NCBI RefSeq assembly: GCF_007859655.1
Contig: NZ_CP042304.1
Location: forward strand, 2,046,001-2,110,000
Direction: 5' to 3'
Source: Devosia ginsengisoli
Lineage (GTDB): Bacteria > Pseudomonadota > Alphaproteobacteria > Rhizobiales > Devosiaceae
Length of the DNA: 64,000 bases
In this document: positions 1-64,000 of the stretch, piece after piece
Numbering within the stretch: position 1 is the stretch's first letter
Layout: every line of letters begins with the position of its first letter
Notes under the pieces: model-generated
What the model was told of the DNA's origin: nothing
The model's database searches: none
The model's input: only the letters and a program-made list of their open reading frames with translations
Position numbers and translations under genes: made by a program

Positions 1-1
1 G

Positions 2-2935
2 GAAGACCGCGAACTGTTCCGCGACGCCATGAAGAAGATCGGGCTGGAAACGCCGCGCTCCATGCTGGCGCATAATACGATCGAGGCCTTGCAGGCGCTC
101 GAAGTGATCGGGCTGCCGGCTATCATCCGGCCGTCGTTTACTTTGGGCGGCACGGGCGGCGGCATTGCCTATAACCGCGAGGAATATCTGGCGATCTGCG
201 AAAGCGGGATCGACGCCTCGCCGACCAATGAAGTGCTGGTCGAGGAAAGCGTGCTCGGCTGGAAAGAGTATGAAATGGAGGTTGTCCGCGACAAGAAGGA
301 CAACTGCATCATCATCTGCTCGATCGAGAATATCGATCCGATGGGCGTGCATACCGGCGACAGCATCACCGTCGCCCCGGCGCTGACGCTGACCGACAAG
401 GAATACCAGATCATGCGCGACGCCTCGCTGGCGGTTCTGCGCGAGATCGGCGTCGAAACCGGCGGCTCCAACGTGCAGTTCGGCATCAACCCGGCCGATG
501 GGCGCATGGTGGTGATCGAGATGAATCCGCGCGTGAGCCGGTCATCGGCGCTGGCATCGAAGGCCACCGGCTTCCCCATCGCCAAGGTCGCCGCACGGCT
601 GGCCGTGGGCTATACGCTGGACGAGCTGGACAATGACATTACCGGCGGCATGACCCCGGCCAGCTTCGAGCCGACCATCGACTATGTCGTCACCAAGATC
701 CCGCGTTTCGCCTTCGAAAAATTCCCCGGCGCCGACAATCGGCTGACCACCTCGATGAAGTCGGTGGGCGAGGCCATGGCCATCGGCCGCACCTTCCAGG
801 AATCGCTGCAGAAGGCTTTGCGCTCGCTTGAAACCGGGCTGACCGGGCTCAACGAGATCGGCATTCCCGGCCTGGGCGAAGGCGAGGACAAGAATGCCAT
901 CAAGGCGGCCCTGGGCACGCCGACGCCCAACCGGCTGCTGCATGTGGCCGAGGCCATGCGGCTGGGCATGAGCCTCGAGGACATACACGAGGCCTGCAAG
1001 ATCGACCCGTGGTTCCTCGAGCAGATGCAGGGCATCATCGAGGCCGAAAGCAAGGTCAAGCAATTCGGCCTGCCACAGGACGCGCAGAACCTGCGCGCGC
1101 TCAAGGCCATGGGCTTTGCCGATGCGCGGCTGGCGCAGCTCGCCAATGTGAAGCCATCGGATGTGCGCAAGCTGCGGCATGAGCTGAGCGTGCGGCCGGC
1201 CTATAAGCGGATCGACACGTCGGCGGCCGAATTCGCCTCGCCGACCGCCTATATGTATTCGTCCTATGAAGTGCCGTTCAACGGCAAGGTGGATGACGAG
1301 GCGCGCCCCAGCGACCGCAAGAAGGTGGTGATCCTGGGGGGCGGGCCGAACCGCATCGGCCAGGGCATCGAATTCGACTATTGCTGCTGCCATGCCGCGT
1401 TTGCACTGGCCGATGCCGGCTACGAGACCATCATGGTCAACTGCAACCCGGAAACCGTCTCGACCGACTATGACACGTCGGACCGGCTGTATTTCGAACC
1501 GCTGACCGAAGAAGATGTGATCGAAATCCTTCTGACGGAAAAGCAGAACGGCACTTTGCATGGCGTGATCGTGCAGTTTGGCGGGCAGACGCCGCTGAAC
1601 CTGGCCGAAGCGGTGATGAAGGCCGGCGTGCCGATCCTGGGGACGCAGCCTGACGCCATCGACCTGGCCGAGGACCGCGACCTGTTCTCCAAGCTGCTCA
1701 ACAAGCTCGAACTCACCCAGCCCAAGAACGGCATTGCCTATTCGCTTGAGCAGGCCCGCCTCGTGGCCGAGCGGCTGGGCTATCCGCTGGTGATCCGGCC
1801 ATCTTACGTGCTGGGCGGCCGCGCCATGGCGATCGTGCATTCGGCCAATGAATTCGAGCGCTACGTGCAGGACACGCTGACCGGCCTCGTGCCGCCGGAC
1901 ATCCTGCAGCGCTACCCCAACGACAAGACCGGGCAGATCAATTCGGTGCTGTCGGACAATCCGCTGCTGTTCGATGCGTATCTGTCGGGGGCCACCGAAA
2001 TCGACGTCGATGCGCTGTGCGACGGCGAGACCGTGTTCGTGGCCGGCATCATGGAGCATATCGAGGAGGCCGGCATTCACTCGGGCGACTCGGCCTGCTC
2101 GCTGCCGCCGCGCAACCTCAGCCCCGAGATCATCGCCGAACTGAAGCGGCAGACGGCGGAACTCGCCTTCGCGCTCAAAGTCGGCGGACTGATGAATGTG
2201 CAATATGCGCTCAAGGACGGGGTGATCTACCTGCTCGAAGTCAATCCGCGCGCGTCGCGCACGGTGCCCTTTGTCGCCAAGGTGATCGGCCAGCCCATCG
2301 CCAAGATCGCCAGCCGCATCATGGCGGGCGAGAAGCTGTCGAGCTTCAACCTGGTCGAGAAGCAGTTCAAGCATATCGCCGTCAAGGAAGCCGTGTTCCC
2401 GTTCAACCGCTTCCCCGGCGTCGATACCGTGTTGGGGCCGGAGATGAAGTCGACCGGCGAAGTGATCGGGCTCGATACCGATTTCGCACTGGCCTTCGCC
2501 AAGTCGCAGATGGGCGCCGGCTCCAAGGTGCCGCAGTCCGGCACGGCCTTCATCTCGGTGCGCGACCAGGACAAGCAGTATATCGTCGATATGGCCCGCC
2601 ATCTGGTCGAGGGCGGCTTCACCATCCTCGCCACCGGCGGCACGCAGAAATACCTGGTCGAGAACGGCATTGCCGCCACCAAGATCAACAAGGTGCTCGA
2701 AGGCCGGCCGCATATCGTGGATTCGATGAAGAATGGCGGCGTGCAACTGGTGATCAACACCACCGACGGCATGAAGTCGATCTCGGATAGCCGCGATATC
2801 AGGCGGACGGCGCTGCTGAGCAAGATCCCGTATTATACCACCATCGACGGCGCGCTGGCGGCGGTGGAGGGGATCGTGGCCTTGCAGAAGGGCAGCCTGG
2901 TGGTGCGGCCGCTGCAGGATTATTTCGCGGCCTAA
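2..2935 (+). CDS. carB: Carbamoyl-phosphate synthase large subunit, 5' end cut by window
   Basis: Makes carbamoyl phosphate from bicarbonate, ATP and glutamine-derived ammonia, for pyrimidine and arginine synthesis, with the small subunit CarA. The reading frame is open from base 2, so the first ATG in the window (29) is internal; roughly the first tenth of a usual ~1,100-residue CarB is missing. The remaining part of the first ATP-grasp half ([18 protein letters not shown]) is followed by the oligomerisation region, the second ATP-grasp half ([19 protein letters not shown]) and a C-terminal MGS-like allosteric domain containing [13 protein letters not shown]. Stop TAA at 2933–2935. Identity is secure. 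Confidence 0.97.
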
Positions 2936-2975
2936 CTGTCCCGCCTCTGAGCGCAATTGCGCGACACCATCGGCG

Positions 2976-3147
2976 CCTGCCCACCCTCCCCCTTGAGGGG
3001 AGGGGTAGCGGCGCCTGGCCCGCAAGGGCCTTGGCAAAGCTGGGAGGGGGTAGCTTCGTGGTTCGCTAAAGGGACCCCCTCCCAAGCTACGCTAAGGCCT
3101 GGCGGCCCAGCTTCGCTACCCTCCCCTCAAGGGGGAGGGTGGGCAGG
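2976..3147. repeat. Family D palindromic repeat, copy 1
   Basis: A ~170-bp near-perfect inverted repeat: the left end CCTGCCCACCCTCCCCCTTG returns as its complement at the right end, and the inner arms (AGCTGGGAGGGGGTAGC / ACCCCCTCCCAAGCTACG) also pair. It fills most of the 431-bp gap between carB and catB and probably forms a long hairpin in RNA downstream of carB. Confidence 0.85.
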
Positions 3148-3175
3148 AGCCCAGGCTGTCGCATTCAAGCGCCGG

Positions 3176-3203
3176 TTGACACCCCGCCCCTGCCCGCTAT
3201 GTT
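3176..3203 (+). promoter_or_regulatory. Sigma70-like promoter of the catB leader
   Basis: TTGACA at 3176–3181 (perfect -35), 16-bp spacer, TATGTT at 3198–3203 as -10. The predicted start of transcription is near 3210, only about four bases before the leader ORF ATG at 3214, so that ORF would be translated from a nearly leaderless mRNA. Seen by eye; not tested. Confidence 0.7.
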
Positions 3204-3213
3204 CCCGGACATC

Positions 3214-3261
3214 ATGAAGTCCGCAGACTGTACCACCTCGATAGCGATCCTGCGCGCCTGA
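3214..3261 (+). CDS. 15-residue leader peptide upstream of catB
   Basis: ATG to TGA encodes MKSADCTTSIAILRA. No Shine-Dalgarno is possible because the predicted transcript begins about four bases upstream. The tract CTTSIAIL resembles the arrest region of the ErmA leader (MCTSIAVV, as I remember it), which stalls ribosomes in the presence of macrolides. The last codons lie within the left arm of a hairpin (3244–3279). I infer a drug-sensing attenuation peptide for catB. Confidence 0.6.
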   Translation: MKSADCTTSIAILRA

Positions 3262-3346
3262 CACGCGCCGAGGGATCGCCTTTAACCGGCCACAAGAGGG
3301 CCGGCCGTTTCCGTACGTTCTGCAAAACGCGCTGCCTGCGGGCAGC
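3244..3346 (+). promoter_or_regulatory. Putative attenuator hairpins in the catB leader
   Basis: Hairpin 1: GCGATCC (3244–3250) pairs with GGATCGC (3273–3279), with an inner GCGCG/CGCGC stem, and overlaps the leader's last codons and stop. Hairpin 2: CCGGCC (3286–3291) with GGCCGG (3299–3304), followed by CCGTTTCC. Hairpin 3: GCTGCC (3331–3336) with GGCAGC (3341–3346), close to the catB start. A ribosome stalled in the leader would melt hairpin 1, which fits attenuation. The mechanism is inferred. Confidence 0.5.
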
Positions 3347-3366
3347 ACAGACTTCACGAGTCCATC

Positions 3367-3987
3367 ATGACCAATTTCTTCGAAAGCCCGTTCAAGGGCA
3401 TCCGCCTGGATGAACAGGTGACCCACAACAATATCGTGGTCGGGCGCTACAGCTATTATTCGGGCTATTATCACGGCCACAGCTTCGACGACTGCGCCCG
3501 CTTCCTGCTGCCGGACGCCGATGCCGACAAGCTGATCGTGGGCAGTTTCTGCTCGATCGGCTCGGGCGCTGCCTTCATCATGGCCGGCAATCAGGGCCAC
3601 CGCCACGACTGGGCGAGCTCGTTTCCGTTCTTCTACATGCCGGAAATGCCCGAATTTGCCGGGGCGATCGATGCCTTTGCGCCGGCCGGCGACACTGTCA
3701 TCGGCAATGACGTGTGGATCGGCACCGAGGCCATCGTCATGCCGGGGGTCCGCATCGGCCATGGCGCCGTGATCGGCACGCGGGCGCTGGTGACAAAAGA
3801 TGTCGAGCCCTACACCATTATCGGCGGCAATCCCGGCAAGCCGATCCGCGCACGGTTCGACGACGAGCAGATTGCCATGCTGCTCGAAATGGCCTGGTGG
3901 GACTGGCCGGAAGAAAGGCTGCAGGCGGCCATGCCGCTGCTGTGCAGCGGCGATATCGCGGCCCTTCACACCTTCTGGCAGGGCTGA
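3367..3987 (+). CDS. catB: Type B chloramphenicol acetyltransferase (xenobiotic acetyltransferase)
   Basis: 206 residues, the usual size for hexapeptide-repeat (left-handed beta-helix) acetyltransferases that move acetyl from acetyl-CoA to chloramphenicol and related hydroxyl acceptors; cytoplasmic trimer in the family. The catalytic His lies in NQGHRHDW (about residue 78). Hexapeptide repeats run from about 108 to 158 ([30 protein letters not shown]). No strong Shine-Dalgarno precedes the ATG, and a hairpin lies 20 bases upstream, consistent with regulated translation behind the leader peptide. Chromosomal catB genes in proteobacteria can give resistance, but the natural substrate here is unproven. 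Confidence 0.9.
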
Positions 3988-3994
3988 TCCCACG

Positions 3995-4022
3995 GACCCG
4001 CCCGGCCCTTACCGGGCGGGTC
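3995..4022 (+). terminator. GC-rich hairpin after catB
   Basis: GACCCGCCCGG (3995–4005) pairs perfectly with CCGGGCGGGTC (4012–4022), starting 8 bases past the catB stop. There is no U-tract; the next promoter begins four bases later. A likely transcription end insulating the two neighbouring units. Confidence 0.65.
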
Positions 4023-4025
4023 AAC

Positions 4026-4053
4026 TTGACAGGATGCCGCCCCTTCGCATAAT
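4026..4053 (+). promoter_or_regulatory. Sigma70-like promoter of the dioxygenase leader
   Basis: TTGACA at 4026–4031, 16-bp spacer, CATAAT at 4048–4053. The start of transcription is expected near 4060, three bases before the leader ATG at 4063. The same geometry is seen upstream of catB. Confidence 0.72.
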
Positions 4054-4062
4054 CAGCGCACC

Positions 4063-4110
4063 ATGATGATGATCCAGTCTTACAAGTTCGCGGTGTTCCT
4101 CGGCGCCTGA
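4063..4110 (+). CDS. 15-residue leader peptide upstream of the dioxygenase-like gene
   Basis: Encodes MMMIQSYKFAVFLGA, then TGA. Same length and position relative to promoter and downstream gene as the catB leader, with a hydrophobic A-V-F-L tract near its end. The stop codon lies in the loop of the hairpin GGCGCC/GGCGCC (4102–4117). Sequence similarity to the catB leader is slight, so the shared architecture rather than a recent duplication suggests the function: a ribosome-stalling sensor. Inferred. Confidence 0.55.
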   Translation: MMMIQSYKFAVFLGA

Positions 4111-4172
4111 TGGCGCCCTGTTCGGGCACACATTGAGCGGCACAGCCGCTCGATCCGGCCGCCTTTGCGGCC
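4102..4172 (+). promoter_or_regulatory. Series of hairpins between leader and dioxygenase-like gene
   Basis: Three perfect stems: GGCGCC-TGAT-GGCGCC (4102–4117, over the leader stop), GAGCGGC-ACA-GCCGCTC (4135–4151), and GGCCGC-CTTT-GCGGCC (4157–4172). The last ends 21 bases before the ATG at 4194 and could shield the start region. Likely attenuator or translation switch; alternative pairings were not computed. Confidence 0.5.
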
Positions 4173-4193
4173 TTGCGAACTTATGGATTTCCA

Positions 4194-4991
4194 ATGCCTG
4201 ATAGCATTTCCGCGCTCTCCGCAGCGCAAATCGACGCATTCATCACCACCGGTTTCATCCGCATCGACAATGCCTTCCCCCGCGCCCTTGCCGAGCAGGG
4301 CCGCGCCATATTGTGGAAGGAAACCGGCTGCGATCCTGATAATCCCGCCACCTGGACCAAGCCGGTCATCCGGCTGGGCGGCTATTCCGAACTGCCTTTC
4401 CGCGAGGCGGCCAATACGCCCCTGCTCCGCGCCGCCTATGACCAGATCGTGGGCCAGGACCGCTGGGTGCCGCCGCAGGGGCTGGGCACCTTCCCGGTGC
4501 GGTTTCCCTCGCCTGACGAGCCGGGTGACGATGGCTGGCATATCGATGGCAGCTTTGCCGGACCCGACTTCAAGGACTTCCTCGATATCCGCGCCAATGT
4601 GGTCTCCAAGGGCCGCGCCCTGCTGATGCTGTTCCTGTTCTCCGATGTCGGGGAGGAGGACGCGCCGACCCGGATCAAGGTTGGTTCGCATCTCGACGTG
4701 GCGCGCTACCTTGCCCCGGCTGGCGATGCGGGGCGCTCGCTGCGCGACATGATCACCGACCGGCCCGACTGGTTCGATACAGGCAAAGAGGCGCTGGCGA
4801 CCGGGCCGGCGGGGACGGTCTATCTCTGCCACCCGTTCCTGGTGCACGGGGCGCAAAAGCATCGCGGCAAGACCGTGAAGTTCATGGCCCAGCCGCCGCT
4901 GATGCCGCGGGGCGAGCTGGTGCTGGACCGGAAGGACGGGGAATATTCGCCGGTGGAACTGGCGGTGCGGGTGGCGCTGGACCAGGGGTAA
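4194..4991 (+). CDS. Phytanoyl-CoA dioxygenase (PhyH) family protein
   Basis: 265 residues; a predicted Fe(II)/2-oxoglutarate-dependent oxygenase of the double-stranded beta-helix fold. The iron-binding HxD is in WHIDGSF (His116, Asp118); the distal His is probably in FLVHGAQKHRG (His218), with a following Arg for 2-oxoglutarate. The ATG at 4194 is preferred to an upstream in-frame TTG at 4173, because that TTG directly follows the 4157–4172 hairpin. The substrate is unknown. Its leader-peptide control and position next to catB suggest a role in response to a ribosome-targeting compound; this is inference. Confidence 0.8.
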   Translation: MPDSISALSAAQIDAFITTGFIRIDNAFPRALAEQGRAILWKETGCDPDNPATWTKPVIRLGGYSELPFREAANTPLLRAAYDQIVGQDRWVPPQGLGTFPVRFPSPDEPGDDGWHIDGSFAGPDFKDFLDIRANVVSKGRALLMLFLFSDVGEEDAPTRIKVGSHLDVARYLAPAGDAGRSLRDMITDRPDWFDTGKEALATGPAGTVYLCHPFLVHGAQKHRGKTVKFMAQPPLMPRGELVLDRKDGEYSPVELAVRVALDQG

Positions 4992-5003
4992 ACGCCCGCA
5001 GTC

Positions 5004-5158
5004 CACCACCCTCTCCCCTTGCGGGAGAGGGTGGTTCTTCCGCGTCCAGCGGAAGAACCGGGTGAGGGGTGCTGCGCTCACCCATGCTTCAATGTTCTTG
5101 GTTAGCACGATACCCCTCATCCGCCCTTCGGGCACCTTCTCCCGCAAGGGGAGAAGGG
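5004..5158 (+). repeat. Family A repeat, copy 1
   Basis: About 155 bp: CACCCTCTCCCCTTGCGGGA, an inner palindrome (here GGTTCTTCCGC / GCGGAAGAACC), GGGTGAGGGGTGCTGCG, then CCCCTCATCCGCCCTTCGGG and CTTCTCCCGCAAGGGGAGAA. It occupies the gap between the convergent dioxygenase-like and threonine aldolase genes. Confidence 0.88.
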
Positions 5159-5186
5159 AAGGCGCCCTGGCTTGGTGCTGCGTCGA

Positions 5187-6227
5187 TTACCGGAAAGCCG
5201 CTTCCGCTCCGTCGCGGAAAAACGCGGCGACTTCGGCCAGGGCGCCGTCGACCATGGCGTCGTCCACGTCGAGATGGGTGACCCAGCGCTGCTGGCCGTA
5301 GCGGCCGGTAATGCCGACGCCGCGCGACACCAGGAATTCGGTGAGGCGATCGCCGAGGCGGTCCTCGACATCGACGAAGACGATATTGGTATCGGGCATG
5401 GTGACGTTGAGCGAGGGGAAGGCGGCAAGGCCTTCGGCCAGGCGCCGGGCGCGGCGATGGTCCTCGGCCAGCCGGGTCACGTTATTGTCGAGCGCATAGA
5501 GGCCCGCCGCCGCCAGGATGCCGGACTGGCGCAGCCCGCCGCCCAGCATCTTGCGGTTGCGACGCGCCGTATCGATCAGGTCCTGCCGGCCGATCAGCAC
5601 CGAGCCCACCGGGGCGCCGAGCCCCTTGGAGAGGCAGATCGAAACGCTGTCGAAGGGTGCCGTGAAGCTTTTGATATCGGTGCCCAGGGCCACCACGGCA
5701 TTGAAGGCGCGGGCGCCATCGAGATGGAGGCCCAGCCCGTGCCGGCGGGCAATCTCGGCCACCTGCACCATGTAGCTGACAGGCAGCACCTGGCCGCCAA
5801 AGGTGTTTTCCAGCGCGATGACCCGCGTGGTGGCGAAGTGGTTGTCGCCAGCCTTGATGGCGCTTTCGATGTCACCGAGATCCATGGTGCCATCGGGCTG
5901 GTGGGCGATGGGCTGCGGCTGGATGGAGCCCAGCACCGCCGCGCCGCCGGCCTCGTATTTGTAGCAATGCGCATTCTGCCCGGCGATGAATTCGTCGCCG
6001 CGCCCGCAATGGCTCATCAGGGCCAGCAGGTTCGATTGCGTGCCCGACGAAACGAAGATCGCCGCATCCTTGCCGAGCATGGCGGCCATCCGCTGCTCCA
6101 GCAGGTTGACCGTTGGATCGTCGCCGAACACGTCGTCGCCCACCTCGGCGGTGGCCATGGCAGAACGCATGCCCGTGGCAGGGCGCGTGACGGTATCGGA
6201 GCGGAAGTCATAGCGGATGGTGTTCAT
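5187..6227 (-). CDS. ltaE: Low-specificity L-threonine aldolase
   Basis: 346 residues. PLP enzyme splitting L-threonine or allo-threonine to glycine and acetaldehyde (fold-type I, cytoplasmic). The N-terminal YDFRSDTVTRPATGMR is a family hallmark. The PLP lysine is in ICLSKGLGAPVGS (Lys201), and the aspartate holding the pyridine nitrogen is in LHLDGARAFNA. Start is the ATG at 6225–6227; the longer open frame upstream runs into a family A repeat and is unlikely to be coding. It is followed, convergently, by a repeat. It could prefer another beta-hydroxy amino acid. Confidence 0.92.
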   Translation of the reverse strand: MNTIRYDFRSDTVTRPATGMRSAMATAEVGDDVFGDDPTVNLLEQRMAAMLGKDAAIFVSSGTQSNLLALMSHCGRGDEFIAGQNAHCYKYEAGGAAVLGSIQPQPIAHQPDGTMDLGDIESAIKAGDNHFATTRVIALENTFGGQVLPVSYMVQVAEIARRHGLGLHLDGARAFNAVVALGTDIKSFTAPFDSVSICLSKGLGAPVGSVLIGRQDLIDTARRNRKMLGGGLRQSGILAAAGLYALDNNVTRLAEDHRRARRLAEGLAAFPSLNVTMPDTNIVFVDVEDRLGDRLTEFLVSRGVGITGRYGQQRWVTHLDVDDAMVDGALAEVAAFFRDGAEAAFR

Positions 6228-6300
6228 GGCGGGTCCAGCGATTGGGGGCCGATGATTAGCACGATTGTTGGATGGTGATACAATGGGGGCTGTTCCTGCT

Positions 6301-6449
6301 CTTCCCTTCTCCCCTTGAGGGAGAAGGTGCCCGAAGGGCGGATGAGGGGTTGGTCCCACGAGCACTGAAGCATGGGATGGCGCAGGACCCCTCACCCGGA
6401 AATCCGCTGCACGCGGATTTCCACCCTCTCCCTCAAGGGGAGAGGGGTG
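6301..6449 (-). repeat. Family A repeat, copy 2 (reverse orientation)
   Basis: Reverse orientation of copy 1: starts CCCTTCTCCCCTTGAGGGAG, has the GGAAATCCGCTGCACGCGGA inner palindrome, and ends CCCTCAAGGGGAGAGGGG. Lies between two minus-strand genes, ltaE and the TPR methyltransferase. Confidence 0.88.
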
Positions 6450-6478
6450 ATGACTGAAATAAGTTGCCGTTGGCCCGC

Positions 6479-7456
6479 TCAGGCCGCCACGTCGCCGCCG
6501 TCTTCGCCGTCATTGGCGGCGTTCAGTTCCACTGGCGGGCGGCGGGCCACGATGAGCATGCCCGTAATGGGTGCGCCGCGATCGAAGCGCAATACGGCGG
6601 TTTCGAAGCGCAGGATTTCGAGGCCGGCAACCACCAGCGCATCGCGCGTGGCATCGACGCCATGGGCATAGCGCAGTGAGGGACGGAGGAATTGCGGCTC
6701 GGGGCCATCATGAGCCTCGAGCGAAAAGGCGGCAAGCCCGCCCGGCCGCATGGCGGGCACCAGCGCCGCCAGCACCGGCGCCAGGGCGCCGCAATAGATG
6801 AACACGTCGGCGGCCGTGACCAGGTCGGCATCGGCGCGGCGGGCATTGAGCGCCGCCACTAGTTCGGCCTTTTGCAGACTGTCATAGATGCCCTTGCGGG
6901 CGGTCTCGGCGATCATGGCGGCCGAGACGTCGATGCCTTCGAGATAATCGGCCTTGCCGCGCAGGTGCTGGCCCATCAGCCCGGTGCCGCAGCCCAGGTC
7001 GAGCGCCCGGGCGAAATGCTCGATGCCCAGCAGGGCCATTTCCTGCCGCACCAGTTCGTCCAGCATTTCGGGCACGCGATAGCCGAGCCGCTCCACCAGC
7101 GCCTGCTCGAATTGCGGCGCATATTGATCGAACAGGGCCTCGACATAGCTGACCGCGGTGCCCTCGGCGGCGCGACCGGCGCCATGGGCGGCGAGCTTGA
7201 GACCGGCGCCGAACACACCCTCGTCGTCCAGCGCCTCAAGATGCCGCCAGGCCGAAATGGCGCCTGCAACATGGCCCGCCTTTTCGTGGTAGCTCCCGAG
7301 CAGGTCCCAGCCGGCGGCCCAATCGGGGACGATTTCGAGGGCCTGGACGAGCAGATCGGCCGCTGCTGCGTGGTCGCCGGCTTCGGCCAGCATGCGCGCA
7401 TAGCCGGCGCGGCGATCCGCAATCACGTCGCCGGAAGAGTGAAACGCCTTGGTCAA
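6479..7456 (-). CDS. TPR-containing class I SAM-dependent methyltransferase
   Basis: 325 residues. The first ~90 residues look like two to three tetratricopeptide-type helical pairs (RMLAEAGDHAAAADLLVQAL; WDLLGSYHEKAGHVAGAISA). A Rossmann methyltransferase domain follows, with the SAM motif ALDLGCGTGLMG (about 151–162) and a conserved post-I acidic position in YLEGIDVSAAM. Matches the 'predicted methyltransferase, contains TPR repeat' family, whose substrate is not known. Ends in an acidic low-complexity tail (NDGEDGGD). Probably single-gene; the start ATG at 7456 faces a long non-coding gap. Confidence 0.82.
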   Translation of the reverse strand: MTKAFHSSGDVIADRRAGYARMLAEAGDHAAAADLLVQALEIVPDWAAGWDLLGSYHEKAGHVAGAISAWRHLEALDDEGVFGAGLKLAAHGAGRAAEGTAVSYVEALFDQYAPQFEQALVERLGYRVPEMLDELVRQEMALLGIEHFARALDLGCGTGLMGQHLRGKADYLEGIDVSAAMIAETARKGIYDSLQKAELVAALNARRADADLVTAADVFIYCGALAPVLAALVPAMRPGGLAAFSLEAHDGPEPQFLRPSLRYAHGVDATRDALVVAGLEILRFETAVLRFDRGAPITGMLIVARRPPVELNAANDGEDGGDVAA

Positions 7457-7984
7457 GACGAAGTGATCTCTGGAGGGTTACCGGACCCAATCGCCCAGCG
7501 GACGGGGATTTGACGCAAATTTCGCCGGAATGCAAGCGGGCACATGCGGTGCAAAACCTGCAGATGCGACGATAGTGCCGGTTTGCATCAGTGCTTTTTG
7601 GGGTATTGTGATGGCGTCTGGTTCGGCGCTTCGGCACCGCATCACGACAATGACGCCCCGGCACGAGACCCGTTTCATGTCCCGCCTGCCGGCTCCGCGT
7701 CGGTGCCGCGCTGTGATAGTGCGGTGCAAACACTTGATGACGCTCGATATTGTCCTGGCAGGAAGCGCCTTCCCGCCGGGCGATTTGTCATGTGTAAACA
7801 GATATTGAACGCCCGTTTTTTTCAGGCTACGTTCTCTGATCGAATATTGCGGCCGACCGATCTGATCCTGCGAATTCCATTCGCCGCCTGCTGACGTCAC
7901 TTTCCGATATTTCGATCACTCCGTCCCAGGCCAATAGTGGCTCAGGACCGCCTACAGCAGCGACTGCACGAGGGAACGCGCATC
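7457..7984. other. 528-bp gap between divergent genes
   Basis: No protein or RNA gene recognised. The right part (from about 7840) is probably the long untranslated leader of the cold shock gene, typical of cspA-type genes. The left part should hold the promoter of the minus-strand methyltransferase; no clear match was found there. Confidence 0.5.
7805..7833 (+). promoter_or_regulatory. Possible promoter of the cold shock gene
   Basis: TTGAAC (7805–7810), a 17-bp spacer, then TACGTT (7828–7833). It would give a 5' untranslated leader of about 145 bases, as usual for cold-inducible csp mRNAs. The -10 is only a fair match. Confidence 0.4.
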
Positions 7985-8194
7985 ATGGCAACTGGCACCG
8001 TAAAGTGGTTTAACGGCCAAAAAGGCTACGGCTTCATTCAGCCCGACGAAGGCGGGGCGGACGTGTTCGTCCACATCTCCGCCGTCCAGCGCTCGGGCCT
8101 GAATGGTCTCGATGAGGGCCAGAAGGTTACCTACGAGATCGTCAAGGACAAGCGGACCGGCAAGTCCGCCGCCGACAACCTGACTGCCGCCTGA
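7985..8194 (+). CDS. Cold shock protein, CspA family
   Basis: 69 residues; a single OB-fold cold shock domain that binds single-stranded RNA/DNA and melts RNA structure. RNP1 is KGYGFIQPD (residues 14–22) and RNP2 is VFVHIS. Start ATG at 7985 is preceded by GAGGGAACGC, a usable ribosome site; an upstream in-frame ATG at 7937 would add 16 residues absent from the family. A strong terminator follows, so it is monocistronic. Confidence 0.95.
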
Positions 8195-8216
8195 TCCATC
8201 AGGCATTTTCGACCGG

Positions 8217-8258
8217 AAGGGGCGCGTCCGACTTGGAGGGACGCGCCCCTTCTGTTTT
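8217..8258 (+). terminator. Rho-independent terminator after the csp gene
   Basis: Perfect 13-bp stem: AAGGGGCGCGTCC (8217–8229) with GGACGCGCCCCTT (8239–8251), 9-base loop, then CTGTTTT. Confidence 0.92.
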
Positions 8259-8356
8259 GCGGTGCATGACAGAAGGCAATTGCTTGTTGTCGAAACCATC
8301 CCGGTTTAATAAAGGACGGGCCGCCTGCGGCCGACCGACAAAACCAGGGCATCCCA

Positions 8357-8863
8357 GTGAATGCATTGATCGAACCGCGACAGGCGGGCGAGAGCGTGTT
8401 TACCTCGCTCGGCCGCGCCAAAGCCTTGATCGAAGGCCGCGATTTCGATTCCGCCGCCCTGGTCTACTTCCAGTTACTTGACGCCGAGCTGACGACGCCC
8501 CTGCGCGGCGAAGTGCTGACCAATCTGGGCGCGGCTCTGTGCGTGCTGGCCCGCGGGCAGAAAGGTGCGGCGGCGCAAACGCAGCTGGACCAGGCGCGCG
8601 ACCTGCTGGTCAAGGCCCTGCCCTGCCGGCAGCGGGCCCAGGCACCGGCGGCCTGGGCCACCACCCGCGCCAACCTGGCCCTGGTGCACCTGGCGCGCTA
8701 CGAGCTCAGCGGCAATAGCGATGAATTGCTGTCGGCGCATCTGGCGCTTGACGGTATCGAGGCGGCCTTGCGCCATACGGATGAGGTAGGATTGCGCGAC
8801 TGGGTCGCCGCCATCCGTGATCAATTGCTGGAATTGCGCGAGCGGCGCGGCAAGCGGCGCTAG
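8357..8863 (+). CDS. Hypothetical helical-repeat protein
   Basis: 168 residues, no signal peptide or membrane segment. Amphipathic helical pairs such as ALIEGRDFDSAALVYFQLLD and WATTRANLALVHLARYELSG look like tetratricopeptide repeats, and the C-terminus is basic (RERRGKRR). I do not recognise the family. The gene stands alone between the csp terminator and a family D repeat; ATG start, with no strong Shine-Dalgarno seen. Confidence 0.7.
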   Translation: MNALIEPRQAGESVFTSLGRAKALIEGRDFDSAALVYFQLLDAELTTPLRGEVLTNLGAALCVLARGQKGAAAQTQLDQARDLLVKALPCRQRAQAPAAWATTRANLALVHLARYELSGNSDELLSAHLALDGIEAALRHTDEVGLRDWVAAIRDQLLELRERRGKRR

Positions 8864-8891
8864 GCTATTCGAGGGCCGGTTCTTGTGGCTT

Positions 8892-9017
8892 ACCCCCACC
8901 CTCATTCCCTCCCCCAAGGGGGAGGGAAGCCTGTCCGGTGGACGAGGGAAATATTGGACCACTGACATAAGCCATGCGCCTCCCTCCCCTTGATGGGGAG
9001 GGATCGAGGGTGGGGTG
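8892..9017. repeat. Family D repeat, copy 2
   Basis: Begins ACCCCCACCCTCATTCCCTC, contains CCCCCAAGGGGG and CCCCTTGATGGGG palindromes, ends AGGGTGGGGT. Sits between convergent genes (the TPR-like gene and proC). Confidence 0.8.
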
Positions 9018-9034
9018 ACGGGAGCCGCAGAGCT

Positions 9035-9853
9035 TCAGCTCCGACCCAGTTCTTCGCTGCGCTTGCGGGCGGCTTCGGTGGTCTGCTCGATCAACGGCGT
9101 CAGGCCCTCCATCAGCACGGCAAGGCCGGCGGCGGTGGTGCCGTTGGGCGAGGTCACGTTCTGCCGGAGGGTGGCGGGCGAAGCCGGATCGGCTTCGAGC
9201 AGGGCGGCGGAGCCGATGACGGTCTGGCGCGCCAGTTGTTCGGCAATGGCGTCGGGCAGGCCGAGCTTCTTGCCGGCTTCGGCCAGGGCCTCGACCATGT
9301 GGAACACATAGGCTGGGCCGGAGCCGGACACGGCGGTCACCGCATCGAGCAGCGCTTCGTCGTCGAACCAGACCACCGGGCCGGCCGCGCTCAACAATGC
9401 TTCGGCCGTCTCGCGGTCTTCCGGCCCGACATCGGGACCGGCCACCGCGCCGGTAATGCCCTTGCCGATCTGGGCCGGCGTATTGGGCATGGTGCGCACG
9501 ACGCGGCCCATGTCGAGCCCGCGCGACAGGCGGGCAATGTCGATGCCGGCGGCGATGGAAATGGCCAGAGTATGCGGCCCGACAATGGGCTGCAGAGACT
9601 CCATGACCTTGTCGATGATCTGCGGCTTGACCGCCAGCACCAGCACATTGGGCAGCAGCCCGCAGGCATCGGAATTAAGGGTGAGACCGTAATCCTCGGC
9701 CAGTTGCAGGGCCGCCGGATTGGGCGCCGGATCGACCAGGATCAGGTGGTTGGGCCGCAGGCCTGCATCGAGCCAGCCACGGGCGAGGGCCAAGCCCATC
9801 TTGCCGGCACCAACCAGCATGACCGGGCCGAGATGGCTGAGCGAGACGCTCAC
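9035..9853 (-). CDS. proC: Pyrroline-5-carboxylate reductase
   Basis: 272 residues. Last step of proline synthesis: NAD(P)H-dependent reduction of 1-pyrroline-5-carboxylate, in the cytoplasm as an oligomer. N-terminal Rossmann motif VGAGKMGLALARG; conserved VVRTMPNTPAQIG and the C-terminal dimerisation helices with AVSGSGPAYVFHMVEALAEA. The start ATG overlaps the stop of the upstream ybjN-type gene by 4 bp (9850–9853), so the two are translationally coupled. A likely CtrA site lies upstream of that pair. Confidence 0.95.
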   Translation of the reverse strand: MSVSLSHLGPVMLVGAGKMGLALARGWLDAGLRPNHLILVDPAPNPAALQLAEDYGLTLNSDACGLLPNVLVLAVKPQIIDKVMESLQPIVGPHTLAISIAAGIDIARLSRGLDMGRVVRTMPNTPAQIGKGITGAVAGPDVGPEDRETAEALLSAAGPVVWFDDEALLDAVTAVSGSGPAYVFHMVEALAEAGKKLGLPDAIAEQLARQTVIGSAALLEADPASPATLRQNVTSPNGTTAAGLAVLMEGLTPLIEQTTEAARKRSEELGRS

Positions 9854-10350
9854 GCTTCGCCCACCGTTTCGAACATGACATGGCTCAGCGCATCGGCGGC
9901 AGTCTTGCCGGCCCAGACGACGAACTGGAAGGCCTGGTAATAGAGATCGCAGCTATCGGTGGCCGAGCGCAACAAGGCCTCGCATTGCTGCGGCGACACA
10001 TCGGCGCCACCGGTCAGCAGGTGCGAATTGCGGAACAGCACCACGCCTTCCTTGTTCCAGATATCGAAATGGCCGATCCAGAGCTGCTCATTGATCAATG
10101 AAATCAACTGCTTGATCTCGCCGCGCCGCCCCTCGGGCACCTTAAGGTCGAAGGCGCAGGCAATGTGCAGGCTCTCGAGGTCTTCCATCCAGTTGAAGGA
10201 GACATGGTAATCCGACCAGCCGCCGCGCACGGAAATGGAGATTTCGTCGGCATCCTGCCGCTCGAAAGTCCAGTCGTTGATCGAGGCGATATGCTCGATA
10301 ATGTCCACCGGGTGGACATTGCGATCGGGCTCGACTTGCAGCAGTGACAT
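9850..10350 (-). CDS. YbjN domain-containing protein
   Basis: 166 residues, soluble, acidic. Matches the alphaproteobacterial YbjN/type III secretion chaperone-like fold family (WTFERQDADEISISVRGGWS; DLYYQAFQFVVWAGKTAADA). In alphaproteobacteria it is regularly found directly upstream of proC, as here, with a 4-bp overlap. The biochemical function is unknown; the fold suggests protein binding. It leads the two-gene operon and is preceded by a 218-bp space carrying a CtrA-type site. Confidence 0.85.
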   Translation of the reverse strand: MSLLQVEPDRNVHPVDIIEHIASINDWTFERQDADEISISVRGGWSDYHVSFNWMEDLESLHIACAFDLKVPEGRRGEIKQLISLINEQLWIGHFDIWNKEGVVLFRNSHLLTGGADVSPQQCEALLRSATDSCDLYYQAFQFVVWAGKTAADALSHVMFETVGEA

Positions 10351-10522
10351 CGACGGTTCCGTCCATTAACCGGCAGATTTTGGGTATTCAGGAAACTGGG
10401 CCGCACGCACGAGGCTTACGAATCGTCCTGATGAAATGACCCTACACGCCCCCACTGATTCAGGGGACGGAACGCGGACCATGGACGGCATTCTCTTGTG
10501 GATGACGATGGGCGCCCTAGTG

Positions 10523-10538
10523 TTAACGGACTGTTAAC
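10523..10538. promoter_or_regulatory. CtrA-type binding site
   Basis: TTAA-CGGACTG-TTAAC, an exact match to the TTAA-N7-TTAAC consensus of the cell-cycle regulator CtrA; because both halves are GTTAAC it also matches on the other strand. It lies 173 bp upstream of the ybjN–proC start and 31 bp past the end of the phosphoesterase gene. Confidence 0.6.
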
Positions 10539-10568
10539 GTTGACGACGCGTTCACAGGCAATTGCGCG

Positions 10569-11297
10569 TCAGAACAGGCCACTCGCATCGGCCCAACCCG
10601 TTGCCAGCGCTTGCTTCCAGGGGAGAAATCCATTGTCGACGGCCTGTTGCGCCGCGGCGTGATGATCGTATTCGACGACGCGCAGGCTGGTGCGCCATTT
10701 GCCATCGCGCCGCTCGATCACAGCATAACGCGCATCGGGGGAGCCGTGCACAAGTTGCAGCCCCACCGCGCCCGGATTGACGACCATCCGCCCATCGCGC
10801 AGGCGGACCGAGCGGGCGATATGGGTGTGGCCACACAGCATGACGGGATAATCGATGCCCTCGGCAGGGGCCGTCACGGCTTGCTCTGAGGGCAATGTGG
10901 TCTTGCGATCGTAATACCAGTCATCGAGCCAGGCGACATTGTCGCTGGCCGGCGTGCCGTGGCAGAGGAAGATTTCGTTCTCGAAGACCGATGTGGCGGG
11001 GAGCGCGGCGAGCCAGGCATGCTGGGTGGCAGAGAGCTGCCTTCTGGCGAATTGGTCGGTCGGATCGAGATCGCGGTCGTCGCGGCGGCCCTGGGCCAGC
11101 CAGCGGTCGTGATTACCGCGAATGACCGGGCCATCGAGCCCCATCAGCCGTTCGGCGGCACCGGCCGGGTCGAGCGGGCCGCTGACATGGTCACCCAGGC
11201 AAAGCGTGGCATCGACGCCCTGCCCGGCAATATCGGCCAGCACGGCATCGAGCGCCATGGCATTGCCATGCACGTCGGAAATGACGGCGAACCGCAA
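10569..11297 (-). CDS. Calcineurin-like metallophosphoesterase, YfcE/MJ0936 type
   Basis: 242 residues. Predicted cytoplasmic phosphodiesterase with a two-metal centre: VISDVHGN (Asp8, His10), LGDH, RGNHDRW, and CGHTH, followed by VNPGAVG, which is typical of the family. The natural substrate is unknown. The start is a TTG at 11295–11297, immediately after the TAA of ubiK, so the gene is translated as the second member of an operon; no better ATG exists near the conserved N-terminus MRFAVISDVHGN. Confidence 0.88.
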   Translation of the reverse strand: MRFAVISDVHGNAMALDAVLADIAGQGVDATLCLGDHVSGPLDPAGAAERLMGLDGPVIRGNHDRWLAQGRRDDRDLDPTDQFARRQLSATQHAWLAALPATSVFENEIFLCHGTPASDNVAWLDDWYYDRKTTLPSEQAVTAPAEGIDYPVMLCGHTHIARSVRLRDGRMVVNPGAVGLQLVHGSPDARYAVIERRDGKWRTSLRVVEYDHHAAAQQAVDNGFLPWKQALATGWADASGLF

Positions 11298-11552
11298 TTA
11301 ATTTGTCTTGGACTTGGCGCCCTTGAGCGCCGCGAGTTCCTTGTGCAGGGCGTCGATCTCTTCGCCCTGCACCTGCACCAGCTCGCGCAGGGCATCGAAA
11401 TCCTCGCGCTTGACCAGGTCCATATCGACCACCAGCCGCTGGGCCTGGCCCTTGACGACGGTTTCGACTTCGCGGCGAACGCCATCGGCCACACCGGCCG
11501 CCTCGTTCATCAATCGGCCCAGATCGTCGAAGATCCTGTTATTCTGGCTCAT
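11298..11552 (-). CDS. ubiK: UbiK-family accessory factor (BMFP protein)
   Basis: 84 residues. The family contains a helical, coiled-coil C-terminus (LRELVQVQGEEIDALHKELA) and interacts with membranes or lipids; in E. coli UbiK assists aerobic ubiquinone synthesis. The N-terminus NNRIFDDLGRLMNEAAGVA fits the BMFP pattern, and VKREDFDALRELV is the best conserved block. ATG start. Directly abuts the phosphoesterase gene and is divergent from lgt, an arrangement I recall from other alphaproteobacteria. Confidence 0.88.
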   Translation of the reverse strand: MSQNNRIFDDLGRLMNEAAGVADGVRREVETVVKGQAQRLVVDMDLVKREDFDALRELVQVQGEEIDALHKELAALKGAKSKTN

Positions 11553-11663
11553 CGCACACCCATTCGTTGCAGGCCCCTTGCCACACTACTTAGGATAGAC
11601 CCGCCGACTTGACCAGAGAGGCCGAAGCGGCAATGGTCCGGCCGATTGCCGCAGGAGCTGCTT

Positions 11664-12491
11664 TTGCCCTTCCCCAATATCGATCCCATTGCCTTCGCCA
11701 TCGGACCCTTTGCCGTGCGCTGGTATGCGCTGGGCTATCTGTTCGGCGTCGGGCTGGGCGCGGCCTATGGCTATCTGCTGCTGGCCAATACGCGGCTGTG
11801 GCACAAGGGCGAGCCGCCCTTTGCGGCCAAGGATATCTGGGATTTCGCCTTCTGGACCATGCTGGCCATCGTGATCGGCGGGCGCGTGGGCTATGTGCTG
11901 TTCTACAACCTGCCCTATTACCTGGCCAACCCGGTCGAGATCATCAACACGCTCGATGGCGGCATGAGCTATCATGGCGGCATGCTGGGGCTGATGCTGG
12001 CGGTGATCCTGTTCACCCGCTTCAAGGGCAATGGGAACTGGCTGAGCGGCCTCGATCTGATCGCCTCGGTGAGCACGATCGGCATCTTCCTCGTGCGCAT
12101 CGCCAATTTCATCAATGCCGAGCTTTATGGCGCGCCGACCACCTTGCCCTGGGGCGTGGTGTTTCCGACCGATCCCGAGCAATTGCCGCGCCACCCCAGC
12201 CAGCTCTACGAGGCGGCGCTGGAAGGGCTGCTGCTGTTCCTGGTGATCCGCATCTTCACCCATGTGTTCTACAGCCTGCGCCGGCCGGGCATGGTCGCCG
12301 GCATTTTCGGCATCGGCTATGGGCTGAGCCGGATCGCGGTGGAATTCGTGCGTCTGCCGGATGAGCAGATCGGCTATCTCTATGGCGGGTGGCTGACCAT
12401 GGGCATGGTGCTGAGCGTGCCGCTGGTGCTGGCGGGATTGGCGCTGGTGGTGTGGGCGGCGACGCGGCGGGAGAGTCTGGTTCGTGGGTAA
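11664..12491 (+). CDS. lgt: Phosphatidylglycerol--prolipoprotein diacylglyceryl transferase
   Basis: Inner-membrane enzyme that attaches diacylglyceryl from phosphatidylglycerol to the lipobox cysteine of prolipoproteins. About seven membrane segments; conserved YHGGMLGLMLA, RIANFINAELYG (essential Arg and Asn) and HPSQLYEAALEG. I chose the TTG at 11664 (275 residues) because AGGAG sits 7 bases upstream and LPFPNIDPIAF is the usual N-terminus; another in-frame TTG at 11646 would add six residues. First of the lgt–midA-like–pgeF group, though a ~340-bp repeat-filled gap follows. Confidence 0.95.
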   Translation: MPFPNIDPIAFAIGPFAVRWYALGYLFGVGLGAAYGYLLLANTRLWHKGEPPFAAKDIWDFAFWTMLAIVIGGRVGYVLFYNLPYYLANPVEIINTLDGGMSYHGGMLGLMLAVILFTRFKGNGNWLSGLDLIASVSTIGIFLVRIANFINAELYGAPTTLPWGVVFPTDPEQLPRHPSQLYEAALEGLLLFLVIRIFTHVFYSLRRPGMVAGIFGIGYGLSRIAVEFVRLPDEQIGYLYGGWLTMGMVLSVPLVLAGLALVVWAATRRESLVRG

Positions 12492-12515
12492 GGTGCACAC
12501 CGGTTTCGCAGTCGA

Positions 12516-12660
12516 CACCCTCGCCCCTCGTGGGAGAGGGTGGAAATCCGCTGGACGCGGATTTCCGGGTGAGGGGGCTGCGTCCGCCCACGCTTTCATG
12601 TTGAAGAAAGTCCCCCTCATCCGCCCTTCGGGCACCTTCTCCCACGAGGAGAGAAGGGGA
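12516..12660 (+). repeat. Family A repeat, copy 3
   Basis: ACACCCTCGCCCCTCGTGGG, inner palindrome GGAAATCCGCTGGACGCGGA, GGGTGAGGGGGCTGCGT, then CCTCATCCGCCCTTCGGGCA and CTCCCACGAGGAGAGAAGGG. With the next repeat it fills the 339-bp gap between lgt and the methyltransferase gene. Confidence 0.88.
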
Positions 12661-12739
12661 AAGAACCGCACCGTCATGGCAAGACAACAGAGTGCACGGA
12701 GGATGGGGAGAGAGGGTGCCCGTGGCTGCGTGCCTAGAG

Positions 12740-12825
12740 TAGCCCTCATGGTGAGCCTGTCGAACCACGAGGGCGTGGCAAGATGGTGCCACGACCTCGC
12801 CCTTCGACAAGCTCAGGATGAGGTC
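12740..12825. repeat. Family B repeat, copy 1
   Basis: TAGCCCTCATGGTGAGCCTG, TCGAACCACGAGGGCGTGGC, then an imperfect complement: GTGCCACGACCTCGCCCTTC, GACAAGCTCAGGATGAGG. Ends six bases before the next ATG. Confidence 0.8.
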
Positions 12826-12830
12826 TGCTG

Positions 12831-13913
12831 ATGGTTCAAGACTCCCCTACCCTGCCCGAACTGATCGACATGCAGATCCGCACCAGCGGGCCGATGTCTG
12901 TAGCCACCTATATGGGCCTGGGCCTGACCCACCCGTCCAAGGGCTATTACAAGAGTGCCGATCCGCTGGGGGCGAAGGGCGACTTCGTCACCGCGCCCGA
13001 GATCAGCCAGATGTTCGGCGAGTTGCTCGGCTTTTTCTTCGTCAATCTGTGGCAGCAGATGGGCAGCCCCAAGGCTTTCACCCTGCTCGAACTCGGCCCC
13101 GGCCGCGGTACGCTGATGGCCGACATGCTACGGGTGGCCTGCCGCGCAGAGGGCTTTCGCGATGGCCTGGACCTGCGGCTGTTCGAGACCAATCCGGCGC
13201 TGATCGCGGAGCAGAATGCCCGGCTCGAGCCCTATGAGCCGAAATGGATCGACGCCTTCGAAAAGGTCGGCGAGGGCCCGCTGCTTGTCGTGGCCAATGA
13301 ATTTTTCGACGCCCTGCCGATCCGCCAATTCGTGCGCATGGACACCGGCTGGCACGAACGCATGGTGGGGCTGAGCGAGGGCCGGCGCAGCTTCGGGCTC
13401 AGCCCGACGCCGATTCCGGCCAGCGCCATGCCCGAGGCGGTGGCGGGGGCCGAGCCGAACAGCGTCTTCGAAGTGGGCCTGGCCAATGGCGAGGTGATGA
13501 AGCGGTTGGCCGGCACGGTTTCGGTGCAAGGCGGGGCGATCCTAGCCGTGGATTACGGCTATGCGCGCACGCAGACCGGCGAGACTTTGCAGGGCGTGCG
13601 CCAGCATCGCTATGCCGATGTGCTCGATGCGCCGGGCGAAACCGACCTGTCGGCCCATGTCGATTTCGAGGCCTTGGGCACTGTGGCAGCCAATGCCGGG
13701 CTGGCCGTGCAGCCGCTGGCGACACAGGGCCAGTTCCTGACCCGGCTGGGCATCAATGAGCGCGCTGGGGCACTGAGTGCCGCCAACCCTGCTGCGGCGG
13801 GGGATATTGCGGCGGCCAAGGCGCGCTTGGTGGCGCCCGAGCAGATGGGTAATCTGTTCAAGGCCTTTTGCGCCGCCAGCCCCGGCCTCATGCCACAGGG
13901 ATTTGCGCCATGA
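12831..13913 (+). CDS. SAM-dependent methyltransferase of the MidA/NDUFAF7 family
   Basis: 360 residues. The mitochondrial relative methylates an arginine of a complex I subunit to help its assembly; the bacterial role is probably similar but unproven. Family signatures: GDFVTAPEISQMFGELLG near the start, the SAM site LLELGPGRGTLMADMLR, VVANEFFDALPIRQF, and DYGYARTQTGETLQGVRQH. Cytoplasmic. The ATG follows directly after a family B repeat and its Shine-Dalgarno is weak. The stop overlaps pgeF by 4 bp (ATGA), indicating coupling. Confidence 0.92.
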   Translation: MVQDSPTLPELIDMQIRTSGPMSVATYMGLGLTHPSKGYYKSADPLGAKGDFVTAPEISQMFGELLGFFFVNLWQQMGSPKAFTLLELGPGRGTLMADMLRVACRAEGFRDGLDLRLFETNPALIAEQNARLEPYEPKWIDAFEKVGEGPLLVVANEFFDALPIRQFVRMDTGWHERMVGLSEGRRSFGLSPTPIPASAMPEAVAGAEPNSVFEVGLANGEVMKRLAGTVSVQGGAILAVDYGYARTQTGETLQGVRQHRYADVLDAPGETDLSAHVDFEALGTVAANAGLAVQPLATQGQFLTRLGINERAGALSAANPAAAGDIAAAKARLVAPEQMGNLFKAFCAASPGLMPQGFAP

Positions 13914-14680
13914 CCCAGCATTACGAGCAAAGCGCGGCTTTGGCCGACCTGCCTGAGGTGCGGCACGGCTTTTTCGGGCGCAAGGGCGGCAGCTCGCTGG
14001 GCGAGTTTTCCGAGAACAACATGTCGATCGCGGTGGGCGACACGCCGCGGCTGGTCGATATCAACCGGACCGGGGCGGCCGAGGCCCTAGGCTTTTTCCG
14101 CAACCAATTGTTCCTGCTCAAGCAGGTGCATTCCAACCTGGTGCATCGGCTGGACGCCTACCCCACCAATGACCAACCCGTCGAGGCCGACGCCATCGTC
14201 ACGCGCCAGCCACAACTGGCGCTGGGCATTCTGACCGCCGACTGCACGCCGATCCTGCTGGCCGACCGGGAAGCGGGCGTGGTGGGCGCAGCCCATGCCG
14301 GCTGGCGCGGGGCGGTGGATGGCATTGTGGGCAATACGGTCGCCTCCATGGTGGCGCTGGGGGCCGACCCGGCCCGGATCGCCGCCGCCATCGGGCCGAC
14401 GATTTCAGGCGAGAATTATGAAGTGGGGCCGCACTTCATGGATGATTTCGTGAAACTGCGCCCCGATGGCTGGCGGCATTTTTCGACGCATAACGGCGCG
14501 CGGGCGCATTTCGACCTGCCGGGATTTGTGGCCGACGAACTGGGCCGGGCGGGCGTGACGCAAGTCGAGCGGGTGGGTGGCTGTACCTATGGCGCGCCCG
14601 AGCGGTATTTTTCGCATCGCTATGCCACGCATCAGGGCGGCAAGACCGGGCGGCAGATTGCGATTATCGGGCTGATTTAA
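13910..14680 (+). CDS. pgeF: Peptidoglycan editing factor / laccase-domain protein (YfiH family)
   Basis: 256 residues. PgeF removes wrongly added L-serine from UDP-MurNAc-L-Ser in E. coli; relatives act as purine nucleoside phosphorylases or copper oxidases. Zinc/catalytic residues are visible: His in KQVHSN, Cys in TADCTPIL, His in AAHAGWRG. Start ATG at 13910 overlaps the preceding stop, and an earlier in-frame start lies well inside that gene. Order lgt–midA–pgeF is conserved in alphaproteobacteria. Confidence 0.93.
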   Translation: MTQHYEQSAALADLPEVRHGFFGRKGGSSLGEFSENNMSIAVGDTPRLVDINRTGAAEALGFFRNQLFLLKQVHSNLVHRLDAYPTNDQPVEADAIVTRQPQLALGILTADCTPILLADREAGVVGAAHAGWRGAVDGIVGNTVASMVALGADPARIAAAIGPTISGENYEVGPHFMDDFVKLRPDGWRHFSTHNGARAHFDLPGFVADELGRAGVTQVERVGGCTYGAPERYFSHRYATHQGGKTGRQIAIIGLI

Positions 14681-14704
14681 AACGCAGGACCGGTGTGCGT
14701 GACT

Positions 14705-14811
14705 CCACCCCACCCTCAATCCCTCCCCATCGAGGGGAGGGAGGCGCCAGCGCTGACGCTCATGTTCATCGTCTCCCTCCCCCTTGTGGGGAGGGATCAA
14801 GGGTGGGGGTA
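14705..14811. repeat. Family D repeat, copy 3
   Basis: ACCCCACCCTCAATCCCTCC, CCATCGAGGGGAGGGAGGCG, a short spacer, then CTCCCTCCCCCTTGTGGGGA and GGATCAAGGGTGGGGGT. Nearly identical to copy 5 (32272–32381), and the match continues past the end (CACACGCGCCGGA). Confidence 0.88.
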
Positions 14812-14920
14812 GGCCACACGCGCCGGATTCGTGAATCCTGTTTACCCAATTTCGCCTGTCATCCATTTGTCTCGTTGCGCCACCGGGAACGACTCGCTAA
14901 AGGTGCCCACGAAACTGGAT

Positions 14921-14940
14921 GGTCCCCGATAACAGGGACC
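14921..14940 (+). promoter_or_regulatory. Hairpin in the prs leader
   Basis: GGTCCC-CGATAACA-GGGACC, ending 22 bases before the prs ATG. It has no U-tract, so it is more likely a mRNA leader structure than a terminator. Purpose unknown. Confidence 0.4.
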
Positions 14941-14962
14941 GGTTGAGACAGGATCGCGCCCC

Positions 14963-15895
<933 letters not shown>

Positions 15896-15899
15896 AGCG

Positions 15900-16412
15900 A
15901 TGGCGTTTCCCGCCAGCCCGCGCCTGCGCTTTCGGGAAATGCAGGCCAGTGACGCGCCGCAATTGCTGGCCATGTTTGCCGACGACTATGCGCAAGGCAT
16001 CTACCCTGCCATGCAGGACGACGGTGCCATCGCGCGCTGGATCGCGTGGAACCAGGAAAACTATCGCGTCCATGGCTATGGGCTTTGGCTCACCGAGACG
16101 CATGGTGGCGAATTCATCGGCGATTGCGGCCTGACCTGGCAGAATGCCGATGGCCGGCCCGTTCTCGAAATCGGCTATCACGTCACGCTGAGCCAACGCG
16201 GCCAGGGCTATGCATTGGAAGCCGCCCGCGCCGCGCTAGCCTTCGGCTTTGCCCATACAAAGGCCGATGAAATCACCAGCATCGTCTCGCCGGACAATCC
16301 CGCCTCCATCGCGGTCGCCAGCAAGCTCCACAACGAGAAACGCGAATATACCAAGCCTGACGGCGCGAAACGGCTGCTGTTTTTCACCCGCCGCGCCGCC
16401 GGAGCGATTTAG
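15900..16412 (+). CDS. GNAT N-acetyltransferase, RimJ/RimL-like
   Basis: 170 residues. GNAT fold with an N-terminal LRFREMQASDAPQLLAMF and the acetyl-CoA loop in LSQRGQGYALEAARAALAFG, typical of the family that acetylates ribosomal proteins or small molecules. The C-terminal VSPDNPASIAVASKL is also usual. ATG four bases past the prs stop, so probably co-transcribed. The substrate cannot be read from the sequence. Confidence 0.85.
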   Translation: MAFPASPRLRFREMQASDAPQLLAMFADDYAQGIYPAMQDDGAIARWIAWNQENYRVHGYGLWLTETHGGEFIGDCGLTWQNADGRPVLEIGYHVTLSQRGQGYALEAARAALAFGFAHTKADEITSIVSPDNPASIAVASKLHNEKREYTKPDGAKRLLFFTRRAAGAI

Positions 16413-16487
16413 GCTCCGAATGTCGAAATCGCCGCCTCTCGCACGACATTGCCCTGAAGGGCTATGGTGCCCGCGAGGAGAGATGCG

Positions 16488-16847
16488 ATGAAATTCCTGC
16501 TGATGCTCTATGCCGACGAAAAAGCCGGCGCCACCATTCCGCCCGAACAGATGGCCGGCTTCATGGACCAGATGGCCGCCTATCAGCAAGTGCTGGAAAA
16601 GGCCCGCGCCTTTATCGACACCGCCGCCCTGCAGATGACCGGCGCCGCCAGGACCATCGCCGCACCTGATGGCCAGTTGCAGGTGCATGACGGCCCCTAT
16701 GCCGATACGCGCGAGCAGTTCGGCGGCTACTTCATCATCGAGGCACCCGACATGGATGAGGCGATAAGGCTGGCCTCATTGTGCCCGGCAGCGCGCTGGG
16801 GAAAGATCGAAATCCGGCCCTACCATCCGGGATATTCACCCGGCTGA
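16488..16847 (+). CDS. YCII/DGPF-domain protein, first of an ECF42 set
   Basis: 119 residues, dimeric alpha/beta-barrel type. KFLLMLYADEKAG at the start and HDGPYADTREQFGGYFII carry the DGPF-type motif of proteins coupled to ECF42 sigma factors. AGEKA-type His-Asp pairs of the catalytic YciI proteins are not evident. Start ATG at 16488 has GAGGAGAG 7–14 bases upstream. It leads a set with a second DGPF protein and the sigma factor. Function unknown; the family is thought to work with or be controlled by the sigma factor. Confidence 0.85.
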   Translation: MKFLLMLYADEKAGATIPPEQMAGFMDQMAAYQQVLEKARAFIDTAALQMTGAARTIAAPDGQLQVHDGPYADTREQFGGYFIIEAPDMDEAIRLASLCPAARWGKIEIRPYHPGYSPG

Positions 16848-16939
16848 AGATTTTTTCGCGAAAAAGTCGAAAGCCGTGACGGTGCCCCGACATTGTTGCA
16901 TCGGCGCATGATGCACCGAACCGGCAAAAGGAAAATCCA

Positions 16940-17290
16940 ATGCGTTACATGATGATCATCCACCACGACGACGAAGCCATGGCCAAGGCACCGCAGCGGG
17001 AATTGTGGGCTGAATATGCCGCTTTCAACGAGGCGCTCAACAAGGCCGGCGAAGGGTTTTCCGGCGGGCTGCGGCTCTCGCCCAGCAAGGAGAGCACCGT
17101 GGTGCGCAGCCACGCCGGCAAGACCGACGTGCTCGACGGCCCCTATGCCGATACGCGCGAGCAGCTGGCCGGCTATTTCTTCATCGACGTGCCCGGGATT
17201 GAACAGGCCGTGGAATGGGCCAATCGCTGCCCCAGCTCCAAACATGGCGCGATCGAGATCCGCCCCATCGTCGAGCCGAAGGCCGGCTGA
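16940..17290 (+). CDS. YCII/DGPF-domain protein, second of an ECF42 set
   Basis: 116 residues, MRYMMIIHHDDEAM at the start and LDGPYADTREQLAGYFFID containing the DGPY motif. Paralogue of the preceding gene. Its TGA overlaps the ATG of the sigma factor gene (TGATG at 17288–17292), so the two are translationally coupled. Preceded by a purine-rich AAAAGGAAAATCC ribosome site. Confidence 0.88.
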   Translation: MRYMMIIHHDDEAMAKAPQRELWAEYAAFNEALNKAGEGFSGGLRLSPSKESTVVRSHAGKTDVLDGPYADTREQLAGYFFIDVPGIEQAVEWANRCPSSKHGAIEIRPIVEPKAG

Positions 17291-18525
17291 TGCACGAGGC
17301 AGCGCGCCGTGCGGCAGAGCGGGCGGCGCGCGACAGCTATGGGCGCCTGCTGGCCTTTCTCGCGGCGCGTACGCGGGACGTGGCAGGGGCCGAGGACGCG
17401 CTGGCGGAAGCCTTTGCCAGCGCGCTCAAATCCTGGCCGGAACAGGGCGTCCCCAGCAATCCCGATGCGTGGCTACTGACCGTTGCCCGCCGCCGCCAGA
17501 CCGACGCGATCCGGCGGCGGCAGACCAGCAAGGCCGGGGAGGCTCACATCCAGCTCATGACCGAGGAACTCGAAGCGGCCGGCACCAGTCCCGATGCCAT
17601 CCCCGACCGCCGTCTGGCGCTGATGTTCGCCTGCGCCCACCCCGAAATCGAGGCCGGCATGCGGGCGCCGCTGATCCTGCAGACCATATTGGGGCTGACG
17701 GCCATCGACATCGCCGCCGCCTTTCTCATTCCGCCGACCACGATGGGTCAGCGGCTGGTGCGGGCCAAGGCGCGCATCCGCGAGGCGGGCGTACCCTTCG
17801 CCATCCCCGAGCGCGAGGACCTGGCCGGCCGGCTCGATGCCGTGCTCGATGCCATCTATGCCGCTTACGCCAAGGGCTGGACCGAAATCGGCGATACCGC
17901 TGCCGAACGGCTGGCCGATGAAGCCATCTGGCTCGGCCGGCTGGTGGTGAGCCTGTTGCCCGACGAGCCGGAAGCCAAGGGCATGCTGGCGCTGATGCTC
18001 TATGCCGAAGCCAGGCGACAGGCGCGGCGCGACACGGCCGGCGCCTATGTGCCGCTGGAGCAGCAGGATATCGAGCTGTGGGACGAAAAGCAGATCATGG
18101 CGGCCGAGGCGCTGCTGCGCGAGGCCAACCAGGCCGGCCCCACCGGCCGCTACCAGATCGAGGCTGCCATCCAGTCGGCCCATGTGGCGCGACTTGTGAC
18201 CGGCCGGCCGAACTGGGACTCCGTGGTGGCGCTCTACGATGTGCTGCTGGGCCTGACCCATTCCCCGGTCGCCCTGCTCAACCGCGCCGCGGCCCTGGCG
18301 GAGACCGAGGGCGCCGAAGCGGCGCTGGCGAGCCTCGACGCCATTGAAGGCGACAGGCGCATGGCCGACTACCAGCCCTATTGGGCCGCCCGCGGCCATC
18401 TCACGGCTCTCGCCGGGCGGAAGGAAGAGGCGCACGAGGCGCTGACCCTCGCCATCGGCCTGTCGACGGACGAAGCCGTGCGGCATTATCTTATCGGGCA
18501 AAGGACGGCGTTGCAGGATGGCTAG
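17290..18525 (+). CDS. RNA polymerase sigma factor, ECF42 type
   Basis: 411 residues. An ECF sigma2 region (SYGRLLAFLAARTRDVAGAEDALAEAF) and sigma4 (LTAIDIAAAFLIPPTTMGQRLVRAKARI) are followed by a long C-terminal extension with the DUF6596/TPR-like helices (LLNRAAALAETEGAEAALAS). ECF42 factors characteristically have this extension and adjacent DGPF genes and no anti-sigma factor, exactly as here. The start ATG overlaps the upstream stop. The target promoter is not known. No anti-sigma gene is visible nearby. Confidence 0.92.
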   Translation: MHEAARRAAERAARDSYGRLLAFLAARTRDVAGAEDALAEAFASALKSWPEQGVPSNPDAWLLTVARRRQTDAIRRRQTSKAGEAHIQLMTEELEAAGTSPDAIPDRRLALMFACAHPEIEAGMRAPLILQTILGLTAIDIAAAFLIPPTTMGQRLVRAKARIREAGVPFAIPEREDLAGRLDAVLDAIYAAYAKGWTEIGDTAAERLADEAIWLGRLVVSLLPDEPEAKGMLALMLYAEARRQARRDTAGAYVPLEQQDIELWDEKQIMAAEALLREANQAGPTGRYQIEAAIQSAHVARLVTGRPNWDSVVALYDVLLGLTHSPVALLNRAAALAETEGAEAALASLDAIEGDRRMADYQPYWAARGHLTALAGRKEEAHEALTLAIGLSTDEAVRHYLIGQRTALQDG

Positions 18526-18653
18526 CGCCACAATCCCTTGCCCCTCGCTCCCCTTTCCGCTATAGCCCGCGCCATGAAGCGCTCGTCACCCCTGGAGGAC
18601 GGGCGCGTATGCTGTTGTAGTGACGCATACACCAACCCAGAATGGATATTTCC

Positions 18654-19280
18654 ATGGCTGCGATTAAAGTGCTCAAGGCACAGGCGCGTGAGGGAGTTGG
18701 CAAGGGGGCCGCTCGTGAACTGCGCCGTCAGGGACTCGTTCCTGCTGTTATCTATGGTGACAAGAAGGCTCCCGTCACCATCGCCATCCCCTACAAGGAC
18801 GCCCACAAGCAGATCTATGCCGGCGGCTTCCTCAGCCACATCATCGAACTCGATGTCGATGGCACCAAGCACAGCGTGATTCCGCGCGACTACCAGCTCG
18901 ACCCGGTCAAGGACTTCCCGATCCATGTGGATTTCCTGCGCGTCGGCAAGGGCACCAAGCTCAACGTCCAGGTGCATGTGCACTTCATCAATGAAGAAGC
19001 CAGCCCGGGCCTGAAGCGCGGCGGCACGCTGAACGTCGTCCGCCACACGGTGGAAGTCTCGGCACCCGCCAGCGACATCCCCGAGGAAATCACCGTCGAC
19101 CTGACGGGTTACGATATCGGCGATTCCATCCACATCTCGGCCGTGACCCTGGCCAAGGGCGTGACCCCGGTGATCTCCGATCGCGACTTCACCATCGCCA
19201 CCATCGTTGCGCCGTCGGCGCTCAAGTCGGCCGGTGACGAAACCGAAGCCGAAGCTGCGGCCGAGCCGGAAGCCGAGTAA
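18654..19280 (+). CDS. rplY: 50S ribosomal protein L25 / general stress protein Ctc
   Basis: 208 residues, binds 5S rRNA in the large subunit. N-terminal L25 domain ([21 protein letters not shown]) plus the C-terminal TL5/CTC beta domain ([17 protein letters not shown]) and an acidic tail ([14 protein letters not shown]). The start at 18654 ([14 protein letters not shown]) matches the family; an ATG 12 bases earlier is also in frame. Followed by a strong terminator, then pth, the common alphaproteobacterial order rplY–pth–ychF. Confidence 0.95.
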
Positions 19281-19306
19281 TCTTTCCGGTTTTCTGCTAT
19301 GAGTTC

Positions 19307-19337
19307 GAGGCGGCCTTCGGGTCGCCTCTTTCGTTTT
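19307..19337 (+). terminator. Terminator between rplY and pth
   Basis: GAGGCGGCC-TTCG-GGTCGCCTC: nine base pairs (one G·U) capped by a UUCG tetraloop, followed by TTTCGTTTT. It ends only 10 bases before the pth ATG, so read-through may supply some pth expression. Confidence 0.9.
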
Positions 19338-19347
19338 GGAGTGCGTG

Positions 19348-20046
19348 ATGAAATTGCTTGTCGGCCTGGGCAATCCGGGCGGCCAATATGAAGGCAATCG
19401 CCACAATATCGGCTTCATGGCGCTCGACGCCATTGCCCGCACGCATGGTATCACCCAGTTCCGCTCCAAGCATGGCGGGCTGCTCGCCGAAGGCAATATC
19501 GGCGGCGAGAAGGTGATCCTGCTCAAGCCGCAGACCTTCATGAACCGCTCGGGCGACAGCGTGCAGCAGGTGGCCCAGTTCTACAAGATCGCGCCGTCTG
19601 ACATCATCGTGCTTTATGACGAACTCGACCTGGCCGCCGGCAAGGTACGCGTCAAGGTAGGCGGCGGCAATGGCGGGCATAACGGCCTGCGCTCCATCGA
19701 TCCGCAGATCGGGCTCGGCTACAAGCGCGTGCGCCTGGGCATCGGCCATCCCGGCAAGGAATTCGTGACCCACCATGTGCTGGGCGACTTTGCCAAGGCC
19801 GATCGCGACTGGGTCGAGCCGCTGCTCGACGCGGTAGGCAAGCATGCCGATATGCTGATCAAGGGCGACGATAGCGGCTTCATGAACAAGCTGGCTTTGG
19901 CCGTCCGGGCAGATGACGAGCCCGAGCCCAAACCGGCGCCCAAGGCGCAGAGCCATATCAGGCAGGCGCGACCGAGCAAGCCGCAGGTGGAACTGCCAAA
20001 ATCCGGCCCGATGGCCGAAATGCTGAGGAAATTACGCGGAGAGTGA
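19348..20046 (+). CDS. pth: Peptidyl-tRNA hydrolase
   Basis: 232 residues, recycling peptidyl-tRNA released from stalled ribosomes. LLVGLGNPGGQYEGNRHNIG holds the catalytic His; other conserved parts are KPQTFMNRSG, YDELDLAAGKVRVK and GGNGGHNGLRSI. The C-terminus is longer than in E. coli (~194), adding a Pro/Lys-rich tail (PEPKPAPKAQS), common in alphaproteobacteria. The ATG at 19348 has TTGGAG upstream. Followed at once by the DHFR-like gene. Confidence 0.96.
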   Translation: MKLLVGLGNPGGQYEGNRHNIGFMALDAIARTHGITQFRSKHGGLLAEGNIGGEKVILLKPQTFMNRSGDSVQQVAQFYKIAPSDIIVLYDELDLAAGKVRVKVGGGNGGHNGLRSIDPQIGLGYKRVRLGIGHPGKEFVTHHVLGDFAKADRDWVEPLLDAVGKHADMLIKGDDSGFMNKLALAVRADDEPEPKPAPKAQSHIRQARPSKPQVELPKSGPMAEMLRKLRGE

Positions 20047-20048
20047 AA

Positions 20049-20561
20049 ATGGCCGAGGTCGTATTCTTCCAGGCGCTGAGCGAGGACGGTTTCGTGACCG
20101 ACGCCACGGGTTCAACGGCCTGGCAGGGCCCCTATTTCATCCCCGAACTGGGCTTTCACGACTTCATCGCCGGGGTGACGGCGGTCATCACCGCGCGCGC
20201 CAACTATGACAAGATCGTCGCCAGTGGCACATGGCCCTATGGCCCGGTGCCGGGCGTGGTGCCGTCGGATACGCCGCTGACCGATATCGGTGCGCCGGTG
20301 ACCGTGGTGGCGGATGACCCGGCGGCAGTAGTGGCTGCAGCGCGGGCCAAGGGTGGCGGCAATGTGTGGGTGCAGGGCGATACGGCGCTGGCGTTCCGGT
20401 TGATCGAGGCCGGGCTGGTGGAGCGGGTGGAGCTGTTCGTCATGCCCGTGGTGTTGGGGGCGGGCACCGAGCATATCGACCACCACCACCTGCCCGGCTT
20501 TACGCTGGCCACCAGCACCAATTTCGCCAATGGCGTGACGCGGCTCAGCTACATCCGCTGA
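20049..20561 (+). CDS. Dihydrofolate reductase / RibD C-terminal domain-like protein
   Basis: 170 residues. The fold family of bacterial DHFR and the reductase half of RibD: EVVFFQALSEDGFVTDATGS at the start, VWVQGDTALAFRLIEAGLVE (NADPH-binding helix region) and ELFVMPVVLGAGTEHIDH. Such stand-alone proteins are usually of unknown substrate. Start ATG at 20049 is two bases past the pth stop, so it forms an operon with pth. Confidence 0.82.
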   Translation: MAEVVFFQALSEDGFVTDATGSTAWQGPYFIPELGFHDFIAGVTAVITARANYDKIVASGTWPYGPVPGVVPSDTPLTDIGAPVTVVADDPAAVVAAARAKGGGNVWVQGDTALAFRLIEAGLVERVELFVMPVVLGAGTEHIDHHHLPGFTLATSTNFANGVTRLSYIR

Positions 20562-20636
20562 TCTTAGTTCGGACCGTTACGGCTTCCGTAACCTACCAAA
20601 CTCGCTCGCAGCCACGGAGTAGGCCCAACCACCAGA

Positions 20637-20789
20637 TCACCCTCTCCCCTTGCGGGAGAGGGTGGAAATCCGCGTTCAGCGGATTTCCGGGTGAGGGGTG
20701 CTGCGTCATCCCATGCTTCAATGCTTCCGGATAGCGCAGGACCCCTCATCCGCCCTTCGGGCACCTTCTCCCGCAAGGGGAGAAGGGGG
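20637..20789 (+). repeat. Family A repeat, copy 4
   Basis: CACCCTCTCCCCTTGCGGGA, GGAAATCCGCGTTCAGCGGA, GGGTGAGGGGTGCTGCGTCA, CCCCTCATCCGCCCTTCGGG, CTTCTCCCGCAAGGGGAGAA. Between convergent genes. Confidence 0.9.
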
Positions 20790-20805
20790 AGAGCCCACGC
20801 GTCAG

Positions 20806-20837
20806 TGGTTCGACAGGCTCACCATGAGGGCTACTGG
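20806..20837. repeat. Family B repeat, copy 2 (half element)
   Basis: TGGTTCGACAGGCTCACCAT then GAGGGCTACTGG; only one arm of the family B hairpin. Follows copy 4 of family A and ends 15 bases before a minus-strand stop codon. Confidence 0.75.
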
Positions 20838-20851
20838 GACAGTCGGTAGCG

Positions 20852-22156
20852 TCAGCCCGCCGTTACGCGCCAGACGACATCGCCGACATCGTCTACGGCC
20901 AGCAGCGCGCCGTCCTTGGCGACAGTCACGCCGACCGGGCGGCCGTTGGAGGTCTTTTCGTCGGCGGCGAGGAAGCCGGTCAGCAGGTCGATCGGCGTGC
21001 CCTGCGGCTTGCCGTCGGCAAACGGCACCAGAATGACCTTGTAGCCGCTGAGCTTGCTGCGGTTCCACGAGCCATGCTGGCCGATGACCATGCCTGACGG
21101 CAGGCCCGGCAGGGTGTTTTCCGGCAGCCAGCACAGGCCGAGCGAGGCGGTGTGCCCGCCCAGGGCATAATCGGGCGTCAGGGCGCTGGCGACCAAAGCC
21201 GCATCCTGGGGCACGCGATCATCCACGGTCTGGCCCCAATAGCAGAACGGCCAGCCGTAAAAGCCGCCATCCTTGACCGAGGTCAGGTAATCGGGCGGAG
21301 TTTCGTCGCCCAGCCCGTCGCGTTCGTTGACCACGGTCCACAGCGAACCATTGGTCGGTTCCCAGGCCATGCCGACGGGATTGCGCAGGCCAGCGCCGAA
21401 AATGCGGTGCTGCTCGGTCTTGAGGTCGAGCTCGAAAATGCAGGCGCGGCCTTCCTCGACCGCCATGCCGGCATCGGCGATGTTGCTCTGCGAGCCCACC
21501 GCCACATAGAGCTTGCTGCCATCCTGGCTGGCGATGAGGTTGCGCGTCCAGTGGCCGCCCGGCTTCATCTCCATGAGCTTGCGGCCCGGCGCGGTGATGC
21601 TGGTCTGACCGGTCTCATAGGGGAAGGCCACGACGCTGTCGGTATTGCCGACATAGAACGTGTTGCCGACCAGCGCCATGCCGAAGGGCTGGTTGAGATT
21701 TTCGAGGAACACTTCGCGGATTTCGGGAACGCCATCGCCATCGGCATCGCGCAGCAGGGTGATGCGGTTGGCGCTCGGACGCGAGGCCCCGGCGCGGATC
21801 AGGGTCCGGTGCATGACCATGTCCCGGATGGAATTGGCCTTGCCGACCAGCGTCGCCGCTTCGGCGACCAGCACGTCGCCATTGGGCAGGACATAGATCA
21901 TGCGCGGATGATCGAGCCCGGTGGCAAAGGGCGCGACCTTGAGGCCGGCAGCGACGGTCGGTGCCGTGCCGGGCGCCCAGCCCATGGCCGTCGGCATTTT
22001 CAGCATGGGCATGGCGCCCTGCGGCTTGGCCTGGGGAATGACGGGCGTCGTGCCCACGGCCTGCTTGAAGGCCCCCATATGGCGGCCGCGGTAATAGAAC
22101 CAGAGGCCTCCGGCAATGATGGCGGCAAGTACGACAAGCGAAATCAATACGTCCAC
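20852..22156 (-). CDS. PQQ-dependent sugar dehydrogenase-like (L-sorbosone dehydrogenase) protein
   Basis: 434 residues with one N-terminal membrane helix ([20 protein letters not shown]) then a periplasmic six-bladed beta-propeller of the glucose/sorbosone dehydrogenase family. Visible family blocks: [68 protein letters not shown], and [11 protein letters not shown]. Predicted to oxidise an aldose or similar with PQQ; real substrate uncertain. ATG start; divergent from ychF. Confidence 0.85.
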
Positions 22157-22297
22157 GGCGGGATTCCTCCGGCATTCCTAGCTGGCAGCCTTGATAGGCG
22201 GTCACGCGACCCGCGACAAGATGGCCATGCGCCCTGCCGCATTGACTTATCGTTCCATCCGAACGATGTGAGGGCCAACAAATTCTGGAGCATAGTC

Positions 22298-23395
22298 ATG
22301 GGTTTCAAGATGGGCATTGTCGGCCTGCCCAATGTCGGCAAGTCGACCCTCTTCAACGCGCTGACCCGCACCGCTGCCGCCGCGGCGGCGAACTTCCCGT
22401 TCTGCACCATCGAGCCCAATGTGGGCGATGTGCCGGTGCCCGACGCACGCCTCGACAGGCTGGCCAAGATCGGCAAGTCGATCAATGTGCAGCCGGCGCG
22501 CATGAGCTTTGTGGATATTGCCGGTCTCGTGAAGGGCGCGAGCAAGGGCGAGGGCCTGGGCAACCAGTTCCTGGCCAATATCCGCGAATGCGACGCCATC
22601 GCCTATGTGCTGCGCTGCTTTGAAGATGGCAATATCATCCACGTCGCCAACAAGGTCGATCCGCTGGCCGATGCCGAAGTGGTCGAGACCGAACTGATGC
22701 TGGCCGATCTCGAAAGCCTCGAAAAGCGCCGCACCGGCGTGGAGAAAAAGGCCAAGGGCAACGACAAGGACGCCAAGATCACGCTGGACCTGATCGACCG
22801 GTCGCTGGTGCTGCTGCGCGAGGGCAAGTCGGCCCGTTTTGTCGAGCGGTCCAACGAGGAAGAAAAGGCCTTCCAGGAACTGCAGCTGCTGACATCCAAG
22901 CCCGTGCTCTATGTCTGCAATGTCGACGAGGCCTCGGCTGAAGCGGGCAATGCCATGAGCAAGGCCGTGCAAGACTATGCCCATGCCAATGGCGCCGGCG
23001 TGGTCATCATTTCGGCCGAGATCGAAAGCCAGTTGGCCCAACTCCCCGATACCGAGCAGGCTGAATATCTGGAATCGCTGGGGCTGCATGAGCCTGGCCT
23101 TAACCGGCTGATCCGCGAGGCCTATGACCTATTGGGCCTGCAGACCTATTTCACAGTCGGCCCCAAGGAATCGCGCGCCTGGACCATCCATAAGGGCGAC
23201 AAGGCACCGGCTGCCGCCGGCGTCATCCATTCGGACTTCGAACGCGGCTTCATCCGCGCCCAGACCATTGCTTATGACGATTTCGTCGCCCTGGGCGGCG
23301 AAGTCGCCGCCAAGGAAGCCGGCAAGGCGCGCGACGAAGGCAAGGAATATGTCGTCAAGGACGGCGACGTGATGCTGTTCAAGTTTAATACTTGA
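22298..23395 (+). CDS. ychF: Redox-regulated ATPase YchF (OLA1 family)
   Basis: 365 residues. Obg-like P-loop protein that hydrolyses ATP rather than GTP and associates with ribosomes; linked to oxidative-stress control in E. coli. P-loop [14 protein letters not shown] at the start, [20 protein letters not shown] as switch II, coiled-coil insert ([20 protein letters not shown]), and a C-terminal TGS domain ([32 protein letters not shown]). ATG at 22298. Much longer open frames upstream in this frame are not conserved. Confidence 0.96.
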
Positions 23396-23413
23396 GGTCG
23401 ACCGCTTCGCGGT

Positions 23414-23438
23414 GAAATCGCTCCGGTGGAGCGATTTC
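23414..23438. terminator. Hairpin after ychF
   Basis: Perfect 11-bp stem GAAATCGCTCC-GGT-GGAGCGATTTC, 18 bases past the ychF stop. No T-run on the plus strand. The same type of stem (AAAATCGCCCC/GGGGCGATTTT) recurs at 41990 after the bc1 operon. Confidence 0.65.
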
Positions 23439-23509
23439 AGACCTCAAGGCCATGAGACCTATGGTCGAATGGCTAGGCCCCACGCTCATGCGGCGCCACT
23501 TCAGGATGG

Positions 23510-23530
23510 ATCCCGGCTCAAGGCCGGGAT
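23510..23530. repeat. Short palindromic repeat, family E
   Basis: ATCCCGGC-TCAAG-GCCGGGAT, a motif I recognise as common in alphaproteobacterial intergenic DNA. Lies between convergent genes ychF and the AraC regulator. Confidence 0.6.
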
Positions 23531-23559
23531 GACATCGCGTGTGGGAGGCTTACGGCGCA

Positions 23560-24480
23560 CTACCCCTCGATCGTATCCTTGCGCATCTGGCTCGGGGTCA
23601 TGCCATAGGCCTTGCGGAAATGCTCGTAGAACTGGGTCTGGCTGACAAAGCCAGCCTGGAAGGCGACATTGGCGATGGAAAGGCTGCCGTCGAACAGTAG
23701 CGAGCGGGCGCGGATCAGCCGCATGCGGGTGACGAATTTCTGCACCGAGATATGCATCACCTTGGTGAAGAGGTTGGTGGCGTAATTGGGGTGCAGCCCC
23801 ACCACTTTGGCAATTTCCTCGGCGCCCAGCGGGTCGGTGATGTTCTCCACGATATGGCGCACCATGCGCACCACATAACGCACGGGCGAGCCGGTGCGGG
23901 TGCGCGTGCCTGATCGTTCGACCCAGGCCGGCAGCAGCGTCTCCCAGCCGGTAATGGCGGCGCGGCGGAACATCGTGCCGATCTCGGAGCGCACGATATC
24001 GGTGCGCAGGGCATTGCCGCTGCGATAGTCCTGGTGCCAGCGTTCCAGCGTATCGAGGCCGATGCAATCGGGGCTGAGCTGGATGACACCGCCGCCCATC
24101 AGCGTTTCGGTGAGGCGTCCGAGCTGGGGCATTTCGAGAAAAGCATCCATGGGCAGGTAGATATTGAGCTGCCGCCCGTCCCCGATGCCGGTCAGCCCCA
24201 CTGTCTGGTGCGGAATGCCGGCCCAGAAGGCCACCAGCCGCCCTGCCCCCACGCTGACCGGGCCGCCGTCGAACACATAGTCCATGGTGCCGCGGGTCAG
24301 CCAGTTGAACTCGATATGGCCGTGGCTATGCGGCTGCGGCATGATCTGGGGCGGAAAGGAGCGGATGCCGAAGCGCCCGAAAGCCTTGCCCGAGGAATAA
24401 AAGCTCCGGTCCGGCCGGGGCGTCGGGCGCGGCGCCCCTTCACGGACGCGGCGCGGCTGGACGGGGCTATCAACAGTCAT
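23560..24480 (-). CDS. AraC-family transcriptional regulator (sugar cluster)
   Basis: 306 residues. N-terminal cupin-like sensing domain (PQPHSHGHIEFNWLTRGTMD, LVAFWAGIPHQ) and C-terminal double helix-turn-helix (AEEIAKVVGLHPNYATNLFT; SIANVAFQAGFVSQTQFYEH, then FRKAYGMTPSQMRK). The N-terminus resembles MelR/AgpT-type regulators of alpha-galactoside uptake. The ATG at 24480 is preferred to an upstream in-frame ATG at 24573, which lies in the promoter region shared with the divergent ABC operon. Probably activates that operon in response to a galactoside. Confidence 0.9.
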   Translation of the reverse strand: MTVDSPVQPRRVREGAPRPTPRPDRSFYSSGKAFGRFGIRSFPPQIMPQPHSHGHIEFNWLTRGTMDYVFDGGPVSVGAGRLVAFWAGIPHQTVGLTGIGDGRQLNIYLPMDAFLEMPQLGRLTETLMGGGVIQLSPDCIGLDTLERWHQDYRSGNALRTDIVRSEIGTMFRRAAITGWETLLPAWVERSGTRTRTGSPVRYVVRMVRHIVENITDPLGAEEIAKVVGLHPNYATNLFTKVMHISVQKFVTRMRLIRARSLLFDGSLSIANVAFQAGFVSQTQFYEHFRKAYGMTPSQMRKDTIEG

Positions 24481-24641
24481 ACTTATCGGCCGACTTCTTT
24501 GAAACCCGAAACAAGTCTCTATCATTCCGGATTGTTTCGTCCAAGGCAAGGCGTACCATTTGCTCGTCAGCACGGAACAGGCCGGACGGGAGTATCCGGC
24601 TAGCGGCCAAAAGCGCCGTCCCAGTGCAAATGGGAGGTTTT

Positions 24642-26711
24642 ATGAAAAAGCATGCTTATGCCCTTGGCGGGGCAGGATTGATGCTGGGCATTTCACTGCT
24701 TGCAGTGCAAGCCCAGGATTTGACGGGCGAGCTTCCAGATCCGCCGGAGTTTTCGGCACAGAGCGAGCCCAACTTCGTCAGCGTTTCCGACATCCAGGAA
24801 TACAAGGCGCTGCCCGAATATCATGAACCCGACTGGGTCACGGCGAAATATGTCGAGGCCGGCACCCTGCCCCCCGTCGCCGAGCGCCTGCCCAAGGAGC
24901 CGCTGGTGTTCAAGACCGGCGACATGCCCGACGGCATTGGCGTCTATGGCGACGTAATGCGCCATGTGATCGGCGGCCGCCCCGAAGGCTGGAATTATAC
25001 CGCCGGCCAGAACCAGGGCTGGGGCGGCATCGATATCGGCCTCTCGGAATGCCTGACGCGCACCGGCCCGCTCTTCGAGGTGAAGGCCGACGAGCTCGAA
25101 CCGCTTCCCAACCTGGCCAAGAGCTGGGAGTGGTCCGAAGACGGGCACGAGCTGACCATGCACCTGATCGAAGGCGCCAAATGGTCCGACGGCGACCCCT
25201 TCGACGCCGATGACGTCATGTTCTACTGGAACGACGCCATCATGGACTCCAACGTCTCCCCGCTCAATGGCGGCACGCCGGAGACCTTCGGTGTCGGCAC
25301 GACGCTTGAAGCGCTCGATCCCTACACGATCAAATGGACCTTCAAGGAAGTCCGGCCCACGCAATATCTCTATGCCATGGCCTACGGCACTTTCTGCCCC
25401 GGCCCGAGCCATATCCTCAAGCCCCAGCATCCCAAATATTCCGACAACACCTACGAGCAGTTCAAGAACGCCTTCCCGCCGGAATATATGAACATGCCGG
25501 TGATGGGCGCCTGGGTGCCGGTGGAATATCGGCCGGACGACATCGTGGTGATGCGCCGCAACCCCTATTACTGGAAGGTCGACGAGAACGGCAACCAGTT
25601 GCCCTATCTCAACGAAATGCATTACCGCCTCAGCACCTGGGCTGACCGCGACGTGCAGGCCGTCGCCGGTTCTGGCGACTTCTCCAACCTCGAACAGGCC
25701 GAAAGCTATGTCGAGGCGCTGAAGCGCTCGGCCGAAGACAGCGCCCCGGCCCGCCTGCAGTTCGGCGCCCGCACCATCGGCTATGCGCTCGAATTCAACC
25801 TCTCGGCCAATGGCTGGGGCGAACCCGATGCCCGCGGCCAGGCCATCCACGAACTGAACCGGAACCTCGATTTCCGCAAGGCCGTCTCGATCGCCATCGA
25901 TCGCCAGCGGCTGGGTGACTCGCTGGTCCGCGGTCCGTTCACCGCCATCTATCCGGGCGGCCTCTATGCCGGCACGGCCTTCTACGACAAGGCCTCGACG
26001 GTCTATTATCCGTATAACCTCGACGCGGCCAATGCCCTGCTCGACGGCATCGGCCTGATCGATACCGACGGCAATGGCGTACGCAACCTGCCCGATGGCG
26101 GCGCGGATGTGGAAATCACCCTGCTCGCCAATACGGACTATGCGACCGACACCAACCTAGCCGAAGGCGTCATCGCCATGATGGAACCGCTCGGCCTGCG
26201 CGTCATCGCCAATTTCCAGCAGGGAACCTCGCGTGACGACATGCAGCAGGCCGGCCAGTTCGACTGGCATGTCCGCCGCCAGGGCGCCGAAATGGTCTCG
26301 GTGGTGCAGGGCACGACCTTCCTCGCGCCCACGGGTCCGCAGACCAGCTACTTCCACCGCGCCGGCACGGATGGAACAGTGGACACCCTGCCCTTCGAGC
26401 AGGAACTGGTCGATACGGTGAATGCCTTTGTCGCCACCAGCGACAATGCCGAACGGGCCGAGTTGATGAAGACCTTCCAGCACGTCTTCACCGAGAACGT
26501 CTATTCCGTCGGTTTGACGCAGTATCCAGGTGCGCTGATCATCAACAAGCGCTTCGCCAATATCCCGGCCGGCGCCCCGATCTTCATGTTCAACTGGGCC
26601 GAGGACAACATCATCCGCGAACGCGTCTACGTCCCCGAGGACAAGCAGGGCGATTACGAACTGCACCCCGAGACGCTTCCGGGCGCTCCGGGCGGCGCGG
26701 GCCCGGTGTGA
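24642..26711 (+). CDS. ABC transporter substrate-binding protein, SBP family 5
   Basis: 689 residues with a signal peptide (residues ~1–25, ending VQAQD), periplasmic. Extracellular solute-binding family 5 features: EPLPNLAKSWEWSEDGHELT, KWSDGDPFDADDVMFYWND, FRKAVSIAIDRQRLGDSLV. Longer than classic DppA (~540), as in the AgpA-like galactoside binders of rhizobia. GGGAGG lies 8 bases upstream of ATG 24642. First gene of the operon with two permeases, a double ATPase and GH4 enzyme, so the ligand is probably an alpha-galactoside or oligosaccharide rather than a peptide. Confidence 0.9.
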   Translation: MKKHAYALGGAGLMLGISLLAVQAQDLTGELPDPPEFSAQSEPNFVSVSDIQEYKALPEYHEPDWVTAKYVEAGTLPPVAERLPKEPLVFKTGDMPDGIGVYGDVMRHVIGGRPEGWNYTAGQNQGWGGIDIGLSECLTRTGPLFEVKADELEPLPNLAKSWEWSEDGHELTMHLIEGAKWSDGDPFDADDVMFYWNDAIMDSNVSPLNGGTPETFGVGTTLEALDPYTIKWTFKEVRPTQYLYAMAYGTFCPGPSHILKPQHPKYSDNTYEQFKNAFPPEYMNMPVMGAWVPVEYRPDDIVVMRRNPYYWKVDENGNQLPYLNEMHYRLSTWADRDVQAVAGSGDFSNLEQAESYVEALKRSAEDSAPARLQFGARTIGYALEFNLSANGWGEPDARGQAIHELNRNLDFRKAVSIAIDRQRLGDSLVRGPFTAIYPGGLYAGTAFYDKASTVYYPYNLDAANALLDGIGLIDTDGNGVRNLPDGGADVEITLLANTDYATDTNLAEGVIAMMEPLGLRVIANFQQGTSRDDMQQAGQFDWHVRRQGAEMVSVVQGTTFLAPTGPQTSYFHRAGTDGTVDTLPFEQELVDTVNAFVATSDNAERAELMKTFQHVFTENVYSVGLTQYPGALIINKRFANIPAGAPIFMFNWAEDNIIRERVYVPEDKQGDYELHPETLPGAPGGAGPV

Positions 26712-26731
26712 CCACCGGCGCCTCGGCTCCT

Positions 26732-26876
26732 GCCTCCCTCCCCCTTGTGGGGAGGGAGAGCGAGATAGGACTTAGCCCTTCGCTAAGTCCGTGATCGAGC
26801 AGGGTGGGGGTATGGTTCCGCAAACAGTGCGCGTGGCCCCCCCACCCTTGATCCCTCCCCACAAGGGGGAGGGAGA
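26732..26876. repeat. Family D repeat, copy 4, inside the transporter operon
   Basis: GCCTCCCTCCCCCTTGTGGG, an inner GACTTAGCCCTTCGCTAAGTC hairpin region, GATCGAGCAGGGTGGGGG, then CCCCACCCTTGATCCCTCCC and ACAAGGGGGAGGGAG. It separates the binding-protein gene from the permease genes and may stop most transcription so that the binding protein is made in excess. Confidence 0.85.
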
Positions 26877-26921
26877 CGACTGAGACCCCGGTGCAATACC
26901 CGGATAGGTTAAGAGGCCGCC

Positions 26922-27932
26922 ATGCTTCGATTTCTGACCATGCGCATATTGGGCGCGATCCCGCTGCTGTTCCTGCTCAGCGTGGTGACCTTCGCCATCA
27001 TCCAGGCGCCGCCGGGCGATTATGGCGACACGATCCGCTCCATGCTGATCAACCAGGGTGGCGCGGCCCCCACCGTGGCCGAGGCGCAGGCCGAACTGTA
27101 TCGCGAGGCCCATGGCCTCAACGACCCCATCATCGTGCAGTATTTCCGCTGGATATCAGGCATCGTGACCCGCTTCGACTTCGGCCACTCCTTCTTCTAC
27201 AACAAGGATGTCGGCCAGGTCGTGGCCGAGCGCCTGCCCGCCACGATCGCCCTGGCGCTGGTCTGCCACCTGCTCGCCTCGCTGCTGGGCATTGGCCTCG
27301 GCATTCTGGCTGCGACAAGGCAATATTCCTGGGTCGATACCGGACTGGGCATCATCTCTTTCCTCGGCATGACGATCCCCCGCTTCCTGCTGGCCATCAT
27401 CATTCTCTATTTCCTGGTGTTCCGGCTCAATGTCAGCGAGGTCGGCATGTTCTTCTCGGCCCGCTATGGCGGCGCGCCCTGGAGCTGGGACAAGTTCGTC
27501 AACCTCGTCCAGCATGTCTGGCCGGTCGTGTTCATCGCCACCTTTGGCGGGCTGGCCTATAATATGCGCGTGATGCGCGCCAACCTGCTCGACGTGCTCA
27601 ACAGCCAGTATGTCGAGACCGCGCGAGCCAAAGGCCTACCCGAAGGCGCCGTCATCATGAAGCATGCCGTGCCCAATGCGCTCCATCCGCTGGTCGCCTA
27701 TCAGGGCGTGGTACTGCCCTATATGCTGACCGGCGAAATCGAGGTGGCCATCGTCTTCGGCCTTGCCACTGTCGGCCCGGCCATTGTCGGCTCCATGGGC
27801 GTGGGCGATGTCTATGTCACCGCCACATTCATGCTGGTGCTGGCCGCCACGCTGATCGTCGGCAACATCATTTCCGATATCCTGCTGGTGGCGCTCGATC
27901 CCCGCATCCGTCTTGGGGGAGGCAGCGAATGA
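26922..27932 (+). CDS. ABC transporter permease, DppB/OppB type
   Basis: 336 residues, about six membrane segments. N-terminal ILGAIPLLFLLSVVTFAIIQ and the long periplasmic loop typical of DppB proteins; EAA loop YVETARAKGLPEGAVIMKHA contacts the ATPase. Works with the next permease (4-bp overlap at 27929–27932), the ATPase and the binding protein. ATG follows AAGAGGCC, a fair ribosome site. Confidence 0.93.
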   Translation: MLRFLTMRILGAIPLLFLLSVVTFAIIQAPPGDYGDTIRSMLINQGGAAPTVAEAQAELYREAHGLNDPIIVQYFRWISGIVTRFDFGHSFFYNKDVGQVVAERLPATIALALVCHLLASLLGIGLGILAATRQYSWVDTGLGIISFLGMTIPRFLLAIIILYFLVFRLNVSEVGMFFSARYGGAPWSWDKFVNLVQHVWPVVFIATFGGLAYNMRVMRANLLDVLNSQYVETARAKGLPEGAVIMKHAVPNALHPLVAYQGVVLPYMLTGEIEVAIVFGLATVGPAIVGSMGVGDVYVTATFMLVLAATLIVGNIISDILLVALDPRIRLGGGSE

Positions 27933-29116
27933 CCGATCTCGATACCCGCTCGTCCATTCCCCTGCCATCAGATGCCGCCGGCGGTCCTATGCCCACCGGC
28001 GCCGAAGAGGCCGATACCGCACCAACCGTAACCCGCTTCGGCACCGGCAATGAAGGCTATGCTACCCTGGTCTGGCGCCGCTTCCGCCGCTCGACCATGG
28101 GCATGATCGGCCTCGTCCTGGTCGTGCTGCTGCTGGTGATCTCGATCTTCGCCGATTTCTTCGCGCCGATGGACCCCAAGGCAGCCAACCTGCCTTTCGC
28201 CCCGCCCGACGTGATTGCCTTCGAGGATCCATCAGGCAATTTCAGCCTCGTGCCCTATGTCTATCCCATTGGCGACACAGGCGAATTCGATCCCATCACG
28301 TTCCAGCCGCTGAGCGGCATCGTCAAGGACAACCCGACCCCCACAGGCTTCTTCGTCCCCGGCTACAGCTATCACCTGCTCTGGGTCATTCCCTCCAATA
28401 TCCACTTCTTCGGCTCCACCGACGGACGGCCGATCCAGTTGCTGGGCACCGACAAGTTCGGCCGCGACATCCTTTCGCGCGGCATTATCGGCTCGCGCAT
28501 CTCGCTGATGATCGCCTTGGCCGTGGTGAGCATCACCACCATTGTCGGCACGCTGGTCGGCATCACGTCAGGCTATATAGGCGGACGGCTCGACGCCTGG
28601 GTGCAGCGCTTCGTGGAATTCGTGCTGGCCTTCCCGCAACTGCCGCTCTACCTGGCGCTCACCTCGCTGATCCCGGTGACGGCACCATCTAATGTGTTCC
28701 TGACCTTCGTGATCTTCGTCATGGCGGTGCTGGGCTGGGCGCAATTGAGCCGGGAAGTCCGCTCCAAGACGCTGGCCCTGGCCCGCATCGACTATGTGCG
28801 CGCCGCCATCGCCGTGGGTGCCACCGATAGCCGCATCATTGTCAGGCACATCCTGCCCAATGTGCTCAGCCACGTCATCGTGGCGGTGACCCTGGCCGTG
28901 CCGACCGTGGTTCTGCTCGAAAGCTTCCTGGGCTTCCTCGGCTTTGCGGTAAAGCCGCCGCTGATCTCCTGGGGGCTGATGCTGCAGGATACCGGCACAT
29001 TCTCGGTGATCGGCTCCTATCCGTGGATCCTCAGTCCCGTCATCTTCGTGCTGATCACCGTCTTCGCCTTCAATGCGCTGGGCGATGGCCTGCGCGACGC
29101 CGTCGACCCCTATTGA
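27929..29116 (+). CDS. ABC transporter permease, DppC/OppC type
   Basis: 395 residues. Cytoplasmic N-terminus of ~55 residues, a first membrane helix (MGMIGLVLVVLLLVISIFAD), a large periplasmic insert, then the conserved FGRDILSRGIIGSRISLMIA and EAA loop YVRAAIAVGATDSRIIVRHI. Longer than E. coli DppC (~300) mostly through the insert, as in AgpC-like proteins. Coupled to the upstream permease by ATGA overlap. Confidence 0.92.
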   Translation: MTDLDTRSSIPLPSDAAGGPMPTGAEEADTAPTVTRFGTGNEGYATLVWRRFRRSTMGMIGLVLVVLLLVISIFADFFAPMDPKAANLPFAPPDVIAFEDPSGNFSLVPYVYPIGDTGEFDPITFQPLSGIVKDNPTPTGFFVPGYSYHLLWVIPSNIHFFGSTDGRPIQLLGTDKFGRDILSRGIIGSRISLMIALAVVSITTIVGTLVGITSGYIGGRLDAWVQRFVEFVLAFPQLPLYLALTSLIPVTAPSNVFLTFVIFVMAVLGWAQLSREVRSKTLALARIDYVRAAIAVGATDSRIIVRHILPNVLSHVIVAVTLAVPTVVLLESFLGFLGFAVKPPLISWGLMLQDTGTFSVIGSYPWILSPVIFVLITVFAFNALGDGLRDAVDPY

Positions 29117-29126
29117 GGAACAGGCC

Positions 29127-30794
29127 ATGACCGATACCAGCAGGCCCATCTCCAATACCCGCCACGACCTGGGCGATCACGACCGCGAGCTGATCCTCGA
29201 CGCCCGCAATGTCGGGGTGAATTTCAAGGTCGAAGGCGGCGTGGTCCATGCCGTGCGCAATGTCTCGTTCCAGCTCCACAAGGGCGAAACCATCGCCCTG
29301 GTGGGCGAAAGTGGATCGGGTAAATCCGTGACCGCCCGCACGCTGATGAAGCTCCTGACCAAGCGCGCGACCATCCTGCCGGAGACCAAGATAACCCTCT
29401 CCGGCCAGGACATCGTGACCATGAGCGATCGCGATATGCGCAAGCTGCGCGGCAACGACATCGCCATGATCTTCCAGGAGCCGATGAGCTCGCTGAACCC
29501 GGTCTATACGATCGGCCAGCAGCTCTGCGAAATCCTGCACCTGCACAATCGCATGAGCCGCAAGCAGGCCATGGACAAGGCCGAGGCCCTGCTGACCGAA
29601 GTGCAGATTCCCGAACCACGGGCGCGCCTCAACAATTACCCGCACCAATTGTCGGGCGGGCAGCGCCAGCGCGTGATGATCGCCATGGCGCTGGCTAACC
29701 GGCCGGACGTGCTGATCGCCGACGAGCCCACCACCGCGCTCGACGTGACCGTGCAGGCGCAGATCCTCAACCTGATCAAGGACCTCAAGGACAAATACGG
29801 CATGGCGGTGATCCTGATCACCCATGACCTGACCATCGTCCGGCAGTTTTCCGACTATGTCTATGTGATGCAGAACGGACTGGTGCAGGAGCACAACACC
29901 ACCGAGGCGCTGTTCGCCAATCCGCAGCATGCCTATACGCGGCACCTGCTGGCCTCCGAGCCCAAGGGCACGGCTCTGCCGCTGGAAGACGGCGTCCATG
30001 AGACGGTGCTTGAAGGCAAGGACGTCAAGGTCAGCTTCACCCTCAAGCGGGGCGGCTTCTTCAAGCCCGATTTCTTCGAACTCAAGGCCGTCGACAATCT
30101 CGATATCCGCCTGTCGCGCCACGAAACGCTCGGTATCGTGGGGGAATCCGGCTCGGGCAAGACCACCTTCGGGCAGGCGCTAATCCGGCTGATCGGCAAT
30201 CAGGGCGGAGAGATTTTCTTCGACGGCGAGCGCATCGATAACCGGGATCGCGCCGCCATGCGACCACTGCGCAGCCGCATGCAGATCGTGTTCCAGGACC
30301 CCTTTGCGAGTCTGAACCCCCGCATGTCGATCCGCCAGATCATCGAGGAAGGGCTGATCGTCAATGGCATCGGCGCCAATAGCCGCGAGCGGGTCGAGCG
30401 GGTGCGGCAGGCGCTTGAGGATGCCGGCATGCCCGGCAATATCCTGCAGCGGTTTCCGCATGAATTTTCCGGCGGCCAGCGCCAGCGCATCGCCATTGCC
30501 CGGGCCATCGCGCTCGAGCCGGAATTCATCCTGCTCGACGAGCCGACCTCGGCGCTCGACCTTTCGGTGCAGGCCCAGATCATCGACCTGCTGCGCAAGC
30601 TGCAGGACGAGAGGGGCCTCAGCTATCTCTTCATCAGCCATGACCTCAAGGTCGTGCGCGCCCTCTGCCATCGTGTCATGGTCATGCAGCATGGCAAGAT
30701 CGTCGAGCAGGGCCCGGTGGCCGATGTCCTCACCAAACCCCAGACCGAATATACGGCAAGGCTGGTCCGCGCCGCGTTCGAAATAGCCGCCTAG
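29127..30794 (+). CDS. ABC transporter ATP-binding protein with two fused nucleotide-binding domains
   Basis: 555 residues: two complete DppD/DppF-type ATPases in one chain. Domain 1: Walker A GESGSGKSVT, signature LSGGQRQRVMIA, Walker B LIADEPTTALD. Domain 2: GESGSGKTTF, FSGGQRQRIAIA, LLDEPTSALD. Each has an oligopeptide-type C-terminal extension; only the first is followed by YTRHLLASEP. Powers the transporter formed with the two permeases. ATG 10 bases past the previous stop with GAGGAAC upstream. Similar fused ATPases are known in galactoside (Agp) and GsiA transporters. Confidence 0.94.
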   Translation: MTDTSRPISNTRHDLGDHDRELILDARNVGVNFKVEGGVVHAVRNVSFQLHKGETIALVGESGSGKSVTARTLMKLLTKRATILPETKITLSGQDIVTMSDRDMRKLRGNDIAMIFQEPMSSLNPVYTIGQQLCEILHLHNRMSRKQAMDKAEALLTEVQIPEPRARLNNYPHQLSGGQRQRVMIAMALANRPDVLIADEPTTALDVTVQAQILNLIKDLKDKYGMAVILITHDLTIVRQFSDYVYVMQNGLVQEHNTTEALFANPQHAYTRHLLASEPKGTALPLEDGVHETVLEGKDVKVSFTLKRGGFFKPDFFELKAVDNLDIRLSRHETLGIVGESGSGKTTFGQALIRLIGNQGGEIFFDGERIDNRDRAAMRPLRSRMQIVFQDPFASLNPRMSIRQIIEEGLIVNGIGANSRERVERVRQALEDAGMPGNILQRFPHEFSGGQRQRIAIARAIALEPEFILLDEPTSALDLSVQAQIIDLLRKLQDERGLSYLFISHDLKVVRALCHRVMVMQHGKIVEQGPVADVLTKPQTEYTARLVRAAFEIAA

Positions 30795-30806
30795 GAGCAA
30801 CTACGA

Positions 30807-32174
30807 ATGGCAAACCCCAAGATCACCTTCATCGGCGCCGGCTCGGCGGTGTTCATGAAGAACATCGTCGGCGATATCCTGCAGCGCCCTGCCTTGGCAG
30901 GCGCCACGATACGGCTGATGGACATCAATCCGACCAGGCTGGAGGAAAGCGAGGTCATCGCCAAAAAGCTGATCGCCACGCTCGGCGTGTCGGCAACGGT
31001 GGAAACCTATCTCGACCAGAAGAAGGCGCTGGATGGCACAAATTTCGTCGTCGTCTGCTTCCAGATCGGCGGCTATGAGCCGTCGACAGTGGTCGATTTC
31101 GACGTGCCCAAGAAATACAACCTGCGCCAGACCATTGCCGATACGCTGGGCGTCGGTGGCATCATGCGCGGCCTGCGCACCGTGCCGCATCTGTGGAGCA
31201 TCTGCGAGGACATGCTCGAAGTCGCCCCCGAGGCGATCATGCTGCAATATGTGAACCCGATGGCCATCAACACCTGGGCCATTGCCGAGAAATACCCCAC
31301 CATCCGGCAGGTCGGCCTGTGCCATTCGGTGCAGGGCACGGCGATGGAGCTGGCCAACGATCTCGGCATTCCCTACGAGGAAATCCGCTACCGCTCGGCC
31401 GGCATCAACCACATGGCCTTCTACCTCAAATTCGAGCATCGCCAGCCCGATGGCTCCTATCGCGATCTCTATCCCGACCTGGTCCGCGCCTATCGCGAAG
31501 GCCGCGCCCCCAAGCCGACCTGGAATCCACGCTGCCCCAACAAGGTGCGCTACGAAATGCTGACCCGGCTGGGCTATTTCGTCACCGAAAGCTCCGAGCA
31601 CTTCGCCGAATACACCCCCTATTTCATCAAGGAAGGGCGCGAGGACCTGATCGAGAAATTCGGCATTCCGCTGGACGAATATCCCAAGCGCTGCGTCGAG
31701 CAGATCGCCAGGTGGAAGCAGACCTCCGAGGACTATCGCAAGGCCGACCGCATCGAGGTCAAGCAATCCAAGGAATATGCCTCTTCCATCGTCAACTCGG
31801 TCTGGACCGGCGAACCTTCGGTGATCTACGGCAACCTGCGCAACAACGGCGTCATCACCAGCCTGCCTGACAATGCGGCGGTGGAAGTGCCGTGCCTCGT
31901 CGATGATAACGGCGTGCAGCCGACCTATATCGGCGACCTGCCGCCCCAGCTCACCGCGCTGATCCGCACCAATATCAATGTGCAGGAACTGACCGTACGG
32001 GCGCTGATGGAAGAAAACCGCGAACACGTCTATCATGCCGCCATGATGGATCCCCATACATCAGCCGAACTGGATCTTGAGCAGATCTGGAACCTCGTCG
32101 ACGACCTCACCGAGGCCCATGGCAGCATGCTGCCCGAATGGGCCCGCACTTCCCCGAAGCAGCGCGTGGCGTAA
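30807..32174 (+). CDS. Glycoside hydrolase family 4 enzyme, alpha-galactosidase/alpha-glucosidase type
   Basis: 455 residues, cytoplasmic. GH4 enzymes use NAD+ and Mn2+ and cleave by oxidation–elimination. NAD site ITFIGAGSAVFMKNIVGDIL, DINPTRLEES, NPMAINTWA; metal-binding Cys in VGLCHSVQG and His in GINHMAFYL. Most like the MelA (alpha-galactosidase) branch. Last gene of the transporter operon, so it probably hydrolyses the imported disaccharide. Ribosome site AGGAGCAAC ahead of the ATG. Substrate anomer is inferred. Confidence 0.9.
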   Translation: MANPKITFIGAGSAVFMKNIVGDILQRPALAGATIRLMDINPTRLEESEVIAKKLIATLGVSATVETYLDQKKALDGTNFVVVCFQIGGYEPSTVVDFDVPKKYNLRQTIADTLGVGGIMRGLRTVPHLWSICEDMLEVAPEAIMLQYVNPMAINTWAIAEKYPTIRQVGLCHSVQGTAMELANDLGIPYEEIRYRSAGINHMAFYLKFEHRQPDGSYRDLYPDLVRAYREGRAPKPTWNPRCPNKVRYEMLTRLGYFVTESSEHFAEYTPYFIKEGREDLIEKFGIPLDEYPKRCVEQIARWKQTSEDYRKADRIEVKQSKEYASSIVNSVWTGEPSVIYGNLRNNGVITSLPDNAAVEVPCLVDDNGVQPTYIGDLPPQLTALIRTNINVQELTVRALMEENREHVYHAAMMDPHTSAELDLEQIWNLVDDLTEAHGSMLPEWARTSPKQRVA

Positions 32175-32206
32175 TTCGCGGCGCAAAGTCCTCCCTGCTT
32201 CCAAGG

Positions 32207-32245
32207 ACGGCCCCGATGCGAAAGCATTGGGGCCGTTTGGGTTTT
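32207..32245 (+). terminator. Operon terminator after the GH4 gene
   Basis: ACGGCCCCGATGC-GAAA-GCATTGGGGCCGT: 13-bp stem with one G·U and a GNRA tetraloop, then TTGGGTTTT. Ends the 24.6–32.2 kb operon. Confidence 0.93.
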
Positions 32246-32271
32246 GTGGGGCGAGGGTTCCGTGCTCCTGG

Positions 32272-32381
32272 CCCCACCCCACCCTCAATCCCTCCCCATC
32301 GAGGGGAGGGAGGCGCTAGCTCTGACGCCGGTGTTCATCGTCTCCCTCCCCCTTGTGGGGAGGGATCAAGGGTGGGGGTGG
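32272..32381. repeat. Family D repeat, copy 5
   Basis: Same structure as copy 3 (14705–14811), with only a handful of differences across about 110 bp. Follows the GH4 operon terminator. Confidence 0.9.
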
Positions 32382-32399
32382 GCCGCACGCGCCGGACCA

Positions 32400-32435
32400 T
32401 CAACTTAAGTTGACTTTTATACTCATCAATATAGA
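32400..32435 (+). promoter_or_regulatory. Palindromic operator and promoter of the iron-binding protein gene
   Basis: TCAACTTAAGTTGA (32400–32413) is a perfect 14-bp palindrome. It overlaps TTGACT (32410–32415), a plausible -35; TATAGA at 32430–32435 could be the -10, but the 14-bp spacer is short. A repressor binding the palindrome would block the promoter. Which regulator is unknown; an iron regulator is a guess from the downstream gene. Confidence 0.5.
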
Positions 32436-32463
32436 ACTCCCCCACCGAGCTTGAGGGAGCATC

Positions 32464-33471
32464 ATGTTCACACGTCGTCTTTTAATCGCCCTGGCGCTGG
32501 CCGCCGGCCTCTCTGCACCAGCCGCGGCGCAGTCCTTTCCCGTCACCGTGGAGCATGTCTACGGCAGCACAACGATCCCGGCGGCCCCCAAGCGCGTCGT
32601 GTCGGTGGGCATGCATGAACAGGATTTCCTCTACGCGCTCGGCATCGCGCCGGTCGGCGTCAAGGAGTGGTGGGGCGATCACCCCTACGCCACCTGGCCC
32701 TGGGCCGAGGCGGCGCGCCGGGCGGTAGGCGCCGAGCCGGAAGTGATGGATACCGACGGCGTCAATCTGGAATGGGTGCTGGCGCAGGACCCCGACCTGA
32801 TCATCGCCATCTATGTGACCATGGACGAAGCGCGCTATGCCGAACTGTCCAAGATCGCCCCGACCATCGTGACCCCGGCCGGCTACCAGCCCTGGGGCGC
32901 ACCGTGGCAGGCAGAACTTGCCATCATCGACCAGGCCACTTCGGGCAATACCGAAAAGTCCGACGCCATCGTCGCCGATTTCGATGCCCGCTATGCCGCC
33001 GCCCGCGCCGAATTCCCGCAATTGGCCGGCAAGACCGGCACCAATATTTATGTGCGGGAAGAAGGCGGCTTTACCGTGTGGAGCCAGGACGACCTGGCCA
33101 GCAAGTTCCTCATCGATCTCGGCCTCGCCTTCCCACCCGAATTGCAGGCGCTGGCCCAGGAAGACAATCGCATCGATATCAGCGAGGAGAATATGCGCCT
33201 GCTCGACATGGATGTCGCCATCTGGCCGATCGAGGACGCCGCCAATGGTGAGCAGGCCAAGGTGGAGGCCATGCCGCTCTATCAGAATCTCGATCTCGCC
33301 AGGGAGGGCCGCTCGCTCTGGCTCGATGACGGCAAGGGCCTGGCCTATGCCGCCATGAGCTGGCAGACGCCGCTCTCGCTGGGCTATCTGCTCGATATCC
33401 TGCCCCCGGCTCTGGCTGCAGCGGTGGATGGCGATGTGGCGACCGAAGTGGTGGTGCCGCAGGCGGAGTAG
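32464..33471 (+). CDS. Iron-siderophore ABC transporter substrate-binding protein (FecB/FhuD type)
   Basis: 335 residues. Signal peptide (MFTRRLLIALALAAGLSAPA…AAAQS), periplasmic helical-backbone binding protein of the TroA/FecB class: PAAPKRVVSVGMHEQDFLYA, then VLAQDPDLIIAIYVTMDEAR. Usually joined to FecCDE genes, but no permease or ATPase follows, so it is an orphan here. Preceded by a palindrome overlapping its promoter. It might share the permeases of another system; ligand unknown. Confidence 0.88.
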   Translation: MFTRRLLIALALAAGLSAPAAAQSFPVTVEHVYGSTTIPAAPKRVVSVGMHEQDFLYALGIAPVGVKEWWGDHPYATWPWAEAARRAVGAEPEVMDTDGVNLEWVLAQDPDLIIAIYVTMDEARYAELSKIAPTIVTPAGYQPWGAPWQAELAIIDQATSGNTEKSDAIVADFDARYAAARAEFPQLAGKTGTNIYVREEGGFTVWSQDDLASKFLIDLGLAFPPELQALAQEDNRIDISEENMRLLDMDVAIWPIEDAANGEQAKVEAMPLYQNLDLAREGRSLWLDDGKGLAYAAMSWQTPLSLGYLLDILPPALAAAVDGDVATEVVVPQAE

Positions 33472-33485
33472 CCAAGTAGCTCCTG

Positions 33486-34940
33486 CTAGTGGTGACCGCC
33501 CACCACTTCGCGCAGTTCCTCGACCGAGCGCACCCGCTTGCGCGCGGCACCGTCCCAGTCGCGGGTCTTGACCGTGGATTTGGCGATGCGCTCCTTCGCG
33601 GCCGGTACGGCATCGGCATATTGCGGGAGCCACTGGGCCTGGGCGACGACCATTTCGTCGACCATGGCCCAGACCTCGTCGGGCGTGCAGATGGCGCCGA
33701 CCAGCGGGTCGTGCAGCACGGCGAGCTTGAGCGTGTCGATATTGCCCGTCATGGCCGCCTCGACCGACAGGCGCTGCACCGAGACCGACACCGAACAGGT
33801 GGCGGCGCAGGCGGTGGGTAGGGTCACGCCCTCGATCATGTTGATGCCGAAACGGTCGACATAGCCGGGGCTTTCGATGATTGCGTCGTCGGGCAGGTTG
33901 GTGATGATGCCATTGTTGCGGCGGTTGAAATGGCCGCGATAGACCCGGCCAGTTTCCATCGCCTCGATGATGTAGCTGGCATGCTCGCTGGTCCGCTTGT
34001 AGTCGGAAAGCGGCTTGTTGGCTTGCTCCTTGAACATGGGGAAATCGGTCTCGAACCAGTTCCGGCGCTCGGTGGAATAGCGCAGATAGCCGCCCGTCTC
34101 GCCATGGATCCAATCGCTCATGTCGATCCAGCGGCCGATCTCGTCGGGGCGCTTGCGATACCAGGGCAGGTATTCGCTAAGATGCCCGTTGCTCTCGGTG
34201 GAATAGACGCCGAAGCGCTTCAGCACGTCGATGCGGACCTTTTCCTGCTTGGAATAGACCGGATGCTTCTCGAAGCCATCAAGCAGCTCGTCGGTCTCGA
34301 TCTTCCTTCCCCTGGCGCGGATGTCGATATACCAGGTCTGGTGGTTGATGCCCGAGCAGACATAGTCGAGTTCGTCATCCGTGACGCCCAGCACATTGGC
34401 AATCTGGTGGGCGCCATGCTGCACGCCGTGGCAGAGGCCGACGACATTGACCCCGCCATACATGTCGGCCGCCCAAGTATTCATCGCCATCGGGTTGGCA
34501 TAGTTGAGGAACAGCGCGCCGGGCTCGGCTACTTCCCTGATATCCTTGCAGAAATCGAGAATGACGGGGATGTTGCGCTGGCCATAGAGAATGCCGCCGG
34601 CGCAGATCGTATCGCCGACGCACTGGTCGACACCATATTTGAGCGGGATGGCAATATCGGTCGAAAAGGCCTCCAGCCCGCCGACGCGAACGCAACTCAT
34701 GATGTAGCGGGCGCCTGATATGGCGGCGCGGCGGTCGGTGGTGGCGGTGACCTTGGCCGGCAGCCTGTTGACCGAGACAATGGTCTCGATGACCTGCTTC
34801 ACCATGTCCAGATTATGCGGATTGATGTCGGTCAGGGCGAATTCGCAGTCGACGAATTCCGGCACTTTGAGCAGGTCGGAAATCAGCGTCTTGGTGAAGC
34901 CGATCGAGCCGGCACCGATGACCGTGACTTTGAATGACAT
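33486..34940 (-). CDS. Glycoside hydrolase family 4 enzyme, second copy
   Basis: 484 residues; another NAD+/Mn2+-dependent GH4 enzyme. VTVIGAGSIGFTKTLISDLL, ALTDINPHNLDMVKQ, NYANPMAMNTWAADM, metal-ligand VGLCHGVQHG and SGINHQTWYI. Clearly diverged from the other GH4 protein in this window; nearest to the alpha-galactosidase/alpha-glucuronidase side of the family. GGAGGAAGAC is immediately upstream of the ATG. Divergent from a second AraC regulator, which probably controls it. No transporter is next to it, so it may share the 24–30 kb importer. Confidence 0.9.
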   Translation of the reverse strand: MSFKVTVIGAGSIGFTKTLISDLLKVPEFVDCEFALTDINPHNLDMVKQVIETIVSVNRLPAKVTATTDRRAAISGARYIMSCVRVGGLEAFSTDIAIPLKYGVDQCVGDTICAGGILYGQRNIPVILDFCKDIREVAEPGALFLNYANPMAMNTWAADMYGGVNVVGLCHGVQHGAHQIANVLGVTDDELDYVCSGINHQTWYIDIRARGRKIETDELLDGFEKHPVYSKQEKVRIDVLKRFGVYSTESNGHLSEYLPWYRKRPDEIGRWIDMSDWIHGETGGYLRYSTERRNWFETDFPMFKEQANKPLSDYKRTSEHASYIIEAMETGRVYRGHFNRRNNGIITNLPDDAIIESPGYVDRFGINMIEGVTLPTACAATCSVSVSVQRLSVEAAMTGNIDTLKLAVLHDPLVGAICTPDEVWAMVDEMVVAQAQWLPQYADAVPAAKERIAKSTVKTRDWDGAARKRVRSVEELREVVGGHH

Positions 34941-35043
34941 GTCTTCCTCCGCGGATTCACCGATGGGGCGAATTGGTTAGCACACTGCTAGCGTTGACGG
35001 CCTCCGCCTGCTAGAGAAAGCTTGTGCCATTGCGGGTAATTTT

Positions 35044-35916
35044 GTGCTCAATCAGCTCATCGACCACGGCCATAACCTGCGCGTGCTTGCGCTGCCGCGC
35101 AGTGCCACGCCGCTGCATTGCATGGCGATCAGCGCCGGCTATGAGCAGCGGCTCAACGAGGTCTATTCCTGGGACGGGCTGCAGCGCGGCACGGCGCCGT
35201 TCCTGGTCATCCAGCATACTTTGGTGGGCGAGGGGCGGCTGGACTTTGCCGGCACGCAATATCGGCTGACGCCTGGTCAGACCATGGTGCTGAGCCTACC
35301 CCATGCCCATCGCTACTGGCTGGAACGCGGCGGGCACTGGGAATATTTCTGGATGGTGCTCAATGGCCGCGAGGCCCTGCGGCTGGCGCGCGAGATCATC
35401 GACGCGGCCGGGCCGGTTGTGAGCCTGCCCGCCAGCGTGGTGGACCGGCTGGCCGGAGCCTGCGATACGCTGGTCGGCAAGCCCGACATCACGCCCGGCG
35501 AAGCCTCGAGCGCCGCCTATGCCGCCATGGCGGCTTTGCATGACGGCGTGTTCGGGGCGGACGCCGCGCCCGAGCGGACGCTGCCGGCGGCGATCAACCG
35601 GGTCATCGCCCATGTCGAGGCCAATCTGGCAAGGCCCCTGCCCGTCGAGCGGCTGGCCGCCATTGCCGAAATGAGCCGAGGCCACTTCGTCCGGCAATTC
35701 GGCGCGAGCGTGGGCACGCCGCCTTCGGATTTCGTGCTGGAGCGGCGGATCGAGCGCATCGAACGCCTGCTGCTGGCGACGGATATGAGCGTGGTGGCGA
35801 TATCAAGGGCGACAGGCTTCGCCGACGCCAATTACCTCGCCAAGGCGTTTCGGCGGAAACGCGGATTGGCGCCACTGGAGTTTCGGGCGCAGGGGCGGCT
35901 GGCGGCGGGGGCTTGA
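35044..35916 (+). CDS. AraC-family transcriptional regulator
   Basis: 290 residues from a GTG start (35044); an ATG at 35122 would shorten it by 26. N-terminal AraC-binding cupin domain (FAGTQYRLTPGQTMVLSLPH, then AHRYWLERGGHWEYFWMVLN) and C-terminal HTH pair (PLPVERLAAIAEMSRGHFVR; SVVAISRATGFADANYLAKA). It lies divergent from the second GH4 gene across ~100 bp and is the obvious candidate regulator for it. Confidence 0.85.
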   Translation: MLNQLIDHGHNLRVLALPRSATPLHCMAISAGYEQRLNEVYSWDGLQRGTAPFLVIQHTLVGEGRLDFAGTQYRLTPGQTMVLSLPHAHRYWLERGGHWEYFWMVLNGREALRLAREIIDAAGPVVSLPASVVDRLAGACDTLVGKPDITPGEASSAAYAAMAALHDGVFGADAAPERTLPAAINRVIAHVEANLARPLPVERLAAIAEMSRGHFVRQFGASVGTPPSDFVLERRIERIERLLLATDMSVVAISRATGFADANYLAKAFRRKRGLAPLEFRAQGRLAAGA

Positions 35917-35935
35917 CGGGGGGCTTGAGGTCCAA

Positions 35936-36055
35936 GGGGATACCCCTCCTAACCTCCCCCTGATAGGGGGAGGAATCCGCGCGGCGTAGGGGCAGGATAG
36001 TGCCATAAACGCGATCTGTTCCGCCCCCTCTTCAGGGGGGTTAGGAGGGGGTACT
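35936..36055. repeat. Family C repeat, copy 1 (full, two arms)
   Basis: ATACCCCTCCTAACCTCCCC, CTGATAGGGGGAGGA, core GTAGGGGCAGGATAGTGCCA, AACGCGATCTGTTCC, then GCCCCCTCTTCAGGGGGGTT, AGGAGGGGGTACT. The arms pair with each other. Between the AraC gene and the first MaoC gene. Confidence 0.85.
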
Positions 36056-36155
36056 CTTTCACTTGCGCGGTGTGAAGCAGAGCATCCGCGGAGGTCCCGG
36101 CTTGCCTCCACGCCATTCCCATGCCAGAACCTTGCTTGACGTATAGGGAAAGCGA

Positions 36156-36635
36156 ATGACCAATCCTGTCACCAAGGACCGGCGGCATTTCGAGGATTTG
36201 CAGATCGGCGAGGTCATCGATCTGGGGCATATCCGCGTCACCCGCGAGATGATTGTCACCTTCGCCCGCGAATTCGATCCCTTTCCCTTCCATCTCGATG
36301 AAGCGGCCGCCAAGGCGAGCCTGTTGGGCGGGCTGGCCTCGAGCGGCTGGCAGACCGGGGGGCTGAGCCTGCGCATGCTGGTGGACAGCTTTCTCAACAC
36401 GGTCGCCTCGGCCGGCGGGCTGGGCTTTACCGATCTCAAATGGAAGAACCCGGTCATGGTGGGCGACACGATCGGCGGCACGGTGACCATTGCCGACCTG
36501 CGCCGCTCCGAAGGCCATCCGCAATGGGGCATCATGACCCTCGATTTTGACGTGCGGAACCAGAAGGAGCAGCCGGTGCTGACCATGCGGCTGGCCAACC
36601 TGATCGACACGCGCGAGCCGGAGCTGCCGGCATGA
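36156..36635 (+). CDS. MaoC-like hotdog-fold dehydratase, first of a pair
   Basis: 159 residues. MaoC/R-hydratase fold: FEDLQIGEVIDLGHIRVTRE, then the hydratase motif with catalytic Asp and His in FAREFDPFPFHLDEAAAKAS. Predicted (R)-enoyl-CoA or related acyl hydratase. ATG with AGGGAAAGCG upstream. Overlaps the next MaoC gene by 4 bp (36632–36635). Confidence 0.88.
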   Translation: MTNPVTKDRRHFEDLQIGEVIDLGHIRVTREMIVTFAREFDPFPFHLDEAAAKASLLGGLASSGWQTGGLSLRMLVDSFLNTVASAGGLGFTDLKWKNPVMVGDTIGGTVTIADLRRSEGHPQWGIMTLDFDVRNQKEQPVLTMRLANLIDTREPELPA

Positions 36636-37189
36636 CGCGCTGGTTCGAGGATATCGTCATTGATGAGGCGTTTCCGCTCGGCAGCCACACCTTCAATGCC
36701 GACGAAATCATCCGCTTCGCCACGCTCTACGATCCGCAATATTTCCATCTCGATGCGGCGGCCGCCCAGCACAGCCATTTCGGCGGTCTGGTGGCCAGCG
36801 GCTGGCACACGGTGAGCGTGGGCCATCGCAAGATGGTCGATGCCCTGTTTGCCGAGGAAGAACGGCTGCGCGCCGAAGGAAGGGAACCGGGCGTGTCCGG
36901 CCCCTCCCCCGGGGTCAATTCCATGGTGTTCAAGGTGCCGGTGCGCCCCGGCGACACGGTGAGCTATGAGCTGGTGGTGACCGGCAAGCGCGCCTCCAAC
37001 TCGATTCCGGGCTGGGGCCTGCTGTTCAACAAGCTGACCGCGGTCAACCAGCGGGGCGAACTGGTCTATCGCGCCGACCTGGTGGGCTTTTCCAAGCTGC
37101 GCGATTATGTGATGCCGCTGCGGCTCAGACTGTTGCTCGCGCTCACCAAAGTGCCGTTCATCGGGGCACTGTTCAAGCGCGGGTCTTGA
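36632..37189 (+). CDS. MaoC-like hotdog-fold dehydratase, second of a pair
   Basis: 185 residues. FATLYDPQYFHLDAAAAQHS carries the catalytic Asp/His positions, FGGLVASGWHTVSVG the conserved hotdog helix. About 25 residues longer than its partner, with a basic C-terminus (LRLLLALTKVPF). Probably forms a heterodimer with the preceding protein, as tandem MaoC pairs often do; acyl substrate unknown. Confidence 0.87.
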   Translation: MTRWFEDIVIDEAFPLGSHTFNADEIIRFATLYDPQYFHLDAAAAQHSHFGGLVASGWHTVSVGHRKMVDALFAEEERLRAEGREPGVSGPSPGVNSMVFKVPVRPGDTVSYELVVTGKRASNSIPGWGLLFNKLTAVNQRGELVYRADLVGFSKLRDYVMPLRLRLLLALTKVPFIGALFKRGS

Positions 37190-37221
37190 AAGCGTTACCG
37201 CGCGCCTGCACTCTCTGGCTC

Positions 37222-37566
37222 ATGCGCCGAATCGCCCTCATAGCCGCCCTCACCGCCCTGTCCGTTTCGCCTGCCCTTGCCCAGAATTTCACGGGCAACT
37301 GGGCCTGCCGCGACGCCACCGCCACCAAGGCGGGCATTCTGACCATTTATGGCGCGGTCTATGGCTTCGCCTCGACCAGTGTGGGCGATGCCAGCTCGGG
37401 CACCGGCACCATCACCGCCTATCAGGATGGGGTGACCATCAACGATGGCGGGCTGCGCACGACGCGCGGCATCCAGGTGGGGCGCATGATCCCCGATCCG
37501 ACCTATGGCACGGCCATCCAGTTGGAAACGGCGGATACGATCGTGATGCTGTGTACACCGCGGTAG
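37222..37566 (+). CDS. Small secreted hypothetical protein
   Basis: 114 residues with a clear signal peptide (MRRIALIAALTALSVSPALA, then QNFTGNWACRDATATKAGI). The mature part is ~94 residues with two Cys (GNWACRD, MLCTPR), likely a disulfide-linked periplasmic beta-barrel. I do not recognise a named family. The ATG at 37222 gives the signal peptide; a TTG at 37186 overlapping the MaoC stop would add 12 residues before it. Confidence 0.72.
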   Translation: MRRIALIAALTALSVSPALAQNFTGNWACRDATATKAGILTIYGAVYGFASTSVGDASSGTGTITAYQDGVTINDGGLRTTRGIQVGRMIPDPTYGTAIQLETADTIVMLCTPR

Positions 37567-37575
37567 CTGGTTTCT

Positions 37576-37653
37576 AGGGGATACCCCCTCCTAGCCTCCC
37601 CCTGATAGGGGGAGGAACAGATCGCGTTCATGGCGCTATGTTGCCCCTACCCC
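37576..37653. repeat. Family C repeat, copy 2 (one arm plus core)
   Basis: GATACCCCCTCCTAGCCTCC, CCCTGATAGGGGGAGGAACA, GATCGCGTTCATGGCGCTAT, GTTGCCCCTAC. The core is the reverse complement of the core of copy 1. Confidence 0.85.
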
Positions 37654-37659
37654 TTGTGC

Positions 37660-37807
37660 CCCCTTCTCCCCTCGTGGGAGAAGGTGCCCGAAGGGCGGAT
37701 GAGGGGGCGCCGGGTCATCCACCTGCATTGAAAGCATGGGCAAGCGCAGCCCTCACCCGGAAATCCGCTGGACGCGGATTTCCCCCTCTCCACAAGGGGA
37801 GAGGGGG
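37660..37807 (-). repeat. Family A repeat, copy 5 (reverse orientation)
   Basis: CCCCTTCTCCCCTCGTGGGA, GGTGCCCGAAGGGCGGATGA, GGAAATCCGCTGGACGCGGA, CCCTCTCCACAAGGGGAGAG. Together with family C copy 2 it fills most of the 408-bp gap before the TerC gene; nothing else recognised there. Confidence 0.88.
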
Positions 37808-37974
37808 AGCCTGCCGAGCCCTGCGAGCTCCAGAAGCGACATTCCGCCGCCCCCCGCTTGAACTTTTTCGTCGATCAGGCATTTTGGTTACGTGGCGCCG
37901 GGCCCCTCTGGCGAGGATGACGTATATCCTCGTGATGTCGGAGCTACTCCAACTTCATGGAGAAAGGTCCGGCG

Positions 37975-38994
37975 ATGGAATCGCTTCTTGGCGCCCTTAT
38001 GGGCGATTTTCTAGGTACTCCCGTCTATTTCTGGGTCGCGTTCATCGCGATCGTCATTGCCCTATTGGTCTTCGACCTGGGCATATTGCACCGCGACGAG
38101 CACGAGATCGGCGCGCGTGAGAGCCTGACTCTCTACGGCTTCTATGTCGCCATAGCCCTCGCCTTCGGCGGCTTTGTGTGGTGGCAGCGCGGCGCCGAAG
38201 CGGGGCTCGAATTCTATACCGGCTATCTGATCGAGCAGAGCCTGGCGATGGACAACATGTTCGTCATCGCCACCATTTTCGGGTTCCTCGCCATTCCCCG
38301 CATCTACCAGCACCGCGTGTTGTTCTGGGGCATTCTGGGCGTCATTGCCTTCCGCGCCATCCTGATCGGGCTGGGCGCGGCCCTGGTCAACGAATTCAAC
38401 TGGATCCTGTTCGGCTTCGGCGCCTTCCTTGTCTTTACCGGCATCCGCATGTTCGGCCACAAGGACGAAACACCCGATATAGAGAACAATCCGGTCTTCA
38501 AGTTCCTGACCAAGCGCTTCCGCGTCACCAAGGAGCTGCATGGCCGCAATTTCACGGTCAAGCAGCCCGATCCCAAGACCGGCAAGATCGTCACCTGGCT
38601 GACCCCGCTGGCGGTGGCACTGATCATGGTGGAAGTGGTCGACCTGATCTTTGCCGTGGATTCGGTGCCGGCCGTGTTCGCGGTGACGCAGGACACGTTC
38701 ATCGTCTACACCTCCAACATCTTCGCCATTCTCGGCCTGCGGGCGCTCTACTTTGCGCTGGCGGCGGCGATGAGCCGCTTCCGCTACCTGCAGGTATCGC
38801 TGGCCATCATCCTCGTGCTTGTCGGCATCAAGATCTTCCTCGTGCCGCTGCATATCCATATCGACACGCTGCTGAGCCTGATCGTGACGCTGACGATCCT
38901 GGCGGGCGGGGTGATCTTCTCGCTGTGGAAGACCCGCAACGAGACCGATATCGGGGCCGAACAGGCCCCGCAAACAGGGCGCCTAGAACCCTGA
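37975..38994 (+). CDS. TerC/Alx-family integral membrane protein
   Basis: 339 residues, eight or nine membrane segments. Family landmarks: LVFDLGILHRDEHEIGARES, EQSLAMDNMFVIATIF with the acidic residues of the metal path, and VEVVDLIFAVDSVPAVFAVT. Alx in E. coli exports Mn2+ and TerC proteins assist metal loading of exported enzymes. I chose ATG 37975 because AGAAAGG is 6 bases upstream; ATG 37957 would place that element in the coding region. No yybP-ykoY manganese riboswitch was recognised upstream. Confidence 0.92.
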   Translation: MESLLGALMGDFLGTPVYFWVAFIAIVIALLVFDLGILHRDEHEIGARESLTLYGFYVAIALAFGGFVWWQRGAEAGLEFYTGYLIEQSLAMDNMFVIATIFGFLAIPRIYQHRVLFWGILGVIAFRAILIGLGAALVNEFNWILFGFGAFLVFTGIRMFGHKDETPDIENNPVFKFLTKRFRVTKELHGRNFTVKQPDPKTGKIVTWLTPLAVALIMVEVVDLIFAVDSVPAVFAVTQDTFIVYTSNIFAILGLRALYFALAAAMSRFRYLQVSLAIILVLVGIKIFLVPLHIHIDTLLSLIVTLTILAGGVIFSLWKTRNETDIGAEQAPQTGRLEP

Positions 38995-39019
38995 GGGAGG
39001 AGAACTGGCGGGCTGGCGG

Positions 39020-39048
39020 TTGACGTCGGCCCGTCCTTTTTCTATGGT
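39020..39048 (+). promoter_or_regulatory. Sigma70-like promoter of the 39.0–39.6 kb small unit
   Basis: TTGACG (39020–39025), 17-bp spacer, TATGGT (39043–39048). The transcript should begin near 39055 and end at the terminator 39592–39619. Confidence 0.65.
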
Positions 39049-39063
39049 CCGCCCGTTTCCAAG

Positions 39064-39084
39064 ATGAGGTCTACGTCGAAATGA
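39064..39084 (+). CDS. Six-residue upstream ORF
   Basis: ATG to TGA encodes MRSTSK, about nine bases after the predicted transcript start. A second small ORF, MPFSARFGSRYACL (39153–39197), follows with AAGGA upstream. Both are too short to stand alone; the layout is reminiscent of the catB leader. Speculative. Confidence 0.3.
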   Translation: MRSTSK

Positions 39085-39249
39085 ACTGAGAACTTGCCCC
39101 GGACGCCCGACAATCCGCCGCTCCGCGCCTGCGCGTGATCGAAGGATATTGGATGCCGTTCAGTGCGAGATTCGGTTCACGATACGCCTGCCTTTAACGG
39201 CCGGCCGACCCGTCTCCCTCCCTGCTTTGGCTGGTCGCGTTTCCGAACC

Positions 39250-39272
39250 GGAAAAGTGGTGACCACTTTTCC
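39250..39272. repeat. Short hairpin repeat
   Basis: GGAAAAGTGG-TGA-CCACTTTTCC, a perfect 10-bp stem. I recall the motif GGAAAAGTGG…CCACTTTTCC as a frequent intergenic palindrome in Hyphomicrobiales. Here it lies in the leader of the 56-residue ORF. Confidence 0.65.
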
Positions 39273-39414
39273 TGGAAACGCTCCAGCGACTTCCCCCGGC
39301 GTCCGACCAAAACCACGTTTCATCGCGCGGCGCTTTCGCTTGCGCTGCGCCCTTCTGTTGCAACCCCGTCGCCGCGTCGAGAACGCCGGGCGGGGAGAGT
39401 GAAAGGCTTTGCTC

Positions 39415-39585
39415 ATGCCCAAGAACATCTTCCAGCGGCCCCAACCGGTCGCCCGTACCCAGAACGTGCCACGCCACGGCGCACCGATCCCGATGCGCAA
39501 GGCGGAGACCAGGAAGGTCGCCCAGCCCAGGGAGCAGACATTGCCGCTCCCCACGCTGGAGGCTCTGCTCGGCAAGCGGCACTGA
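39415..39585 (+). CDS. Small basic hypothetical protein
   Basis: 56 residues: MPKNIFQRPQPVARTQNVPR then a Lys/Arg/Pro/Gln-rich stretch ending LPTLEALLGKRH. No signal peptide or membrane helix; predicted disordered and nucleic-acid friendly. Supported as a gene by its own promoter 370 bases upstream and a perfect terminator 7 bases downstream. The ATG has only GAAAGG 8 bases upstream. Family not recognised. Confidence 0.6.
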   Translation: MPKNIFQRPQPVARTQNVPRHGAPIPMRKAETRKVAQPREQTLPLPTLEALLGKRH

Positions 39586-39591
39586 CATCGG

Positions 39592-39619
39592 GCCCGGCGC
39601 AGCATTGCGCCGGGCTTTT
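39592..39619 (+). terminator. Rho-independent terminator of the small unit
   Basis: GCCCGGCGCA-GCAT-TGCGCCGGGC, perfect 10-bp stem, then TTTT. Starts 7 bases past the small ORF stop. Confidence 0.92.
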
Positions 39620-39682
39620 GCCTGCGCCAGTCTTGCCGCAATTGCGGTCTAGCCAAGACGCAAGGACAAGAAGGAGACGATG

Positions 39683-40075
39683 ATGGGGAAAATCCACGAG
39701 ATCGTGTTCGACTGCGACAAGCCGGCCAAACTTGCCACCTTCTGGGTGGGCCTGCTCGATGGCTATGCCATCCGCGCCTATGACGATGCCGAGATCGCGC
39801 GGCTGGCGGCCCTGGGCCTGACGCCCGAGACCGACCCCACCGTGATGGTCGATGGCCCCGGCCCGTCCATCTGCTTCCAGAATGTCGAGGGCCGCCGCTA
39901 CGACAATAACCGCGTGCATTTCGACATCGAGGTCGATGATCGCCCCGGCACGGTGGAACACCTGCGCGAAGCGGGCGCCGAAACGGTGCGCGTTCTGCCC
40001 ACCTATACGGTGATGCGCGACCCCGAGGGCAACCAGTTCTGCCTGGTCGATATCCGCGAGGCCATGGCCGCCTGA
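39683..40075 (+). CDS. VOC-superfamily (glyoxalase-like) protein
   Basis: 130 residues. Two beta-alpha-beta modules of the vicinal oxygen chelate fold: KIHEIVFDCDKPAKLATFWV and VHFDIEVDDRPGTVEHLREA, ending YTVMRDPEGNQFCLVD. Matches the 'glyoxalase-like' type with unknown substrate. AAGGAG is best spaced for the second of two consecutive ATGs (39683; the first is 39680). Separate from the upstream terminator-ended unit. Confidence 0.85.
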   Translation: MGKIHEIVFDCDKPAKLATFWVGLLDGYAIRAYDDAEIARLAALGLTPETDPTVMVDGPGPSICFQNVEGRRYDNNRVHFDIEVDDRPGTVEHLREAGAETVRVLPTYTVMRDPEGNQFCLVDIREAMAA

Positions 40076-40163
40076 AACACTGTACGCCGCCATGCGTCGA
40101 TGCTGACAGGGCCTGTCAGCACGTCCGGGCCATGGTGAGCGCATCAGAACACGGAGCCTAGCT

Positions 40164-40568
40164 ATGTCCCTCATCGCCTCCTGCCATTGCGGCGCCACCC
40201 GGATCGAACTGCCCCATCCCCCGGCCCATGCCAAGGAATGCAATTGCAGCTATTGCGCCCGCACTGGCGCGGTGTGGGGCTATTACAGCGCCGGCGAGAT
40301 GAAATTCCTGTCGCAGGAGGGAGACAAAACCTATTCGGCCAGCGACGGCATGAACCAGCACCATTTCTGCGGCAATTGCGGCATGCAGACCTGGGGCGAC
40401 TCGCCCGACTGGGCCTCGGTCTACAACAATGACGGCACACCCAAGGAAGGGTTTACGCCCGGCAGCATGCCGACGCAGCGGAGCTATGCGGTGAATTTGC
40501 GGCTGGTGGATGATCTGGACTGGTCGGGGATCGCCGTCGAGAAGGTGGATGGGCGGAATAGCTGGTAG
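40164..40568 (+). CDS. GFA/CENP-V family zinc protein
   Basis: 134 residues. Glutathione-dependent formaldehyde-activating fold with zinc-binding cysteines in IASCHCGATRIEL, ECNCSYCARTGAVWGYYS and HHFCGNCGMQTWG. Family members are often annotated as formaldehyde-activating, but most have unproven functions. Monocistronic; followed by family C and A repeats facing apt. Confidence 0.88.
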   Translation: MSLIASCHCGATRIELPHPPAHAKECNCSYCARTGAVWGYYSAGEMKFLSQEGDKTYSASDGMNQHHFCGNCGMQTWGDSPDWASVYNNDGTPKEGFTPGSMPTQRSYAVNLRLVDDLDWSGIAVEKVDGRNSW

Positions 40569-40596
40569 AAGCTGCCCCGCAGGAAGAGTCCTTGTC

Positions 40597-40640
40597 GGAT
40601 ACCCCCTCCTAGCCTCCCTCTGATAGGGGGAGGAACAGAT
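40597..40640. repeat. Family C repeat, copy 3 (one arm)
   Basis: GGATACCCCCTCCTAGCCTC, CCTCTGATAGGGGGAGGAAC, AGAT. Followed directly by family A copy 6. Confidence 0.8.
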
Positions 40641-40678
40641 CGAGGATTTGGCAACTATCTGGCTGTCTCCACCGGATT

Positions 40679-40828
40679 CCCCTTCTCCCCTCGTGGGAGA
40701 AGGTGCCCGAAGGGCGGATGAGGGGGTGCTGAACCGTCCGCCGGCATTGAAGCATGGGGGAGCGCAGCCCCCTCACCCGGTTTTCCGCTGAACGCGGAAA
40801 ACCACCCTCTCCCACAAGGGGCGAGGGT
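40679..40828 (-). repeat. Family A repeat, copy 6 (reverse orientation)
   Basis: CCCCTTCTCCCCTCGTGGGA, GGTGCCCGAAGGGCGGATGA, the inner palindrome here reads GGTTTTCCGCTGAACGCGGA, then CCCTCTCCCACAAGGGGCGA. Between convergent GFA and apt genes. Confidence 0.88.
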
Positions 40829-40858
40829 TGGCTCCACTCTTGGGACGAAATTACAGCC

Positions 40859-41392
40859 CTAATGCCCCTCAAACGCGATCAGCGCTGATACCACGACGCG
40901 TTCGGCCTTGAGCTTGTCGGCGCCGCCGAGATCCGGCAGGTCGATGACGAAGGCGGCGTCTTCCACCGTGGCACCGGTGCGGCGCAGCAGGCCGACGGCG
41001 GCGATGGCAGTGCCGCCTGTGGCGATGAGATCATCGACCAGCAGCACCTTGTCATCGCCGTCAAGCACGTCGGCATGGATCTCGATCGTGTCGACGCCGT
41101 ATTCCAGCGCGTAATTCTGTCCGATGGTCTCGCCGGGCAGCTTGCCCTTCTTGCGGATGGGGATGAAGCCCACGCCCAGCGCAATGGCCACGCCCGCCCC
41201 GAAGATGAAGCCGCGTGCCTCGATGCCGGCAACATGGGTGATGCCCTGGCCGCGATATTGGCTGGCGATGCGCTCGATGCTTTCCTTGAATCCCTCGGGG
41301 TGCTCGATCAGCGTGGTGATGTCCCGGAACAGGATGCCCTTTTTGGGATAGTCCGGAATCGTGCGCACGAGGGCCTTGAGGTCGAGCGGCAT
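40859..41392 (-). CDS. apt: Adenine phosphoribosyltransferase
   Basis: 177 residues. Salvages adenine with PRPP to AMP, in the cytoplasm. [20 protein letters not shown] at the start, [20 protein letters not shown], and the PRPP-binding loop [20 protein letters not shown]. Length and motifs are normal. Lies 33 bp downstream of a small minus-strand ORF, so possibly co-transcribed with it. In many alphaproteobacteria apt follows the bc1 operon, as here. Confidence 0.97.
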
Positions 41393-41425
41393 GGCAAACC
41401 TGTCAGAAGGTGAAAATAGGGGAAT

Positions 41426-41620
41426 TCAGCTCGAGCGGCGGCCGACGATATGGCGGGCGATGACCCCGGCATTGTAGGCGGCACTGCGGGTGACGCTGAT
41501 CGCGGTTTCGCGCGCCTTGGGGTTGGCGGCCACCGCATTGATGCCGGCGCGGACAGCCGGATGGCGGCTCACGGCAATGGCGGTGCTGACGACAGTGACG
41601 GCAATGCGAATGGCGGACAT
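41426..41620 (-). CDS. Small hypothetical protein
   Basis: 64 residues, MSAIRIAVTVVSTAIAVSRH then a moderately hydrophobic, Ala-rich helix region ending VIARHIVGRRSS. One weak N-terminal hydrophobic helix could be membrane-associated. Family not recognised. A GGGAGCC stretch precedes the ATG, and it lies just upstream of apt in the same direction. Real-gene status moderately supported. Confidence 0.55.
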   Translation of the reverse strand: MSAIRIAVTVVSTAIAVSRHPAVRAGINAVAANPKARETAISVTRSAAYNAGVIARHIVGRRSS

Positions 41621-41725
41621 GTCGGCTCCCTCGGCAACGCGGACGGCTTGTCTGGAATATTGCGGTCCGAAGCGTGAATGGCAAGGGGGTGAAGCGGCCG
41701 TGATGACGCAGACGCATCAGTCGTC

Positions 41726-41882
41726 CTTCCCTCCCCCTCGAGGGGAGGGATCTAGGGTGGGGGTGTCGCAGGTGCCGCACGCATTGAGCTTGCGGGAACC
41801 TCGCCCCCCCCACCCTGCTCGATCACGGACTCAGCTGAAGCTAAGTCCTATCTCGCTTCCCTCCCCACAAGGGGGAGGGTGG
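41726..41882. repeat. Family D repeat, copy 6
   Basis: CCTTCCCTCCCCCTCGAGGG, GGATCTAGGGTGGGGGTGTC, then CCCCCCCACCCTGCTCGATC, an inner GCTAAGTCCTATCTCGCTTC shared in reverse with copy 4, and CCCTCCCCACAAGGGGGAGG. Fills most of the 413-bp gap downstream of the bc1 operon. Confidence 0.85.
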
Positions 41883-41906
41883 GACCGGTGCGTGTGGCAG
41901 CAGCAG

Positions 41907-41929
41907 AAAGGGCCCCTAGGGGCCCCTTT
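41907..41929. terminator. GC-rich palindrome downstream of the bc1 operon
   Basis: AAAGGGCCCC-TA-GGGGCCCCTTT; nearly symmetrical with A and T runs on both sides, so it could stop transcription from either direction. Confidence 0.6.
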
Positions 41930-41989
41930 GAGATCGAATGCCTGGAGCGTCTGGGCCCTGCGAGCATAACTCTTCGGGCCTGACCATCT

Positions 41990-42014
41990 AAAATCGCCCC
42001 ACCGGGGCGATTTT
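41990..42014 (-). terminator. Terminator of the bc1 operon
   Basis: Perfect 11-bp stem with 3-base loop; on the minus strand AAAATCGCCCC-GGT-GGGGCGATTTT, ending in TTTT, 20 bases beyond the cytochrome c1 stop. Confidence 0.85.
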
Positions 42015-42033
42015 GCCGCTTAGCGGCCGCTGG

Positions 42034-42903
42034 TCAGTGCTCGATGCCCTGCCAGATGCGGCGCTTGGTGGCGTACATCAGGCCGGCGAACAGCACGAGG
42101 AACAGCAGCACGACGAAACCGGTCTGCTTGCGGCCCGACAGGTGCGGCTCGGCCATCCACATCATGAAGGCGGCAACGTCGGTGGAATATTGCTGCACGG
42201 TCAGCGGCACTTCGGCTTCGCCTTCGGCGGCTTCATAGGCCACCAACTCGTCCATCAGCGGCGGGCCCATGCCGATGGCATGGCCAGGGAAGTAGTCGTT
42301 GTAATACTTGCCTTCCGGCAGGTCGAACGGCGTGCCGTCCGAATTGTGCGGCGCATTCTCCGGCACTTCCTCGTGATAGCCGTTGAGCAGCGCGTGGATA
42401 TAATCCGGGCCGCCTTCCGAGTAACCGGTGAAGTAGTTGAACACCCAGAACGGGAAGGCGTCGGTGACGCCGCGGGCCTTGGCCAGCACCGAGAAGTCCG
42501 GCGGCAGCGCGCCGCCATTGGCATCGCGGGCATCCTGTTCGGTCTCGAAGGGCGACGGCCAGCGATCGGCCGGCACGGCAGTGCGCACACCGCCATCGGC
42601 GGTGGGATCGGCCACTTCATATTCGGCCGCCAGCGCCTTGACCTGCTCTTCGGAGAAGCCGGGGCCACCCGCTTCGGCAAGGTTGCGGAAGGCGATCAGG
42701 CGAGCGCCGTGGCAGCTGGAGCAGACTTCGCGGAAAACCTGGAAGCCGCGCTGCAGCTGGTTCTGGTCATAGGTGCCGAAAATGCCGGCAAACGACCAGT
42801 TCTGCTTTTCGATATGCGGGCTCGAATGGTCCTGCGCCATGGCGGGAGCTGCGAAGCCGGCAACCAGCGCCAGGGTGGCGAGGATAGTCTTGGTGTTCAA
42901 CAT
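42034..42903 (-). CDS. petC: Cytochrome bc1 complex, cytochrome c1 subunit
   Basis: 289 residues. Signal peptide (MLNTKTILATLALVAGFAAP…AMAQ), periplasmic c-type haem domain with VCSSCHGARLIAF, methionine-ligand region near GMGPPLMDELVAYE, and one C-terminal membrane anchor (TGFVVLLFLVLFAGLMYATK). Passes electrons from the Rieske protein to cytochrome c. ATG at 42903, 18 bases after the cytochrome b stop. The open frame continues well upstream in this frame inside cytochrome b, but that is not coding. Third gene of petABC. Confidence 0.97.
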   Translation of the reverse strand: MLNTKTILATLALVAGFAAPAMAQDHSSPHIEKQNWSFAGIFGTYDQNQLQRGFQVFREVCSSCHGARLIAFRNLAEAGGPGFSEEQVKALAAEYEVADPTADGGVRTAVPADRWPSPFETEQDARDANGGALPPDFSVLAKARGVTDAFPFWVFNYFTGYSEGGPDYIHALLNGYHEEVPENAPHNSDGTPFDLPEGKYYNDYFPGHAIGMGPPLMDELVAYEAAEGEAEVPLTVQQYSTDVAAFMMWMAEPHLSGRKQTGFVVLLFLVLFAGLMYATKRRIWQGIEH

Positions 42904-42920
42904 GGTTCCTGCCCCTTGCC

Positions 42921-44171
42921 TCAATGTGCCTTGCCCAGGACGCTTTCGGAGATGCTGGTCGGCAATGGCCGGGGCGTCTCTATGCGGCCGAGCAGCGGCA
43001 GGATGACGAGGAAGTGGATAAAGTAGTAGGCGGTGCAGATCTTGGCGAGCAGCACGTAGATGCCCTCGGCCGGCGCCGCGCCCAGATAGGTGAGCGCCAC
43101 GAAGTTGACCACGAACAGCCAGTAGAACCACTTGAACATCGGGCGGAAGTTGCCCGAGCGAACCTTGGACGTATCCAGCCAGGGCAGGAAGAACAGGATC
43201 AGGATCGAGCCGCCGAAGAAAATCACGCCACCGAGCTTGGAGTCGATGAACAGGATGTTGAAGTCGATGGCCCGCAGGATCGCGTAGAATGGCAGGAAGT
43301 ACCATTCGGGCACGATATGGGCCGGCGTCACCTGGCTGTTGAATTCGATATAGTTGTCCGGGTGACCCAGGATGTCGGGCGCGAAGAACGCGAACCAGGC
43401 AAACGGGATCAGGAACAGCACCATGCCGAATGCGTCCTTCATCGTGTAATACGGATGGAAGGGCAATGTATCGCGCTTGGTATCCTTCACGTCGACGCCG
43501 ACGGGGTTGTTGTTGCCGGGCACATGCAGGGCCCAGATATGCAGCACCACGATGGCGGCGATGATGAAGGGCAGCAGGTAGTGCAGCGAGAAGAAGCGGT
43601 TCAGCGTCGGGTTGCCGACCGAGAAACCGCCGCGCAGCAGTTCCAGCAGCGGCGTGCCGATGACCGGGATGGCCGCGAAGATATTGGTGATCACGGTGGC
43701 AGCCCAGCCGGACATCTGGCCCCAGGGCAGCACATAGCCCATGAAGGCGGTCGCCATCATCAGCAGGAAGATCAAGACGCCCAGGATCCACAGGATCTCG
43801 CGGGGCGCCTTGTAGGAGCCGAAATACATGCCGCGGAAGATGTGGATATAGACGGCCGCGAAGAACATTGAGGCGCCCACGGCGTGGAACGACTGGATCA
43901 TGCGGCCGCCATTGATGTCGCGGCGGATATGCTCGACCGAGTCGAAGGCCATCGAGACATGCGGCGTATAGTGCATGGCCAGGATGACGCCGGTGACGAT
44001 CTGGATCGCCAGGCACATCACCAGGATAGCGCCGAAGGTCCACCAGTAGTTGAGGTTCTTCGGCGTCGGGAAGTCCATCAGGTGCTCTTTGGAGAACCGG
44101 ATGATCGGAAGGCGCTCATCGAGCCACTTCTCGAGGCCGTTGCCGGGCGTGTAAGTCGAATGTTCTGACAT
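42921..44171 (-). CDS. petB: Cytochrome bc1 complex, cytochrome b subunit
   Basis: 416 residues, eight membrane helices, binds two b haems and forms both quinone sites. Haem histidines in [20 protein letters not shown] and [20 protein letters not shown]; Qo motif [14 protein letters not shown]. The start ATG at 44171 ([10 protein letters not shown]) is preferred to an in-frame start at 44186 that overlaps the Rieske stop. Full-length in normal form. Confidence 0.97.
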
Positions 44172-44185
44172 CGGAAAAGCCCCCA

Positions 44186-44710
44186 CTAACCGATCTGGAC
44201 CAGCGTATCGCTGAGAAATTCATAAGGCGGCAGCACCAGATTCTTCGGTGCGGGGCCTTTGCGGATGCGGCCGGCACTATCGTAGTGCGAGCCATGGCAG
44301 GGGCAGAACCAGCCGTCGAAATCACCCGAATCGCCGACCGGGACACAGCCGAGATGGGTGCAGTTGGCGATCATGATCAGCCACTGCTCGTGGCCGGGCT
44401 TGGTGCGCTGCTCGTCGGTCTCGGGGTCCTTGAGGTCGGCCAGCGGAACCGCCTTGGCCTCGTCGATCTCGGCCTGGGTGCGGTGACGCACGAAAACCGG
44501 CAGGCCGCGCCACATGATGGTGACCGACTGCCCTTCGGGGATCGCGGAAATGTCGAACTCGATGCTGGCCATGGCCAGCGTCGAAGCATCGGGGTTCATC
44601 TGGTTGATCAGCGGCCAGACAGTGGCGGCAGCGCCGACAGCGGCCACCGAACCGGTTGCGACGAAGATGAAATCCCGCCGACTTGTTGAATGATGAGCTT
44701 GCGTGGCCAA
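44186..44710 (-). CDS. petA: Ubiquinol–cytochrome c reductase, Rieske iron-sulfur subunit
   Basis: 174 residues. Twin-arginine-type start ([20 protein letters not shown]) serving as a Tat signal/anchor, then the soluble [2Fe-2S] domain: [20 protein letters not shown] and [15 protein letters not shown] give the Cys and His cluster ligands. First gene of petABC, expressed from the ~220-bp gap it shares with trmL. Confidence 0.97.
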
Positions 44711-44928
44711 GGTCCGTATCCCCGTACAATCACTTCAGACGCGGCCGGCGTAGCAAACCGTTTCACGCATAGGCAGAATCGGCAGCCGTCCGCCCTCAAG
44801 CGGCCCGTCAGTTGCGGTTCTTTTTGCACTGTCACAGGAACTTGTCCAGTGCACCCAAGGGTGACACCCGAGAAGTGCGACACTATACCCAACCCCACCC
44901 GGCTTGCGCCTGTAGGAGGAGCCGGCAA

Positions 44929-45426
44929 ATGCCCGACAATCGAAAAGAATCAGCCATGCCGGTCGATCTCGCCCTCTATCAGCCCGACATTGCCAACAAT
45001 ACCGGCACGCTGATCCGGCTGGGCGCCTGCCTGGGCACGACCATCCACCTGATCCACCCCACCGGCTTCCCTTTCTCGCCCAGGGCTTTGGCGCGGGCGG
45101 GGCTCGACTATGTCGACCATGCCGCGGTGCAGGAGCATGTGAGCTGGACTGTCTTCAACGCCTGGCGGCAGGATCAGAAGCGGCGGCTGGTGCTGCTGAC
45201 GACGAAGGCGGAGACCTCGGCCTATGCGGTGGACTATGGGCCGGACGACATCTTGATGGTGGGCCGCGAAAGCGCCGGCGTGCCGGACGCGGTGGCGGAA
45301 GCCTGCGATGTGCTTGTGCGCATTCCCATGCGCGAGGGAATGCGCTCGATCAATGTCGCGCTGGCCGCGACGCTTGTCCTCGGGGAAGCCAGGCGGCAGA
45401 CCGGCGGATTCGCCGGCCTGCGCTGA
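44929..45426 (+). CDS. trmL: tRNA (cytidine/uridine-34 2'-O)-methyltransferase
   Basis: 165 residues. SPOUT-fold methyltransferase modifying the wobble base of tRNA-Leu. LALYQPDIANNTGTLIRLGA at the start, then DILMVGRESAGVPDAVAEAC and the SAM knot IPMREGMRSINVALAATLVL. I prefer ATG 44929 because AGGAGGA is 8 bases upstream; an in-frame ATG at 44956 (MPVDLALYQ) matches the E. coli N-terminus and is the alternative. Divergent from the bc1 operon, as in many alphaproteobacteria. Confidence 0.93.
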   Translation: MPDNRKESAMPVDLALYQPDIANNTGTLIRLGACLGTTIHLIHPTGFPFSPRALARAGLDYVDHAAVQEHVSWTVFNAWRQDQKRRLVLLTTKAETSAYAVDYGPDDILMVGRESAGVPDAVAEACDVLVRIPMREGMRSINVALAATLVLGEARRQTGGFAGLR

Positions 45427-45431
45427 CGGGC

Positions 45432-46316
45432 CTATTTCGCGAGGAAGGCGTTGGCATAGTCCGTGGCGCTTTTGGTCGCCTTGAGCATCAGGTCATAATG
45501 GGTGGTGTCGGGAATGATCGCGAGCTGGTTGGACGTCGGCCGCAGCGCGCCATCGACACCGGCATCACGCGTGCCGCCACCGAACAGCTTGTAGATTTCC
45601 ACGATATGCTCGGGATGCATCATGTCGGCATCCGAAAAGATCAGCAGCGTCGGGGCGGTGATCCCCGCGATATCGGCGGACCAGTCATAGCTATGCTGGT
45701 TCATCTCGCCGGTCTTGCGGAAGATGGTTTCCCAGTCGGCATCGGGATAGAGCGCGCCAAGCGGCGACTGGGCGACACCCTGCGCGATCTGGGCCGCCAT
45801 ATCAGGCATGGCCTCGAACGCCGCCTCGACCTCGGGGAAATTGCCGTTGTTCCGTACATTCATCGAGATGGCGATGAGCTTGCCCACCCGCTCGGGATGG
45901 CGGATGGCCAGTTGATAGGCGACGCCACCACCCAGCGACCAACCCATGACGTCGATCTTGTCGATGCCCAGTGTGCCCAGCAGAGCATCGACGTCATCGG
46001 CCATCTGTTCGTAGCTCCAGGGGGCGTCGCTGTCGGTGCTGAAACCATGGCCGCGCATATGGATGGCGATGACCTTGTGGGTCTTGGCCATTTCGGCCAG
46101 CGGCGCGCCGAACATGTCGGACGGGTTGACGCCGCCATGCAGCATGACCAGCGGCGAACCTTCGCCGTGGATTTCGTAATACAGCTCGACGCCGTTGACG
46201 GCGACGCGATCGGTGGTCGTGGGGGTGCTCATTGTGGTTTCTCCCTGGGCGATGGATGGGGTCGCAACCGCTAGGGCCGCGACGAAGGAAAGGGTGGTCA
46301 GCAATTGCCTGAACAT
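45432..46316 (-). CDS. Secreted alpha/beta hydrolase
   Basis: 294 residues with a signal peptide (MFRQLLTTLSFVAALAVATP…SIAQ), so periplasmic. Alpha/beta-hydrolase fold: oxyanion region VMLHGGVNPSDM, nucleophile elbow VMGWSLGGGVAYQLA, acid in LLIFSDADMMHPEH, and His in PDTTHYDLM. Substrate unknown (esterase/lactonase type). ATG 46316 has GAGGAGCC upstream on its strand. The promoter region contains an inverted repeat that looks like an operator. Confidence 0.88.
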   Translation of the reverse strand: MFRQLLTTLSFVAALAVATPSIAQGETTMSTPTTTDRVAVNGVELYYEIHGEGSPLVMLHGGVNPSDMFGAPLAEMAKTHKVIAIHMRGHGFSTDSDAPWSYEQMADDVDALLGTLGIDKIDVMGWSLGGGVAYQLAIRHPERVGKLIAISMNVRNNGNFPEVEAAFEAMPDMAAQIAQGVAQSPLGALYPDADWETIFRKTGEMNQHSYDWSADIAGITAPTLLIFSDADMMHPEHIVEIYKLFGGGTRDAGVDGALRPTSNQLAIIPDTTHYDLMLKATKSATDYANAFLAK

Positions 46317-46333
46317 GATTGGCTCCTCGTTCG

Positions 46334-46363
46334 TAACTAAATAGCTATATAACCTTTTAGTTA
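46334..46363 (-). promoter_or_regulatory. Operator-like inverted repeat at the hydrolase promoter
   Basis: TAACTAAA (46334–46341) and TTTAGTTA (46356–46363), 14 bases apart, flanking an AT-rich TATATA core. On the minus strand TTGACC lies just upstream as a -35. Typical of a repressor site over a promoter; no regulator gene is adjacent. Confidence 0.55.
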
Positions 46364-46482
46364 TGGTCAAGGGGGTTTTGTGTACCAATCCGAAATTCGC
46401 TTGCGCTGGATCAACGCGCTGGAAGCAGTGACGGCTATGCTGGGGACAGAAAAACGCCGAGCAACAGCTTTACAGGGCTCAC

Positions 46483-47379
46483 ATGACGGTCCATTTCACT
46501 GACACTATGACACTTCCAGACGACATCGTGGCCAAGCAGGCCACTGCCCAGACCTGGTTCCGCGCCCTGCGCGACCGGATTTTTGCCGCCTTCGAGAGCA
46601 TCGAAGCCGACGTGGAGGGGCCCAATGCCCATATGCCGGCAGGCCGGTTCGAGATCACGCCATGGGATCGCACCGCCGGCGGTGGCGGGGAAATGGGCAT
46701 GCTGCATGGCAGGGTGTTCGAAAAGGCGGGCGTGCATATCTCGACCGTTCATGGCGAATTCTCGGCCGATTTCGCCAAGCAGATGCCGGGCACCGAAGAA
46801 GGCGCCAAATTCTGGAGTTCGGGCATTTCGCTGATCGTGCATCCGTGGAACCCGCATGTGCCGGCGGTGCATATGAACACGCGCATGATCGTGACGGGCA
46901 AGCAGTGGTTCGGCGGTGGCGCCGACCTGACCCCGGTGCTGGATCGCCGTCGGGTGCAGGACGACAAGGACACCGTGGATTTCCACGCCGCCATGCGCGC
47001 GGCCTGCGAAGGCCGACCCGGCGTCGACTACCAGCGCTACAAGGACTGGTGCGACGAGTATTTCTTCCTGCCCCATCGCAACGAGCATCGCGGCACGGGC
47101 GGGATTTTCTACGACCACCACAATTCGGGCGACTGGGACGCCGATTTCGACTTCACCAAGGCGGTGGGCGAGGCCTTCCTCGGGATTTATCCCGAACTGG
47201 TGCGGCGCAATTTCGAGACGGAATGGACCGAAGCGGACCGGCATGAACAGCTGGTGCGTCGCGGGCGCTATGTGGAATTCAACCTGCTCTATGACCGGGG
47301 CACCACATTCGGGCTCAAGACCGGGGGCAATGTGAACTCGATCCTCTCCTCCATGCCGCCGGAAGTGCGCTGGCCGTGA
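46483..47379 (+). CDS. hemF: Oxygen-dependent coproporphyrinogen-III oxidase
   Basis: 298 residues. Decarboxylates coproporphyrinogen III to protoporphyrinogen IX in haem synthesis; cytoplasmic dimer. [36 protein letters not shown] (catalytic His region), [10 protein letters not shown], then [10 protein letters not shown] and [20 protein letters not shown]. Full-length. A second in-frame ATG at 46507 is possible. The next gene starts one base past its stop. Confidence 0.96.
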
Positions 47380-47380
47380 C

Positions 47381-48553
47381 ATGCCCCTCTCTGCCGTCGA
47401 GATCATCGGCTATCGTTCGGTCCGCAAGATCCGGTTTCCGGTGCGGCAATTGACGGTGCTGGTGGGCGGCAATGGCGTGGGCAAGACCAACCTCTACCGC
47501 TCGCTGGAATTGCTGCAGGCGGCGGCGCGCGGCACGCTGGCCGACGAAATCGCCCGCGAGGGCGGGCTGGCTTCGATCTTCTGGGCGGGTGGCAGGAACC
47601 TGTCGCCCGACGGCAGTTTCGATCCGATGTATCGCACCGACGGCTATCGCAAGGACGAGGGCAACAAGCTGCGGCTGGCCGCCAGTTTCGCCGATCTGGG
47701 CGATGGCAGCTTCGATCCGACCTATCGGCTCGAAGCGGGCTTCCCCGCCAAGACGGAAGCGGCCTTTCCGGGCGAAGCACAGGTGCGGACCGAAAGCCTC
47801 GACTGGCAGCAGCGCGGCAAGACGGTCAGCCTGATGGAGCGCAAGGGCGGCGTGGCCTGGGCGCGCGACGCGAGCGGGCGCCGCGAGGTGGCCAATGACG
47901 ACCTGCTGGCCAGCGAGACGGCCTTGGCCGCTTTGTCCGGACGCTCCGAGATTGCGCTGGTGCGCGATGGGCTGGTGGCGTGGCGGTTCTTTCACGGTTT
48001 CCGCACCGACGCCGAATCCGCCTTGCGCCGGCCATCGCGGGCGGTGACGGCGCCTTCGCTGGCCTCGGACGGCAGCAATCTGGGCGCCGTGCTGGCGACA
48101 CTGCACCATATCCGGGGCGACCGGATCGACCTCGACCGGGCGATCGAAGATGCCTTTCCCGGCGCGGAACTGGTCATCCCTGAGGTCGGCGAATTCGCCA
48201 GCTTCGGCATGCGCTATGCCGAAATGCCCAAGCGGGTCTTCGAACCGCACGAGCTTTCCGACGGCACGCTGCAATTCCTCGCTTTGGCGGGCGCCCTGCT
48301 CTCCTATCGACTGCCGCCTTTCATCGCGCTGAACGAGCCAGAAAACAGCCTCCATCCCAATCTGTTGCCGATGCTGGCGCGGCTGATCGTCAAGGCGGCC
48401 GAGCGCAGCCAGGTCTGGGTGGTCACCCATGCCCGCGACCTGGCCGACGCCATCGCCGCCGAAAGCGGCGTGCTGCCGCGCGAAGTGGTGCGCGACGACA
48501 ACGGCACCTGGCTGGAAGGCCTGGGCAATCTGGGCGAGTTCGCCGACGACTGA
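47381..48553 (+). CDS. RecF/SMC-like AAA-family ATPase (COG4637 type)
   Basis: 390 residues. P-loop GGNGVGKTNLYRSLELL (from residue ~29), Walker B in PPFIALNEPENSLHPNLLPM, and QVWVVTHARDLADAI, with a D-loop-like histidine. Resembles the ATPase domains of OLD/RecF proteins but with no nuclease domain. Predicted to act on DNA or as a stand-alone chromosome-associated ATPase; role unknown. ATG one base after the hemF stop, so in the same operon. Confidence 0.85.
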   Translation: MPLSAVEIIGYRSVRKIRFPVRQLTVLVGGNGVGKTNLYRSLELLQAAARGTLADEIAREGGLASIFWAGGRNLSPDGSFDPMYRTDGYRKDEGNKLRLAASFADLGDGSFDPTYRLEAGFPAKTEAAFPGEAQVRTESLDWQQRGKTVSLMERKGGVAWARDASGRREVANDDLLASETALAALSGRSEIALVRDGLVAWRFFHGFRTDAESALRRPSRAVTAPSLASDGSNLGAVLATLHHIRGDRIDLDRAIEDAFPGAELVIPEVGEFASFGMRYAEMPKRVFEPHELSDGTLQFLALAGALLSYRLPPFIALNEPENSLHPNLLPMLARLIVKAAERSQVWVVTHARDLADAIAAESGVLPREVVRDDNGTWLEGLGNLGEFADD

Positions 48554-48609
48554 GGGGGAACCCCTGCCCTGCCGCGGGCGTTGTGCCTTGGCACAAAGGA
48601 GGGAAAGAC

Positions 48610-48807
48610 ATGAAACGCTTTGAATCCAGTTCCCTGATTCCCGGCGCCACTTGGCATGCCGAAGCGGAAAGCGAGGCCGAAGTGGTGCGCCGCGCGGTGG
48701 AAAACCTTCGGACCTATCACGGCGAAACCGAGGTGCGGCCCGACATGATCGAGCGCATCAAGGAGCGTATCGTCGATGTCGGTGCGGGCAAGGCGACCAA
48801 GCACTAA
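48610..48807 (+). CDS. Small DUF1059-family protein
   Basis: 65 residues. MKRFESSSLIPGATWHAEAE… follows the DUF1059 pattern (short beta hairpin then helix: ENLRTYHGETEVRPDMIERI). The usual CGDVVPGC cysteines are replaced by SSSLIPGA here, so any metal binding is lost. AAGGAGGGAAAGAC is a strong ribosome site. Function unknown. Confidence 0.75.
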   Translation: MKRFESSSLIPGATWHAEAESEAEVVRRAVENLRTYHGETEVRPDMIERIKERIVDVGAGKATKH

Positions 48808-48814
48808 GGGCAAA

Positions 48815-48955
48815 GACCTCATGGTGAGCTTGTCGAACCACGAGGTCGAGCGAGTGGAGGCTGCAATGCCACGCCCTCGTGGTTCGACAAGCTCACCATG
48901 AGGGCTACTGGGCTACCTCACAACGAGGTACCACCTCACCATGAGGGCTGCTGGA
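48815..48955. repeat. Family B repeat, copy 3
   Basis: ACCTCATGGTGAGCTTGTCG, AACCACGAGG, then CCACGCCCTCGTGGTTCGAC, AAGCTCACCATGAGGGCTAC, and a partial third arm ACCTCACCATGAGGGCTGCT. Between the convergent DUF1059 and CCA genes, ending at the CCA stop codon. Confidence 0.85.
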
Positions 48956-50140
48956 CTACCGGGATTTCGATCCCGCGTTGACCAGCGCCAGTAGCTCGGC
49001 TTTGCCGAGCGTGAAACCACTCTCGATCCAGGCCCCTTCGAGACGGACCAGTTCCTGGCCAAGGGCCGGTCCCGGCGCCATGCCGAGGCCGGCAAGATCG
49101 TGTCCGGTGACGGGGAAGGGCGGCACGACAGTGGCGCCCAGCACACGGGCGGTTTCGGCCAGCCGGGCTGGCCCCCAATGGTTGAGGGACGCGGCAGCCG
49201 CGAGGCCTTCGACGGCCTGTTCGCCATGGCGGTAGGCGGCTTCGGCGGTCCTGTCATCGGATAGCAATTCGGCAGCGCGGGTGATGGCGCGGACCGTGGC
49301 CAGCATCTCGTTGGAAAGCCGCCAGGCCGATTGCAGGGCATCGAGATCGTCGCCGCCGATCAGCGCCAGCCGTGTGGCGGGGCTTTGGCCGCCAATGCTT
49401 TCATAGGCCACCAATGCGCGCTGGGTGGCGTCGCCAAGCGGCAGGAGGCGGATTTCCGACATCACCGCCAGCGTCAGCGCGATTTTCGGCAAAGCCAGCA
49501 TGCGCAGCATTTCGCTGCCGACGCGCTCCCGCGACAGATGGGCGAGTTGGCCCACGGCGGCAGCGCAGGCGGTGAGGCCATCGGGGTCCAGCCGTTCGCC
49601 GCCATGGCTGGCCGACAGGCGGAAGAAGCGGTAAACGCGCAGCCCGTCCTCGGCGATGCGCCGGGCCGGGTCGCCGATGAAGCGGATGGTGCCGTTGCGC
49701 GCATCCTCGACGCCATTAAGCGGGTCGTAAAGCGTGCCGTCGGCGGCGCAATAGAGCGCGTTGAGGGTGAAGTCGCGGCGGCCGGCATCCTCGACCCAAT
49801 CGGTGCCGAAGGCCACCACGGCATGGCGGCCATCGGTCTCGACATCGCGGCGCAGGGTGGTGACTTCGGCCAGGGTTTCGCCCAGCCGCAGCGTCACCGT
49901 GCCGTGGTCGATGCCGGTGGGGTAGCAGGCGATATCGGCGGCTTTGGCCCGCGCCATGACCTCGTCGGGCAGGAGCTCCGTGGCCATGTCGATATCGCCG
50001 CTATGCGGCCGGCCCATGATCGTGTCGCGCACCACCCCGCCCACGGCGCGGGTACGGCGCCTGTCGCCGTCGAGTGCGGCGAAGATGGCCTGTACCTCGG
50101 GGCGATTGAGCCATTCGGCATCGCGCAGTGGATCGCTCAT
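48956..50140 (-). CDS. CCA tRNA nucleotidyltransferase / poly(A) polymerase family
   Basis: 394 residues. Class II nucleotidyltransferase head with AVGGVVRDTIMGRPHSGDID (catalytic Asp-x-Asp), TTLRRDVETDGRH, and RRDFTLNALYCAADG; RRIAEDGLRVYRFFRLSASH in the neck. Adds or repairs the tRNA 3' CCA end. Overlaps the upstream Nudix gene by 4 bp (50137–50140). This Nudix–CCA pairing is common in alphaproteobacteria. Confidence 0.93.
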   Translation of the reverse strand: MSDPLRDAEWLNRPEVQAIFAALDGDRRRTRAVGGVVRDTIMGRPHSGDIDMATELLPDEVMARAKAADIACYPTGIDHGTVTLRLGETLAEVTTLRRDVETDGRHAVVAFGTDWVEDAGRRDFTLNALYCAADGTLYDPLNGVEDARNGTIRFIGDPARRIAEDGLRVYRFFRLSASHGGERLDPDGLTACAAAVGQLAHLSRERVGSEMLRMLALPKIALTLAVMSEIRLLPLGDATQRALVAYESIGGQSPATRLALIGGDDLDALQSAWRLSNEMLATVRAITRAAELLSDDRTAEAAYRHGEQAVEGLAAAASLNHWGPARLAETARVLGATVVPPFPVTGHDLAGLGMAPGPALGQELVRLEGAWIESGFTLGKAELLALVNAGSKSR

Positions 50141-50763
50141 GGCACGGCCTCGCTCATCGCCAGTTCGCGGAAGCGGCGGGTGAGATTGGCGGTGATGCCC
50201 CAGATGCGGTGGCCATCATGGTCGATCTGCCAGGTGCGGTGTTCCTGGCCATTGCGCTTGATGCGGAACTGGCCATAGGCCTCGTTGGCGAGAATGCGCT
50301 GCAGCGGCACTTCGAACACCGAATGCACTTCGCCCGGATTGGGCACGAAGGGGCCGCTGGGCTCGACCGTGGCGACAACAGGGGTGATGAGATAATTGGT
50401 GCCGGTGAAATAGGTCGGCATGAAGCCGAGCACAGTCGCGTCCGCGCGCTCCATCCCCACTTCCTCGAAGGCCTCGCGCAGGGCGGCGGCCGCGACGTCA
50501 GCATCATCGGCATCCACCTTGCCGCCGGGAAAGGCCACCTGGCCGGAATGGGCCCGGAGATCCGGCGAGCGCTCGGTATAGAGCACGGTATGACCCTCGG
50601 GCCGCCGAATCAGCGCGATCAGCACCGCCGCCGGCGTAGGCGGGCGGCTGAACGGCTCCTCCGGCGCCCAATCCGGCACGAGCGCTTCCGCCGCCGGCCA
50701 GGGCGGTGGGGCAGTCAGCAGGCGCGTGGCCAGGCGGGTGATGATGGCGTCGTCGGACGACAA
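50137..50763 (-). CDS. Nudix hydrolase, CoA pyrophosphatase type (NudL-like)
   Basis: 208 residues. SPDLRAHSGQVAFPGGKVDA includes the UPF0035 element specific for CoA pyrophosphatases; the Nudix box continues ADVAAAALREAFEEVGM. Predicted to split CoA to phosphopantetheine and 3',5'-ADP. ATG start; coupled to the CCA gene by overlap. Confidence 0.92.
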   Translation of the reverse strand: MSSDDAIITRLATRLLTAPPPWPAAEALVPDWAPEEPFSRPPTPAAVLIALIRRPEGHTVLYTERSPDLRAHSGQVAFPGGKVDADDADVAAAALREAFEEVGMERADATVLGFMPTYFTGTNYLITPVVATVEPSGPFVPNPGEVHSVFEVPLQRILANEAYGQFRIKRNGQEHRTWQIDHDGHRIWGITANLTRRFRELAMSEAVP

Positions 50764-50831
50764 GGAGGCACCGGAAAAGGGTTCGGGAGGGGGAGGATAG
50801 TGCAGTTCGGGAGGAAATGGCTACCCGAAGG

Positions 50832-50953
50832 GGGTACCCCCTCCTAGCCTCCCCCTGATAGGGGGAGGAACAGATTGAGTTTGCGGCACAATATTGCCAA
50901 GACCACCGCGCGGCTCCTCCCCCTATCAGGGGGAGGTTGGGAGGGGGTATCCG
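50832..50953. repeat. Family C repeat, copy 4 (full, two arms)
   Basis: GGGGGTACCCCCTCCTAGCC, TCCCCCTGATAGGGGGAGGA, short core, then CTCCTCCCCCTATCAGGGGG, AGGTTGGGAGGGGGTATCC. Ends just before the GNAT stop. Confidence 0.88.
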
Positions 50954-50960
50954 CTAAAAA

Positions 50961-51518
50961 TTACCCCTGGATCCACGCCGCAATCGGGCCGCTCAGCGCG
51001 GTGGCGAGGCTTTTGTCTTCGGCGAAGACCAGCACGCGGGTGGGGTCGACCGGGCCGGGGAATTCGATATTGCCCAATGCGGTCGGCTCCCAGCCCAGCG
51101 GGCAGTAATAGTCGCGGTCGCCCACCAGCATGACGAACTGGCCGTCACCGCGCGCCAGGGCGCGTTTGGTGACTTCGCGGGCCAGCAGCTTGCCGGCGCC
51201 CAGCTTGCGGAAATTGGGATGGGTGGCCAGCGGGCCGAGCATCCAGCCATTGATGCCGCCGATGGAAATCGGCGTCATCCACACCGAGCCGCAGGCCGTG
51301 CCATCGACTTCGGCAACGAGGCTCAGACTCGGATCGATGGGAAAGCGCTCGCGGATGCGATAGGCGGTTTTGGAAAACCGGCCGGGACCGAAGGCAATAG
51401 CCTGCAACTCCTCGATGAAGGCATCATCGGCGGAAGTGGCGGGACGCACGGTGGGCACACGCAAGGGCGAGGCGGAGACAGCAGCGGCAGCGGCCGAGGG
51501 CGCAGTATCGAGGGTCAT
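50961..51518 (-). CDS. GNAT N-acetyltransferase
   Basis: 185 residues. GNAT core with the acetyl-CoA signature NFRKLGAGKLLAREVTKRAL preceded by GWMLGPLATHP, and VGDRDYYCPLGWE late, like the YhbS-type acetyltransferases. An N-terminal 25-residue Ala/Ser-rich tail precedes the fold. Substrate unknown. Confidence 0.85.
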   Translation of the reverse strand: MTLDTAPSAAAAAVSASPLRVPTVRPATSADDAFIEELQAIAFGPGRFSKTAYRIRERFPIDPSLSLVAEVDGTACGSVWMTPISIGGINGWMLGPLATHPNFRKLGAGKLLAREVTKRALARGDGQFVMLVGDRDYYCPLGWEPTALGNIEFPGPVDPTRVLVFAEDKSLATALSGPIAAWIQG

Positions 51519-51867
51519 GACGATGATCCAGAATGAGGATGCGTAAGTGAGACCGGCACCCCTATGGGTACCGTTTCGAAAGACCGCTTACGGTCGTCGT
51601 GTCACCAGCAGAACCTTCACCATCCTGGGCGCCTCCACGCCTGAAATTCGCTTAGCACCACAGGGGCTTCGCGTAAAACGAAAAGTCATGGCGGACACCC
51701 CGATTTTCAAGAGGCGCAGGCGCCTGTGTCTGAAATGCACAACGGTTCGTTACTCCAGAGCCGCCTTATCGCTCGCGTCGGCAAGGACTATGTGTCAGGC
51801 AACGCAACTGACGCTGGGGGATTTGACCCCGACAAGGCGTCGACAACATGACGGAAAGGGCGCGATC
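51519..51867. other. 349-bp gap upstream of the glutathionyl-hydroquinone reductase gene
   Basis: Holds the two divergent promoters but no recognised element. An open frame runs through it in frame with the reductase but its translation is unlike any family N-terminus. Two small stems were seen: GACCG-CTTA-CGGTC (~51583) and an AGGCGC/GCGCCT pair (~51712). Confidence 0.45.
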
Positions 51868-52827
51868 ATGGGACAATTGATCGACGGAAAATGGTCCACC
51901 CAGTGGTATGACACCAAAAAGACCGGCGGCGAATTCAAGCGCAGCCAGGCCGGCTTCCGCAATTGGATCACCGCCGATGGCAGCCCCGGCCCATCCGGCA
52001 CTGGCGGCTTCAAGGCCGAAGCGGGGCGCTACCACCTCTATGTGTCGCTGGCCTGTCCCTGGGCGCATCGCACGCTGATTTTCCGCAAACTCAAGGAGCT
52101 CGAAAGCCTGATCTCGGTCTCGGTGGTTTCGCCGAAAATGCCCGATGAAACCGGCTGGAGCTTCCGTCAGGACGAGGGTTCGACCGGCGACGCGCTCTTC
52201 GGCAAGGATTACCTGTGGCAGGTCTATGCCCAAGCCGTGCCGGACTATACCGGCCGCGTGACCGTGCCGGTGCTATGGGACAAGCAGACGGGGCAGATCG
52301 TTTCCAATGAAAGCTCGGAAATCATCCGCATGTTCAACTCGGCCTTCAACGAGCTGACCGGGAATACGGACGACTATTATCCCGAGGCCCTGCGCGGCCA
52401 GATCGACGAGATCAATACCCGCGTCTATGACGACATCAACAATGGCGTCTACAAGGCCGGCTTTGCCACGACGCAGCAGGCCTATGACGGGGCGGTGGCA
52501 AAACTGTTCGAGGCGCTGGACTGGGTCGAGGGTCTATTGGGCGAAACGCCCTATCTGACCGGCAACACCATTACCGAGGCGGACTGGCGGCTGTTCACCA
52601 CGCTGGTGCGGTTCGATGCCGTCTATGTCGGGCATTTCAAATGCAACCGGCAGCGCATCGCCGACTACAAGAATATCAGCCATTATCTCAAGGCACTCTA
52701 CGAGGTGCCTGGCGTCAAGGAGACGGTCGATCTCGACCACATCACGACGCATTATTACTGGAGCCACATCACGATCAATCCGACACGGATTATTCCGATC
52801 GGGCCGGATCTGCCGTTTTTGAAGTAG
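51868..52827 (+). CDS. Glutathionyl-hydroquinone reductase (xi-class GST)
   Basis: 319 residues. Reduces glutathionyl-hydroquinones to hydroquinones with glutathione. The catalytic Cys is in SLACPWAHRTLIFRKLK; VPVLWDKQTGQIVSNESSEI and LTGNTITEADWRLFTTLVRF are family-typical, as is the C-terminal NPTRIIPIGPDLPF. ATG 51868 is preferred to a start ~320 bp upstream. Likely YqjG/ECM4 orthologue. Confidence 0.94.
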   Translation: MGQLIDGKWSTQWYDTKKTGGEFKRSQAGFRNWITADGSPGPSGTGGFKAEAGRYHLYVSLACPWAHRTLIFRKLKELESLISVSVVSPKMPDETGWSFRQDEGSTGDALFGKDYLWQVYAQAVPDYTGRVTVPVLWDKQTGQIVSNESSEIIRMFNSAFNELTGNTDDYYPEALRGQIDEINTRVYDDINNGVYKAGFATTQQAYDGAVAKLFEALDWVEGLLGETPYLTGNTITEADWRLFTTLVRFDAVYVGHFKCNRQRIADYKNISHYLKALYEVPGVKETVDLDHITTHYYWSHITINPTRIIPIGPDLPFLK

Positions 52828-52830
52828 AAG

Positions 52831-52961
52831 CGCCACGCCCTCGTGGTTCGAGGCTCGCGAAGAGCTCGCACCTCACCATGAGGGCTACTGAAACACCGCA
52901 CCAAGAGTAGCCCTCATGGTGAGGTGCGCTTCTTTAGCGCCTCGAACCACGAGGGCGTGCC
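52831..52961. repeat. Family B repeat, copy 4 (long hairpin)
   Basis: CGCCACGCCCTCGTGGTTCG, AGGCTCGCGAAGAGCTCGCA, CCTCACCATGAGGGCTACTG and the returning arm TAGCCCTCATGGTGAGGTGC, CGCCTCGAACCACGAGGGCG. The two ~55-bp arms pair. Between convergent genes, ending at the Nudix stop codon. Nearly the same sequence as copy 5. Confidence 0.9.
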
Positions 52962-53438
52962 TCAATACCCCCAAATCTCGCGCTTGGGGGCGCCGTCGAA
53001 ATATTCGTCGATCCGCTGGCTGGTGGCCGGCGTCACCTTTTCGGGCAGGGTGCGGCGATCGAACCAGCCGACTTCGGCAATCTCCCGGTCGGGCTTGCGC
53101 TCGAAGGCATGCTCGAAGCTCTTGGCCACGTAGAAGGCGACATGGTCGCGATCGGTGACCGTGCTGGCATTGTGGTAGACGCCGAACAGCTCCATCGGCC
53201 CCACGACACGATAGCCGGTTTCTTCCAGCGTTTCGCGGGCGCCGGCATGTTCGAGCGTCTCCCCCGGGCTGACACCGCCGCCGGGAAACTGCCAGCCCGG
53301 CACATAGGTGTGCCGGATCAACAAGACCTTGTCGCCATCGACCACCATGACGCGCGCGCCCAGCGTCATGCGATGCCACAGGCCCTTGAGGGTCAGGAAC
53401 ACCTTGGCCGTCAGCCGCTGCCTGCCATTCATCTGCAT
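52962..53438 (-). CDS. Nudix hydrolase
   Basis: 158 residues. Nudix box GGGVSPGETLEHAGARETLEETGY within PGWQFPGGGV context; the rest (LGARVMVVDGDKVLLIRHTY) is generic Nudix fold. Predicted nucleoside-diphosphate-derivative hydrolase, substrate unknown. I chose ATG 53438, which has AAGGAGTATTTCCG upstream; longer in-frame starts overlap the divergent gene. Confidence 0.88.
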   Translation of the reverse strand: MQMNGRQRLTAKVFLTLKGLWHRMTLGARVMVVDGDKVLLIRHTYVPGWQFPGGGVSPGETLEHAGARETLEETGYRVVGPMELFGVYHNASTVTDRDHVAFYVAKSFEHAFERKPDREIAEVGWFDRRTLPEKVTPATSQRIDEYFDGAPKREIWGY

Positions 53439-53549
53439 CGGAAATACTCCTTCTGGGCCTACCGGTAGCAGAGACTTGATGACGACAAAATTGAGTGTTG
53501 CGGCGATTGACCGTTTTCTTGCCCGTTTCCTTCTGGCATTACGCCCCCG

Positions 53550-54443
53550 ATGATCACCCTCGCCCACATTTCCGACATTCACCTGTCACCCATGCCCGAC
53601 GTCGGTTGGCGCGACCTGCTGGGCAAGCGGCTCACCGGCTATCTCAACTGGAAACTGCGCCGCCATGACGAGCTCAACAGCGAGACGCTGACCAGCCTGG
53701 TCGCCCATCTGCGGGCGCAGAATCCCGATTTCATTGCCGTTACCGGCGACCTGGTCAACCTGGCTTTGCCCTTCGAGATCGACCGCGCTGCCCAGTGGCT
53801 GCAGGCGCTTGGCGGCTCGGACAGGGTGGCCGCCTGCCCCGGCAATCACGATGCCTATGTGCCCGGCGCGCTCGAGTCGGCGCAAAAGAGCTGGGGCGAA
53901 TACCTGCAGGGGGAAACCCTTGACGACGCCGCCTTCCCCTTCGTGCGCCGCGTGGGGGAGCTGGCCATCATCTCGTGTTCAAGCGCCGTGCCGACGCGGC
54001 CCTTCCTGGCCGTGGGCCGGTTCGACGAGAAACAGGCCGAGCGGCTGGGCCGGATTTTGCGGCTGATGGGCGAGGCCGGCTATTTCCGCACCGTACTGAT
54101 CCATCACCCGCCCAATCCGGAACTGCAGCACCCCTCTTTCGGCCTCAAGGGGCACAAGCTGTTCCGCCAGGTCATTGCCGAGCATGGGGCCGAACTGATC
54201 CTGCACGGCCACACGCACCGCTCCTCGATCCATTCCATTCCCGGCAAGGACAAGGAAGTGCCCGTGGTCGGCGTCGCCGCCGCCAGCGCCGCGCAGGGTG
54301 GCACGCTGGACGACCCGGCGCGCTATAACCTGTTCCGCATCGAACGGACGGGCGATGGCAACTGGAGCTGCACCATGCGCGAATACGGCTTCCAGCGCCT
54401 GGGCAGCGATATCGTCATGCGCCTGCAGATGCGGATCTGCTGA
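53550..54443 (+). CDS. Calcineurin-like metallophosphoesterase
   Basis: 297 residues. Metal ligands visible in order: AHISDIHLSP, VTGDLVNLALPFE, PGNHDAY, IHHPP, and LHGHTHRSS. Resembles the CpdA/3',5'-cAMP phosphodiesterase-like group (DHH-HxH arrangement), but specificity is not readable. Faces the Nudix gene across 111 bp. The substrate may be a cyclic nucleotide or phospholipid phosphate. Confidence 0.88.
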   Translation: MITLAHISDIHLSPMPDVGWRDLLGKRLTGYLNWKLRRHDELNSETLTSLVAHLRAQNPDFIAVTGDLVNLALPFEIDRAAQWLQALGGSDRVAACPGNHDAYVPGALESAQKSWGEYLQGETLDDAAFPFVRRVGELAIISCSSAVPTRPFLAVGRFDEKQAERLGRILRLMGEAGYFRTVLIHHPPNPELQHPSFGLKGHKLFRQVIAEHGAELILHGHTHRSSIHSIPGKDKEVPVVGVAAASAAQGGTLDDPARYNLFRIERTGDGNWSCTMREYGFQRLGSDIVMRLQMRIC

Positions 54444-54446
54444 GGG

Positions 54447-54869
54447 CTACCGCCCCTCCTCCTTGTCCCGCACCCGGTTGTGGACCGCTTCGGCTTCCGG
54501 GGTCATTGTCTCGGCGAAGTCGCTCATCTCGAAAATCGGGCGGATTTCGATCACGCTTTCTCCGAACATCGGATCGGGGCTGCGCTTGACCCAGGCCACG
54601 GCCTCGTCCATGTCGCGCACCTCCCATATCGCATAGCCGGCCACCAGTTCCTTGGTCTCGGCGAAGGGTCCGTCGATGACAGTCCTTGCCATGCCGTCAA
54701 AGGCAACCCGCTTGGCCTGCGAGGACGGCTTGAGACCGCCGCCGCTCTGCATGATGCCGGCATCGACCAGTTCCTCATTGTACTTGCCCATGGCCTCGAG
54801 CAGGTCGCTGCCCGGCATGACATCGGCCTCGCTCTCCGGCGTGGCCTTCACGAATACCATTACGCGCAT
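54447..54869 (-). CDS. YCII/DGPF-domain protein (third copy in window)
   Basis: 140 residues: MRVMVFVKATPESEADVMPG, then IDGPFAETKELVAGYAIWEV with the true DGPF motif. Paralogue of the next gene (~75% identical by eye). Unlike the copies at 16.5–17.3 kb, no sigma factor gene is adjacent. Confidence 0.86.
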   Translation of the reverse strand: MRVMVFVKATPESEADVMPGSDLLEAMGKYNEELVDAGIMQSGGGLKPSSQAKRVAFDGMARTVIDGPFAETKELVAGYAIWEVRDMDEAVAWVKRSPDPMFGESVIEIRPIFEMSDFAETMTPEAEAVHNRVRDKEEGR

Positions 54870-54886
54870 GGCTTGCCCTCTGCCGG

Positions 54887-55309
54887 CTAGCGCCGCTGTT
54901 CCTTGTCCCGCACCCGATTGTGAATCTCTTCGGCTTCGGGGGTCATGGTCTCGGCAAAGTCGCTCATTTCGAAGACCGGGCGGATTTCGATCTCGCTCTT
55001 GCCCAGCATCGGATTGGGGCAGCGCTTGACCCAGGCTACGGCCTCATCCATGTCGCGCACTTCCCAGATCCAGTAGCCGGCCACCAGCTCCTTGGTTTCG
55101 GCGAAGGGCCCGTCGATCACCGTGCGGCCCAGGCCATCAAAGGCCACGCGCCTGGCCTGCGAACTGGGCTTCAGACCGTCGCCGCCCAGCATGATGCCGG
55201 CATCGACCAGTTCCTCATTGTACTTGCCCATCTGCTCCAGCAGGTCGCCCGGCGGCAGGACCCCGGCTTCGCTATCCTCGGTTGCCTTGACGAAAACGAC
55301 CACGCGCAT
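54887..55309 (-). CDS. YCII/DGPF-domain protein (fourth copy in window)
   Basis: 140 residues: MRVVVFVKATEDSEAGVLPP…IDGPFAETKELVAGYWIWEV. Recent tandem duplicate of the neighbouring gene: ends almost identically (EEIHNRVRDKEQRR versus EAVHNRVRDKEEGR). 17 bp separate them; probably one transcript. ATG 55309 has AGGAGAAAATCC upstream on its strand. Confidence 0.87.
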   Translation of the reverse strand: MRVVVFVKATEDSEAGVLPPGDLLEQMGKYNEELVDAGIMLGGDGLKPSSQARRVAFDGLGRTVIDGPFAETKELVAGYWIWEVRDMDEAVAWVKRCPNPMLGKSEIEIRPVFEMSDFAETMTPEAEEIHNRVRDKEQRR

Positions 55310-55443
55310 GGATTTTCTCCTCTTTTGAACCCCCAATGGGGCCTGATGATAGTGCGACGAACGAGAAGGGCCAATTTCGACATAAAAAATGCCCCACTCC
55401 CGCCACGGCGGCAAATCACCTATATGGTCAATCAACCCCGCGA

Positions 55444-56787
55444 GTGATCCAGGCCGTGACCGAACAATTCCACATCGAGCGCCCCACTTTCGACCCGGCG
55501 ACGGGCATAGCCCGCTTCAGCTATGGCCTCGATGGCCTCAACTTCACCGAAACGCTGGGCCTGCCCGCTGGCGCCGACGCGACGGCCGCACAGAGCCCGG
55601 CATTCCGCAAGCTGCTGGATCTGACCGCGGTGGTGCTGGGCGTGAGCTATTTCAAGCTCAAGGCCCCCTTCGAGATTGCCGCTCCGGCCATTCCGCTGAC
55701 CGAGGCCGAGCGCGCCTTTGCCATCGATGTCTACGAGAACGGGCTGGGCGAATTCTATGCCCGCAACAACCTGATGCGCTTCGGCAAGCTGACGATTTCA
55801 GCGCCCGATGATGCCGAGGCAACCAGGCCGGCCCCCAGCCTGCCCAACCGGACGCTGCTGCCCATTGGCGGCGGCAAGGATTCGCTCGTCAGCGTGGACC
55901 TGCTTGTCCATGCCGGGGTGGAGTTCACGCCCTTTGCGGTCAATCCCAAGGGGCCGATTTTGACCTCGGTGGAGAAGATCGGCACCAAGCCTGTCTATGT
56001 GACGCGGACGCTGGACGCCGAGATGATCCGGCTGGGCAAGGAGCCCGGCTATTACAACGGCCACGTGCCCTCGACGGCGATCAATTCGATGATCGCGGCG
56101 CTGTGTGCCCTGCTCTACGGCTATAACCAGATCGTGCTCAGCAATGAGCGCTCGGCCAGCGAGGGCAATGTCACCTTCGACGGGCGCGAGACCAATCACC
56201 AATATTCCAAATCGCTCGGCTTCGAGCTGCTGATCGCCTCGATCCTGAGCGACGCGACCGGGGGAGCGCTCAAATATTTCTCGCTCCTGCGGCCCTATTC
56301 GGAAGCGCGGATCGCTTCGCTCTTCACCCATGAGACCAAGTTCGACCGCGTGTTTTCGAGCTGCAACCGCAATTTCCGGCTTGATGGCAATGATGGTCCG
56401 CTCTGGTGCGGGGAATGCCCGAAATGCCACTTCGTCTTCCTGATTTTTGCGCCCTTCATGGCCAAGGATCGGCTGCTCTCCATCTTCGGTAAGGACCTGC
56501 TCGATATCGAAGCCAATGAAGGCTCGTTCCGCGAACTGGCTGGCCTCGCCGGGCAGAAGCCATGGGAATGCGTGGGCGAAATTCTCGAAGCGGCGGCCTG
56601 CCTCTATACGCTAACCCGCCATGCCGACTGGCATGAGACTGCCGTGGTGCGGGCGGTGAAGGCGGACCTGCTGGCGCAATATGGCGAACCGAAACTGCAA
56701 CTGGCCATGGCCGAATGCCTGACCGACAGCCACGACCACCACATTCCGCCGGCGCTCGCCGCCAGGGTGGCCGAATATGCGGTTTGA
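55444..56787 (+). CDS. murL: MurL, UDP-MurNAc-L-Ala-L-Glu epimerase
   Basis: 447 residues from GTG 55444 (GTG 55456 is an alternative; neither has a strong ribosome site). MurL was described in Xanthomonas as the partner of MurD2: MurD2 adds L-Glu to UDP-MurNAc-L-Ala and MurL epimerises it to D-Glu, bypassing glutamate racemase. An N-type ATP pyrophosphatase-like loop LLPIGGGKDSLVSVDLL (GGGKDS at residues 142–147) and C-terminal Cys cluster SSCNRNF…LWCGECPKCHF (Cys307, 322, 325, 328) are visible. Overlaps murD2 by 11 bp, which strongly supports the assignment. Confidence 0.87.
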   Translation: MIQAVTEQFHIERPTFDPATGIARFSYGLDGLNFTETLGLPAGADATAAQSPAFRKLLDLTAVVLGVSYFKLKAPFEIAAPAIPLTEAERAFAIDVYENGLGEFYARNNLMRFGKLTISAPDDAEATRPAPSLPNRTLLPIGGGKDSLVSVDLLVHAGVEFTPFAVNPKGPILTSVEKIGTKPVYVTRTLDAEMIRLGKEPGYYNGHVPSTAINSMIAALCALLYGYNQIVLSNERSASEGNVTFDGRETNHQYSKSLGFELLIASILSDATGGALKYFSLLRPYSEARIASLFTHETKFDRVFSSCNRNFRLDGNDGPLWCGECPKCHFVFLIFAPFMAKDRLLSIFGKDLLDIEANEGSFRELAGLAGQKPWECVGEILEAAACLYTLTRHADWHETAVVRAVKADLLAQYGEPKLQLAMAECLTDSHDHHIPPALAARVAEYAV

Positions 56788-58066
56788 AGAGCCGGTCCTG
56801 CTTTACGGAGCGGGCCGCGAGGCCAGTTCGACGCGCGCTTTTCTCAAAGCCCGCCAGCCCGACCTGAAAGTTTTCGTCACCGTCGATAGCGGCGCGGCCG
56901 ATATTGCCGAGACCGAAATCATCGCCCCGGCCGACCTGCCCGCCGCCATCCGCGCGCATCGCTTCGGGCTGATCGTCAAGAGCCCCGGCGTGTCGCGCTA
57001 CAAGGACGTGTTCGACATCGCCCGCGATGCCGGCATTCCGGTGACGTCGAACCTCAATCTGTGGGGCGCGGCCTATGGCGCCGACCGCACGGTGATTGCC
57101 ATTACCGGCACCAAGGGCAAATCGACCACGGCCACTTTGGTTCACCTGATGCTGACGCGCTCCGGCGTGGATGCCGGGCTGGCCGGCAATGTGGGGCTGG
57201 CGCCGCTCGAAATCGCCGACCGGCACAAGGTCGTGGTGTTCGAGCTGTCGAGCTACCAGACCTCGGATATGAGCTTCCTGCCCGATATCGCCGCGCTCAC
57301 CAATCTCTACCCCGAACATGTCGACTGGCATGGCTCGGTGGAGCGCTATTATCGCGACAAGCTGCACCTGATCGACCGCGATGGCGGCTTTGCCGTGGCT
57401 TTGGGCACCGCGGCCAGGGGCAATGCGCTGGTGACACGGGCGTTGCGCGATCCGCACCGGCTGGTCCGCGAACTGACGGCGGCAGAATCCGCCTCGATCG
57501 ACAAGGCCGTGGCCGGCTCGCGCCTCAAGGGCGCGCATAATCTCGACAATGCCAGGCTTGCCGTGCAGATCGCACTGGCCGCAGGCGGCACGCTGGACGG
57601 CGTGGTGGCCGGCATCGCCGCCTTCACGCCCCTGCCCCATCGGCTGGAGGAACACAGCTTCGGCGGCATGATTTTCGTCAACGACTCGATCTCGACCACG
57701 CCCGAAGCCACCAAGGCGGCCTTGGCGGCCTATCGCGGCCACAGGCTGGCGCTGATCGCGGGGGGACACGAGCGGCAGCAGGATTATGCCGAACTGGCGG
57801 GTCTGCTGGCCGGCTATGGCGTCACCACGTTGACCTGCCTGCCCGTAACCGGAACGCGGCTGGCGGCGGCGACGCGCGCAGCCGCACCACAGGTTACCGT
57901 GCTGGAAGCGCCCGACCTCGAAGCGGGCATGCGGGCGCTGCACGGACATCGCCAGGATTTTGATGCGGTGATCCTGTCGCCGGGCGCGCCGAGCTATAAC
58001 CAGTTCAAGAATTTCGAGGAACGCGGGCGACGATTTGTCGAATTGGCGCAAGCCATTTTTGGCTGA
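56777..58066 (+). CDS. murD2: MurD2, UDP-MurNAc-L-alanine–L-glutamate ligase
   Basis: 429 residues. Mur-ligase family: N-terminal UDP-binding domain (LLYGAGREASSTRAFLK; IVKSPGVSRYK), ATP site VIAITGTKGKSTTATLVHLM (from ~107), ELSSYQTSD, LYPEHVDWHGSVERYYRDKL, SRLKGAHNLDNARLA and the C-terminal domain FNDSIS-type region (FVNDSISTTPEATKAA). Ordinary MurD uses D-Glu; pairing with murL indicates L-Glu use. Ends 81 bp before the SMR gene. Confidence 0.9.
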   Translation: MRFEEPVLLYGAGREASSTRAFLKARQPDLKVFVTVDSGAADIAETEIIAPADLPAAIRAHRFGLIVKSPGVSRYKDVFDIARDAGIPVTSNLNLWGAAYGADRTVIAITGTKGKSTTATLVHLMLTRSGVDAGLAGNVGLAPLEIADRHKVVVFELSSYQTSDMSFLPDIAALTNLYPEHVDWHGSVERYYRDKLHLIDRDGGFAVALGTAARGNALVTRALRDPHRLVRELTAAESASIDKAVAGSRLKGAHNLDNARLAVQIALAAGGTLDGVVAGIAAFTPLPHRLEEHSFGGMIFVNDSISTTPEATKAALAAYRGHRLALIAGGHERQQDYAELAGLLAGYGVTTLTCLPVTGTRLAAATRAAAPQVTVLEAPDLEAGMRALHGHRQDFDAVILSPGAPSYNQFKNFEERGRRFVELAQAIFG

Positions 58067-58147
58067 TACGGCGCAAATAAAGCATGGTGCCCAAAACCGC
58101 TTTCCGGCGCTAGATCAGCGGCAAGCTCAACCAGGCAGGGACCTGTC

Positions 58148-58480
58148 ATGAACGGCGCCATCTATCTCGGTATCGCCATTGTCGGCGAGGTCATCGCCAC
58201 CTCCTTCCTGCGCGCCTCGGCGGGGTTCACGCAATTGGTGCCCTCCATCGTGGTCGTGGTGGGCTATGGCGTCACCTTCTACTTCTTCTCGCTGGCGCTA
58301 CAGACCATTCCAGTCGGCATCGGCTATGCCATCTGGTCGGGCGTGGGCATCGTGCTGGTCTCTGTTATCGCCTATTTCGCCTATGGCCAGACGCTGGACC
58401 TGCCGGCGCTTGTCGGCATCGGGCTGATCCTGGCCGGGGTGCTGGTGATCAACCTCTTCTCGCAGTCCTCGGCGCATTAA
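58148..58480 (+). CDS. Small multidrug resistance (SMR) family transporter
   Basis: 110 residues, four membrane helices, inner membrane. The active-site Glu14 is in IAIVGEVIATSFLRAS; conserved ALQTIPVGIGYAIWSGVGIV and AYFAYGQTLDLPALVGIGLI. EmrE/QacE type: proton-driven export of quaternary ammonium compounds or (if a Gdx-type) guanidinium; the family cannot be split surely by eye. No guanidine riboswitch recognised upstream. Its stop overlaps the stop of the convergent gene by 4 bp. Confidence 0.92.
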   Translation: MNGAIYLGIAIVGEVIATSFLRASAGFTQLVPSIVVVVGYGVTFYFFSLALQTIPVGIGYAIWSGVGIVLVSVIAYFAYGQTLDLPALVGIGLILAGVLVINLFSQSSAH

Positions 58481-60192
58481 AAGCCGCGCACCAGGGCCAT
58501 GGGCGGAACGCCGGCCTGGATCAGGCCGGTGCGGATCGCATCCAGCAACTGGTCATCGCCGACGCGCTCGCGCAAACGGGGCAGCACGCCCTTGGCGCGG
58601 AAGGCCGTAACGTCGAGCACCTGCGGCAGGTAGCGATTGACCACGGCGCTGTCGCCCGCGCGCTGCCCCGCCAAGATGGCCAGGATCGGCCCCAGTTCGT
58701 GGTCGGCCTGGGCATAGAGTTCGGCGCAGGCAATGGCCCTGGCAAAATCGCCGTCGCGCAAAGCAAGCAGCGCCGGTACGCCCAGATACCAAGGCGGCGG
58801 GCTGGGCGACGCCTCGGCCGCGTCGCGCGCCATGGCTTCCGCATCGGCCAGGTTGCCGCCCAGAGCCAGCAGCCATGCATAGGCGGCCAGCGCATCGACA
58901 TTGGCGCCGTTGAGCTGCACGGCAGAGCTGAACTCGGCCCGAGCCGCGGCGCGTTCGCCCAGCGTTTCATGCAGGCGTGCCTGCTGCTCCCAGACGAAAC
59001 TGCTGATCGGATCGATTCCGATAGCCCGCCGGATATCCTCACTCGCCAGGGCAAAGCGGTCTTCCGGCGCCGTCTCGCCGATACCGACCTGCTCGGCCAG
59101 CAAGCTGGCCATGGCGGCCAGCACCGGCGGACTTGCCCGCTCGTCCTCGGACAGCGCCGCATAGCAGGCACTGGCGCGCACCGCTTCGCCCGCCCCGCCG
59201 GTTTCGCGATAGAGATCGAACAGCACGCGGCAGAGATAGGGGCTGATCCGCCCATCGATCGACTGGGACGAAGCCAGCACCTGCCGCGCTGCGGCATGCA
59301 GCGGCCCGCGCGGGCTGCCCAGCACCAGGCTCAGCGATTTCGACACCTTGTCGAGCACGCCCGACTGCAACGCCTCGGCGGCCGGCACGGCAAAGGTCTG
59401 GTTCCACACCACGGTGCTGGTGAGGCTGTCGGTCAGGATGGCGCTATATTGCACCACTTCGCCATCAGGCCGGACAATGCCGGTCAGCACGTAATCGCTG
59501 GTCGGCAGGCCGGCTACCGCGACATTGGCCTCCCCACCCCCACCATAGCGCACGCCGATATTGCCGAATTGCCCGAGATCGGTCACCAGCTCGATCGCCA
59601 GCCCGGCCGCCTGGGGCGGCGCTGCGGTGGCGCCAGCCAGGTTCTGGAATTCGACAATGGTGATGGTTGGCCGCTGGATCGCCCCGGCCGCGCCCGGCCC
59701 TAGCCGTGGCCCCCAAGCCGACATGGCATAGGCCGCCATGGCCAGGCCCAGCGCAATGACCGCCAGCGCAAACCACGATGCGCCGAAACTCCACGAACCG
59801 AACCATCGCGGCCTTGCCGCCGGCGGCGCAACGGGTTCGGGCTGGCCCGGCTCCACCATGGCAAAATCGGGCACATAGCGGCCGACCGGAAGCTGGATGC
59901 GTAAGGCCTCTCCCTGGCCCGGCCCGCGATAATAATCGCCCAGCAGGCTGCGTAACCTGCGTGCCTGCACCCGCACGATGGGATCGGCCTGGGGGTCGAA
60001 ATCGGCCGTGCGGCCGAACACATCTACGGCGATGGAATAGGCCTTGATGGCCCCCTCATTCCCCTCGAGTGTGCGTTGCACGATATAGTCGAGAAAGCGG
60101 CCGAGCTGCGGGGAGCGCGAGATTTCCGGCCACGCGAGCAGCCGCTCGAGTGCCGCCAGGATCGCCTCGCGCTGCGGCGCAGGATCGGTCAA
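58477..60192 (-). CDS. TPR-containing single-pass membrane protein
   Basis: 571 residues. Cytoplasmic N-terminus ~130 residues (FLDYIVQRTLEGNEGAIKAY; RVQARRLRSLLGDYYRG) that looks DNA/nucleotide-signalling related, one membrane helix (SWFALAVIALGLAMAAYAMS), then a periplasmic FlgN/TolB-like part (RPTITIVEFQNLAGATAAPP) and TPR-like helices. Layout resembles CadC-like/adenylate-cyclase-associated proteins of rhizobia. The TTG at 60190–60192 has GGGAGGGG upstream and is preferred to an ATG at 60243. Function unknown. Confidence 0.72.
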   Translation of the reverse strand: MTDPAPQREAILAALERLLAWPEISRSPQLGRFLDYIVQRTLEGNEGAIKAYSIAVDVFGRTADFDPQADPIVRVQARRLRSLLGDYYRGPGQGEALRIQLPVGRYVPDFAMVEPGQPEPVAPPAARPRWFGSWSFGASWFALAVIALGLAMAAYAMSAWGPRLGPGAAGAIQRPTITIVEFQNLAGATAAPPQAAGLAIELVTDLGQFGNIGVRYGGGGEANVAVAGLPTSDYVLTGIVRPDGEVVQYSAILTDSLTSTVVWNQTFAVPAAEALQSGVLDKVSKSLSLVLGSPRGPLHAAARQVLASSQSIDGRISPYLCRVLFDLYRETGGAGEAVRASACYAALSEDERASPPVLAAMASLLAEQVGIGETAPEDRFALASEDIRRAIGIDPISSFVWEQQARLHETLGERAAARAEFSSAVQLNGANVDALAAYAWLLALGGNLADAEAMARDAAEASPSPPPWYLGVPALLALRDGDFARAIACAELYAQADHELGPILAILAGQRAGDSAVVNRYLPQVLDVTAFRAKGVLPRLRERVGDDQLLDAIRTGLIQAGVPPMALVRGF

Positions 60193-60225
60193 CCGCCCCT
60201 CCCAGGAACCCGGCGATTGTGACGG

Positions 60226-60237
60226 TTTACATGTAAA
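60226..60237 (-). promoter_or_regulatory. Palindrome upstream of the TPR membrane protein gene
   Basis: TTTACATGTAAA, a perfect 12-bp palindrome 34 bp upstream of the predicted TTG start. A candidate operator; also compatible with chance. Confidence 0.35.
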
Positions 60238-60472
60238 ACACAAGCGGATGTTACATTGACTTTACCTGAGCTTGCCTTTTGCGCGGGCGATGAATGGATC
60301 ATAGGGCGCCAGTCGACGTTCAATACGCGGCGCTGCTTCGTCCGGTCAGGCCCCGGCCGAGCCTCTTGACCACCCAGTTTCGAACAGTAACGCCCGCCGC
60401 TCTCCCGGTGTGCAGGCGAGTATTTTCTTATTCGGCATTGTTCCGCTCGCCGGCGGGACAACGAGGTGTGCG

Positions 60473-60919
60473 TTGAACGATATTGTGGAAAACCTGCCCT
60501 TCGTGGCGCTTGTCGATGACGACCGGCACTCCGCGCATCTGCTGACGCGCATGCTGCTCGCCCATGGCGCGCCCGATATCAGCTGGTATGGCGGGGCGGC
60601 CGAGGGCCGCCTGGCGCTGGGCAATGTGCTGGCGGACCCGGAGGCCAACTGGCCCTGCCTGCTCATTGTAGACCTAAAGGCCCATAGCGGGGCCAACCTC
60701 GAATTTGTAGCCTCGATCCAGTCGCTGGCCCGCCAGAAGGGCGTGCCAGTAGTGGTCATGGCGCCGCCGCTCGACCGCCAGGGCCGCGAGGCCTTGCACG
60801 AGGCCGGCGCTTCGGCCGTCTTCTTCCGCCATGCCGAACTCGACGCCTACCGGCGCGAGGCGGCTGGCATTGTCAGTTTCTGGGCGCGCAGTCAGCGCCT
60901 CGATGCGGTTGGCATGTAG
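60473..60919 (+). CDS. Single-domain response-regulator-like receiver protein
   Basis: 148 residues from a TTG at 60473 with ACGAGG 6–11 bases upstream. Receiver fold: acidic pair in FVALVDDDRHSAH, phosphorylation Asp in PCLLIVDLKAHSG (Asp67), VPVVVMAPPLDRQGREAL. The conserved lysine after beta-5 is replaced: AVFFRHAEL. No output domain. Probably a CheY-like or degenerate receiver; partner unknown. No histidine kinase nearby. Confidence 0.75.
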   Translation: MNDIVENLPFVALVDDDRHSAHLLTRMLLAHGAPDISWYGGAAEGRLALGNVLADPEANWPCLLIVDLKAHSGANLEFVASIQSLARQKGVPVVVMAPPLDRQGREALHEAGASAVFFRHAELDAYRREAAGIVSFWARSQRLDAVGM

Positions 60920-61222
60920 CTCCTGCGTCCACAGGTTGCATGCCTCGGTCGGGAGGGGCGCTGCATGACGGTTTACGGACCGCTCCTGCATTCCCAAGCG
61001 TCCCTCCGGCCACTCCAACCCTCCCCGACCCGCTTGCATCGCGGCCGGGGAGGCCGCCGGCCTCACTCCAAGGGGTCCGGCGCGTGGGCGCGGATGCGAC
61101 ACCTCCCGGTCGCGTTCCGCACGGGGGAGAAGCAATGTCGGCAGCGCGCTCGTCCCTCAGCGCCAGCCGATGACCACCGCTTCTCCCCGCGGCCCCCTTC
61201 CTCCTAGTCCTGTGCGTGTGAC
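60920..61222. other. Non-coding stretch before MgtC
   Basis: About 300 bp with no recognised gene or RNA, rich in G/C runs and short inverted pieces (GGCCGGGGAGGCCGCCGGCC). Followed at 61223 by a partial family D repeat and at 61286 by a family A repeat. Confidence 0.5.
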
Positions 61223-61257
61223 TCACCCCACCCTCACTCCCTCCCCACAAGGGGGAA
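61223..61257. repeat. Family D repeat, copy 7 (partial)
   Basis: CACCCCACCCTCACTCCCTC, CCCACAAGGGGGA; one arm only, abutting family A copy 7. Confidence 0.7.
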
Positions 61258-61285
61258 TGCTCATTTTCGGGTCTCAGGGCTCTTT

Positions 61286-61433
61286 CCCTTCTCCCCTCGT
61301 GGGAGAAGGTGCCCGAAGGGCGGATGAGGGGGCACTGAGCTATCACCCACCATTGATGCATGGGCTAGCGCAGCCCCTCACCCGGAAATCCGCTGAACGC
61401 GGATTTCCACCCTCTCCCACGAGGGGGAGAGGG
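61286..61433 (-). repeat. Family A repeat, copy 7 (reverse orientation)
   Basis: CCCTTCTCCCCTCGTGGGAG, GGTGCCCGAAGGGCGGATGA, GGAAATCCGCTGAACGCGGA, CCCTCTCCCACGAGGGGGAG. Between convergent genes. Confidence 0.9.
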
Positions 61434-61462
61434 CAGGCCGGCGCCATAGGTTTACCGAGCGC

Positions 61463-61948
61463 TCAATTCTGCTCGTCGTCGCCCCGGATCACCTTGTGGG
61501 CCAGCACGCGCAGGGTGGCCAGCACCAGCACCGCCAGCAGCGCCACGCCGAAGGCGATGAGGTAATAGCCCAGCGCCGTTGCCAGCCCGACCGCGCCGGC
61601 CAGCCACATGCCGGCGCCGGTGGTGATCCCCTGCACATTGCCGCCGCTCTTGAAGATGGCGCCCGCCCCCAGAAAGGCGATGCCCGCCGTGACGGCTTCA
61701 ACCGCGCGGATCGGATCGGCCCGCGTCTGGCCACCCTCGATCGTGTGGAAAATCTCGAAGGCGAGAATGGTGAACAGCGCCGCCGCCACGGCCACCAGGA
61801 TATGCGTGCGCAACCCCGCCTCGGCCGTATGCCACTCCCGCTCGAACCCGATCATGGCGCCGAGCACGGCCGCGATCAGCAGGCGAATGGCGATGATATG
61901 CTGGGGCAGATAAGTCTGGACGAAACCGAATTCATTGCCGACATCCAT
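61463..61948 (-). CDS. MgtC/SapB family membrane protein
   Basis: 161 residues, four or five membrane helices. MgtC-type core: IIAIRLLIAAVLGAMIGFER, GLRTHILVAVAAALFTILAF, AVEAVTAGIAFLGAGAIFKS, GITTGAGMWLAGAVGLATAL. Lacks the C-terminal ACT-like domain of Salmonella MgtC (161 versus ~230 residues), as many environmental relatives do. Linked to Mg2+ stress and ATP synthase control in pathogens; role here unknown. Confidence 0.92.
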   Translation of the reverse strand: MDVGNEFGFVQTYLPQHIIAIRLLIAAVLGAMIGFEREWHTAEAGLRTHILVAVAAALFTILAFEIFHTIEGGQTRADPIRAVEAVTAGIAFLGAGAIFKSGGNVQGITTGAGMWLAGAVGLATALGYYLIAFGVALLAVLVLATLRVLAHKVIRGDDEQN

Positions 61949-61976
61949 GGACGCATTCCGTGTTGTGACGCTGCGA

Positions 61977-62489
61977 TCACAACACGGCTTGTGTCGGTTG
62001 GGTTCCGAGCGGCTCGGGGCGAAGCAGCGCCTTTTCCATCCGGTAGTTCTCCAGGGTCTCGCCCCGAACGCTCGCGTTGCCCTGGCTCAGCACACGGAAG
62101 CCGCGCCGGGCGAAAAACGGCTGCGAGGTGCGGCTGGCTTCCGTATGGATTCTGGCATGGCCCTGCCGAATGGCTTCGGCCTCCACCACCGCCAGCAACG
62201 CACTGGCCACCCCGATACGCTGGAAATCAGGGTGTACAAACATCATGTCGAGCAATCCGTCCTTGGTCAGGTCGCTGAAGCCGGCGGCGCGTCCGGCCAC
62301 CATGGCGATCCATGTCGGCCGGCTCGCGCGCCGCGCGGCCCATGCCGCGTGATCCTGCATCACGTCGGCCCAGGCCAGCGCTTCGGCAGGCGTATAATCC
62401 CGGATCGACACTTCGAGGATCGCACGCCGGAAAATGTCAGCCGTGACCTCGGCGTCTTCTGGCCGATAAGGGCGGATTTCGATCGCCAT
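61977..62489 (-). CDS. GNAT N-acetyltransferase
   Basis: 170 residues. IEIRPYRPEDAEVTADIFRR at the start; acetyl-CoA loop HPDFQRIGVASALLAVVEAE; RIHTEASRTSQPFFARRGFR typical of YafP-like acetyltransferases. ATG 62489 chosen; upstream in-frame starts fall in a family B repeat. Substrate unknown. Confidence 0.86.
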   Translation of the reverse strand: MAIEIRPYRPEDAEVTADIFRRAILEVSIRDYTPAEALAWADVMQDHAAWAARRASRPTWIAMVAGRAAGFSDLTKDGLLDMMFVHPDFQRIGVASALLAVVEAEAIRQGHARIHTEASRTSQPFFARRGFRVLSQGNASVRGETLENYRMEKALLRPEPLGTQPTQAVL

Positions 62490-62510
62490 GACTGTCCCTC
62501 CTGCCCCTCT

Positions 62511-62640
62511 GCCACGCCCTCGTGGTTCGAGGCTCGCGAAGAGCTCGCACCTCACCATGAGGGCTACTGGAACACCGAGCAATAAGTAGCCCTCATGGTG
62601 AGGTGCGCTTCTTCAGCGCCTCGAACCACGAGGGCGTGGC
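62511..62640. repeat. Family B repeat, copy 5 (long hairpin)
   Basis: GCCACGCCCTCGTGGTTCGA, GGCTCGCGAAGAGCTCGCAC, CTCACCATGAGGGCTACTGG … AGTAGCCCTCATGGTGAGGT, CGCCTCGAACCACGAGGGCG. About 130 bp, nearly identical to copy 4 except in the loop. Ends one base from the dehydrogenase stop codon. Confidence 0.92.
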
Positions 62641-62641
62641 A

Positions 62642-63688
62642 CTACCCCGCCACCCTGATCTGCAGCTTCACATCGCTCGGCCGCGCTTCTACGGCTCGGT
62701 CGAACGCGGCCTTCGAATCCTCGAAGGCGAAGGTTTCCGAAATCAGGGGCTTGAGGTCCACCTTGCCCGAGGCGATCAGGGCGATGGCGCGGTCATATTG
62801 GTGGGCATAGCGGAACACGCTTTCGATGCGCAGCTCCTTGACCGACAGTCCGGCAATATCGATCGTGGTGGGCTCGACCGGCAGGCCGACCACCACGATC
62901 GCGCCACCGGGTCGGGGCAGGTCCATGATGGTCTTCCAGGCCTGCGGCGAGCCCGAGCATTCGAACACCACATCGACACCCCAGCCATCGGTGAGGTGGC
63001 CGACCTCCTCGACAAGGTTCTTTTCGCGGATATTGACCGGGATGACCCCCTGATACTGCGCTGATATGTCGAGCTTGGGCTGGGCCAGGTCGGCCACGAT
63101 GACCCGCGCGCAGCCACCGGCCAGAGCCGCCAGCGCCACCATGGTGCCGATGGGCCCGGCGCCGAGCACCAAAGCGGTGTCGCCGGGCACGATCTTCGCC
63201 TTGGCGGCCGCCTGCATGCCCACGGCAAAGGGCTCCACCATGGCGCCTTCGGCAAAGCTCACATTGTCGGGCAGCTTGAAGGTGTAATTGGCCGGATGCA
63301 CCACTTCTGCGGTCAGCACGCCATGCACCGGCGGCGTGGCCCAGAATTGCACGGCCGGATCAACATTATACATGCCCAGCCGGCTGGCCCGCGAATTGGG
63401 ATCGGGAATACCCGGCTCCATGCAGACGCGATCACCCACGCTGAGATGGGTCACCCCTTCGCCAACCGCGGTCACCGTGCCGGCCGCCTCATGCCCCAGC
63501 ACCATGGGCGCATTGACCACGAAAGGCCCGATCCGGCCATGGGTGTAGTAGTGGACATCCGAGCCGCACACGCCCACCGTATGGATGGCAATCCTGACCA
63601 TGCCCGGCCCGACATCGAGCGGCAGGTCGATATCGCGCAGGGCCAGTTCATGCTGGCGTTCGAGAACGAGGGCGCGGGCTTTGGTCAT
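62642..63688 (-). CDS. Zinc-type polyol dehydrogenase (xylitol/sorbitol dehydrogenase-like)
   Basis: 348 residues, medium-chain dehydrogenase/reductase. Catalytic zinc residues: Cys in [15 protein letters not shown], His-Glu in [10 protein letters not shown], and NAD site [20 protein letters not shown]. The structural-zinc cysteines normally found after [10 protein letters not shown] are replaced ([15 protein letters not shown]). Expected to oxidise xylitol, sorbitol or a related polyol with NAD+. Monocistronic with a family B hairpin at its end. Confidence 0.88.
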
Positions 63689-63876
63689 GGTGAAATCTCC
63701 TGGGACACCTGCATCCGGGCAATCGCCCAGCCGGTGAGCATTTCTAGCGCAGTGGACGCCTGCTTCGCAGCCCCTATTTGCCGGTTTCGGCGCGGACTTA
63801 ACCTGTCTTTTGGTAACCAGTCCGCAATTTCGTCTGGGCTATGGTCCTTGCTCGCAAGGTTCAAACCGGTCGTCTG

Positions 63877-64000
63877 ATGCAGCCAAAGACATCGACACTC
63901 GAACGCTGGCAATTCTCTGCCGCCGTTCTGCTGCCCGTGGTTCTGGCGCTGGTGATCACCGCGGCGGCGGTGCTGGGCTTTGTCTTCTGGTCCACCGCCA
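63877..64000 (+). CDS. Start of a membrane protein, cut by window end
   Basis: 41 codons remain: MQPKTSTLERWQFSAAVLLP, then a hydrophobic helix (VVLALVITAAAVLGFVFW) and the window ends. A single N-terminal membrane helix directly after a short cytoplasmic tail suggests a sensor-type protein (for example with CHASE and GGDEF domains), but the rest is out of view, so no function is assigned. ATG at 63877; the start looks genuine though no strong ribosome site is seen. Confidence 0.6.
   Translation, partial: MQPKTSTLERWQFSAAVLLPVVLALVITAAAVLGFVFWSTA

Follow-up and report, generated by a model that had tools for sequence, protein, structure and literature searches.

Inducible cat and erm genes are governed by translation attenuators, as in cat-86 and ermC. 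In Devosia ginsengisoli, a layout of this kind precedes a gene for a phytanoyl-CoA dioxygenase (PhyH)-like oxygenase, which raises the question of whether this gene too answers to a drug and, if it does, to which one. A sequence-only reading of the locus had proposed that the oxygenase is an induced response, perhaps one that chemically modifies an antibiotic or protects the ribosome. Here, we follow up that proposal in a stretch of 64,000 nucleotides (contig NZ_CP042304.1, positions 2,046,001 to 2,110,000; "the window"). All coordinates below are those of the window, and all of the features given with them lie on its plus strand.

A promoter, a leader and a structured RNA precede the oxygenase gene

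The genes of interest follow one another in the order carB, catB, oxygenase, ltaE. Ahead of the oxygenase gene (265 amino acids; 4194 to 4991, with its ATG at 4194), we read a sigma-70-like promoter, TTGACA and CATAAT with a 16-bp gap (4026 to 4053; −35 box at 4026 to 4031, −10 box at 4048 to 4053), and a 15-codon leader open reading frame, MMMIQSYKFAVFLGA (4063 to 4110; ATG at 4063, stop codon TGA at 4108 to 4110), which is our proposed stalling peptide. A hairpin, GGCGCC-TGAT-GGCGCC, lies over the leader stop (4102 to 4117; arms at 4102 to 4107 and 4112 to 4117). The sequence-only reading had described these three elements, and all of them are present where it placed them. It had also described two further perfect stems before the oxygenase ATG, and this was true of one: the third hairpin, GGCCGC/GCGGCC (4157 to 4172; 4157 to 4162 with 4167 to 4172), has a perfect 6-nt stem, but the 10-nt stem of the second hairpin (4132 to 4154; 4132 to 4141 with 4145 to 4154) is only 90% matched. 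Among relatives, the third hairpin displays compensatory changes (columns 116 to 131 of the leader alignment). The RNA from 4060 to 4200 has a predicted folding energy of −61.5 kcal/mol (z = −4.65), and none of 200 shuffled sequences folded as well. An Rfam search over 3150 to 4250, up to E = 1, found nothing; the sole Rfam match at the gathering threshold in the window is a terC RNA at 37890 to 37950 (RF03067, 61.8 bits).

Nine nucleotides separate the −10 box from the first leader ATG, a spacing that would make this mRNA almost leaderless. To survey this spacing, we took oxygenase copies that matched from within their first 20 residues and had at least 200 nt upstream, counting identical upstream regions once. 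Of the resulting 120 upstream regions, 82 could be labeled with a leader and 38 could not (one label, MRM for locus L047, was false; the leader there is MMFTIFNRAAAFLLV). In 32 of the 82 labeled relatives, a gap of exactly 9 nt lies between the best-scoring promoter and the leader; the gap spread, mostly over 9 to 14 nt, when inner Met codons were allowed as starts. Reading 32 selected loci by eye revealed differently worded leaders in many of them.

A long-range helix may sequester the oxygenase start

In the predicted fold, the leader region is closed by a helix that was absent from the list of the sequence-only reading. This is a perfect 8-nt pair between AAGTTCGC (4084 to 4091), which comprises the leader codons K-F-A and would form the 5′ arm of a long-range sequestering helix, and GCGAACTT (4175 to 4182), the 3′ arm, which ends 11 nt before the oxygenase ATG. 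Although noncoding, the 3′ arm is conserved. Over 31 Devosiaceae sequences (30 leaders of the oxygenase and one of catB, leaving out L043, which is without the usual anti-leader), the cells of the helix were paired in 78% of cases, compared to 20 to 40% when the helix was slid. Covariation in this Devosiaceae alignment was not above that of shuffles, and part of the conservation of the helix may be coding constraint, since its 5′ arm also encodes leader residues.

Between lineages, both arms change their wording, from TTCGC/GCGAA in Devosia to ATCGC/GCGAT in rhizobia and CTCAATC/GATTGAG in sphingomonads. When seven lineages were represented by one sequence each, the leader:anti-leader duplex reached −20.7 kcal/mol for own pairs versus −16.7 kcal/mol for swapped pairs, and swapped pairs were as good as own pairs in 2 of 2,000 draws. 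Individually, many leaders are not distinguished in this way. For the window itself, the own pair was equaled by 24 of 100 shuffled anti-leaders and by 5 of 17 cross-lineage partners, and own pairs were no better than swapped ones in the three sphingomonad rows and in one Devosiaceae row (L022).

The leader is conserved as a peptide

Of 136 Devosiaceae genomes, 56 gave a match that covers most of the oxygenase, with a stop inside the match in two of them (G128 and G091). We searched the same genomes with a DNA pattern for F-A-V-(F/H/Y/L)-L-x-A-stop, built from leaders already observed before oxygenase homologues. It matched once in each of 36 genomes, three of the matches ending in TGG rather than in a stop. 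Of the 33 matches with a true stop, 32 are located 80 to 109 nt before an oxygenase (in one genome, G025, an internally deleted remnant) and one lies before catB (G066); the reversed pattern, used as a control, gave 14 matches in 14 genomes. Because the pattern was derived from oxygenase leaders, the informative part of this result is that no true-stop match fell anywhere but before the oxygenase or catB. The exact FAVxLxA wording precedes the oxygenase in 31 of the 56 oxygenase-bearing genomes. The oxygenase leader of G066, FAVFIRA, narrowly misses the pattern, and other Devosiaceae leaders read, for example, ASVFLLA or STFFPLI. In the 31 aligned cores, 2, 1, and 6 of 6 sites vary at codon positions 1, 2, and 3, respectively, a synonymous drift such as would be expected for a peptide under selection. 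On these alignments, the view that the leader is real and conserved as a peptide is well supported.

Farther relatives came from genome, plasmid and species-representative collections, and among the best 80 of the 139 loci, which we examined, the oxygenase often retains a leader with other wording. These leaders read IASVFFL (core IASVFF) in rhizobia, NRASAFPLI in sphingomonads, STFFPLI in Paracoccus, Sinorhizobium, Neorhizobium and a divergent Devosia type (the rhodobacter type), FAVFLA in Bosea-like genomes, MFMTRTR in some Pelagibacterium, and MRM(A/T)(P/V)ML in Bacteroidota. A rhizobial leader pattern, run over 397 genomes of its own order, produced four matches, three of which precede the oxygenase; the fourth (L146) was taken as chance, the oxygenase being absent from its locus. 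In 291 genomes of one Bacteroidota order, all eight matches of the corresponding pattern precede the oxygenase and the reversed pattern had none; the eight include one genome seen earlier, and two of the oxygenase genes are frameshifted. As both patterns were drawn from leaders before the oxygenase, their independent content is that almost nothing else was matched. Seven Bacteroidota genomes had been found beforehand to contain the oxygenase, and five of them have the MRM leader. Upstream of the actinobacterial, Steroidobacter-type, and Sorangium copies, no leader was recognized. Three Streptomyces plasmid copies (L113, L114, and L115), where likewise no leader was recognized, adjoin AraC-family regulators.

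The sequence-only reading had staked leader control of the oxygenase on the presence of the leader in related genomes. The leader is conserved there, both in the Devosiaceae pattern search and in other lineages, and oxygenase homologues with leaders, worded differently from clade to clade, were found in Devosiaceae, rhizobia, sphingomonads, rhodobacters, and Bacteroidota, which supports the idea that the oxygenase is leader controlled.

The predicted fold of the gene product resembles small-molecule oxygenases

Taken alone, the window oxygenase matches the PhyH Pfam model weakly (20 bits, against a cut-off of 22), yet 32 of its 33 aligned relatives match it at an E value of ≤1e-3, and the earlier assignment to the PhyH family holds. 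H116-x-D118, H218, and R/K229 are conserved among the relatives: H116 and H218 are invariant, and D118 is found in over 90%, with Glu in a few. By analogy with the family pattern, these residues are presumably ligands, those of the HxD...H pattern binding iron. The predicted fold resembles those of the small-molecule Fe/2-oxoglutarate oxygenases HygX, GriE, and KanJ, and several of the similar enzymes come from antibiotic pathways; the Foldseek matches stand at 11 to 20% identity with TM-scores of about 0.4 to 0.6, and human phytanoyl-CoA dioxygenase (2a1x) is one among many fold matches, at rank 44. The sole solved relative found by profile search was the leucine hydroxylase GriE (E = 4e-5). 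None of the NCBIfam models matched any of the 33 members at an E value of ≤1e-3, and the closest named relatives, from Devosia, are 95% identical to the window protein. The HxD...H pattern together with the profile and fold matches identifies the predicted product as an Fe(II)/2-oxoglutarate oxygenase of the PhyH fold. It shares this predicted fold and pattern with HygX, KanJ, SnoK/SnoN, and GriE, from which it differs in sequence (11 to 20% identity) and in standing alone behind an attenuator. Those enzymes act in biosynthesis.

catB shares the slot and, in some genomes, the leader RNA

The sequence-only reading had spoken of the same attenuator layout at a second gene, and this was borne out just upstream. 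There, catB (3367 to 3987) passes the model for type B chloramphenicol O-acetyltransferases (NF000490, 397.9 bits, cut-off 350) and misses the streptogramin Vat cut-offs. It has its own promoter (TTGACA-16-TATGTT, 3176 to 3203; −35 box at 3176 to 3181, −10 box at 3198 to 3203), its own leader, MKSADCTTSIAILRA (3214 to 3261), and a structured leader RNA (z = −4.42). The two genes of the window have the same slot, the same promoter spacing, and similar folds, whereas catB encodes an acetyltransferase rather than an oxygenase and has a different usual leader. That leader reads MK(S/L)AD(C/R)TTSIA..., and the short forms seen elsewhere in the order include MKAARRTL and VKATRRTL; a pattern for it matched 6 of the 136 Devosiaceae genomes, always before catB (which in G117 is in two pieces).

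At over 70% identity, catB is present in 44 of the 136 genomes (two of the copies partial). Seventeen genomes carry both genes, which lie within 2.1 kb of each other in 15, with catB first in nine and the oxygenase first in six; in the remaining two, one assembly is too fragmented to tell (G094) and the other has the genes on different contigs (G018). Co-occurrence is nonetheless at chance level (17 genomes observed versus 18.1 expected), and both genes occupy a single slot between carB and ltaE. Given one shared slot and chance co-occurrence, proximity alone is weak evidence of a joint function, and the adjacency may reflect inheritance of the site. We inspected the slot in 19 of the 53 genomes that lack both genes. 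carB was found in 18, with ltaE directly next in some (clearly in L224, L226, and L231) and other genes elsewhere, and no third resistance gene was recognized by eye in these 19.

The leader RNA provides a stronger indication of the drug than gene proximity does. In G066, an FAV-type leader stands before each gene. Three genomes (G066, G073, and G018) have, ahead of catB, an RNA homologous to an oxygenase leader; the respective alignments scored 101, 70.5, and 60.5, whereas the maxima for shuffled sequences were 22.5 to 25. The catB leaders of this shared type in G073 and G018 read HHVHL and HPVHL, without Ala. In five genomes of the oxygenase-catB order, no leader of either type was recognized before catB; two of the five have an unrelated short open reading frame there. 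At two loci (L173 and L184), catB follows an oxygenase-type leader as if an intervening oxygenase gene had been lost, and at another (L151, in G025, at about 1100 to 2110 of the locus), an oxygenase leader and an internally deleted oxygenase remnant precede catB.

Outside Devosiaceae, none of the fetched oxygenase flanks contained catB. Oxygenase copies also occur on plasmids and beside recombinases, and in 85 loci with flanks of up to 6 kb no neighbor was conserved across genera; the conservation seen was limited to vertical synteny in Rhizobium and to the carB-ltaE slot in Devosiaceae. On a plasmid of Paracoccus alcaliphilus (L112), the oxygenase is separated by about 2.3 kb from an ABC-F ATPase gene (1080 to 2663 of that locus), and an aac(3) prediction lies near another plasmid copy. 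Plasmid neighborhoods were too inconsistent to be used as a functional clue and were set aside.

A proposed drug-triggered switch and its alternatives

We think it reasonably likely, judging from the comparisons above, that the oxygenase gene is translation attenuated and drug inducible, that its inducer is probably a phenicol that also induces catB, and that the oxygenase detoxifies this compound. Without drug, the predicted mRNA fold would hide the oxygenase start. An antibiotic acting at the peptidyl-transferase center would stall the ribosome in the F-A-V-F stretch of the leader, and the stalled ribosome would cover the 5′ arm of the long-range helix, freeing the start region so that the oxygenase could be made. 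In sister genomes this leader RNA also drives catB. The inducer would therefore most likely be one that catB handles, chloramphenicol or a natural compound resembling it, and a single inducer for both genes seems the simplest reading of the shared leader. The oxygenase would then most likely hydroxylate or otherwise inactivate the inducer with Fe(II), O2, and 2-oxoglutarate. Between the two functions first suggested, the small-molecule-oxygenase fold and the leader RNA common with catB in some genomes favor antibiotic modification over ribosome protection, for which no support emerged from these comparisons. As in cat-86 and ermC, a short leader open reading frame lies under the promoter of the putative resistance gene, a predicted RNA fold would hide the downstream start, and a drug-stalled ribosome is the proposed trigger; unlike in those systems, the switch would control a 2-oxoglutarate oxygenase, the leader would be read from a nearly leaderless mRNA, leader codons would pair next to the gene start so as to enclose several hairpins, and the leader sequences are different. 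Chloramphenicol stalls ribosomes where Ala, Ser, or Thr is the penultimate residue. The leader cores fit this rule loosely; the Ala is missing from the shared-type catB leaders of G073 and G018.

An explanation that we consider rather unlikely is that the attenuator is real and triggered by a drug but that the inducer and substrate is another translation inhibitor (a macrolide, lincosamide, streptogramin A, pleuromutilin, or hygromycin A-like compound), to which catB responds through promiscuous leaders. The leader cores do vary widely by clade (FAVFL, IASVFF, STFFP, MRMAPML, and MFMTRTR), the Pelagibacterium leader ends in R-T-R, an instance of the +X+ macrolide stalling motif, and the catB leader core TSIAIL is similar to that of ErmAL1. 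Against this, catB meets the chloramphenicol acetyltransferase cut-off and not those for Vat, and a leader common to both genes most simply implies one inducer.

It is less probable still that an amino acid or metabolite is what the leader detects and that the oxygenase is a metabolic enzyme, one that hydroxylates an amino acid as GriE does, for instance. Phe and Leu are abundant in many leaders, and GriE is the only solved profile relative, but a charging sensor would need an amino acid common to all leaders, which MRMAPML, MFMTRTR, and FAVFLGA do not have; on this ground, we rejected amino-acid attenuation. In addition, the leader RNA drives catB too, and the gene is patchy among Devosiaceae, has copies on plasmids and next to recombinases, and is without a neighbor conserved across genera beyond vertical synteny in the fetched loci. 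Many hairpins and short open reading frames are to be expected in GC-rich DNA, and the leader could in principle be chance or a by-product of conserved RNA structure rather than a translated regulator. We regard this as highly improbable, since the peptide is conserved through synonymous changes, the promoter spacing recurs, and true-stop matches occur exclusively before the oxygenase or catB, compared with 14 in 14 Devosiaceae genomes and 0 in Bacteroidota for the reversed patterns.

Implications for inducible resistance

Beyond the proposed phenicol-responsive switch, there is a broader possibility, to which we give somewhat less than even odds: that stand-alone PhyH-type Fe/2-oxoglutarate oxygenases of Alphaproteobacteria, Bacteroidota, and Actinomycetota form an unrecognized class of inducible antibiotic-inactivating enzymes, which oxidize phenicols or another peptidyl-transferase drug and are controlled by clade-specific stalling peptides, one of them common with catB. 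If this is true, oxidation by 2-oxoglutarate oxygenases would, in soil bacteria, take its place beside acetylation, phosphorylation, and other inducible resistance chemistries, and it would sit in genes that NCBIfam models leave unnamed. The clade-specific leaders would also supply new drug-dependent stalling peptides with which to ask what antibiotic-bound ribosomes sense, and catB would hint at the drug involved.
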